Shown here one piece after another: positions 1-36,527 of a stretch of 36,527 bases of DNA (its first letter is position 1; each line of letters begins with the position of its first letter). Both the position numbers and the translations under genes were made by a program. The notes under the pieces are model-generated. The model saw nothing but the letters and a program-made list of their open reading frames with translations, was not told the DNA's origin and did not search any database. This stretch comes from a virus. Location of the stretch: IMG/VR virus record IMGVR_UViG_3300042691_003728, positions 1 through 36,527 of that record. One strand, written 5' to 3'.

Positions 1-2
1 AT

Positions 3-272
3 GAAGCGCACAGGGTTGAATTAAAAAAAGATGTTAAAGCAGTGTCGGATAGGCAATCTGAAATGGTTACATTATTTGCAGGTTCTGATCTAAATGGTAA
101 AAAAGGCGTATTAAGTTTAATAGACCAAATAGACGCAAGGACTAGGATTCTTGAAAAAGAAAACCAGGATATGAAAAACGATATTGAGGTTGCTAAGTTT
201 TGGGGGAAAGGCATAGTTGGCGTTACATTTGTTACAATAGGATTGATGTTAAAAAAATTATTAAGTTTATAA
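3..272 (+). CDS. Coiled-coil protein with C-terminal TM segment, holin candidate (5' partial)
   Basis: The reading frame is open to the left edge of the window, so the true start lies outside; the GTG at 42 is in frame but only an internal alternative. The visible part is a charged helical stretch (ending ARTRILEKENQDMKND) followed by one hydrophobic C-terminal segment (GIVGVTFVTIGLML) and a KK tail. This is the architecture of small phage membrane proteins such as XhlA-like or class III-type holins. It sits directly before a peptidoglycan-type enzyme and a spanin, which suggests a role in making the inner-membrane lesion at lysis. Holin function is inferred from position and topology only, and an anti-holin or membrane anchor is equally possible. 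Confidence 0.6.
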   Translation, partial: EAHRVELKKDVKAVSDRQSEMVTLFAGSDLNGKKGVLSLIDQIDARTRILEKENQDMKNDIEVAKFWGKGIVGVTFVTIGLMLKKLLSL

Positions 273-274
273 TT

Positions 275-661
275 ATGTTAATAGTAATAAGAAGATTATA
301 TAAAGGAGAAAACTCTGTTATTGGTGAGATGACAGTAGATGGTATATTTGAGTGTTTCACATTGGAAGACCTAGAAAGACCAGTAAAAATAAAAGGTGAA
401 ACAGCAATTCCAAAAGGAACTTACAAAGTGATAATCAATCAGTCAAATAGATTTAAAAGATTACTACCGCTTTTATTAAATGTGCCTGGTTTTGAAGGAG
501 TTAGGATACACTCAGGTAACACAAACCACGATACAGAAGGTTGTATACTTGTTGGTAAGACAAGACACAAAGAATTCATAGGACAATCAAGAAAAGCTTT
601 TGATAAACTATTTAAAAAAATGCAGAAAGCAGATGACATAACTTTAATAATTCAATCTTAA
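275..661 (+). CDS. DUF5675-family, L,D-transpeptidase-like protein (putative lysis/cell-wall enzyme)
   Basis: A 128-residue protein starting at the ATG 2 nt after the previous stop. An upstream in-frame TTG/ATG region at 200 would overlap the previous gene by 73 nt and is rejected. Residues 79-91 read HSGNTNHDTEGCI, which resembles the HxG...S/TxGC(I/R) signature of YkuD-type L,D-transpeptidases, with H79 and C90 as candidate catalytic residues. The N-terminal half (GTYKV at 48-52) fits the DUF5675 fold as I know it from phages and bacteria. It lies between a one-TM protein and a spanin, so an endolysin-like or cell-wall-modifying job is likely. No classical muramidase or amidase is visible in this window. 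Substrate and activity are inferred. Confidence 0.75.
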   Translation: MLIVIRRLYKGENSVIGEMTVDGIFECFTLEDLERPVKIKGETAIPKGTYKVIINQSNRFKRLLPLLLNVPGFEGVRIHSGNTNHDTEGCILVGKTRHKEFIGQSRKAFDKLFKKMQKADDITLIIQS

Positions 662-1128
662 TGAAAAAACACATATTCATACTTTTAATATTTCTAACAT
701 CATGTGCTTCTAAGAAAATACAAGTTGATAAATTAGAAACAAACAAAGACAGTGTAGCGCAAACGGTGGATGTTGTTAAAACAGTGACTACCAACAATAA
801 AATAGATTCAACTAGCGTAAATACAAATACAATAGTAGATGAAATTACCATAATACCATTTGATTCAACAAAAACAATATATGTAAATAATATACCATAT
901 AAAAATGTTGTTTTAAATATTAAAAAATCAAAAATAAAAAGTTCTTATAATAACAAGAATAAAGAACTAAATATTACAAACAAAGATTCTTTAGGTAAAA
1001 CAATTACTCATACATCTGAAAATGTAATAGACGACAATACTAAAACAGAAGATAAAGACAATGGTTTATCATTCTTTTGGATTATATTAATACTAATTAT
1101 AATTATATTATGGCTAAGCAGACGTTAA
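661..1128 (+). CDS. Unimolecular spanin candidate (outer-membrane lipoprotein with C-terminal TM)
   Basis: A 155-residue protein beginning at a TAATG junction with the previous gene. The N-terminus is a lipoprotein signal with lipobox LTSC, Cys15 being the acylated residue. The last about 20 residues form a strongly hydrophobic segment (FFWIILILIIIILWL) ending in SRR. Between them is a Thr/Asn/Lys-rich extended region of about 120 residues that could span the periplasm. A lipid anchor at one end and a TM helix at the other is the defining topology of u-spanins such as T1 gp11, which fuse inner and outer membranes in the last step of Gram-negative lysis. Position in the lysis cassette agrees. 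No sequence similarity to T1 gp11 is claimed. Confidence 0.72.
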   Translation: MKKHIFILLIFLTSCASKKIQVDKLETNKDSVAQTVDVVKTVTTNNKIDSTSVNTNTIVDEITIIPFDSTKTIYVNNIPYKNVVLNIKKSKIKSSYNNKNKELNITNKDSLGKTITHTSENVIDDNTKTEDKDNGLSFFWIILILIIIILWLSRR

Positions 1129-1241
1129 ATATTGAAAAACAAACAAAGAATATTGCAAGACCAGGTGTTCATGCTAAAAATAAAACATCTAATTTAAAAA
1201 CATCGAAAAATTATAAGAAACCATACAAAGGACAGGGTTAA
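1110..1241 (+). CDS. Small basic conserved-type phage protein (43 aa)
   Basis: A 43-codon ORF whose ATG lies inside the last 19 nt of the spanin gene in a different frame. The product is basic and low in complexity; it contains RPGVHAKNKTS and ends KKPYKGQG. I recognise this RPGVHAK...KKxYxxQG pattern as recurring in small proteins of uncultured Bacteroidota phages, but its function is unknown. It has no membrane segment. It would be translated by coupling to the spanin and lies 58 nt upstream of groEL. The positive charge suggests nucleic-acid or virion association, which is a guess. Confidence 0.6.
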   Translation: MAKQTLNIEKQTKNIARPGVHAKNKTSNLKTSKNYKKPYKGQG

Positions 1242-1299
1242 GTAAAAACAATAAAAAACAAGTGATAATATAACTATATTAATTAAATCAAATAAAATT

Positions 1300-2844
1300 A
1301 TGTCAGACACTATAGTCAAAAATTTAAACTTTGGTAAAGATGCCAGAGACAAAGTGTTCAGTGGAATAGAAAAACTAGCTAAAGCAGTTAGTTCTACATT
1401 AGGAGCAAGTGGTAAATGTGTTCTTTTAGAAGATTCTACCGGAAGACCTATAATCACAAAAGATGGTGTAACAGTTGCTGATTCTATTATTCTGTTAGAT
1501 CCAGTAGAAAATATGGGTGCTACGTTATTAAAAGAAGCAGCTAGAAAAACTGTTAGAGAAGCTGGTGACGGAACGACTACCGCGACAGTATTAGCTCACG
1601 CTATTTTAAAGAATGCTTATGCTGTTGAAAATCCTAATGAAAGAAAAATAAAAGAAGGTATAAATTCAGCTGTAGAAAAAGTAATTAAGTATCTAGATGA
1701 TTCTAAAATTACAGTTGACGACAACATGCTAGATCAAATCGCAACTATATCTACAAACAATGATCCAGAACTTGGAAAATTAGTTGGTGATGCATTTAGA
1801 TCTGTTGGTAATACAGGTGTTGTTATGATGGAAAGTTCTTCTGATCCTGAATGTAGTTTAGAATTAGTAGAAGGTATACAATGTAGCATGGGATTAAAGA
1901 ATATGCATTTTGTAACTAATCAAAAATCTAAAACAGCAGAATTAGATAATCCATTAGTTTTATTAGTTGAATCACCTATAGATACTATAAGACAATTACA
2001 AACTATATTAGAGTATGTTATAAAGTCAAATAGATCATTACTAATAGTTGCTGATATGGAACATATTCCTTTATCTACTTTAGCAATGAATAGGTTAAAA
2101 GGAAATATAAAAGTAAACGTTATAGATGCACCGGTTTTTGGTGTTAATAGAAAAGAAATATTTGATGATTTAGCTTTATTGACAGGAGCGGTTGTTATTA
2201 ATGAAGATCTAGGGGATGATTTAGATTTGATACAACCTGAAATGTTAGGTACTTGTGCTAAAAGCGTTACTAGTCAAGAAGAAACGATATTGCATATAGA
2301 AGAAATTCCTGAAAGCGTTTTAGAGATTATAGATAATATAAAACAATCATTATTAGAAAATAATCCAGCTAATAAGGTTATAAAACTAGAAAAAAGATTA
2401 GCTAGATTAACAGGTAAGATTGCTTTAGTAAAAGTTGGTGCTAATTCTGAAATAGAATTAAAAGAGAAAGCAGATAGGATTGAAGATGCTATTTGTGCTA
2501 CCAAGGCTGCTATTAAAGAAGGTATCGTACCAGGTGGAGGAATTGCTTTATTAAATGCTTCTCACGATATAGGCACATCTTCTATAGGTGAAGAAATACT
2601 GTTAGATTCTATTAGAGCACCTTTTAAAACAATACTAGATAATGCAGGTATAGAAAATGCTCCATTAGAAATAATATTTAAAACAGGATATGGTCTTAAT
2701 GTTATAACAGGAGAGACTGTTAATATGATTGAGGCTGGAATAGTTGATCCGTTACTTGTAACAAAAAGTGCTTTAAGAAATGCTGCGTCTGTAGCTACTA
2801 CGATTTTATCAACTGATTGTGTAATTAATAATTTAAGAGCATAA
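1300..2844 (+). CDS. groEL: Phage-encoded chaperonin GroEL (Hsp60)
   Basis: A 514-residue group I chaperonin, slightly shorter than the usual about 548 because the C-terminal GGM-repeat tail is missing (it ends TDCVINNLRA). Signature segments are intact: ITKDGVTVAD with D55 (Escherichia coli D52), AGDGTTTATVLA with D90 (E. coli D87), RIEDAICATKAA with D396 (E. coli catalytic D398), IVPGGGIALL, and the C-terminal ALRNAASVATT. The ATP-binding and hydrolysis residues are therefore present and the protein is probably an active ring ATPase. It forms a TAATG junction with groES and belongs to the late operon, so it probably folds phage structural proteins. The middle (apical) domain is visibly the most divergent part. 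Start is the ATG after an A/T-rich leader. Confidence 0.95.
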   Translation: MSDTIVKNLNFGKDARDKVFSGIEKLAKAVSSTLGASGKCVLLEDSTGRPIITKDGVTVADSIILLDPVENMGATLLKEAARKTVREAGDGTTTATVLAHAILKNAYAVENPNERKIKEGINSAVEKVIKYLDDSKITVDDNMLDQIATISTNNDPELGKLVGDAFRSVGNTGVVMMESSSDPECSLELVEGIQCSMGLKNMHFVTNQKSKTAELDNPLVLLVESPIDTIRQLQTILEYVIKSNRSLLIVADMEHIPLSTLAMNRLKGNIKVNVIDAPVFGVNRKEIFDDLALLTGAVVINEDLGDDLDLIQPEMLGTCAKSVTSQEETILHIEEIPESVLEIIDNIKQSLLENNPANKVIKLEKRLARLTGKIALVKVGANSEIELKEKADRIEDAICATKAAIKEGIVPGGGIALLNASHDIGTSSIGEEILLDSIRAPFKTILDNAGIENAPLEIIFKTGYGLNVITGETVNMIEAGIVDPLLVTKSALRNAASVATTILSTDCVINNLRA

Positions 2845-3104
2845 TGGAAGCTGTTGGTAAATGTTTAGTTATAAAAAAGATAAAAGAAGGAATTACCAAA
2901 ACTAAAGGTGGATTACTTCTTGCTGAGAACCAAAGAGAAGATATTAGATATGTCGAAGCAGAAGTAGTATCAACTGGAGAAGAAGTTCCAGTGATTAAAT
3001 CAGGTGATAAGATATTTTACGATAGACATGCTGGTCATAAACTTGATATAGATAAAGAAACGTATTATGTTATAAAACTAACTGATGTGGTTGTTCGTTT
3101 GTGA
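2844..3104 (+). CDS. groES: Phage-encoded co-chaperonin GroES (Hsp10)
   Basis: An 86-residue Cpn10-type protein directly coupled to groEL by a TAATG overlap. It has the order expected for GroES: an N-terminal strand (VGKCLVIKKI), a mobile loop with the hydrophobic tripeptide GGLLL at residues 22-26 (E. coli GGIVL) that docks on the GroEL apical domain, the VEAEVVSTGEEV strand pair, a KSGDKIFYD strand, and a C-terminal ITD-like VIKLTDVVVRL. It is about ten residues shorter than the bacterial family and would cap the phage GroEL ring. Adjacent and coupled location strongly supports a dedicated GroEL/ES pair rather than a T4 gp31-style replacement of host GroES. Confidence 0.9.
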   Translation: MEAVGKCLVIKKIKEGITKTKGGLLLAENQREDIRYVEAEVVSTGEEVPVIKSGDKIFYDRHAGHKLDIDKETYYVIKLTDVVVRL

Positions 3105-3553
3105 TGAAATTAGAACCTAACGATATAAAGGATATTGGATTATTAAAACATTATAGGATCATTAGAAAATGGGCTTGTAAAAATAATAATCTAAGTGATG
3201 CTGATCTAGAGTTATTGATTTATCTTGACTGCATGGATTTTTTTACAAAACAAGATTTTAAAACAGGTACATACTCATATAGTTGGAACAATAGACGCTG
3301 GAACGATTTATTAAAACAAGGATGGATAGTAGTCTGGAGACAAAGAAATCACACTACTCAAAAATATAATATATATAAAGTTTCATTTAAGTGTAAACAA
3401 CTAATAAGTAAAATGTACCGTATAATGTTAGGTAAAGAAGATATACCAACTAGTCACAGGAATTCTATAATGGGAGGTAAAACATACACTGATACAGTTT
3501 TAATTACTTCAATTGAAAACGTTAATAAAGATAAAACAAGAAACAATGAATAG
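3104..3553 (+). CDS. Winged-helix-like small protein, function unknown
   Basis: A 149-residue protein starting at the ATG that overlaps the groES stop by one base (TGATG); the GTG one codon earlier is less likely. Residues about 15-100 alternate helices and a wing-like segment: LLIYLDCMDFF, then RRWNDLLKQGWIVVWRQRN, then KYNIYKVSFKCKQLI. This is the pattern of a MarR-type winged helix (recognition helix followed by a beta hairpin). Related proteins near structural genes of Bacteroidota phages are familiar, so it may be a virion component or a late regulator rather than a classical repressor. The C-terminus is polar and probably disordered. Fold assignment is by eye. Confidence 0.6.
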   Translation: MKLEPNDIKDIGLLKHYRIIRKWACKNNNLSDADLELLIYLDCMDFFTKQDFKTGTYSYSWNNRRWNDLLKQGWIVVWRQRNHTTQKYNIYKVSFKCKQLISKMYRIMLGKEDIPTSHRNSIMGGKTYTDTVLITSIENVNKDKTRNNE

Positions 3554-4151
3554 TAAAAGTAAAATAAAAGCTATATCACCTTTAAATCAGATAACTCCAA
3601 GTTCTACTGTAAATACAAAGATTAGTAATAACTCTTTTAGAACATCTAAACCAGTCAATAATGGTGTGTTTAAAGATTTTGCCAATAACTTTGTTAGATA
3701 TTTAAATCCAGGAGTGTATGGTTCAGGAGGTTTTAATTCAAATCAAGGTTTTGGTCAATCAAATTTCAATCCAAGAAGTTTTACTTCGAGTGGTTTTGGT
3801 AATAATATGATTCCTAATATTAAAAATAGTGTTATTGAAAACTTAAATAGAATATCAAGAAATACTGGTATTACTTCATTTAATCAACAAAATCCAAATA
3901 GTATGCAATATAACGATATAAATAAAAATGCATTCTCAAACATGAGTAATATACAAGGTATGATGGGAGAAGCTATAAATGGGACCTTTAATAGACAGGT
4001 CGGTAAAAGTCCACTGAGACAATCTATAGACCCATTGACTGGGCAGTATTTAGATCCAACTATGGATCCAACAACAGATACTACTGTAATACCACCTCCA
4101 ACAGGAGTTGAAACTCAAATAACACCTAATTATAACATAAATAATTATTAG
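3546..4151 (+). CDS. Asn/Ser/Gly-rich hypothetical protein with SPLxQ motifs
   Basis: A 201-residue product starting at the ATG overlapping the previous gene by 8 nt; a TTG 33 nt upstream is in frame but poor. It is low in complexity (Asn, Ser, Gly, Phe, Gln), with repeated GFGxSNF/SGFGNN-like pieces around residues 55-85 and a Pro/Thr-rich C-terminus (PTTDTTVIPPPTG). It carries two copies of a Ser-Pro-Leu-x-Gln motif: SPLNQ near the N-terminus and SPLRQ in the C-terminal third. The same motif recurs in two other small genes nearby. No membrane segment or enzyme motif is seen. A virion-associated disordered protein is the likeliest role, by inference from composition and position. Confidence 0.65.
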   Translation: MNSKSKIKAISPLNQITPSSTVNTKISNNSFRTSKPVNNGVFKDFANNFVRYLNPGVYGSGGFNSNQGFGQSNFNPRSFTSSGFGNNMIPNIKNSVIENLNRISRNTGITSFNQQNPNSMQYNDINKNAFSNMSNIQGMMGEAINGTFNRQVGKSPLRQSIDPLTGQYLDPTMDPTTDTTVIPPPTGVETQITPNYNINNY

Positions 4152-4153
4152 TC

Positions 4154-4372
4154 ATGGATTTAAACGTGAAAAAACACCCAATGAATATTTACGATAAAGA
4201 AGCTCGTTTATCTGGGGTAGGAGCAAATGCTTTATGGGCTGGTCCTTTTAACACTACTGGTTTTCCAAAAGGAAAAGGAATAAGTTCTGGTAAAAATGGT
4301 ATTGTATTGAATAATGATAAACCATCATGTGATTCAAGAGCAATAACTCAAAGAGCAAAAGGCAGATTTTAA
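4154..4372 (+). CDS. Hypothetical small protein (72 aa)
   Basis: A 72-residue protein beginning 2 nt after the previous stop, in the same tight cluster. It has conserved-looking blocks, LSGVGANALWAGPFN and SCDSRAITQRAKGRF at the C-terminus, and is Gly-rich and basic. I do not recognise a family with a known function. Complete codon-by-codon spacing between neighbours (2 nt on each side) and phage-like composition support it as a real gene. Confidence 0.65.
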   Translation: MDLNVKKHPMNIYDKEARLSGVGANALWAGPFNTTGFPKGKGISSGKNGIVLNNDKPSCDSRAITQRAKGRF

Positions 4373-4374
4373 CA

Positions 4375-4767
4375 ATGAGCACAAGATTAATAAAGAAAAA
4401 TACTAGCTCTCCATTTAAACAACAGAGAAGTATTGTTAATCAAGGTGGAGAAGGTGGTGCTTACGAAGAAGGCGGTTTTAATCCTAATAACGTATACAGT
4501 GATAACGGTATTTCTGAAGGTATAGCTGGTTTTGGTAAAATAGTAGGCGCTGGATTGTTATCTAGAACAGCTGGTGATGTTAATGATGAGAATCAAAGAA
4601 AGGTAAATCGTTTAGAAAAAAGAAATAAACGTGTGGATGAAAAAATATCTAAAACAGATGGCGATAAAAAATCTAAACTTGAGAAAAGAAAAACAAGAAT
4701 AAACTCTAGGATAGATAAAACAAAACAAGAAATAAAAAAATATGAAGATTCTTTAAAAGAATACTAA
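4375..4767 (+). CDS. Hypothetical protein with N-terminal SPFKQ motif and C-terminal coiled coil
   Basis: A 130-residue protein. The N-terminus contains SSPFKQQRS, a copy of the motif shared with neighbouring genes, followed by a Gly-rich stretch (QGGEGGAYEEGGF) and a short apolar segment (GIAGFGKIVGAGLLS). The last about 65 residues are a highly charged Lys/Glu/Arg coiled coil (ENQRKVNRLEKRNKRV onward). It starts 2 nt after the previous stop. Function is unknown; the composition suggests an assembly or scaffold-like partner. Confidence 0.65.
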   Translation: MSTRLIKKNTSSPFKQQRSIVNQGGEGGAYEEGGFNPNNVYSDNGISEGIAGFGKIVGAGLLSRTAGDVNDENQRKVNRLEKRNKRVDEKISKTDGDKKSKLEKRKTRINSRIDKTKQEIKKYEDSLKEY

Positions 4768-4777
4768 TAATATATAT

Positions 4778-4933
4778 ATGAAAAAGAAAATGATTTCAGA
4801 ATACAAAGGAAAAGAAAAATATTCTTCTAAAAATGCTAAAATGAAGCATGAGAAAAAAGAAACTAAAACCTTTGAAAAGAAAGAGAAACCAGGAGCAAAG
4901 AAAATGCCTCCAACCAAAATGAAAAAATGTTAA
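4778..4933 (+). CDS. Lys-rich 51-residue peptide
   Basis: A 51-codon ORF, ATG 10 nt after the previous stop, ending with Cys-stop. Roughly two of every five residues are Lys (for example SEYKGKEKYSSKNAKMKH), giving a very basic, soluble peptide with no membrane segment. I recognise similar MKKKMI.EYKGKEKY peptides in related uncultured phages, but without known function. DNA condensation, capsid-interior binding or a role in packaging would fit the charge; all of these are inferences. Its frame fills the gap between two well-supported genes. Confidence 0.6.
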   Translation: MKKKMISEYKGKEKYSSKNAKMKHEKKETKTFEKKEKPGAKKMPPTKMKKC

Positions 4934-4980
4934 TTGTTAACATTCTATATACTAAACAATAATTAAAAAAAACAAAAAAA

Positions 4981-5274
4981 ATGGCAAAATTTATTTCTAT
5001 TAACGTTACTGCTAATGACTTAACAGGTGGTACTCGTTTAATTAACGTAGATCAAATTACTACCGTAGCCCAAACAGCAGCTACAACTACAGTTATTACA
5101 CTAGGAGCAGTTGGTGCAAGTTATGATCAAGTTACTTTGACTCACACATCAACTGGTACTGTACCTTCTGTTAGAGACGCTGTTAATGCTGCTATCACTG
5201 CGGTTCCTGGAGGACAAACCGTAGCAGTATCATTACCTGCTGAAGTTGTTTGTTCGGCTATTGCTTTTGCATAA
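4981..5274 (+). CDS. Small beta-rich virion protein (putative decoration protein)
   Basis: A 97-residue Thr/Val/Ala-rich protein (for example VAQTAATTTVITLGAVG and SVRDAVNAAITAVPGG), likely a small beta/alpha fold. It is preceded by an A-rich leader (poly-A run directly before ATG) and followed by the strongest perfect hairpin in the window. Codon use includes preferred C-ending codons and CGT arginine, as in the major capsid gene and unlike most neighbours, suggesting high expression. Similar small proteins are frequent in marine phage contigs, and I infer an abundant virion component. No fold or position in the particle can be assigned from sequence alone. Confidence 0.6.
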   Translation: MAKFISINVTANDLTGGTRLINVDQITTVAQTAATTTVITLGAVGASYDQVTLTHTSTGTVPSVRDAVNAAITAVPGGQTVAVSLPAEVVCSAIAFA

Positions 5275-5282
5275 TATTAATT

Positions 5283-5320
5283 TTAAATTCCCTATAGATA
5301 TATTTTTATAGGGAATTTAA
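5283..5320 (+). terminator. Strong hairpin terminator after the small abundant virion gene
   Basis: A perfect 14-bp inverted repeat (5283-5296 with 5307-5320; core AATTCCCTATA / TATAGGGAATT) with a 10-nt AT-rich loop begins 8 nt after the preceding stop codon. The arms end in A/T runs on both sides, so it can act as an intrinsic terminator in either direction or as a 3' mRNA stabiliser. Confidence 0.7.
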
Positions 5321-5337
5321 TAATATTTATTACCTAT

Positions 5338-5652
5338 ATGGCTTTTATAATGAAAGGTTTCCCATACAATATAGATAACACACCTATATATAATACTGAT
5401 ATGGATGATAATATTCTTGGTATGGCACAAAATAATGGTACTATATTAGTAAATAAAAATGTTTCTCCATTAGAGTTAAAGAAAAGCAAAACTATAGAAC
5501 ATGAAAAAGTACATATAGATCAAATGAAAAGAGGAGATTTAAATTATACTGATAGTCATGTTACTTGGAAGGGAAAGAAATATCCACGTTCTAAAATGAA
5601 AGAAGGAGCTAAAAATCTTCCTTGGGAAAAAGAAGCATATAAAAAACAATAA
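5338..5652 (+). CDS. Minimal HExxH zinc-metallopeptidase-like protein
   Basis: A 104-residue protein with H55-E-K-V-H59 (TIEHEKVHIDQM), the zinc-binding and catalytic motif of zincin peptidases. About 38 residues downstream is LPWEKEAY, where E97 (or E99) is a candidate third zinc ligand as in gluzincin-type arrangements. Between them is WKGKKY, a block I associate with small phage DUF4157-like or minigluzincin proteins. There is no signal peptide. It lies inside the cluster of small motif-bearing genes, so processing of those proteins or of virion precursors is a reasonable hypothesis. Activity depends on the third ligand, which is inferred. Confidence 0.65.
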   Translation: MAFIMKGFPYNIDNTPIYNTDMDDNILGMAQNNGTILVNKNVSPLELKKSKTIEHEKVHIDQMKRGDLNYTDSHVTWKGKKYPRSKMKEGAKNLPWEKEAYKKQ

Positions 5653-5695
5653 ATACATGTGATATATAATATATATAACTTTAATTTAATATATT

Positions 5696-6046
5696 ATGAA
5701 AAACATTGTTTTATTACTACTATTATTATCTACAAGTATTACTTATTCTCAAAAGATGTCTAAGAAGTTTCTAGAAGGAACTTGGACAAGTGAAACTGTT
5801 GAGATTAGTTTTTCTAAAATAGACAACAAAGATCTAAACGTGACTGTGTTTTCTTACTTAACCGAAGATTATTTAAGTGTTTTAGATTTTAAATTTAAAA
5901 AAAACGAGTTTTATTTAAAAACATTAAACGAAAAAAACGACTGGGTGGCTATTGCTAAGTTTATAATCATAGATGAAGACACTATGGTTGCTGATTACGT
6001 TTGTGATTCACCAGGTCAAGTAATATATAAACGATTATTAAAATAA
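5696..6046 (+). CDS. Secreted/periplasmic lipocalin-like protein
   Basis: A 116-residue protein with a clear Sec signal peptide (KNIVLLLLLLSTSITYSQ), probably cleaved before the Q19 region, a style typical of Flavobacteria. The mature part is beta-rich with GTWTSETVEISF and alternating hydrophobic strands, consistent with a small lipocalin/META-like barrel. There is no lipobox Cys and no second TM. A periplasmic or secreted protein in the middle of a phage structural operon is unusual. It may be a moron gene acting on the host envelope (for example superinfection exclusion) or may help lysis. Function unknown. Confidence 0.65.
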   Translation: MKNIVLLLLLLSTSITYSQKMSKKFLEGTWTSETVEISFSKIDNKDLNVTVFSYLTEDYLSVLDFKFKKNEFYLKTLNEKNDWVAIAKFIIIDEDTMVADYVCDSPGQVIYKRLLK

Positions 6047-6052
6047 AAGAAA

Positions 6053-6562
6053 ATGGGATACAGTCAAAAACCAGGAAGATCACCTATGCTAAAAACAGGT
6101 AGAGGTCTATCTCCAGCATTAATGTCTTGTTCACCTATGAAACAAGGTGATATTGAATTAACAAAAGAATACAGTACAGGAGTAAGAAAGAAAGCAGTTG
6201 CTAGAGGAAGATCTGGTTCTGAATCATTAAAAAATAACTCACAAGGCATAGTTATAGACGCTGCTTCTGGTATGGCTACCGCTAAACCATACGAAAAAAA
6301 GTTTGTTAAAAATGAAAAAACTGGTGGTGCTAGTATTATAGGTGGAGATAATAAAACCGTGTCTACTGCTTCGTCTTATGGAAAAGGTAGAGAAGTTGAA
6401 AAACTGCGTCAAAAATACGTTAGTGATAGTACTAGTACTATGAACAATAGAAATAGAAATGTTGAACAATACAACATTACAAGTGGAGCAAAATCAACTA
6501 ATATTGCTAATGATAAAGAAAAAAAATTATTAGTAAAACTTGGTCAAGCAAAACACATATAA
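6053..6562 (+). CDS. Hypothetical protein with repeated SPM motifs
   Basis: A 169-residue basic, Ser/Gly/Lys-rich protein starting 6 nt after the previous stop. The N-terminal 33 residues contain three Ser-Pro elements in quick succession: RSPMLK, LSPALM and CSPMKQ. The rest is polar with little predicted structure, ending in a basic helix (KEKKLLVKLGQAKHI). The SPMKQ copy matches the motif in the products of 3546-4151 and 4375-4767. No enzyme motif is seen. Function unknown. Confidence 0.65.
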   Translation: MGYSQKPGRSPMLKTGRGLSPALMSCSPMKQGDIELTKEYSTGVRKKAVARGRSGSESLKNNSQGIVIDAASGMATAKPYEKKFVKNEKTGGASIIGGDNKTVSTASSYGKGREVEKLRQKYVSDSTSTMNNRNRNVEQYNITSGAKSTNIANDKEKKLLVKLGQAKHI

Positions 6563-6573
6563 AAAATAACACT

Positions 6574-6810
6574 ATGAATGTTTCTATTACTGGATATAAA
6601 AAAAATAGTCCTGATAAAAACAAACCATTTAACGTAATACCTAGCGGGAAAATAACCATGAAAAACGTGGAGTTTCCCGTTTTAGGTATTGATAATAAAG
6701 GTTACTCAATAGAAATGCAACCAGGCAAAGATTATAGATTTCCAGGCAATGTTGTATTAGAGATACCTATGAAAAAAAGAACAATATACAATAAAATATT
6801 TAATAAATAA
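6574..6810 (+). CDS. Small conserved-type phage protein (78 aa)
   Basis: A 78-residue protein with a beta-rich pattern: NVIPSGKITMKNVEFPVLGI, MQPGKDYRFPG, VVLEIPMKK. I recognise this ITGYKKNSPD...FPGN.V.EIPM pattern as recurring in uncultured Bacteroidota phages, but do not know a function. It is flanked at 11 and 3 nt by genes in the same direction, and is a likely minor virion or assembly protein by context. Confidence 0.6.
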   Translation: MNVSITGYKKNSPDKNKPFNVIPSGKITMKNVEFPVLGIDNKGYSIEMQPGKDYRFPGNVVLEIPMKKRTIYNKIFNK

Positions 6811-6813
6811 ATT

Positions 6814-7077
6814 ATGGGACAATATGGTAATCAACCAGATTTTGGAACAACAGTAGTAAATGGAGATGCAATTGGCTCGGATTTATTTCCGCCATCAGCA
6901 ATATACGTGGGCAAGGCTTCCGCAGCAGGAGCGATTAGTATCGAAATATTACCTGCGGGCAATGACACTCCTGTAACAATAACAGGTTTACAGGAAGGCT
7001 CTTTTTTGCCTATTGTCGCAGTTCAGTTCCTTAGTTGCACAAATATTATTAAAGAGAATGTATTGTTTTATAGATAA
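6814..7077 (+). CDS. Putative small virion protein (spike/decoration-like)
   Basis: An 87-residue protein beginning MGQYGNQPDFGT, with beta-rich Val/Ile/Thr content and a C-terminal block FLSCTNIIKENVLFYR. The QYGNQPDFGT...SCTNI arrangement is familiar from small proteins near the structural genes of many marine phages, some annotated as spike-base or decoration proteins. Its codon use is noticeably different from its neighbours (GGC, GCG, CCG, TCG, GTC, ATC are common), suggesting a separate recent origin or different selection. Function is inferred from context. Confidence 0.6.
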   Translation: MGQYGNQPDFGTTVVNGDAIGSDLFPPSAIYVGKASAAGAISIEILPAGNDTPVTITGLQEGSFLPIVAVQFLSCTNIIKENVLFYR

Positions 7078-7109
7078 TACAAATAATTAAATAAAATAAA
7101 ATACAAAAT

Positions 7110-7400
7110 ATGGATAATAGTACGGAAAAACAATTACAATCGAATAAAATTACTGAAAAACAATTAAGAACAATAATTGAACAACAAAAAGAACTTAATT
7201 CATTATTAAGCAATATTGGGGTATTAGAATCACAAAAGCATAGTTATTTACATCAAATTGCAGATGTTAATAAAAGAATTGAGGATTTTAAGAGTGAGCT
7301 ACAAAAGGAATATGGGGATATAAATATAAATATCCAAGATGGGTCTTATACATTTATAGAACAATCAGGGGAGGAAGCAAATCTAGAAAAAGTTGAGTAA
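7110..7400 (+). CDS. Coiled-coil protein of unknown function (96 aa)
   Basis: A 96-residue protein. Residues about 15-70 form a heptad-rich coiled coil (EQQKELNSLLSNIGVLESQK...), followed by a conserved-looking tail YGDININIQDGSYTFIE. This helix-then-YGxxxINIxxG form is common upstream of terminase genes in such phages, and resembles prefoldin-like helical hairpins in outline. It ends in a TAATG coupling with the next gene. Function unknown. Confidence 0.6.
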   Translation: MDNSTEKQLQSNKITEKQLRTIIEQQKELNSLLSNIGVLESQKHSYLHQIADVNKRIEDFKSELQKEYGDININIQDGSYTFIEQSGEEANLEKVE

Positions 7401-7624
7401 TGGAATATATTTACCGAAAGATAAGCATCGGCCCGGATTATAAGAATGAAGCAATGCATTATTCTATTGGACAGCAAGTGTATGGAGGTCATGAAATTAC
7501 TCATATAATAAAACAAGAGGATAAATCTTGTATTATATATATAAAGAGTGGAGATGAGATTAAACCTTGGAAGGAATTTTATCCTACTATGGCAATCGCT
7601 CTTGAATTTGATTTAGAATACTAA
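7400..7624 (+). CDS. Small conserved-type phage protein (74 aa)
   Basis: A 74-residue protein translationally coupled on both sides by TAATG junctions. It has an N-terminal block MEYIYRKISIGPDYKNEAMH, a beta-hairpin-like QQVYGGHEITHI and KSCIIYIKSGDE, then KPWKEF. It is probably a small beta-barrel or SH3-like fold. Upstream of terminase genes this position is often taken by small neck or packaging proteins, but no function can be assigned. Confidence 0.6.
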   Translation: MEYIYRKISIGPDYKNEAMHYSIGQQVYGGHEITHIIKQEDKSCIIYIKSGDEIKPWKEFYPTMAIALEFDLEY

Positions 7625-8232
7625 TGAGAAGTGTATTTGACTTCATAGTTAAACCTGTAGGTGATAGATATAATAATAAAATTAAATTAGAGGATAAAGA
7701 ACTAATATTAAATACTAATATAGAAAGTTTTAAATCCGTAAATAATATTGCAGAAGTAATAGCGGTACCACTTGCGTATTCAACTGATATAAAAGTTGGA
7801 GATATAGTAGTTATTCACCATAACGTGTTTAGAGTATTCTATGATATAAGAGGTGAAAAGAAAAATAGTAGATCATACTTCATGGATGATTTATACTTTT
7901 GTAGTTTAGATCAAATTTATCTATACAAAAATACAGGTAAATGGAAAGCTTTTGGTGACAGATGTTTTATTAAACCAATTAAAAACAATGATTATTTAAA
8001 GACAGATAAGGAACAAAAGCTTATTGGTATACTTAAACACGGAAATAGTTCCTTAGAAGCGCTTAAAATAAATGAGGGAGACCTTGTTGGATATACTCCT
8101 TATGGAGAGTTTGACTTTGTTATTGATGGGCAAAGACTTTATTGTATGAAATCTAATGATATTGTAATTAAATATGAATATAAAGGAAACGAAGCAGAAT
8201 ATAATCCAAGCTGGACACGCAGCAGTACTTGA
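7624..8232 (+). CDS. Tandem GroES-fold (Cpn10-like) phage protein
   Basis: A 202-residue protein with two successive Cpn10-like halves. Domain 1 (about residues 5-105) has DFIVKPVGDRYNN, EVIAVPL, STDIKVGDIVVIHHNVFRV and a C-terminal SLDQIYLY. Domain 2 (about 110-187) has DRCFIKPIK, LIGILKHG, LKINEGDLVGYTP and KSNDIVIKYEYKG. These match the GroES order of N-terminal RP/KP strand, VxAVG strand, KVGD(I/L)V turn and xxxDI(L/V)A/IK strand. A GGIVL-type mobile loop is not obvious, so it may use the fold structurally rather than as a GroEL cap. It sits directly before the terminase genes and is separate from the groES at 2844. Similar proteins are familiar in marine phage contigs. Chaperone activity is unproven. 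Confidence 0.7.
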   Translation: MRSVFDFIVKPVGDRYNNKIKLEDKELILNTNIESFKSVNNIAEVIAVPLAYSTDIKVGDIVVIHHNVFRVFYDIRGEKKNSRSYFMDDLYFCSLDQIYLYKNTGKWKAFGDRCFIKPIKNNDYLKTDKEQKLIGILKHGNSSLEALKINEGDLVGYTPYGEFDFVIDGQRLYCMKSNDIVIKYEYKGNEAEYNPSWTRSST

Positions 8233-8449
8233 ATTAATTAAAGTAGCTGAAGAAGCTATTTTAGATAATGGAGATGATGACTTAGCTGCGGATAAATTAA
8301 AGAACGCTGCTGCAACAAAGAAATTAGCTATATTTGATGCGTTTGAAATACTTGCAAGAATACAAGAAGAAGAAAGATTATTATTAGAAAGTGACAAGGA
8401 GGTTGAAGCAAAAGTATTTAAAGGTTTTGCAGAAGGGAGATCTAAATAA
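8174..8449 (+). CDS. Candidate small terminase subunit (TerS)
   Basis: A 91-residue, almost wholly helical protein (AADKLKNAAATKKLAIFDAF, then EILARIQEEERLLLE). Its ATG at 8174 lies inside the previous gene, giving a 59-nt overlap in another frame; no other ATG is available downstream before the conserved region. It is coupled by TAATG to the large terminase gene. Its location, small size and helical content fit a small terminase, which recognises phage DNA and activates packaging. No helix-turn-helix is certain, so this is a positional inference. Confidence 0.6.
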   Translation: MNIKETKQNIIQAGHAAVLELIKVAEEAILDNGDDDLAADKLKNAAATKKLAIFDAFEILARIQEEERLLLESDKEVEAKVFKGFAEGRSK

Positions 8450-10674
8450 TGTACGAACAAAGTTTATATAAAGTAATACCTGATTATGTTAAATCTAGTG
8501 TTATTAAACAAAATAATAGATTAAACAAATGGAAATATGGATATAATAAAGACCATGATCTGGTTGTTATTAGTAAGACTGGAAAGATCGGTGAAATACT
8601 TGAAATCCAAAATTTAAAGATAGCTTTACCTCTTGCTGAAAATGTTTACTCTAGATCAAATAAAAAAGAAGATCAATATTGGCAACCTATAGAATATCCA
8701 AAAGAACTTAGTAAGATTAAAAACACTTTTGATTGGAATAAACAAACTGATTTTTTTAAAGAAAAGTGGTACGACTATATAGATAATGAATTTAAATATA
8801 GAGAAGAAGGTTTGTTTTTTTATAATAATGGTAAACCTACTTATGTAACTGGAAGTCATTATATGTACTTACAATGGAGTAAGATAGATGTTGGTTTACC
8901 TGATTTTAGAGAATCAAATAGATTATTTTTTATATTTTGGGAAGCATGCAAAGCTGATGAAAGATGCTACGGTATGTGTTACTTAAAAAATAGACGTTCT
9001 GGATTTTCTTTTATGTCATCTTCTGAACTAGTTAACCAAGCAACTATATCTAGTGATTCTAGATTTGGTATATTGTCAAAAGCTGGAGCAGATGCTAAAA
9101 CAATGTTTACAGATAAAGTAGTACCTATCTCTATAAACTATCCTTTCTTTTTTAAACCCATACAAGATGGTATGGATAGACCTAAAACAGAATTAGCTTA
9201 TAGAGTGCCAGCTTCTAAATTAACAAGAAGAAAACTAGATTCAAATGATAAGTTAGAGGACTTAGAAGGTTTAGATACTACTATAGATTGGAAAAATACA
9301 GGAGATAACTCTTACGATGGTGAAAAACTAAAATTATTAGTACATGATGAAAGTGGTAAGTGGTTAAAACCTGACAACATATTAAATAACTGGAGAGTAA
9401 CAAAAACATGTTTAAGATTAGGTAGTAGAATCATAGGTAAATGTATGATGGGTTCAACTTCTAATGCTTTAGATAAAGGTGGAGATAATTTCAAAATACT
9501 TTATTACAATTCAGATGTATTAAAAAGAAATAGAAATGGTCAAACAACATCTGGTTTATACAGTTTGTTTATACCTATGGAATGGTCTTATGAAGGATTT
9601 ATCGATATATATGGTTCACCAGTTTTTGATAATCCAGAAAAACCAATAAAAGGTATAGATGGTAATTATATAGATTACGGTGTTATAGAACATTGGCAAA
9701 ATGAGGTTGATGGTTTAAAAAATGATCAAGACGGTTTAAATGAATATTATCGTCAATTTCCTAGAACTGAACAACACGCTTTTAGAGATGAGACAAAACA
9801 ATCTTTATTTAATTTAGTAAAGATATACGAACAGATAGATTATAACGAAGACTTAAGAAATACTAGTGTATTAACACGTGGTAGTTTTCAATGGGAAAAC
9901 GGTATTCAAGACACTAAAGTTATATTTTATCCAAATAAAGATGGTAGATTTTTAGTTTCATGGATACCACCATTTCATCTACAAAATAATATTATATTGA
10001 AAAACGGTATGAAATTTCCTGGTAATGAACATCTAGGTGCTTTTGGATGTGACCCGTATGACATATCTGGAACTGTAGATGGTAAAGGTTCAAATGGAGC
10101 TCTAAGTGGATTAACTAAATTCTCTATGGAAGATGTTCCACCTAATACTTTTTTTCTAGAATATATAGCGAGACCACAAACTGCTGAGATATTTTTTGAA
10201 GATGTTTTAATGGCTTGTGTTTTTTACGGAATGCCTATACTTGCGGAAAACAATAAACCTAGATTATTATATTATTTTAAAAGAAGAGGTTATAGAGGAT
10301 TTTCTATGAATAGACCTGATAAGATATGGAATAATCTATCAATAACAGAAAAGGACATCGGAGGAATACCAAACTCTAGTGAAGATATAAAACAAGCACA
10401 TGCCTCAGCTATAGAATCTTACATAGAAGATTTCGTTGGTTTAAAAGAAGATGGATATGGTAATATGTATTTTAATAGAACCTTAAACGACTGGGCAAGA
10501 TTTAATATAAATGATAGAACAAAATACGATGCTGGTATTAGTTCTGGTTTAGCTATAATGGCATGTAATAAACATAAATACAATCCAGTAGCTTTAGTAG
10601 CTAGACAATCATACGATTTAGGTATAAAAAAATATGATAATACAGGTTATTCATCAAAAATATATAATAAATGA
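8449..10674 (+). CDS. terL: Terminase large subunit (TerL)
   Basis: A 741-residue packaging motor. The ATPase half shows a Walker-A-like NRRSGFS at 181-187 (atypical Arg-rich P-loop as in many TerL proteins), a Walker B LLVHDE at 296-301 with the catalytic E301, and a coupling-like GSTSNALDKGG around 335-345. The C-terminal RNase H-like nuclease half offers D535 (AFGCDPYD), E600 (ILAENNK) and D694 (KYDAGISSGLA) as metal-binding acidic residues. It translocates DNA into the prohead through the portal and cuts concatemers. It is a little longer than typical TerL (500-650) and similar in size to those of crAss-like phages. It overlaps the portal gene by ATGA. Confidence 0.93.
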   Translation: MYEQSLYKVIPDYVKSSVIKQNNRLNKWKYGYNKDHDLVVISKTGKIGEILEIQNLKIALPLAENVYSRSNKKEDQYWQPIEYPKELSKIKNTFDWNKQTDFFKEKWYDYIDNEFKYREEGLFFYNNGKPTYVTGSHYMYLQWSKIDVGLPDFRESNRLFFIFWEACKADERCYGMCYLKNRRSGFSFMSSSELVNQATISSDSRFGILSKAGADAKTMFTDKVVPISINYPFFFKPIQDGMDRPKTELAYRVPASKLTRRKLDSNDKLEDLEGLDTTIDWKNTGDNSYDGEKLKLLVHDESGKWLKPDNILNNWRVTKTCLRLGSRIIGKCMMGSTSNALDKGGDNFKILYYNSDVLKRNRNGQTTSGLYSLFIPMEWSYEGFIDIYGSPVFDNPEKPIKGIDGNYIDYGVIEHWQNEVDGLKNDQDGLNEYYRQFPRTEQHAFRDETKQSLFNLVKIYEQIDYNEDLRNTSVLTRGSFQWENGIQDTKVIFYPNKDGRFLVSWIPPFHLQNNIILKNGMKFPGNEHLGAFGCDPYDISGTVDGKGSNGALSGLTKFSMEDVPPNTFFLEYIARPQTAEIFFEDVLMACVFYGMPILAENNKPRLLYYFKRRGYRGFSMNRPDKIWNNLSITEKDIGGIPNSSEDIKQAHASAIESYIEDFVGLKEDGYGNMYFNRTLNDWARFNINDRTKYDAGISSGLAIMACNKHKYNPVALVARQSYDLGIKKYDNTGYSSKIYNK

Positions 10675-13064
10675 TAATACAGACAAATCCAAATAGTTCT
10701 TTTCCTAGTCAGGTAGTACCTAATGAGGTGAAAGATTCTGTAGATTATGGGTTACAAGTTTCTTTCGCTATAGAACAAGAATGGTTTGATCAAGGCAGAA
10801 CTAATCAAAATAGATACTTAACAAGTTGGAATAATTTTCATCAATTAAGACTATATGCTAGAGGAGAACAATCTACTCAGAAGTATAAAGATGAAATGGC
10901 TATTAATGGTGATTTATCATATTTAAATATAGATTGGAAACCAGTACCAATTATATCAAAGTTTGTTGACATAGTTGTTAATGGTATGTCAAATAAGACT
11001 TATGACATAAAAGCTTATGCTCAAGATCCAGAGTCTACAAAACAAAGAACAGCATACGCTAAAGCAGTTCTTAGAGATATGTACTCTCAAGATTTAATTT
11101 CAAAAGCACAAGAATTAACAGGTATTGACTTTTCGTCTTCTCCACTATCAAAAGAAGAACTTCCTACAAATAAAGAAGAACTTGACTTACACATGCAGTT
11201 GACTTATAAACAATCTATAGAGATTGCAGAAGAAGAAGCTATAAATAATGTGTTAGCGAACAATAAATGGGATTTAATAAGAAGAAGATTAAATTATGAT
11301 TTAACAGTACTTGGAATAGCTTGTTCTAAAACTAGTTTTAATATAAGTGAAGGAATTAAAACTGAGTATGTTGATCCAGCATACTTAATTTATTCATATA
11401 CCGAAGATCCTAACTTTGAAGACATATATTATGTTGGAGAAGTAAAAGCAGTTACAATACCTGAATTAAAAAAGCAATTCCCTGATATTAGTGAAGAAGA
11501 ATTAGATAGGATTCAGAAAATGCCAGGAAATAGACAATATATAACTGGTTGGGGTAATTACGACGAGAATACCGTTCAAGTATTATATTTCGAATATAAA
11601 ACATATAGAAATCAAGTATTTAAAATAAAACATGGAGATAATGGACTTGAAAAAGTTATAGAGAAATCAGATGATTTTAATCCTCCAGAAAATGATAAGT
11701 TTGAAAAAGTATCTAGAAGTATAGAAGTATTATATACAGGTGCTAAAATACTAGGTACTCAAATGATGTTAGAATGGAAAATGTCTGAAAATATGACAAG
11801 ACCATTTGCTGATACTACAAAGGTACAGATGAATTATGTTATATCTGCGCCTAGAATGTACAAAGGTAGAATAGATTCTATAGTTAATAGAATAACTGGT
11901 TTTGCCGACATGATTCAAATAACTCATTTAAAACTACAACAAGTAATGTCTAAAATAGTACCTGATGGTGTATTTTTAGATGTTGATGGTTTAATGGAAG
12001 TTGATCTAGGTAATGGTACTAAATACAATCCAGCAGAAGCATTAAATATGTATTTCCAAACTGGTAGTATAGTTGGTAGATCAATGACACAAGAAGGAGG
12101 AATGAATCCTGGTAAAGTGCCAATACAAGAATTAACTAGTTCTTCTGGTCAATCAAAAATGGCAGCTTTAATACAGAATTACCAATATTACTTACAAATG
12201 ATAAGAGATGTCACAGGTTTAAATGAAGCCCGTGATGGAAGTATGGTTGAAAGAGATACTTTAGTTGGTTTACAAAAAATGGCTGCTAACGCATCTAATA
12301 CTGCTACCAAACATATACTACAAACTAGCATGTATTTGACTCTTAGAATATGTGAGAATATATCATTAAGAATTGCTGACTGTTTAAATTTTCCGTTAAC
12401 AGCAAAAGTCTTAGAGGAAAGTGTAACTACTTACAATACTAATACTTTAGATGAGATAAAGAAATTAAACTTGCATGATTTTGGTATATATTTAGAATTA
12501 GAACCAGATGAAGAAGAGAAACAAATGCTTGAACAAAATATACAAGTAGCTCTTCAAAGTGGAAGTATAGATCTAGATGATGCTATAGATATAAGACAGG
12601 TTAAGAATTTAAAGTTAGCTAACCAGTTGTTAAAGTTAAGAAAGACTAAGAAACAACAAATGGCTCAAGAGTCTCAAATGAGAAACATACAGGCTCAAGC
12701 AGAAGCTAATCAGCAAACCGCTCAACAAGCTGCATTGTTTGAAGTTCAAAAACAACAAGCATTAACTCAAGAGACTATAAATATAGAAAGAGCTAAGTCA
12801 CAGTTTGAAATACAAAAACTACAAACTGAATTACAATTAAAAATGCAATTAGCGGAACAACAATTCCAATATAACATGCAGTTAGAACAATTAAAGTCTC
12901 AAACACAAAGTCAAAATCTACAATTAGCAGAAGACAGAAAAGACGAGAGAACTAGAATACAAGCAACACAACAGTCGGAACTAGTTAATCAAAGAAATAA
13001 TAATTCATTACCACAAAGTTTTGAATCTGCTTCTTTCACTGGTTTAGATGAATTTGATGTTTAA
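10671..13064 (+). CDS. Portal protein
   Basis: A 797-residue protein immediately after terL with a 4-nt overlap. It opens with a tail-proximal region (EQEWFDQGRTNQNRYLTSWN), then DWKPVPIISKFVDIVVNGM, a classic portal-type segment, and a central MKMSEN/ISAPRMYKGRIDSIVN stem-and-clip part. Residues about 650-765 are an exceptionally Gln-rich coiled coil (QAQAEANQQTAQQAALFEVQ), matching the long C-terminal barrel of P22-type portals. It forms the dodecameric DNA entry ring at one capsid vertex. Position between terL and scaffold/capsid is decisive. Confidence 0.88.
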   Translation: MIIQTNPNSSFPSQVVPNEVKDSVDYGLQVSFAIEQEWFDQGRTNQNRYLTSWNNFHQLRLYARGEQSTQKYKDEMAINGDLSYLNIDWKPVPIISKFVDIVVNGMSNKTYDIKAYAQDPESTKQRTAYAKAVLRDMYSQDLISKAQELTGIDFSSSPLSKEELPTNKEELDLHMQLTYKQSIEIAEEEAINNVLANNKWDLIRRRLNYDLTVLGIACSKTSFNISEGIKTEYVDPAYLIYSYTEDPNFEDIYYVGEVKAVTIPELKKQFPDISEEELDRIQKMPGNRQYITGWGNYDENTVQVLYFEYKTYRNQVFKIKHGDNGLEKVIEKSDDFNPPENDKFEKVSRSIEVLYTGAKILGTQMMLEWKMSENMTRPFADTTKVQMNYVISAPRMYKGRIDSIVNRITGFADMIQITHLKLQQVMSKIVPDGVFLDVDGLMEVDLGNGTKYNPAEALNMYFQTGSIVGRSMTQEGGMNPGKVPIQELTSSSGQSKMAALIQNYQYYLQMIRDVTGLNEARDGSMVERDTLVGLQKMAANASNTATKHILQTSMYLTLRICENISLRIADCLNFPLTAKVLEESVTTYNTNTLDEIKKLNLHDFGIYLELEPDEEEKQMLEQNIQVALQSGSIDLDDAIDIRQVKNLKLANQLLKLRKTKKQQMAQESQMRNIQAQAEANQQTAQQAALFEVQKQQALTQETINIERAKSQFEIQKLQTELQLKMQLAEQQFQYNMQLEQLKSQTQSQNLQLAEDRKDERTRIQATQQSELVNQRNNNSLPQSFESASFTGLDEFDV

Positions 13065-13079
13065 AACTAAAAAATAAAC

Positions 13080-13097
13080 TATTAAATTATATTATAT
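13080..13097 (+). promoter_or_regulatory. Shared 18-nt translation-initiation leader, copy 1
   Basis: TATTAAATTATATTATAT lies 1 nt before the scaffold-gene ATG. The identical 18-mer occurs at the same distance before the ATG at 15820. There is no Shine-Dalgarno sequence. An unstructured A/T-rich leader is typical of Bacteroidota translation initiation. Exact repetition suggests a common control element, either promoter-proximal or translational. Confidence 0.45.
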
Positions 13098-13098
13098 T

Positions 13099-14271
13099 AT
13101 GTTAAAAGAAACAAAACAAGAAGGTGAATTTAAACTGAAAAGTAAAAGACCTAAAAATTTAAGTAAACAAGACAATATTATTAAAGTTGATTTTTCAAAT
13201 AATAATGAAGAACAAGAGATAACTAAAGTCGTTATTAAAGAAGATAAAGATGCCATTCAAGAACAAAGCACAGATGAAAGCGTGTTACGCACAGAACAAC
13301 CCGAAGTGGAATTGCAAGAAGTGGTCGAAGGAGACGAAACGACCATTAAAACAAACATCGAACAGATTGAAGAGCAAATAGTAGAAGAAATAAAAGAAAA
13401 AGAGGAACAATTAAACGACTACATAGACAATAACTCTAAAACAAAACAACTACCTGAAAACATAGAAAAATTAGTTTCTTTTATGGAAGAGACTGGCGGT
13501 AGTGTTGAAGATTATGTTAGATTAAATGCTGACTATTCTAAGGTTGATGAACTAACTTTATTGAAAGAATATTATAGTAAAACTAAACCTCATTTTGATA
13601 AAGATGAAATACAATTCTACATCGAAGATTCGTTTGGATATGATGACGAAGTTGAAGATGATAGAGATATTAAAAGAAAAAAATTATTATTTAAAGAAGA
13701 AGTATCTAAAGCAAAAGACTATTTAAGTTCTATAAAAGATAAATATTACGATGAAATCAAGTTGAAATCTAACGTAAGCAAAGAACAACAAGAAGCTTTT
13801 GACTTTTTTAATAGGTACAAGAAGAGTGAACAAGAGTCTATATTGAAACATGATATGTTTAAGAAACAGACTAAAGAATTATTTAACAACGATTTCAAAG
13901 GTTTTGAATACAGTGTTGGTGATAAAAAATTTAGATATGTTTTACAAGACAAAGAAAGTTTAGTAGAAAAACAATCTGATATTAACAATTTTATTGGGAA
14001 GTTCCTAGATAAACAAGGTAATATTAGTGATACTAAAAATTATCACAAGGCTCTATTTACGGCTATGAATTCTGATAAAATAGCTCAGCATTTCTACGAA
14101 CAAGGAAAGGCAGATGCTACTAAAGAAATCATGGTTAACTCTAAAAATCCAACTCTTGAAAAACCAAGACAAACTTCAAACGAAGTTATGATAAATGGAT
14201 TAAAGGTTAAGTCTGTAAGTGGTTTTGACTCTTCAAAATTAAGAATAAAAACTAGGAAATTTAACAATTAA
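13099..14271 (+). CDS. Scaffolding protein
   Basis: A 390-residue, very acidic, Lys/Glu/Asp-rich helical protein between portal and major capsid genes, the usual place for a scaffold. Residues about 40-115 are strongly acidic (for example EIKEKEEQLNDYIDN), and the middle is coiled coil. The C-terminus is basic with KLRIKTRKFNN, the kind of capsid-binding tail known from P22- and phi29-type scaffolds. It would direct prohead assembly and then leave or be degraded. A stretch near codons 60-95 (about 13276-13380) uses CGC, CCC, GTG, GTC, ACG and ACC codons unlike the surrounding AT-rich codons. Confidence 0.75.
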   Translation: MLKETKQEGEFKLKSKRPKNLSKQDNIIKVDFSNNNEEQEITKVVIKEDKDAIQEQSTDESVLRTEQPEVELQEVVEGDETTIKTNIEQIEEQIVEEIKEKEEQLNDYIDNNSKTKQLPENIEKLVSFMEETGGSVEDYVRLNADYSKVDELTLLKEYYSKTKPHFDKDEIQFYIEDSFGYDDEVEDDRDIKRKKLLFKEEVSKAKDYLSSIKDKYYDEIKLKSNVSKEQQEAFDFFNRYKKSEQESILKHDMFKKQTKELFNNDFKGFEYSVGDKKFRYVLQDKESLVEKQSDINNFIGKFLDKQGNISDTKNYHKALFTAMNSDKIAQHFYEQGKADATKEIMVNSKNPTLEKPRQTSNEVMINGLKVKSVSGFDSSKLRIKTRKFNN

Positions 14272-14283
14272 AATTAAAAAATT

Positions 14284-15741
14284 ATGGCAAATGTATCGCC
14301 TGTATTCGGTTCAATTAAACCGTCTCAAAAACAACAAACGTTAGAATCAAACTATTTAAATTTTACAGATGGTAGTGATAATAACTTTGCACAGCAATAT
14401 TTACCAGAAATCTACGAAGCTGAAGTAGAGCGTTATGGAAACAGAACGTTATCTGGATTTTTAAGAATGGTAGGCGCTGAAATGCCTATGTCTTCTGATC
14501 AAGTAGTTTGGTCTGAGCAAAATAGATTACATATCGCTTATAACGATGTTTCTTGTGATAGTGCAACTCAATTAAGTTTTACTACTGGTGGAACTGGTAA
14601 GAACTTCGTTAACAACGTTATCTCTGTAGGGCAAACTTTGGTAGTAATGAGTCCTTCTACAGGAAAAGAACTTAAAGTTTATGTAACAACTTCAACTGCA
14701 AATCCTGCTACAGGTGTTGGAGGAGCTACAAACCCTGCTGTTTTAGAAGTTAAACCTTATACTCAAGCTACTTTAGTTAGTGGACCAGTTGATTTTACTG
14801 ATGCTACTGATCTTAAAATCTTCGTATATGGTTCTGAATTTAGAAAAGGAACTACAGATGAGACTATAAACTCTGTTACTCCTTCATTTACTCAGTACAG
14901 TAACTCTCCTATTATAATCAAAGAAAGATACCAAATCTCTGGATCAGACACCGCTCAAATTGGTTGGGTTGAAGTTGCTACAGAAGATGGAGCTGGTGGT
15001 TTCTTATGGTATTTAAAAGCAGAATCTGAAACTCGTTTACGTTTTGAAGATTACTTAGAAATGTCAGTTATTGAAGGTGAATTAGTGTCTGGAGGTTCTA
15101 CTTTATTTAGCGGTAACAACATTAAAGGTACTGAAGGTTTATTCTCTGCTATTAGAGATAGAGGTAATGTTGTAAACAACTTCTCTGCTGCTTCTGGTAT
15201 TAATGATTTTGATTCAATATTGAAAAACTTAGATACTCAAGGAGCTATAGAAGAAAACATGTTGTTCTTAAATAGAGCTACATCTTTAGAGTTTGATGAT
15301 ATGTTAGCATCTTTATCTTCTGGTTCTGCTGGTGGTGTTGCTTACGGTTTATTTGAAAACTCTGAGCAAATGGCATTGAACTTAGGTTTCTCTGGTTTCC
15401 GTCGTGGATCTTATGATTTCTACAAAACAGACTGGAAATACTTAAATGATGCATCTACTCGTGGTGGTGTTGCTAACGCTTCTATCGATGGAGTACTTGT
15501 TCCTGCTGGTACAGCTACTGTTTACGATCAACAATTAGGCACTAACATCCGTAGACCTTTCTTACACGTTCGTTATAGAGCTAACCAAGCTGACGATAGA
15601 AGAATGAAGTCTTGGATCACTGGATCTGTTGGAGGTGCTTATACTTCTGATTTAGATGCAATGCAAGTACACTTCTTATCTGAAAGATGTTTAGTTACTC
15701 AAGGAGCTAACAACTTCGTATTGTTCACTGCAACAGTATAA
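14284..15741 (+). CDS. Major capsid protein
   Basis: A 485-residue protein following the scaffold. It has an N-arm-like start (NVSPVFGSIKPSQKQQTLES), the block SGFLRMVGAEMPMSSDQVVW that I recognise from capsid proteins of Bacteroidota marine phages, and a long spine-helix candidate around YLKAESETRLRFEDYLEMSV. The C-terminal P-domain-like region includes RRPFLHVRYRANQADDRR. An HK97-type fold is expected. Codon choice favours AAC, TTC and CGT, unlike most other genes here, consistent with very high expression. A GC-rich hairpin follows the stop. No prohead protease gene is adjacent. Confidence 0.88.
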   Translation: MANVSPVFGSIKPSQKQQTLESNYLNFTDGSDNNFAQQYLPEIYEAEVERYGNRTLSGFLRMVGAEMPMSSDQVVWSEQNRLHIAYNDVSCDSATQLSFTTGGTGKNFVNNVISVGQTLVVMSPSTGKELKVYVTTSTANPATGVGGATNPAVLEVKPYTQATLVSGPVDFTDATDLKIFVYGSEFRKGTTDETINSVTPSFTQYSNSPIIIKERYQISGSDTAQIGWVEVATEDGAGGFLWYLKAESETRLRFEDYLEMSVIEGELVSGGSTLFSGNNIKGTEGLFSAIRDRGNVVNNFSAASGINDFDSILKNLDTQGAIEENMLFLNRATSLEFDDMLASLSSGSAGGVAYGLFENSEQMALNLGFSGFRRGSYDFYKTDWKYLNDASTRGGVANASIDGVLVPAGTATVYDQQLGTNIRRPFLHVRYRANQADDRRMKSWITGSVGGAYTSDLDAMQVHFLSERCLVTQGANNFVLFTATV

Positions 15742-15753
15742 AAATATGGTGAT

Positions 15754-15782
15754 ATTACCCTCGTTGAATCTACGGGGGTAAT
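15754..15782 (+). terminator. Hairpin terminator after the capsid gene
   Basis: An 11-bp stem (15754-15764 with 15772-15782; ATTACCCTCGT / ACGGGGGTAAT, one G-U pair) with a 7-nt loop starts 12 nt after the capsid stop codon. A TTATTACCTTTT stretch follows. It probably attenuates transcription downstream of the capsid gene or protects its mRNA. Confidence 0.7.
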
Positions 15783-15800
15783 TATTACCTTTTAAAAATT

Positions 15801-15818
15801 TATTAAATTATATTATAT
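15801..15818 (+). promoter_or_regulatory. Shared 18-nt translation-initiation leader, copy 2
   Basis: An exact copy of the 18-mer at 13080-13097, again 1 nt before an ATG. It follows the capsid terminator, so it may restart expression of the connector/tail section. Confidence 0.45.
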
Positions 15819-15819
15819 C

Positions 15820-16704
15820 ATGGCAACAAACGCAAAAAGCACAAAGAATACAGTAGAAAAAGTTATTGTAGAAGAACAAGTATATCAAGAAGAAAATATA
15901 CAAGTTGAAAAAAAAGAAAATACTACTAAAGTAGAAGAAAAATTTGATGGTCAAAAGATCAAAAAAAATAATTGGGAAATAAAAGACAGAACTTATGTTA
16001 TAGCTGACGGTTATTCTCCATTAACTTACACATTACAAAGTAGACATACTTTAAGACATCCTTTATTATGGTTTGATAGTGAATCAGGCAAGCAAGAAGA
16101 ATTAAGATATGCTACTAATCAAAACTCACCACTTGTGTCTCAACAAAAAGGACAAGTGACATTAGGACACATTGTATTCGAAAACGGAGTATTAAATGTT
16201 CCAAAAGAAAAACAAAACTTACAAAAACTTTTATCCATATATCATCCAGGTAAAAATATAAGGTATCTTGAATTTGATCCTATGGTTGAAGCTGAAGATG
16301 ATTTGGAAACTATAGAATTAGAAGTAGAAGCCATGAACGCGGCTTTAGAGATGGATATAGACCAAGCCGAATCAATAGTACGTGTTGATGTTGGTTCTAG
16401 AGTCAATAAGATGAGTTCTAAGGAGATTAAAAGAGATTTATTACTGTTAGCCAGAAAAAATCCTAATCTGTTCTTAGAATTAGCCAATGACGATAATGTA
16501 CAACTTAGGAATACAGCGATTAGAGCTACAGAAGCTAATATTATAAAACTATCACATGATAACAGAACTTTTATGTGGGGAGAGAATAATAGAAAGTTAA
16601 TGACTGTACCTTTTGATGAAAATCCTTACTCTGCTATGGCTGCTTATTTTAAAACAGATGAAGGTCTAAATGTTTTAAGAGCTATAGAGAAAAAATTAAA
16701 ATAA
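15820..16704 (+). CDS. Head-associated structural protein, function unknown
   Basis: A 294-residue protein just after the capsid gene. About 45 charged, probably disordered N-terminal residues precede a core beginning NNWEIKDRTYVIADGYSPL, and then a helical C-terminal half (SSKEIKRDLLLLARKNPNLF...NTAIRATEANIIKL). The block LTYTLQSRHTLRHPLLWFD recurs in Bacteroidota phage genomes at this place. It is likely a head-completion or capsid-associated protein. The only support is position and recollection of the family. Confidence 0.65.
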   Translation: MATNAKSTKNTVEKVIVEEQVYQEENIQVEKKENTTKVEEKFDGQKIKKNNWEIKDRTYVIADGYSPLTYTLQSRHTLRHPLLWFDSESGKQEELRYATNQNSPLVSQQKGQVTLGHIVFENGVLNVPKEKQNLQKLLSIYHPGKNIRYLEFDPMVEAEDDLETIELEVEAMNAALEMDIDQAESIVRVDVGSRVNKMSSKEIKRDLLLLARKNPNLFLELANDDNVQLRNTAIRATEANIIKLSHDNRTFMWGENNRKLMTVPFDENPYSAMAAYFKTDEGLNVLRAIEKKLK

Positions 16705-16714
16705 TATGTAATAT

Positions 16715-16754
16715 TAGTATAAGGCGGTAGTTTATTATTATCGCCTTAATACTA
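16715..16754 (+). terminator. Hairpin terminator before the connector genes
   Basis: A stem of 12 paired bases on the left (16715-16726) with 16742-16754 on the right (core TAAGGCG / CGCCTTA plus TAGTA / TACTA, one bulged A) and a 15-nt AT loop, 11 nt after the preceding stop. It probably reduces read-through into the tail genes. Confidence 0.62.
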
Positions 16755-16769
16755 TAATAAATATACAAT

Positions 16770-17468
16770 ATGGCAGTAAATGTAAATACAGTTTATAGAA
16801 CTGTTTTATTAATTATAAATAAAGAACAAAGAGGATATTTAACACCAGATGAATTCAATAGAACAGCTGCACAGGTTCAACTCGAGATATTCAATGAATA
16901 TTTTGATGATCTTAACCAACAACTTAGAGTACCTAGCAACGATACTGAATATAGTGATCGTATAAAGAATTTAGAAGAAAAGATAGCTATCTTTCAAACA
17001 GATGGTACATGTTCTCCTATAACTGGTGGTTTTAGTATACCATCAGTAAGTAACTTTTATAAATTAGGTACTGTTATATATAACAATGATAAAGAAGTTC
17101 AATATATTCAACCAAATGAATTATTAGAATTAAACTTATCACCTTTAACTAAGCCATCACTTTATTGGCCAGTTTATACATATAAAAACTTTGTAATTAA
17201 AGTTTACCCCACAACCATAACTAGCGGAATATCTTGTACTTATATAAGAAAACCTTTAGATCCAATATGGAATTTTACCTCTAATCCACCTAACTACAAC
17301 TATGTTTACACGTCTGTTGGTTCACAAGACTTTGAACTACATCCTACAGAACAAGTGAATATAATAACTAGAATATTACTTTATTCTGGTATAATAATAA
17401 AAGATCCTCAAATAGTACAAGCAGCAATGCAACAAGTACAAACAGAAACCATAAATTCAAAAAGTTAA
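16770..17468 (+). CDS. Head-tail connector/adaptor candidate
   Basis: A 232-residue protein. The N-terminus is helical with RGYLTPDEFNRTAAQVQLEI, a block I recognise in Bacteroidota podovirus-like phages. The C-terminal half is beta-rich, ending in an amphipathic helix (DPQIVQAAMQQVQTETINSK). By position (after capsid genes and before the ring/nozzle proteins) it is likely one of the connector rings stacked on the portal. No direct match to T7 gp11 or P22 gp4 can be shown. Confidence 0.6.
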   Translation: MAVNVNTVYRTVLLIINKEQRGYLTPDEFNRTAAQVQLEIFNEYFDDLNQQLRVPSNDTEYSDRIKNLEEKIAIFQTDGTCSPITGGFSIPSVSNFYKLGTVIYNNDKEVQYIQPNELLELNLSPLTKPSLYWPVYTYKNFVIKVYPTTITSGISCTYIRKPLDPIWNFTSNPPNYNYVYTSVGSQDFELHPTEQVNIITRILLYSGIIIKDPQIVQAAMQQVQTETINSKS

Positions 17469-17473
17469 AATAG

Positions 17474-18688
17474 ATGCCTATACCTAATAACGGTTTGATA
17501 ACCGAAACAAATAGACAATACTACGAGGGAGCACAAGGTTTTATAACTGAATTAGGAACAACTCAGTTTACTACTACATTTAATACTGATTTAGTATTTG
17601 GTAGTTGGGATCCAAGTAATATTGACTATGCTTTAAACAATTTTAAATTATACACTAGTGAAACTGGATTTCCAGGTACATTTGAAGAGTATGTTTTAGA
17701 ATACACTGTGGAAAACAATGTGATAACACTTGATTCAGCACTTGCTACTGGAACGTATGTAGTTGTTCAATTAAAAATATTAGACGGTGGTAACTATGGT
17801 GATAAAGATGCTTATGGTAATACTGTAGAAGAAAACTATGGTAGTTATTCTTATATATCTTTAAATGATATTATCAATAACTTTATGGTAGCTTATGTTG
17901 GAACAGGTAAGTTAATAGGATCTGTTAAAAGAACAGATGTAATATTCCATGCTAAGAGAAGCATGCAGGAATTTAGTTATGATACTTTAAAATGCATAAA
18001 GTCTCAAGAATTAAACATACCGCATAGTCTAAGTGTTGCAATACCTCAAGATTATGTTAACTACGTTAAAATCGCATGGATAGATCATCACGGAGTTAAA
18101 CATCCTATATATCCAGTCAACAATATAACAACCAATCCTTACGAGAATCCAATACAAGATTCTAGAGGTGTACCAGTACAAGATAATTTCGATAGTAATA
18201 TAGAAGGAACATCTTTAACTGAAAAAAGATGGGATAAAAATACTAGAGAATCTTATTTTGATATAAATGAAATAATCAATGACTGGCAAGATGGTGGAAA
18301 TTGGTTACAAAACATGTCTTATGGAAGAAAATATGGTTTAGAACCACAGCGTTCTAACATAAATGGTTATTTTTCTATAAATGATAGAGAAAATAAAATA
18401 TCGTTCAGTAGTGATTTAGTAGGTAAATTAATAGTTTTAGAATATATATCAGATGGTTTAGCCTATGATTTAGATTCTAGAGTTCCAAAACTAGCAGAAG
18501 AAGCTATGTATTCACATATACTTCACGCTATAATATCTAATAGATCTAATTCTCCTGAATACCTAGTAAATAGACTAAAACAAGAGAAATTTGCTAAATT
18601 AAGAAATGCTAAAATTAGACTTTCTAATATAAAACTAGAAGAAATAACTCAAGTATTTAGAGGACAATCTAAATGGATTAAACATTAA
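17474..18688 (+). CDS. Tail tube/ring structural protein (gp11-like position)
   Basis: A 404-residue protein 5 nt after the previous gene. The N-terminal about 115 residues form a beta-rich domain (TTFNTDLVFGSWDP), then helical blocks DVIFHAKRSMQEFSYDTLK and PQDYVNYVKIAWIDHHGVKH. The latter closely follow a pattern I know from ring/tail-tube proteins of crAss-like and related Bacteroidota phages. It ends basic (AKIRLSNIKLEEITQVFRGQ). The likely role is a ring between the portal and the nozzle. Confidence 0.65.
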   Translation: MPIPNNGLITETNRQYYEGAQGFITELGTTQFTTTFNTDLVFGSWDPSNIDYALNNFKLYTSETGFPGTFEEYVLEYTVENNVITLDSALATGTYVVVQLKILDGGNYGDKDAYGNTVEENYGSYSYISLNDIINNFMVAYVGTGKLIGSVKRTDVIFHAKRSMQEFSYDTLKCIKSQELNIPHSLSVAIPQDYVNYVKIAWIDHHGVKHPIYPVNNITTNPYENPIQDSRGVPVQDNFDSNIEGTSLTEKRWDKNTRESYFDINEIINDWQDGGNWLQNMSYGRKYGLEPQRSNINGYFSINDRENKISFSSDLVGKLIVLEYISDGLAYDLDSRVPKLAEEAMYSHILHAIISNRSNSPEYLVNRLKQEKFAKLRNAKIRLSNIKLEEITQVFRGQSKWIKH

Positions 18689-18691
18689 AAA

Positions 18692-21600
18692 ATGGCAGAA
18701 TCAAAAAATAATTTCCTAGGTGGCAAAATGAACAAGGATCTAGATAGTCGTCTTATAAAACAAAACGAATATATAGATGCTTTAAATATAACTGTTGGTA
18801 AATCTGAAAACAATAGTGTTGGATCTTTACAAAACATACTTGGGAATGAACAATTAAAAAAACCATCATCATCAGGCACAATACCGTTTGAATCAAATAA
18901 TGATTTAGTTTGTATTGGTTACTTTGTTGATAATGAAAAAAAAAGAATATATCAATTCTTAACTGATTATGTTGATACTACTCCTTCTGAAATAAATTTA
19001 CCTACATTAGACAGAAAAATGAAAGTGACTGTCTATGATCCAAACAATGGTGGTAATCCGTATATAACATTAGTGGAAGGTGTCTTTTTAAATTTCTCAA
19101 CTACAAACCTTATAACAGGAGTAAATTTAGTTGAAAATCTATTGTTTTGGACAGACAATAGAAACCAACCTAGAAAGATAAATGTAGATTTAGCAATCGC
19201 GAACTCTGTTGAATCAGGTAGTCCATACTATACTAATGTTGATCAAATATCAGTAGCAAAATATGCTCCTTTTATAACACCACAATTATACAACGTATTT
19301 AATTTGGAAGATTTCACTGTATCTAATAGTTATAGTGGAGAAGGTGGTTTTACTATATTAGAAACATCAGAACCAAACAATATAGAACCAGGTGATCAAT
19401 TAATTAGTGAACTAAATAGTATTTCCCAAGAAGACGTTGTTACAGTAACAAATGTAACTGTTGTCTCGGGAACTTATTATATATATATTACTGGTTACTT
19501 TCCATCGTTATCAGGTTTAATTAAATTCTATAAATGTACCATGAATACATCTGATAATGTTTCAGATATAAATGGTAATGATAATTTCTTACAAGACAAG
19601 TTTGTTAGATTTAGTTATAGATTTAGATTTGATGATAATGAGTATTCTTTGATGGCACCTTTTACACAACCAACATTTATACCTAATCAAAAAGGTTTCT
19701 TTGTTAATGGTGATGAAGATGCTGCTTACAGATCTACTATTTTAGAATGGATGGAGAATTCTGTAAATGAAATAGACTTATTAATAACACTTCCTGATAC
19801 TGGTTCAAATATATCTACTACTTATAAAATAAAAAGCATAGATATTTTATATAAAGAATCTGATTCATTAGCTATAAAAGTAGTTGAAACAATACCGGTA
19901 ACTACATTACAGCAAGTATCTGCTAACACAAATATATACACTTATACTTATAATTCACAAAAACCTAAAAAGACATTACAAGAAGCAGAAACATTGAGAG
20001 TTTATGATAAAATTCCAATAAGAGCACTTGGTCAAGAAAGTTCTGGTAATAGAATTATATATGGTAATTTTGTTAATCAGAGCACACCACCATCATCATT
20101 AAACTACAATGTAACACTTGTAGATAAAGGAACTTCTTATACTCCTTTTACTAGTTGGATAGAATATCCAATGCATACAATAAAACAAAATAGAACATAC
20201 CAGGTAGGTGTTGTTTTAGCTGATAAGTTTGGACGTCAATCATCTACAATTCTATCTTCTGCTACTCCTTATGTAGAAGAAGGAGATGCCGTTTATGGTT
20301 CTTCTTCTGTATTTATTCCTTATAAAAATGCTAATTGGACGACAAATGTAAGATCTTGGTTTGGTGATCAATTGGCTGTTGTTTTTAATAATCAAATAAC
20401 TTCTGTTAGAAACGAAGTATTAGGAGTACCTGGTTTATATGCAACTGTTTCTGGTGTTATAAGCGGAAGCAATTTAGGATTTGAAATAACTGCTGGTTCA
20501 GTAAGTAATTTAAATCCGTATACTTATACATATACCTTACAAAGCATTGGAACGCCTCAATTAAATAGACCAAAAGCTGGTAATTATTTAAAAGGTAAGT
20601 ATAAAGATTATGTTAAAGTTTTAACAGCAACAAGTGGTTCTCTTACTGCTGATGGACCTATAAGTGAGATATATAACTATGATAGTAATAATAACCCAGA
20701 TATTAAATATTCTTATTCATTAAATGAACTAGGTTGGTATTCTTATAGAATAGTTGTAAAACAACAAGAACAAGAATACTATAATGTATATGTTCCAGGC
20801 ATGTTAGCTGGTTATCCGGTAGATCAAACGCCTAATGCATTTCCTACAAATGAGGATAATACGACATGTCATTTTGTATCTATAAATGATAATATAAATA
20901 AAGTACCTAGAGATCTATCTGAAGTAGGTCCTAATCAAAAACAATATAGAAGTAGTGTTCAACTATGGACTAGAGTAGAAAATAACGTATCTATTAATAG
21001 ACAATATTATCCAAGTAATCAACCAGAAATAGTAAATACTATAGCGCAAGCTAATGATTTAAACTTTCTACCAATAAGTACTACTAACCCAATAGGTAGT
21101 GCGACTGATAATTTTTATCAATTTGAAACTACTCCTTTAATAAATAGAGTATCTACAACGGCAAGAGTAGGAACAACAGGAGATCAAATGATACCAGTTT
21201 TAGGTGTTTTTGAAACAGATCCTGTTACTTCTGCTTTAGATATTTTTTGGGAAACATCGACATCTGGTTATATATCAGATTTAAATGCAGACATATTAAC
21301 TGGATCAGAGATAATAGTTAGTTTCTCTGATTTAGATTTTATATATAGAGAAAATCAAGATTACGAAGGTATAGATCCTACACCTGGAAACCCTAATTCA
21401 CCATATATAACAGATTGGTTTTATTTTAGAGATTCTTTTGGTGTAGTAGTATTAGATATTGACAATATCGTTTTAAGTGTTGAAGACTTAAATGGTACAG
21501 ATGTAACTAGTAAATTTGAATTAGAACAAGATCCATTGTCATTCTATTGGCGTATTAAAATCACACAAAGTGATTACTACTTTGGAGTAAATGCTAATAC

Positions 21601-22753
21601 TGAAACTAGTTTTGTGTTCACGTTTGATATAACGCATACTGGTATAAGTGGAACTGTTTATAATCCAATATTAACAACAGCGCCTCAGCATTTGAGAATT
21701 ACAAATATAATTCCAGAAATAGTAAGACCGGTAGATGGTCAAGTGTATAATTTAACTAACGATCCACTAGTAGGAATTTTTATAGATTCAATAGGAAATA
21801 ACGGTAATGTAAGTTCTTTCTCTACAAACTATCTAGCAGATCTACATTGGTCATTTGAAACTAATATATATACTGAATATTTTTCTATAAACAGTTCTAC
21901 TGGTGATATTGAAATACTAACAAGTGATATAACGCCAGGTAATTACGAATATGCTATAAAATTAAAAGATTCTAGTACTGTAGATGGTTTTCAAACTCCT
22001 GCTGGTAATATTCCGACTATAGGACCATTAATCGATACAGTAAACGTTACTTTTTCCATGCCAGGTTTTTCTGCATGTGGAGAATGGACAAGTTTATCTA
22101 CCACTAGTTTAAATCCAGATCCTTTCTTTGGTTTAGCAGTTAACGCATCTGGTTATATAAACTTTTGGAAAGTTTTAAGAGAAGGAGAAACTATAGTTAA
22201 TAGCACTGTTGTATTAAAAACCTTTAAGTTATTTGATGATGACACATATTACACATTAGAATATCCTTTGCCAGTTACTTTTGATAACGATGATCATCCA
22301 CTGAATGGTTATTTTGGATCACCAGTTGGATGGATTTATTTTTCTGATGATTTAACAACTAAACCAGCAGAAGAATTAGGTTTTTATGGATTTATTACAA
22401 CAAATACTGGAAGAACTATAGAGATTGATTTTTATAGTTCTTCTAATGGTTACAGTTCTGTTGCTGAAGGTATTGAATCTAGCAGTGAAGAATGTTCTGT
22501 TGATTACATACCTAGTACATGTAAAGAATGGACAATATACAACAACTCTACTGTACCTATAAGATTTAATGGTTTAAACGGTAATGGTAAAAGTATTATA
22601 GGTGGTATAATTCAACCAAACACTTATGCGAAAAGTGTAGGTGAAGGCGGAACATACCCTGTAATTAGGGATACTAGTTTATCTGCTATGGGTACTGGAA
22701 CTGTAGGAGGAGTTATAACATACACCACATCTTTAACATGTCCTTTACTGTAA
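18692..22753 (+). CDS. Tail nozzle/stabilisation protein, large (N-terminal part of nozzle)
   Basis: A 1353-residue, beta-rich protein. The start MAESKNNFLGGKMNKDLDSR...LIKQNEYIDALNI is the typical opening of T7 gp12/P22 gp10-type nozzle or tail-stabilisation proteins in these phages. The following VCIGYFVDNEKKRIYQFLTD repeats suggest a beta-propeller. From about residue 850 onward Ig/cadherin-like strands appear (SSTGDIEILTSDITPGNYEY), and the last about 200 residues have paired Cys (CGEWTS, CKEWTI) that may form receptor-facing domains. The next gene seems to carry the remaining propeller elements. Confidence 0.72.
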   Translation: MAESKNNFLGGKMNKDLDSRLIKQNEYIDALNITVGKSENNSVGSLQNILGNEQLKKPSSSGTIPFESNNDLVCIGYFVDNEKKRIYQFLTDYVDTTPSEINLPTLDRKMKVTVYDPNNGGNPYITLVEGVFLNFSTTNLITGVNLVENLLFWTDNRNQPRKINVDLAIANSVESGSPYYTNVDQISVAKYAPFITPQLYNVFNLEDFTVSNSYSGEGGFTILETSEPNNIEPGDQLISELNSISQEDVVTVTNVTVVSGTYYIYITGYFPSLSGLIKFYKCTMNTSDNVSDINGNDNFLQDKFVRFSYRFRFDDNEYSLMAPFTQPTFIPNQKGFFVNGDEDAAYRSTILEWMENSVNEIDLLITLPDTGSNISTTYKIKSIDILYKESDSLAIKVVETIPVTTLQQVSANTNIYTYTYNSQKPKKTLQEAETLRVYDKIPIRALGQESSGNRIIYGNFVNQSTPPSSLNYNVTLVDKGTSYTPFTSWIEYPMHTIKQNRTYQVGVVLADKFGRQSSTILSSATPYVEEGDAVYGSSSVFIPYKNANWTTNVRSWFGDQLAVVFNNQITSVRNEVLGVPGLYATVSGVISGSNLGFEITAGSVSNLNPYTYTYTLQSIGTPQLNRPKAGNYLKGKYKDYVKVLTATSGSLTADGPISEIYNYDSNNNPDIKYSYSLNELGWYSYRIVVKQQEQEYYNVYVPGMLAGYPVDQTPNAFPTNEDNTTCHFVSINDNINKVPRDLSEVGPNQKQYRSSVQLWTRVENNVSINRQYYPSNQPEIVNTIAQANDLNFLPISTTNPIGSATDNFYQFETTPLINRVSTTARVGTTGDQMIPVLGVFETDPVTSALDIFWETSTSGYISDLNADILTGSEIIVSFSDLDFIYRENQDYEGIDPTPGNPNSPYITDWFYFRDSFGVVVLDIDNIVLSVEDLNGTDVTSKFELEQDPLSFYWRIKITQSDYYFGVNANTETSFVFTFDITHTGISGTVYNPILTTAPQHLRITNIIPEIVRPVDGQVYNLTNDPLVGIFIDSIGNNGNVSSFSTNYLADLHWSFETNIYTEYFSINSSTGDIEILTSDITPGNYEYAIKLKDSSTVDGFQTPAGNIPTIGPLIDTVNVTFSMPGFSACGEWTSLSTTSLNPDPFFGLAVNASGYINFWKVLREGETIVNSTVVLKTFKLFDDDTYYTLEYPLPVTFDNDDHPLNGYFGSPVGWIYFSDDLTTKPAEELGFYGFITTNTGRTIEIDFYSSSNGYSSVAEGIESSSEECSVDYIPSTCKEWTIYNNSTVPIRFNGLNGNGKSIIGGIIQPNTYAKSVGEGGTYPVIRDTSLSAMGTGTVGGVITYTTSLTCPLL

Positions 22754-22781
22754 AAAACAAAATAAACAAGCAATTATAATT

Positions 22782-24443
22782 ATGTCAGCAACTATAGAAA
22801 TAAAGTATTTTAATTCTTATTTATTAAAAAAAATAAAGTCAATACAACCCATAACTACTTTCACAACAGCGAGTGGAGATACTTATCAATACGATTTTGT
22901 TACTGGTGATAATTTCTTTACATTTACACCACCATCTGGATTACCTGATTTCATAGGACCTGGTCAAGAACTAAGCTACGTATTCCCAACCCCATCACCT
23001 GTTATATATAGGTTTGTTATAGTAGGTTGGGAAGATCTTGGATTAGGTGTATTTAAAGTATATTTAAATAAAATAATAGAATCAGATAGTTTTGATGAAA
23101 CATATTCACCTTACATACCAATATCTTTTGGCAAGATAACAGACTTTAATTATGTTCCTGGATCTTTAAGATATACTGATGATGAAGCAGAAGACTGGTT
23201 TATAGAAGAATCAAGAATAAGAGGTGGTTATAATAATGTTTCTACTGATTTAGGTGTTAGAGCTTATATAGTAGAAGAAAATCCACAAAGACAGAATAGA
23301 GTTAGTTCTTTAATATACTCTGGAATATTTAACTCTAGAACTGGCGTTAATAATACTAATCAATTCTCTGTCGCTGAAGATATAACTAGAACTATAGATC
23401 CATCACAAGGATCAATTCAAAAACTATACGCGGAAGATACTAACTTAATAATTTTTCAAGAACAAAAAGTTAGTAGAGCATTGATAGACAAAGACGCTAT
23501 TTACTCTGCAGAAGGACTACCATTAACTACTTCAGGTGATATAGTTATTGGTCAAGTGCAAGGTTATGCTGGAGATTATGGAATAGGTACTAATCCAGAA
23601 AGTTTTGCTGTTTATGGTTATAGAAAATATTTTGTTGATAGACCAAAGAATGTGGTATTAAGATTATCACAAGATGGTATAACAGAAATATCTTCTTATG
23701 GCATGTTAGATTACTTTAGAGACACTCTAGGCAATATAACTACCAATGGAGTTATAATAGGTTCTTGGGACATGCATAATAAACAATATGTTATATCTTT
23801 GCAGAATGCTTTTTATGTTGGAAGTAGAAGACCTGTAGTTGGTGAAACTTATGAAGAATACTATCAAACACTCGCATTCGACGAAGATTCTTTAGGATGG
23901 ACTAGTTTATTTTCATTTAAACCAGACGCTGGATTTAGTTTATTAGGTGATTTTTACACTGCTAACAATGGCAATATATGGAAACATTATTCTACTAATG
24001 TTCCCTATTGTAATTTCTACAACGAACAATATATATCTACAGTTACATTTGTGATGAACCCAGATCCTTCATATTCTAAAACATTTCAAACTATAAATTA
24101 CGAAGGTTCACCTGGTTGGGAAGCTTCTGAGATATATACTGATAGTAATTCAGGAAGACCAATAACATCTGCTACATCTTCTATAAACTTATCATCTTTA
24201 GAAGATCAGTTATTCACAAATAACTTTAAAGTAAAAGAAAACAAATATTTTGGTAATATAATAAACAATACTATAGCTAGTGATGGTACAATAGTGTATG
24301 GTCAATCAATGTCTGGAATAACTGGTTTTTATGCCACGTGTACTATGAGATTCCCAGACACAACACAATCTATCATAAATTACAATAAACAGGCAACTTT
24401 GTTTGCTGTATCATCTACTTTTGCACAGTCATTTAGCGGTTAA
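22782..24443 (+). CDS. Tail nozzle/stabilisation protein, second component
   Basis: A 553-residue beta-rich protein. Its central part EDWFIEESRIRGGYNN...AEDTNLIIFQEQKVSRALID and YFVDRPKNVVLRLSQDGITE is a pattern I associate with propeller blades of nozzle proteins of Bacteroidota phages. It follows the large nozzle gene by 28 nt. The pair may be two chains that together build the distal nozzle. It has no signal peptide. Whether it is a natural separate gene or the product of a split is unresolved. Confidence 0.65.
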   Translation: MSATIEIKYFNSYLLKKIKSIQPITTFTTASGDTYQYDFVTGDNFFTFTPPSGLPDFIGPGQELSYVFPTPSPVIYRFVIVGWEDLGLGVFKVYLNKIIESDSFDETYSPYIPISFGKITDFNYVPGSLRYTDDEAEDWFIEESRIRGGYNNVSTDLGVRAYIVEENPQRQNRVSSLIYSGIFNSRTGVNNTNQFSVAEDITRTIDPSQGSIQKLYAEDTNLIIFQEQKVSRALIDKDAIYSAEGLPLTTSGDIVIGQVQGYAGDYGIGTNPESFAVYGYRKYFVDRPKNVVLRLSQDGITEISSYGMLDYFRDTLGNITTNGVIIGSWDMHNKQYVISLQNAFYVGSRRPVVGETYEEYYQTLAFDEDSLGWTSLFSFKPDAGFSLLGDFYTANNGNIWKHYSTNVPYCNFYNEQYISTVTFVMNPDPSYSKTFQTINYEGSPGWEASEIYTDSNSGRPITSATSSINLSSLEDQLFTNNFKVKENKYFGNIINNTIASDGTIVYGQSMSGITGFYATCTMRFPDTTQSIINYNKQATLFAVSSTFAQSFSG

Positions 24444-24453
24444 ATAAAATAAT

Positions 24454-24861
24454 ATGAAATTAAATGTTAGAGAATTAAAAGAACAAGATTGGGATATTTT
24501 ACCACAATGGTGGGATAAATGGAAATGGCCTGTTATGAGTAGAGACATGTTACCAATGAATGGTTTAGGAGGTTTAATTGTTTATAAAGAAGATACGTTA
24601 ATAGCAGCTGGTTTTTTATATTTATCAAACTCAAAAGTAGTTTGGCTAGACTGGATAATTTCTAATCCAGATTATAAAGAATCTGATAGAAAAGAAGCTT
24701 TAACATTGTTAATAAACAGTTTAGAACAAGTAGCTAAGCAACAAGGTTATGATATTATAATTAGTATTGCAAGAAATAAAAGTTTAATAAATATACATAA
24801 AAATTTAGGGTATACGGTGGATGAAAATCCATCATACGAAATTTCAAAAAAAATAATGTAA
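24454..24861 (+). CDS. GNAT-family N-acetyltransferase
   Basis: A 135-residue protein with the GNAT outline. The N-terminal substrate part (RELKEQDWDILPQWWDKWKW) is followed by strand VWLDWIISNPDYKESD, an acetyl-CoA pyrophosphate-loop-like region before the helix ALTLLINSLEQVAKQQGYD, and the C-terminal IISIARNKSLINIHKNLGY typical of GNAT motif B. It is sandwiched between tail and ejection genes with 10-nt and 1-nt spacing. Similar acetyltransferases occur in marine podovirus tail modules. The substrate (a virion or host protein) is unknown. Confidence 0.72.
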   Translation: MKLNVRELKEQDWDILPQWWDKWKWPVMSRDMLPMNGLGGLIVYKEDTLIAAGFLYLSNSKVVWLDWIISNPDYKESDRKEALTLLINSLEQVAKQQGYDIIISIARNKSLINIHKNLGYTVDENPSYEISKKIM

Positions 24862-24862
24862 T

Positions 24863-25585
24863 ATGGCAGCAGTAACAGCGGTAGTTGGAGGAGCAGCAGC
24901 TTTAGGTGGTAGTTTGGTTCAAGCTAACCAAGCTAAACAAGCAGCTAAAGGAGCTAGAAATTCAGCTAGAAGAAAAGAACTAGAAATAGAAGCATTAGAA
25001 GCTAATAGACAAAGTATACCAAATCCGTATGCTAACTTTAGAGATATTAGTGCTATTGCAACTGATTTAAGTGGTCAGATAAGTAATCCTTATGCTAACT
25101 TAGGTGTGGCAACTCAAGCAGCTGAATTTCAAGCTGAACAAACAGATATGGCTTTAGCTAATACTTTAGATACATTGAGAGCTACAGGTGCTAGTGCTGG
25201 TGGCGCTACTGCTTTAGCTCAAGCGGCTTTACAAAGTAAACAAGGTGTTTCAGCTAGCATTGAGCAACAAGAAGCCAACAATGAAAAATTAAAAGCACAA
25301 GGCGCTGCAGAAATGCAAGCTAAAAAATTAGAAGAAGCACAAAGACTACAAAACATACAGATGAGCGAAGCACAAAGAATGCAGTTAGCTGAATCTGAAG
25401 GTATTAAATTTAAATACGGAGAACAAGAATCTAGAGATATAGCCAAACTTAACAGATTGTCTGGTCAAGCAGCACAATACAGGGCAAATCAAGCAGCTGC
25501 ACAACAAGCACAAGGAGCTGCTATAGGAGCTGGAATAAGTGCTGTTGGTAGTATAGCTGGTGGATTAATTGGTGGTGGAAGTTAA
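24863..25585 (+). CDS. Internal virion/ejection protein, Ala/Gln-rich
   Basis: A 240-residue protein very rich in Ala, Gln and Glu. It starts with an apolar amphipathic segment (VVGGAAALGGSLVQANQAKQ) and ends with a Gly-rich hydrophobic helix (IGAGISAVGSIAGGLIGGGS), with long helices between (EEAQRLQNIQMSEAQRMQLA). This matches the composition of T7 gp14/P22 gp7-type ejection proteins that insert into the host envelope. Position next to two larger internal-protein genes agrees. Confidence 0.72.
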   Translation: MAAVTAVVGGAAALGGSLVQANQAKQAAKGARNSARRKELEIEALEANRQSIPNPYANFRDISAIATDLSGQISNPYANLGVATQAAEFQAEQTDMALANTLDTLRATGASAGGATALAQAALQSKQGVSASIEQQEANNEKLKAQGAAEMQAKKLEEAQRLQNIQMSEAQRMQLAESEGIKFKYGEQESRDIAKLNRLSGQAAQYRANQAAAQQAQGAAIGAGISAVGSIAGGLIGGGS

Positions 25586-25617
25586 TTATTATAATATAAA
25601 AATATAAATATAAAAGT

Positions 25618-27405
25618 ATGGGATATTATGAAAATCCTCCGATAATAAACATGAATAGAGGTAGTGAGCAAATTTCTTCGTCTATTGTTAAAGCCGCTGA
25701 TTCAATTGCTCAAGGTCTAATGATTAGAGGTGAAAGAAAAAGAGAAGAAGAAAAACAGAAGAAATTAAATATACAAAAACTACAAGAAAGAAAATACGAA
25801 ACAGACCTTGCTTATAATCAAAAATATTCTGAATGGTCAGCAGATCAAACAAGCGTAAACGCAGACGTAGATAATAAAATAAAATCTTTAGTACAATACA
25901 AGATAAAAGAAGCTGCAGATGCTAGAATAACTTTATTAAAAACAACAGACGAAGCAGAAAGAGGTGTTTTATTGAAAAAAATTTCAAATGCAGAAGTGTT
26001 TATGAATTCAGCGGCAACTTTCTCAAAATCTTTAGCAGAACAAACGGCGACATGGAGGTTGGATACTAAAGCTATAAAAGTAGGTGAAGTTGGTGGTCAC
26101 GTTGTAAATGGCGCTACTGATGAAGAGATATTGAATAATACTGCATTTTTAGAAATACTTGGTGGTATGAATAGTAACTATATAGATCCTAGTATAGATA
26201 TATCAGAAGACAAAGAAGGTGATGGTGTTGTTATAACTGTCACCGGTAAAGATAAAGATGGTCGTGTTTTTAATAAGTCTATAAACTCAAAAACATTTAA
26301 TAAATCTGAAGCTGAAACTGAAGATAGTTTATTAGTTAAAGTTGAAGGACTTGGTGATTTTATTAAGACTTCAAAAGAAGAAATAGTTGATGACAAAGGA
26401 AATATATATACAGGTTATCTAAACGCAAATAGAGAAACTGTAGATCTACCTAGTAAAGGAACTTCTGGTGGAATTGGTGGTGATCAATATCAAATAGTAA
26501 ATGGACAAAGATTGCAATCTGAGGCTATAAGAGCTAAGATAAAAGAAAAAGCAAGTGCCACAGCTGAAGCGATGTTAGCTTCAGGTAGTCAAACATCACT
26601 TAGAACTATGCTAAACTATACTTTAAAACAAGGTGTAGGATATTATGATGATGTTTTCTCTAAACAAGTAAATCCAGAATTACAAAAAGAAACATTGACA
26701 AATCTTTTAACTGATAAAGCATTTAATGAAATGACAAAGTCTTTAGAAAGAACAAAAGATAAAAATGGTAAAGATGTATTCTGGGCACCAACAGCTGATA
26801 TAAGAATTAAAGATAAACCACAACCTGTTAAAGAAGAGAAACCTGAAAAACCAGAACCTACTACTTATACTGAAGAATATTATGATACTATCATAATGGG
26901 TAAAGGTAGACAAATAGGGCAAAAGAGAACACCAGGTTCCGATTATCAGAACAGAACATCGTTAGTAACTGAGTTAAATAAATTATCTGGTAAACCAGAC
27001 AAATACATAACTAGAGAGCAATTATTTAAGCAGTTTGAGAATATGCCTTATAAATCTGGAACTTATGATACAGGTTTAACTTACAAAGAATATTTTGCTC
27101 AAAATCCAAAGAAAGGAAGTGTAAAGAATCTATTCAATAAATACTACCCAGTCAAAGGTGGTAAAGGATACGTTTTAGTAAAAGGAGATGGTGGAGTTTA
27201 TACTCCAGTCACAGATTATGACATAGATTCTGCTGAAGGTAGAGTTAAAATGGCTTTGGATCAAACATCTAACGAGACTGAAAAGAAATTATTACAAGGT
27301 AAAGTATCACAAGCTAGATTAGTAGACTGGATGGATAGAAATCCAATAAAACAAGGAGAAACTCAAGAACAATATGCAAAAAGAGCTAGAGCAGCTGGGT
27401 TTTAA
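25618..27405 (+). CDS. Putative internal virion/ejection protein (595 aa)
   Basis: A 595-residue soluble, mostly helical protein. The N-terminus MNRGSEQISSSIVKAADSIA and a basic coiled coil (ERKREEEKQKKLNIQKLQER) are typical of the second internal protein of podovirus-like phages. A Lys/Glu/Pro linker (KPQPVKEEKPEKPEP) at about 400 separates a C-terminal domain with PYKSGTYDTGLTYKEYF and YYPVKGGKGYVLVKG. No enzymatic motif is certain. Location between the Ala-rich protein and the giant protein supports an ejection-complex role. Confidence 0.6.
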   Translation: MGYYENPPIINMNRGSEQISSSIVKAADSIAQGLMIRGERKREEEKQKKLNIQKLQERKYETDLAYNQKYSEWSADQTSVNADVDNKIKSLVQYKIKEAADARITLLKTTDEAERGVLLKKISNAEVFMNSAATFSKSLAEQTATWRLDTKAIKVGEVGGHVVNGATDEEILNNTAFLEILGGMNSNYIDPSIDISEDKEGDGVVITVTGKDKDGRVFNKSINSKTFNKSEAETEDSLLVKVEGLGDFIKTSKEEIVDDKGNIYTGYLNANRETVDLPSKGTSGGIGGDQYQIVNGQRLQSEAIRAKIKEKASATAEAMLASGSQTSLRTMLNYTLKQGVGYYDDVFSKQVNPELQKETLTNLLTDKAFNEMTKSLERTKDKNGKDVFWAPTADIRIKDKPQPVKEEKPEKPEPTTYTEEYYDTIIMGKGRQIGQKRTPGSDYQNRTSLVTELNKLSGKPDKYITREQLFKQFENMPYKSGTYDTGLTYKEYFAQNPKKGSVKNLFNKYYPVKGGKGYVLVKGDGGVYTPVTDYDIDSAEGRVKMALDQTSNETEKKLLQGKVSQARLVDWMDRNPIKQGETQEQYAKRARAAGF

Positions 27406-27418
27406 TTAAAAATAAAGT

Positions 27419-30400
27419 ATGGAAGAAATTTATATATTAGAAGACGGTTCACAGGTTGACATTTCAGATTATTCTCAATTTGAAAAAACAAATTTTTTGT
27501 TAAAAAACCCAGGTGCAAAAAAGACAAAAGGTGCAACAAAGAGTGCTGTTGTTGTACCAAAGAAGAATCAAGCACTAAACAAAGATACGGAATCCAAGTC
27601 AAAGACTGGTTCTTCGGTTTCACAAAAACAATTTAGATTACCACAGGAACAAGATTTCCAAATAATGCAGCAGAAAAGAGGATTACTTCCTCCGCCTTCT
27701 GCAACTGCTACTTCTTACGAGGTTCCTACAGCAGAAAATCTTTATGATTTACAAGGTAATATCGGTGTTAAGAAAAAAAGTTCTAAATATAAAACAGAGA
27801 AAATAACAATACCTGGTCAAGAACCTACTAGAGAGTGGAAAGATTCTTTTTTAAAATTACAAAAAAAATCTAAAGCAATAACACCAGAAGAACTTCGCAA
27901 AGAGTTATATGACTTAAAACCAAGTGGTGAACGTGTTAATAGCGAGGAAGAGATTCGTAATGTTAGAAAAAAGATAAACCAAACAGACTCTGATCTAGAA
28001 CATCCTTATCTTTATTACTCTATTGAAAAACAAAAACAATCTCCAGATACTTTTGTACAAGACAACTACAATATAAAAGAATTATCTGAAGCGGGTATAA
28101 ATGTACAAGACTTTGATGGTTTCTTAAATAAGAAAGGATATAAAGAAGACTTCATAAAGAAACAATCACAAGGTCTATTTGAAGGAAAAGGAGATAATAT
28201 ACATGGTTATGATGTACAGTTAGCTAATGAACTAGCTAAAAAGAAAATGATGGACATGTATATGGAAGATATGCAAAGAAGAGACTTTGTAAAACAAGAT
28301 TTATATCAAGAAATACCATTGATAATGGGTGATATAAAGGAAAAGTCTATAAATAAAAATCAAATATTTGATCAAAACAAAACTTTATCTTACATTGAAA
28401 AAAACTTTCCGACTTTAACTAAGAAGTTAAAAGAGAAAGATAAGGAAAACGCTAGATTATACGAAGAAGCAAAAAGTGGTGGCACTGATTTCTTTTCTTG
28501 GGATACTCTTGGTAAGATAGGTAGTTCTGGTTGGAATGCAATATCAGATAGATTAGTACAGACAAGCGCGATTGTATACGACGTCTTAGGAATGGAAGAA
28601 ACTGCTGAAGGAGCTAGAATGTTAGATGAACAAAATCAGTTCTTAAAACCAAACGATAGAGGCGTTTCTTATGTGTCAGGTAAGACAGTTGAGGACGATG
28701 GAACTAAATATATAGTTGATCGAAAAGGAGAGATCTACGATGCAGATTCAAAGATAGTTGTAACTGACTTATTTAATGAGAAAAAATATAACGAATTAGT
28801 AGAAAAATCTAAATTCGGTCAATCTGATTATATATTTAGTGTACAAGGTGCCGCTGTTCAAACATCAGGTGTTATGGCTGATATGCTAGTTCAAGCAGCT
28901 CTTTCACGTGGTATTGGAGCAGGTGGCGCTATAGCTTCTGAAGCAAGAGTAGCGTTAAACGCAACTAGACAAAATAGTAAAGTCGTGTCTGTTTTAAATG
29001 ATTCTTCTAAGTTGTTAAGAAAAATACCAATGGATAGAGCTACTGGATATTCTATGATAGCTCAAGGGACTTTAGGTTACACACAAGGATATGAAGATAC
29101 TTTAAAAGCAGCTAGAGAAGCAGGTATAAATGATAAAGAAGCGTTTAAACTTGCTACTAACGCTGGCCAAAGAATGGCTATATTGTATTCTACCACTGGT
29201 GTTATAAACCCACAAACAAATGTTGCTGATAACATATTTGGTTCTAAAAACTTAATTAACAAAGCAATACAACAATACACTAAAACTGGTGAAAAAGGTT
29301 TTGTTAAGTATTTTGATGATATAATAAAAAACACACCTAGAAATTTAATAGAATTTGCTGAAGAAGGTGGTAAAGAGGTTATACAAGAAAATATACAACA
29401 AGCAGGTGAGATAGGTATTAATAGACTAACAAACATAGACGCTGGTAAAAAGATAATGAATGAAGTTATGTCAGGTGACGACTTTATGAATACTTCTATT
29501 TTATCTTTTATATCTTCTGGTTTAATATCAAAAGCTAAAATACCTACTTTTTTTAATAAAGATAACGCTAAAGATGATCTACGTGCTTTAAGTACTTTGT
29601 CTAAGAACAAAAATGAGTTTGAAAAAGTAATAACCAACTTGGTTGATAGTAAAGTTTTCACTCAAGAACAAAGTGACAAGTTAAAAGAAGACGTAAACAT
29701 ATATACTAATAATTCTAATAAAGTTCCTAAAAACATATCTGCAGAAATAGCGATGCCTGTTATGCGAGAGTTAGATAAGATTAGAAAGCTAAATGATCAA
29801 AAGAAAGGTGTAGATAAAGCTTTTCACGAAGAAATAGACGAGCAAATTGATGATACTACAGATAAAATAAAGAAAATGTTCTATGCTGATAGGCTTAGAG
29901 TGAAAAATGAACAAGTATCAAATGCTATAAAAAAAGGTGTAGTAAAAAATACTCAAATGTTAAACTTTGCTACTACTAATGAATTAAGAGACTATCTTAA
30001 AACAGAGATGAACATGTCTGATGCTGATGCTACTTATATGGCTAAGCAAGGTGGATTCATGTTAGATGAAAGTGCTATTCGTAAATTTTCAAAAGATCCT
30101 TCTAGTGTAACAAAAGGTCAAAAATTATTATTTGTAAATGAAGCAGTTGCTTCTACTCTTGGCACAACAGAAGTAGGTAGACATGAATTCTTACATGGTT
30201 TAATATTTGAAACAATAAAGGACAGTCCAGAAGCACAACAGTTATTAGGAAAAGCTTTATCTATGGAATTGATGAAGATGAAGGACTTGACTGATGCTGC
30301 TGGCAAAGGCGAAATACCTCTACCAAAATCTTTTGTTCAAAGATTCGGTCAATATGTTAATAAATATCAACAACATATAGCCCAAGCTAAAGCACAACTA

Positions 30401-33400
30401 GAATTAGGTTCTATAGACCAACAAGAATACGATGCAAAAGTAGATACTTATTTGGGTAATCAATGGGAAGAAGTACTAACTTTATACTCAGATGCTATTA
30501 GCAGTGGACAAGTGAAATATGATGAAGGTGTTTTTGTCAAATTAAAAGACACCGTGAGAAGAGTTTTACAGTATTTAGGTCTGAAAGATGTAGAGTTCAA
30601 ATCTGGTAAAGATGTTTATAATTTTATAAAAGATTACAATAAAAGCATGGACTCGGGTAACTGGGGTAAAGCTATGAAAAAAGTTGGTAATCAAGGTGCT
30701 ATGATTGATATAGAATCACTAAGAAAAGAAACAAAAGCATCAAAAACAAAAGTTCAAGAAAAAAGCAAATCAGATTTTCAAACTGATGCTAAATTTTCTC
30801 TTGGAGAAAGAAAGTCTTCAGAAGAAATAAAAAAAGATATAAATAGTAAGTATAATAAAGAGCAATGGAGTCAAGGTCATAATGACAAAGGAGAAAACCA
30901 AAATATAAATAGAGTTTTATACGATATACTTAGTGAATACGATTATATAATAAAAGGTAAATCAAAAGGATTAGGGTACAATAACCTACCTGACTTCAGT
31001 GAAATGGACATGGTTAGTGAAACTCAACTAGCATTGATACCACATATTCGTAATTTTAACAAAGAGTTTTTTCAAAAAAGAGAAGAATATAAAAAAGAAC
31101 TAGAATCAAAAGGTTTAGATCCTAAAAGTAAGGAGTTTAAAGATAAAGTAGAAGCACAAGACGAAAAAGGTTATCAAGGTAAAAAAGGCATAGTAAAAGA
31201 AAATAAAGACCTTAACGCTTGGATAAATTCACAGTTATTAAACAAAATGAAGGTCGCTTTAAACACTGGAAATGTAACTACTCAGAAGTTCACGGAGGAT
31301 ATAGAAGGTGAGATGTTTAAAGAAACTAAAATCATCGATGGCTATGGAGGTGATGAGAGTTATTTAATGGACGAAGGAGATAACATATTTGAACAACAAA
31401 ACGACTATGAAGTAGAACAAAGTGAATTAGTTACTTTATTGAGTGATCCAATATTTAGGTTTGTTGATGAAGATGGTGAACTAATAAGTATTGAAACAGT
31501 ACCTTTTGGTAGTTTTTATGTTACAGAAGTATCAGATCCAACTATAGCGGCTAATAAGAAACTTAGAACAGAAACTGACCCAAAAATAATAGAGGAATTA
31601 AAAAACCAATTAAAAGATTTAGAAAGAGGATTAGAATTACAACAGAAAGAAGAACTTACTTTTGAAGAAAAAGAAGAATTAAAAAGTTTAAAATCTTTTA
31701 AGTCTTACGATCTTTCTACGGGTATGATGGTTAATACGTTTAAAGCTTTATCTGTACAAGATGTACCAGCTAAAATAATAACTGATGAAGTTTCTAGAGA
31801 GATACTAAGATCACCTAATATAGAAACATTAGAGTATAGAAACTTTAAAGAAAAATTATCTGACCTATCTAAAACAATGTCTAGAAGAATGACGTTTAAG
31901 AATGGTCCTGAGATAGAATCTTTTATGTATAATAATTGGGAGTTGATATATGACGTTATAAATCACCCAGTAGATCCGGTTACAGGACAATCAAGTTATG
32001 CATCTAAAAAACTTCCACCAAGATTAAAAGAATTTGATGAGAAAGGAAATTTAAAGAAAATAGATAAAATAACTAGAGTTAAATTTCTACAATCTTTCTA
32101 CGGAATAGAAGAAGCGACTCGTATAATTAATACCTATGGAGGTAAAAATGCTAGTAAAGAATTAGTAGAACTAGAAGAACAAGAAACAAATGAAAAAACA
32201 GGTAGAGGTTTAGTACCTACTGCTTATTTTGACAGACGAACAGCATTAATGGAGTTGTTCGGTGATGTTATGGTTTTACAAGAAGCCAGAAGATTACTTA
32301 GACAACCTGATTTTCTAGAAAGTATAAAAAGTAAAAATGTAAATTTATATAACGAACTTAAAGATGACATTACTAGAACCAAGGTCTTAAACGATATGGC
32401 TAAAGGTAAAAGTGATATAGTTAAGTTTAGTTTAGCTGAAGAGCAAAATGGTGATATATCAACATTCTTAGGTGGTTTGTTGTTTGGAGAACAATGGGTT
32501 GTAGCTAGAGATATAGATAGCGCTATATTAAAATCAAAAATACCTGATGGTACAAAAGTAACATTTAAAGTACCTAGTAGATCTAAGTTCTCAGATAAAT
32601 CAACGGCTTATTTTATAATTAGTAAAATCGCTGAAGGATATAATGATTTTGAATTTACTGTAAAGAAAAATGCTAACGGACCTTTAACTAAACAAGTTCT
32701 AGATGCATTAGATCAAAAATCTAAGAAATACCAAGAAACATTAGATATGAATAATAATCTCGAGAGAACAATGAACGAGATTATAGAAGTAAATAAAGGT
32801 GTTAGCGCTGAAGAAAAAATATCTCCAGAGACTGCTAAAAACTTAGGTAAGAACGTAGGTAAATATGATATATTTTTACCACCTGAAGATGAAGATTTCT
32901 TAGGTTTGCTATACACACTAGCTTCGGCAAAAGGTTTAGAAGGTGAAAAACAAATGAAATTTCTTGTAGACAATCTATTAAAACCATATAGTGATGCCAT
33001 GCTTAATTTAATGAGAGCAAGACAGACAATGTATAAAGACTGGAAAGAACTAGTTAATAAGAAACACAAAGGAATAAGCAAAGTATTAAAACAAGATTCT
33101 GGTTATGGTGGTTACTTGGTAGATCAAGCTGTTAGGGTTTATTTATGGTCTGCTGCAGGTTATGAAATACCTGGTTTAGATAAAAAAGATTTATTTAATC
33201 TAAGAGAAGTGGTGAGAACGAATAAGCAATTAAGAGATTTTGCTCAAGATGTTTCTTTGTTGTCTAAACAAGCAAATGGTTATATAGAACCAGATCATAA
33301 TTGGGGTCTAGGAAGTGTTGTTGGTGACATGAATAATATCATATCTAAAACAAATAGAAAGAAATACTTAGAGCATTGGCAACATAACGCTGATAAGATA

Positions 33401-34795
33401 TTCTCTAAAGATAACATGAGTAAAATTGAAGCTGTTTATGGTAGAGGTTTTGCTAAGTCATTAGACAACATGTTAAAGAGAATGAAATCAGGTACAAATA
33501 GAACAGAAGGCGCTTCAGATACATTCCTAAACTGGATAAATGGATCTACTGCTGTTACCATGTTCTTAAACATGAGATCAGCGGTATTGCAAACAATAAG
33601 TTCTGTTAACTTTATAAATACTACAGACAACAATATATTAAAAGCTGGAAAAGCTTTATTGAATGTTCCTCAATACATGGAGGACTTTTACACTATATGG
33701 AACTCTGAGTATTTAAAAGATAGAAGATCTGGTTTAATGAATGACGTTGCTGAAGCTGAATTAGCTCAGATGATGAATGATCCTAGAAATAAAAGTGTTT
33801 TAGATAAATTTAAATCAGGAACATATTGGTTACTTAAAAATGGATTTATGCCAACTAGATTAGCAGATAGTTTCGCGATATCTTTTGGTGGTGCTGGATT
33901 CTATAGAAATAGAATAAAAACATATTTAAAACAAGGAGAAACACAAGAAGAAGCACATCATTTGACTATGCGTGATTTCTATGAAATATCTGAGGTATCA
34001 CAACAATCAGCAGACGTTTCTAAAATATCTATGAATCAATCTAGTATAAAAGGTAGATTAGTATTAGCTTTCCAAAATACTCCTTTGCAGTACTCTAGAA
34101 TCATAAAGAAATCTGTTGTTGATTTAGTTAAAGGAAGAGGTAGCGCACCAAATAATATAGCTAAAATAGTTTATTACTCTACTATTCAGAATATGTTATT
34201 TAACTTCATGCAAAATGCTTTGTTCTCTATGTTTTGGGACGATGAAGATGAAGAAGGTAAATACGAGTCCGCGTCTATGAGAGCAGTGAATGGAACTATG
34301 GATACCTTATTAAGAGGAGCAGGTTTTAAAGGTGCTTTATTAGCCACAGTTAAAAATGCTATTGTGAAGTGGTATGAGAAAAGTGGTGATCCAAAAGGTT
34401 ATGGAGACGTTTTGCTAGAGTTTGCAAACGTTGCACCGTCAATAGGTATTAAAGCAAGGTCTCTTGTTAAGTCATACAAAGCTGTTGAATATAATAGAGA
34501 TGAAATAACTTACAAAGGATTTAGTACTGATAACACTTATGCCATAGAAGCTTTGACATCTTTAACTTCAGCCGGAACTAATGTACCAGTAGATAGAATT
34601 TATCAGAAAGTACAGAATGTATCTAACGCTATGAATTCTGACTTTGAAACATGGCAGAGAGTAGCATTCTTACTTGGATATAACAAATATAATCTAGGTT
34701 TAAAAGATGAATCTAAACCAATAAAAATGGATTCTAAGTTTAATTTAAACTTACCAGGTGTTTCAGCACCAACGTTGAAATTACCAAATCAATAA
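27419..34795 (+). CDS. Giant internal/ejection polyvalent protein with HExxH domain
   Basis: A 2458-residue protein, the largest here. Residues 1-300 are basic and polar. About 480-700 is a hydrophobic helical region with EFAEEGGKEVIQENIQQAGE. H922-E-F-L-H926 is a zincin motif, with E1017/E1018 in QWEEVLTLYSD a candidate third ligand. About 1150-1285 is a helical segment with sigma-region-2-like character (MVSETQLALIPHIRNF and LNAWINSQLLNKM). About 2035-2280 is membrane-active, including FQNTPLQYSRIIKKS and QNMLFNFMQNALFSMF. KFSLGE (1125) and KFSLAE (1669) separate the sections. Such large polyvalent proteins are ejected into the host. Roles of individual domains are inferred. Confidence 0.75.
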   Translation: MEEIYILEDGSQVDISDYSQFEKTNFLLKNPGAKKTKGATKSAVVVPKKNQALNKDTESKSKTGSSVSQKQFRLPQEQDFQIMQQKRGLLPPPSATATSYEVPTAENLYDLQGNIGVKKKSSKYKTEKITIPGQEPTREWKDSFLKLQKKSKAITPEELRKELYDLKPSGERVNSEEEIRNVRKKINQTDSDLEHPYLYYSIEKQKQSPDTFVQDNYNIKELSEAGINVQDFDGFLNKKGYKEDFIKKQSQGLFEGKGDNIHGYDVQLANELAKKKMMDMYMEDMQRRDFVKQDLYQEIPLIMGDIKEKSINKNQIFDQNKTLSYIEKNFPTLTKKLKEKDKENARLYEEAKSGGTDFFSWDTLGKIGSSGWNAISDRLVQTSAIVYDVLGMEETAEGARMLDEQNQFLKPNDRGVSYVSGKTVEDDGTKYIVDRKGEIYDADSKIVVTDLFNEKKYNELVEKSKFGQSDYIFSVQGAAVQTSGVMADMLVQAALSRGIGAGGAIASEARVALNATRQNSKVVSVLNDSSKLLRKIPMDRATGYSMIAQGTLGYTQGYEDTLKAAREAGINDKEAFKLATNAGQRMAILYSTTGVINPQTNVADNIFGSKNLINKAIQQYTKTGEKGFVKYFDDIIKNTPRNLIEFAEEGGKEVIQENIQQAGEIGINRLTNIDAGKKIMNEVMSGDDFMNTSILSFISSGLISKAKIPTFFNKDNAKDDLRALSTLSKNKNEFEKVITNLVDSKVFTQEQSDKLKEDVNIYTNNSNKVPKNISAEIAMPVMRELDKIRKLNDQKKGVDKAFHEEIDEQIDDTTDKIKKMFYADRLRVKNEQVSNAIKKGVVKNTQMLNFATTNELRDYLKTEMNMSDADATYMAKQGGFMLDESAIRKFSKDPSSVTKGQKLLFVNEAVASTLGTTEVGRHEFLHGLIFETIKDSPEAQQLLGKALSMELMKMKDLTDAAGKGEIPLPKSFVQRFGQYVNKYQQHIAQAKAQLELGSIDQQEYDAKVDTYLGNQWEEVLTLYSDAISSGQVKYDEGVFVKLKDTVRRVLQYLGLKDVEFKSGKDVYNFIKDYNKSMDSGNWGKAMKKVGNQGAMIDIESLRKETKASKTKVQEKSKSDFQTDAKFSLGERKSSEEIKKDINSKYNKEQWSQGHNDKGENQNINRVLYDILSEYDYIIKGKSKGLGYNNLPDFSEMDMVSETQLALIPHIRNFNKEFFQKREEYKKELESKGLDPKSKEFKDKVEAQDEKGYQGKKGIVKENKDLNAWINSQLLNKMKVALNTGNVTTQKFTEDIEGEMFKETKIIDGYGGDESYLMDEGDNIFEQQNDYEVEQSELVTLLSDPIFRFVDEDGELISIETVPFGSFYVTEVSDPTIAANKKLRTETDPKIIEELKNQLKDLERGLELQQKEELTFEEKEELKSLKSFKSYDLSTGMMVNTFKALSVQDVPAKIITDEVSREILRSPNIETLEYRNFKEKLSDLSKTMSRRMTFKNGPEIESFMYNNWELIYDVINHPVDPVTGQSSYASKKLPPRLKEFDEKGNLKKIDKITRVKFLQSFYGIEEATRIINTYGGKNASKELVELEEQETNEKTGRGLVPTAYFDRRTALMELFGDVMVLQEARRLLRQPDFLESIKSKNVNLYNELKDDITRTKVLNDMAKGKSDIVKFSLAEEQNGDISTFLGGLLFGEQWVVARDIDSAILKSKIPDGTKVTFKVPSRSKFSDKSTAYFIISKIAEGYNDFEFTVKKNANGPLTKQVLDALDQKSKKYQETLDMNNNLERTMNEIIEVNKGVSAEEKISPETAKNLGKNVGKYDIFLPPEDEDFLGLLYTLASAKGLEGEKQMKFLVDNLLKPYSDAMLNLMRARQTMYKDWKELVNKKHKGISKVLKQDSGYGGYLVDQAVRVYLWSAAGYEIPGLDKKDLFNLREVVRTNKQLRDFAQDVSLLSKQANGYIEPDHNWGLGSVVGDMNNIISKTNRKKYLEHWQHNADKIFSKDNMSKIEAVYGRGFAKSLDNMLKRMKSGTNRTEGASDTFLNWINGSTAVTMFLNMRSAVLQTISSVNFINTTDNNILKAGKALLNVPQYMEDFYTIWNSEYLKDRRSGLMNDVAEAELAQMMNDPRNKSVLDKFKSGTYWLLKNGFMPTRLADSFAISFGGAGFYRNRIKTYLKQGETQEEAHHLTMRDFYEISEVSQQSADVSKISMNQSSIKGRLVLAFQNTPLQYSRIIKKSVVDLVKGRGSAPNNIAKIVYYSTIQNMLFNFMQNALFSMFWDDEDEEGKYESASMRAVNGTMDTLLRGAGFKGALLATVKNAIVKWYEKSGDPKGYGDVLLEFANVAPSIGIKARSLVKSYKAVEYNRDEITYKGFSTDNTYAIEALTSLTSAGTNVPVDRIYQKVQNVSNAMNSDFETWQRVAFLLGYNKYNLGLKDESKPIKMDSKFNLNLPGVSAPTLKLPNQ

Positions 34796-34839
34796 CGGAA
34801 CGAATATAATGAGCAACATACTCAATGTTCCTATAAAGA

Positions 34840-34872
34840 GAAAGGGGATACACTTAATTGTGATCCCCTTTT
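34840..34872. terminator. Bidirectional intrinsic terminator at convergent operon ends
   Basis: A GC-rich stem (AAAGGGGAT with ATCCCCTTT, extended by CAC/GTG with one bulged A) around a 6-nt loop, ending in CCCCTTTTCTT on the plus strand and CCCCTTTCTCTTT on the minus strand. It begins 45 nt after the giant gene stop and is placed to end both the late operon and the minus-strand operon. Confidence 0.8.
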
Positions 34873-34955
34873 CTTATTACAATAAGTTTGTCGCTGAACT
34901 ATTTATTCTTTCGTCTAAGATAAAGCGTTGCCCCTCTTTATCGCGCTGGTACAAT

Positions 34956-35087
34956 TTATTGTATTTTTTTTATTTCTTTTTTAAAGTTATTAATCAATTG
35001 CCTTTCTGTTAACTCTTTTTCTATTTCTTTTTCTATTTCTATTGGTTTTTCTTTTGTTTTCTTTAAAAAACTATAATTAGTAATACC
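34956..35087 (-). pseudogene. Open Lys/Glu-rich frame after an in-frame UAA (possible remnant or read-through tail)
   Basis: This minus-strand frame continues in register directly after the TAA at 35088-35090 for 43 sense codons without an ATG: a tail containing SFLKKTKEKPIEIEKEIEKE and ending EIKKIQ before TAA. Its codon pattern is protein-like but biased. It may be the 3' part of a gene interrupted by one stop codon, a non-ATG-initiated peptide, or chance in A-rich DNA. The EIEK repeat is encoded by the tandem 12-nt unit. Confidence 0.35.
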
Positions 35088-35261
35088 TTAAAGAGAACTA
35101 TAACCCATAATTAACTCTTGGTCAAGAAACCAAGGATTAGTTTTTGTTCCTCTTCCAGAAATAGAATAATCTCGATAATTAATACTGAATGGAGTTGACT
35201 TTGTCTTTTGTATCCTTCTTTGAGTTAGACTTTGTTTCGGTAACGTTTGTTTGCTTGTCAT
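35088..35261 (-). CDS. Small overlapping ORF (57 aa), unknown function
   Basis: An ATG at 35261 (minus strand) opens a 57-codon frame overlapping the 3' end of the preceding minus gene by 83 nt in a shifted frame. The product starts MTSKQTLPKQ and contains STPFSINYRDYSISGRGTKT and NPWFLDQELIMGYSSL. The non-overlapping half has a balanced, protein-like composition with Trp, Tyr and Gly in plausible places. It would be translated by coupling within the early operon. I do not recognise a family. Proximity to the terminator makes it the last gene of the operon. Confidence 0.5.
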   Translation of the reverse strand: MTSKQTLPKQSLTQRRIQKTKSTPFSINYRDYSISGRGTKTNPWFLDQELIMGYSSL

Positions 35262-35451
35262 CTTCAGTTTTTATTTTTGATTTTTCAGTAACTATATTTA
35301 TAGCATGTTCATAACCAGGCATTTCTCTTACTACTTGGTAGGTTCCAACAGTCATTGTTTTAGTATTATCAATTTCACCTAACATGAATTCAACAATCCT
35401 TGACAACGACTCTATTTTATTTTGCATTTCTATTAACTTACTTTCTTTCAT
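35179..35451 (-). CDS. Small conserved-type phage protein with N-terminal helix (90 aa)
   Basis: A 90-residue protein. An N-terminal coiled helix (LIEMQNKIESLSRIVEFMLG) is followed by GTYQVVREMPGYEHAI, a block I recognise in small proteins near nucleotide-metabolism genes of related phages, and then a Lys/Asp/Thr-rich disordered tail. Its ATG overlaps the upstream oxygenase stop by ATGA. Function unknown; multimerisation through the helix is plausible. Confidence 0.62.
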   Translation of the reverse strand: MKESKLIEMQNKIESLSRIVEFMLGEIDNTKTMTVGTYQVVREMPGYEHAINIVTEKSKIKTEDDKQTNVTETKSNSKKDTKDKVNSIQY

Positions 35452-36011
35452 TTTTTTATTTTATAAAACATTACAAATACAACTCTATTATCTATAAACT
35501 CATTTGGGTATTTACTATGGAAATAATTACATGGATAAGATATTAATCTATTTTGTTTATGACCAATAATGGATTTTAAATCCCACAAATCTAAATCATT
35601 AGCATCTTCAATTAATAATCTGTTTTGTTCTTCAATACTTGCATTTTTAAATCTATCTCCGTGTTTCTTATGTTCCCAAAAAGCTGTACCATGTAAACCA
35701 CTTTGTTTAGTATCAGATATGTATAAAACACAAGCTCTATCAGGTTGTTCTCCTTCTATTATAGAATCATTATGAATACGCCAATCATTGTCTTGGTCTT
35801 CTTTAGCTTCTCTTAGAAATCCTAATATAGGTTCTATTCTATTATGTTCTAAATGTTCAATCTCAAATTTTATAATGTCCATTATTGGATTAGGAATCTC
35901 TTTAACCCAAAAGGATTTTCCAGGAGTTTTTATTTCCTGGAATTTATCCTTATTAGAGTTCAACAAGTTAATTAAATTTATATCTAAAAAATCATCCTTT
36001 ATATATATCAT
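35448..36011 (-). CDS. 2OG-Fe(II) oxygenase-like protein
   Basis: A 187-residue protein with the 2-oxoglutarate/Fe(II) dioxygenase facial-triad pattern: H80-N-D82 (WRIHNDSIIEGE), distal H165 (CNYFHSKYP) and R176 (DNRVVFVMFY) as the likely 2OG-binding residue. The double-stranded beta-helix strands RACVLYISD and GTAFWEHKKHG lie between. Such oxygenases are common in marine phages, and hydroxylation of a protein or nucleobase is the usual suggestion. It is coupled by ATGA overlaps to the ribonucleotide reductase gene upstream and the small protein downstream. Confidence 0.75.
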   Translation of the reverse strand: MIYIKDDFLDINLINLLNSNKDKFQEIKTPGKSFWVKEIPNPIMDIIKFEIEHLEHNRIEPILGFLREAKEDQDNDWRIHNDSIIEGEQPDRACVLYISDTKQSGLHGTAFWEHKKHGDRFKNASIEEQNRLLIEDANDLDLWDLKSIIGHKQNRLISYPCNYFHSKYPNEFIDNRVVFVMFYKIKK

Positions 36012-36526
36012 ACTATTTCACAATTACCACCTCCACAAGCAGCAGAGTCTCCAAAGTTAGTATTATCTTGAATTTCTATTACTTTTGATAAATCTACGTT
36101 GTGTAAATTAGACATCATTTGCTCATAGACTTCTTTAGTACAATCTTCAAATGGCGTTTGTTTATATGTTCCACCATGATAAGGCAATACAGATAAACCA
36201 TTATAGTATTCTTTATTTGCCCACATCCATTCACCAACGATTTTCCATTCATGATCTCTAACAGAAACAGTACAAGATACATTGTGAGTATTCTCTCCTT
36301 TAGTATGACCTGTCTTAACCCAGTCCTTAGAAATTAATTTAACTCTTTCTAATAGATCTAACGTTGATTCATGTCTTGTTATAGCGCCATAAGGAGCTTT
36401 CTGAGGCACAGAAATAACTGATTGTGATGTTGGATTAAAATATTCATCTTCGAGCAATTCTGGATGATTTATTGCGAGATAAGAATAGATTGCTTCATTC
36501 TTACCTAAGCGCATACGGCGAATGTA
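36008..36526 (-). CDS. nrdJ: Class II (adenosylcobalamin-dependent) ribonucleotide reductase, C-terminal part (5' truncated by window)
   Basis: The reading frame is open through the right window edge (codons for YIRR precede MRLGKNEAIY), so the first ATG in the window is internal and the gene is partial. Visible family blocks are ISVPQKAPYGAITR, NTHNVSCTVSVRDHEWKIVG, NGLSVLPYHGGTYKQTPFED and the C-terminal CGGGNC pair. The last matches the C-x4-C redox shuttle of monomeric RTPR-type reductases. It makes deoxynucleotides for phage replication. The catalytic Cys residues of the barrel lie outside the window. It overlaps the oxygenase start by ATGA. Confidence 0.85.
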   Translation of the reverse strand, partial: YIRRMRLGKNEAIYSYLAINHPELLEDEYFNPTSQSVISVPQKAPYGAITRHESTLDLLERVKLISKDWVKTGHTKGENTHNVSCTVSVRDHEWKIVGEWMWANKEYYNGLSVLPYHGGTYKQTPFEDCTKEVYEQMMSNLHNVDLSKVIEIQDNTNFGDSAACGGGNCEIV

Positions 36527-36527
36527 A

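Follow-up and report, generated by a model that had tools for sequence, protein, structure and literature searches.

A giant phage protein with conserved KFSL marks at its module junctions is probably a self-processing polyprotein

A stretch of 36,527 bases from IMG/VR virus record IMGVR_UViG_3300042691_003728, in the following called the window, was analysed. It encodes a giant protein in which two KFSL marks lie between the modules. The marks recur at the same junctions in relatives, and a predicted zincin-like domain precedes the first of them on the same chain. We consider the giant to be, with fair likelihood, a phage polyprotein of the 'polyvalent protein' type that processes itself; its marks would be cut by the embedded zincin. 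This reading draws on sequence comparisons and structure models. The idea had been put forward in an earlier note on this DNA. Its HEFLH at residue 922, KFSLGE at residue 1125 (30791-30808) and KFSLAE at residue 1669 (32423-32440), as well as its expected fragments of about 1125, 545 and 790 residues, were confirmed from the translation of the open reading frame. The features discussed below are the following.

27419..34795, + strand: giant protein ORF (ATG start, 2458 residues, 278.7 kDa, without internal stop; full-length relatives L001-L004)
27419..30790, + strand: N-terminal section, residues 1-1124, containing the HExxH domain and a variable linker (alignment A4, 12 IMG/VR loci)
29906..30703, + strand: predicted zincin-like metallopeptidase domain, approximately residues 830-1095, limits approximate (AF2 model and HExxH conservation)
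30182..30196, + strand: HEFLH, residues 922-926, predicted zinc site (H, E, F and H columns invariant in 27 relatives)
30464..30472, + strand: WEE, residues 1016-1018, candidate third zinc ligand (Glu), invariant in 27 relatives
30791..30802, + strand: mark KFSL of junction 1 (J1), residues 1125-1128 ([KR]F[STA][LIM] in relatives; pLDDT < 50)
30803..32422, + strand: middle module, residues 1129-1668 (alignment A2, 33 IMG/VR loci; AF2 pLDDT 74, no PDB match)
32423..32434, + strand: mark KFSL of junction 2 (J2), residues 1669-1672 (marks in relatives; site of module insertion; pLDDT < 50)
32486..32743, + strand: probable HAD-like domain remnant, approximately residues 1690-1775 (motif alignment with sister giants)
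32744..34792, + strand: conserved, mostly helical C-terminal module, approximately residues 1776-2458 (A3, 462 matching IMG/VR stretches)

Genomic setting and modules of the giant protein

The giant ORF is the final gene of the structural block. Genes for the terminase (8449-10674), the portal (10671-13064), a capsid protein (14284-15741) and more virion proteins are followed by an acetyltransferase-like gene, two further genes and then the giant. Terminase and capsid protein match those of Flavobacterium, Cellulophaga and Maribacter phages, and by these two proteins the phage is placed near Maribacter phage Panino, the Flavobacterium elemo phages, Cellulophaga phi38:1 (Pervagoviridae) and the metagenomic MW202828. 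Since counterparts at the same gene position are annotated as structural proteins, the giant is probably carried in the virion. Searches of the giant against Pfam, PHROGs, NCBIfam and PDB sequences gave no usable match, and tblastn with the giant and with modules of two relatives gave none among isolated phages. Elsewhere in the window (1300-3104), a GroEL gene (514 residues) adjoins a GroES-like gene (86 residues), a pair that is also present in MW202828 and the elemo phages; the product of another gene, at 7624-8232, is weakly similar to Cpn10, and a 187-residue protein at 35448-36011 (- strand) matches DUF6445 slightly under the cut-off.

The full-length search returned four relatives of 2443-3215 residues. 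The modules A2, A3 and A4 are combined differently across relatives, so that the giant is a large, multi-module, mosaic protein as polyvalent proteins are. No Pfam family, including the recognised LPD, MPTase and other polyvalent domains, was found at the cut-off in five members; a search for LPD38 gave no match here nor in the controls and is hence uninformative.

In the AF2 model of residues 712-1145 (mean pLDDT 88), three strands are followed by the HExxH helix and by a later helix which bears the invariant E1017/E1018. The HEFLH motif is thus predicted to lie in a helix after a small beta-sheet, as expected of a zincin, and the order of strands and helices fits the description of the MPTase domain in PMC5512222. 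HExxH was kept in all 39 homologous domains of the sister giants, which share the C-terminal module only. The domain has no match in Pfam, and Foldseek found no significant fold match (best E 2.9 in the PDB and 0.015 in BFVD). With no significant match to a solved or predicted viral structure, the term zincin rests on motif and topology. The HEFLH domain is presumably an active protease, a zinc metallopeptidase.

The earlier note had called the middle section sigma-like and the C-terminal section membrane-active, and neither label was supported: the middle section has no Pfam match, its model gave nothing significant by Foldseek and it lacks similarity to sigma-70 regions, and in the C-terminal section the highest mean hydropathy of any 19-residue window was not above 1.16. 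The C-terminal module has no Pfam or NCBIfam family and was not found in bacterial genomes. Residues 1690-1775 align to the end of the HAD-like domain of the sister giants (DFDDT...LTAR...DD), with motif I missing in the window protein. By these motifs the region is a probable HAD-like remnant; Pfam gave no confirmation for it. A HAD-like domain (DFDDT, LTAR, DD) precedes the C-terminal module in sister giants, among them those of loci L059 and L104; the family of the window protein has just the remnant at this place.

Conservation of the marks and insertion of modules

The close family was defined as the giants bearing the middle module (n=27 once near-duplicates were removed). The earlier note had proposed a motif survey in homologues, with absence at the same boundaries as the finding that would speak against its idea. 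The marks were present: [KR]F[STA][LIM] was found at J1 in 25 of the 27 relatives, the other two having a degenerate VK[LP]SLGG, and [KR]F[ST][LIMF] at J2 in all 25 relatives that reach this junction. The linker ahead of J1 is highly variable in length and otherwise unconserved, and yet the mark is retained. In the AF2 models, both marks lie in segments with pLDDT < 50 adjoining ordered domains, i. e. in predicted disordered linkers. The junctions are real, conserved and module-delimiting and stand alongside a conserved HExxH domain, so that the claim of marks falling between the sections is borne out. The giant has a recurrent conserved site between its modules, as a self-processing polyprotein should.

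KFSL occurs 45 times in the 27 non-redundant relatives vs 1.8+-1.5 expected from shuffles, a count which does not represent independent events because the relatives share ancestry, and for the same reason binomial values overstate the evidence. On the same contigs, 237 further ORFs contained it three times (1.05 expected). In an unbiased count of 4-mers, KFSL was the one most often present at least three times within one close-family protein. An optional third mark lies roughly 100 residues past J2 in nine relatives. In one giant (L125; residues 1144, 1689, 1742 and 2552), KFTL takes the place of KFSL at three of four marks.

Extra modules were found in seven relatives, all of them exactly at J2. 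They are of three types, namely approximately 760 residues (five relatives), 194 residues (one) and 173 residues (one), which are mutually unrelated (best E between types in BLAST not under 0.4). In all seven proteins the insert has a mark on both sides, the J2 mark at its start and a further mark (KFSL, KFTL, KYSL or RFTL) at its end. The insert of about 760 residues contains one more mark 46-54 residues in, in five of five cases. Examples are residues 1660-2421 of L003, 1680-1873 of L004 and 1674-1846 of L023; the last of these has a weak match to DUF6934 (3e-5) and a match to phrog_6387.

The mark is not a trait of every giant in the superfamily. This was ruled out by 70 related giants that lack the middle module and have the C-terminal module only, where KFSL occurs four times vs 4.3 expected. 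These sister giants are instead rich in [FLM]S[KR][ST] (88 vs 23.9 expected), although this count includes structural matches such as PGLSKTD and LLSKA and is weaker evidence than KFSL. A somewhat broader pattern, [FLM]S[KR][STA], follows the protease in 10 of 22 sister giants; in 18 of 46 it stands ahead of the HAD-like domain. The expectation per window is about 8% in both cases, and a few of the matches are structural. More distant relatives have another variant of the mark or none. Among the nearest isolates, phi38:1 and phi18:3 have neither HExxH nor marks, and elemo gp21 and MW202828 have HExxH and no clear mark. From these comparisons, the mark appears to differ between lineages, shifting jointly at several junctions.

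Could the marks remain uncut and act as docking or packaging tags, or as hinges whose flexibility would help the chain to be threaded through the tail? Such roles would fit with each module being headed by a mark, with the 30 N-terminal residues of P1 DarB that are enough for capsid targeting (PMC9024508) and with the view that cargo proteins are partly unfolded during ejection (PMC10172136). However, the N-terminus of the window giant bears no mark, a hinge needs no specific sequence and a single tag per chain would suffice. We regard this possibility as unlikely.

Marks beside a second protease domain and the origin of the marks

A separate group of polyvalent proteins, from Bcep22-like phages and other phages of proteobacteria, has an HEAFH-type domain. 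Within 60 residues after this domain, [FY]S[LIVMA] was found in 25 of 39 non-redundant proteins vs 8.0% of random windows (binomial 2e-18), and the strict form [KRQ][FY]S[LIVM] in 15 of 39 vs 2.4%; these p-values are optimistic, since anchors and windows were fixed after the pattern had first been seen in five of the proteins. The mark lies nearly always 15-28 residues into the linker. An example is QFSM after the HEAFH domain in Pseudomonas fluorescens SBW25 phage Skulduggery. The rest of the sequence of these 39 proteins contains 36 strict motifs vs 14 expected, often directly ahead of the protease domain. The statement in the earlier note that similar sequences recur in large phage polyvalent proteins was borne out for [KR][FY]S[LIVM], which stands beside the protease domain. 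Past HExxH, no homology was detectable between the peptidase domains of the KFSL family and those of the Bcep22-like group. Thus a common mark would be either very old or convergent.

These data also bear on the question of which enzyme would do the cutting. It could be another protease, of the phage or of the host. We infer the role of the HEFLH domain as the cutter, and it has no fold match in the PDB; moreover, the window encodes a second, small HExxH protein (5338-5652, 104 residues), which by its HEKVH motif may be a metallopeptidase and which has no Pfam match. Yet two separate groups of proteins have the mark directly after an HExxH domain on the same chain, and three polyvalent proteins without HExxH contained 0, 0 and 1 strict motifs. 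That a different protease would do the cutting in place of the embedded one appears rather improbable to us.

In all relatives with Ser as the third residue of the mark, this Ser is encoded by TCN at J1 and by AGT or AGC at J2. Two base changes separate TCN from AGY, and therefore the J1 and J2 marks did not arise by recent copying of a single piece of DNA; a repeat at the DNA level is ruled out as their origin. The codon split argues for selection on the peptide. That the marks are functionless scars of module shuffling, left by a sequence duplicated at the recombination point, is very unlikely: the extra copies at insert edges, most of them with AGT for Ser like J2, would fit, but synonymous codons vary besides the split in codon class, and marks are kept without an insert and at divergence down to approximately 45% identity.

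Taken together, the recurrence of the marks, their disordered linkers, their position at module edges, their multiplication at inserts, their upkeep at the peptide level and the adjoining HExxH are best explained by processing sites. The parts of this evidence that depend less on shared ancestry are the differing Ser codons of J1 and J2, the insertion of three unrelated module types and the marks of the Bcep22-like group. Cutting by the HEFLH domain would take place at KFSL in the flexible linkers, either on its own chain or on another copy of the protein, perhaps before F or before L. This would yield a protease-bearing N-terminal part of approximately 127 kDa, a middle part of 63 kDa and a C-terminal part of 89 kDa. 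New modules could enter at a mark with processing undisturbed, because each module would bring or keep a mark. We infer the marks to be protease substrates, and likewise the timing of the cutting and the carriage in the virion. In a wider and tentative reading, for which we see slightly less than an even chance, [KRQ]-[FY]-S-hydrophobic with lineage-specific variants would serve phage polyvalent polyproteins in general as a processing code, read by embedded zincins and bounding exchanged cassettes, across phages without detectable homology of the protease domains.

Comparison with known systems

Self-processing of polyvalent proteins by an embedded peptidase has already been proposed (Iyer et al. 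2017, PMC5512222), and whether and where zincins cut giant phage proteins has been a standing prediction since then. Like the polyvalent proteins with an MPTase zincin described there, the window giant is very large, is encoded at the end of the structural genes, has a predicted HExxH zincin and shows module mosaicism; unlike them, it has no recognised Pfam LPD or MPTase domain. The parts of that paper covered here describe no cleavage-site motif. No description of the marks and of their movement with modules was found in an open-access subset of the literature, which is not proof of absence. A mark with fixed positions makes the prediction of cutting directly testable and predicts fragments for virion proteomics. 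The marks also help to split otherwise unannotatable giants into modules.

The DarB-like/PLxRFG giants of Bcep22-like phages, e. g. JC1 gp69, which was found in virions by mass spectrometry (PMC9144972), likewise have an HExxH domain, here HEAFH, and after it a variable linker that bears a mark of the RFSV/KFSL type; another mark stands ahead of the HEAFH domain. They differ in their lytic transglycosylase, methylase, helicase, LPD3 and LPD38 domains. The N4 vRNAP gp50 is also a giant podovirus protein with HExxH (HELVH) that is delivered with the DNA; in contrast to the window giant no [KRQ][FY]S[LIVM] was found in it, and PMC5512222 cites it as packaged unprocessed. In P1 DdrB, which has been suggested to be processed, the mark is absent.

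Polyproteins of eukaryotic RNA viruses share the embedded protease and the recurrent short sites between modules, an analogy that is drawn in PMC5512222. Their domains and proteases are unrelated, and processing is established there and predicted for the window giant, which would thus offer a bacterial-virus parallel to polyprotein processing.
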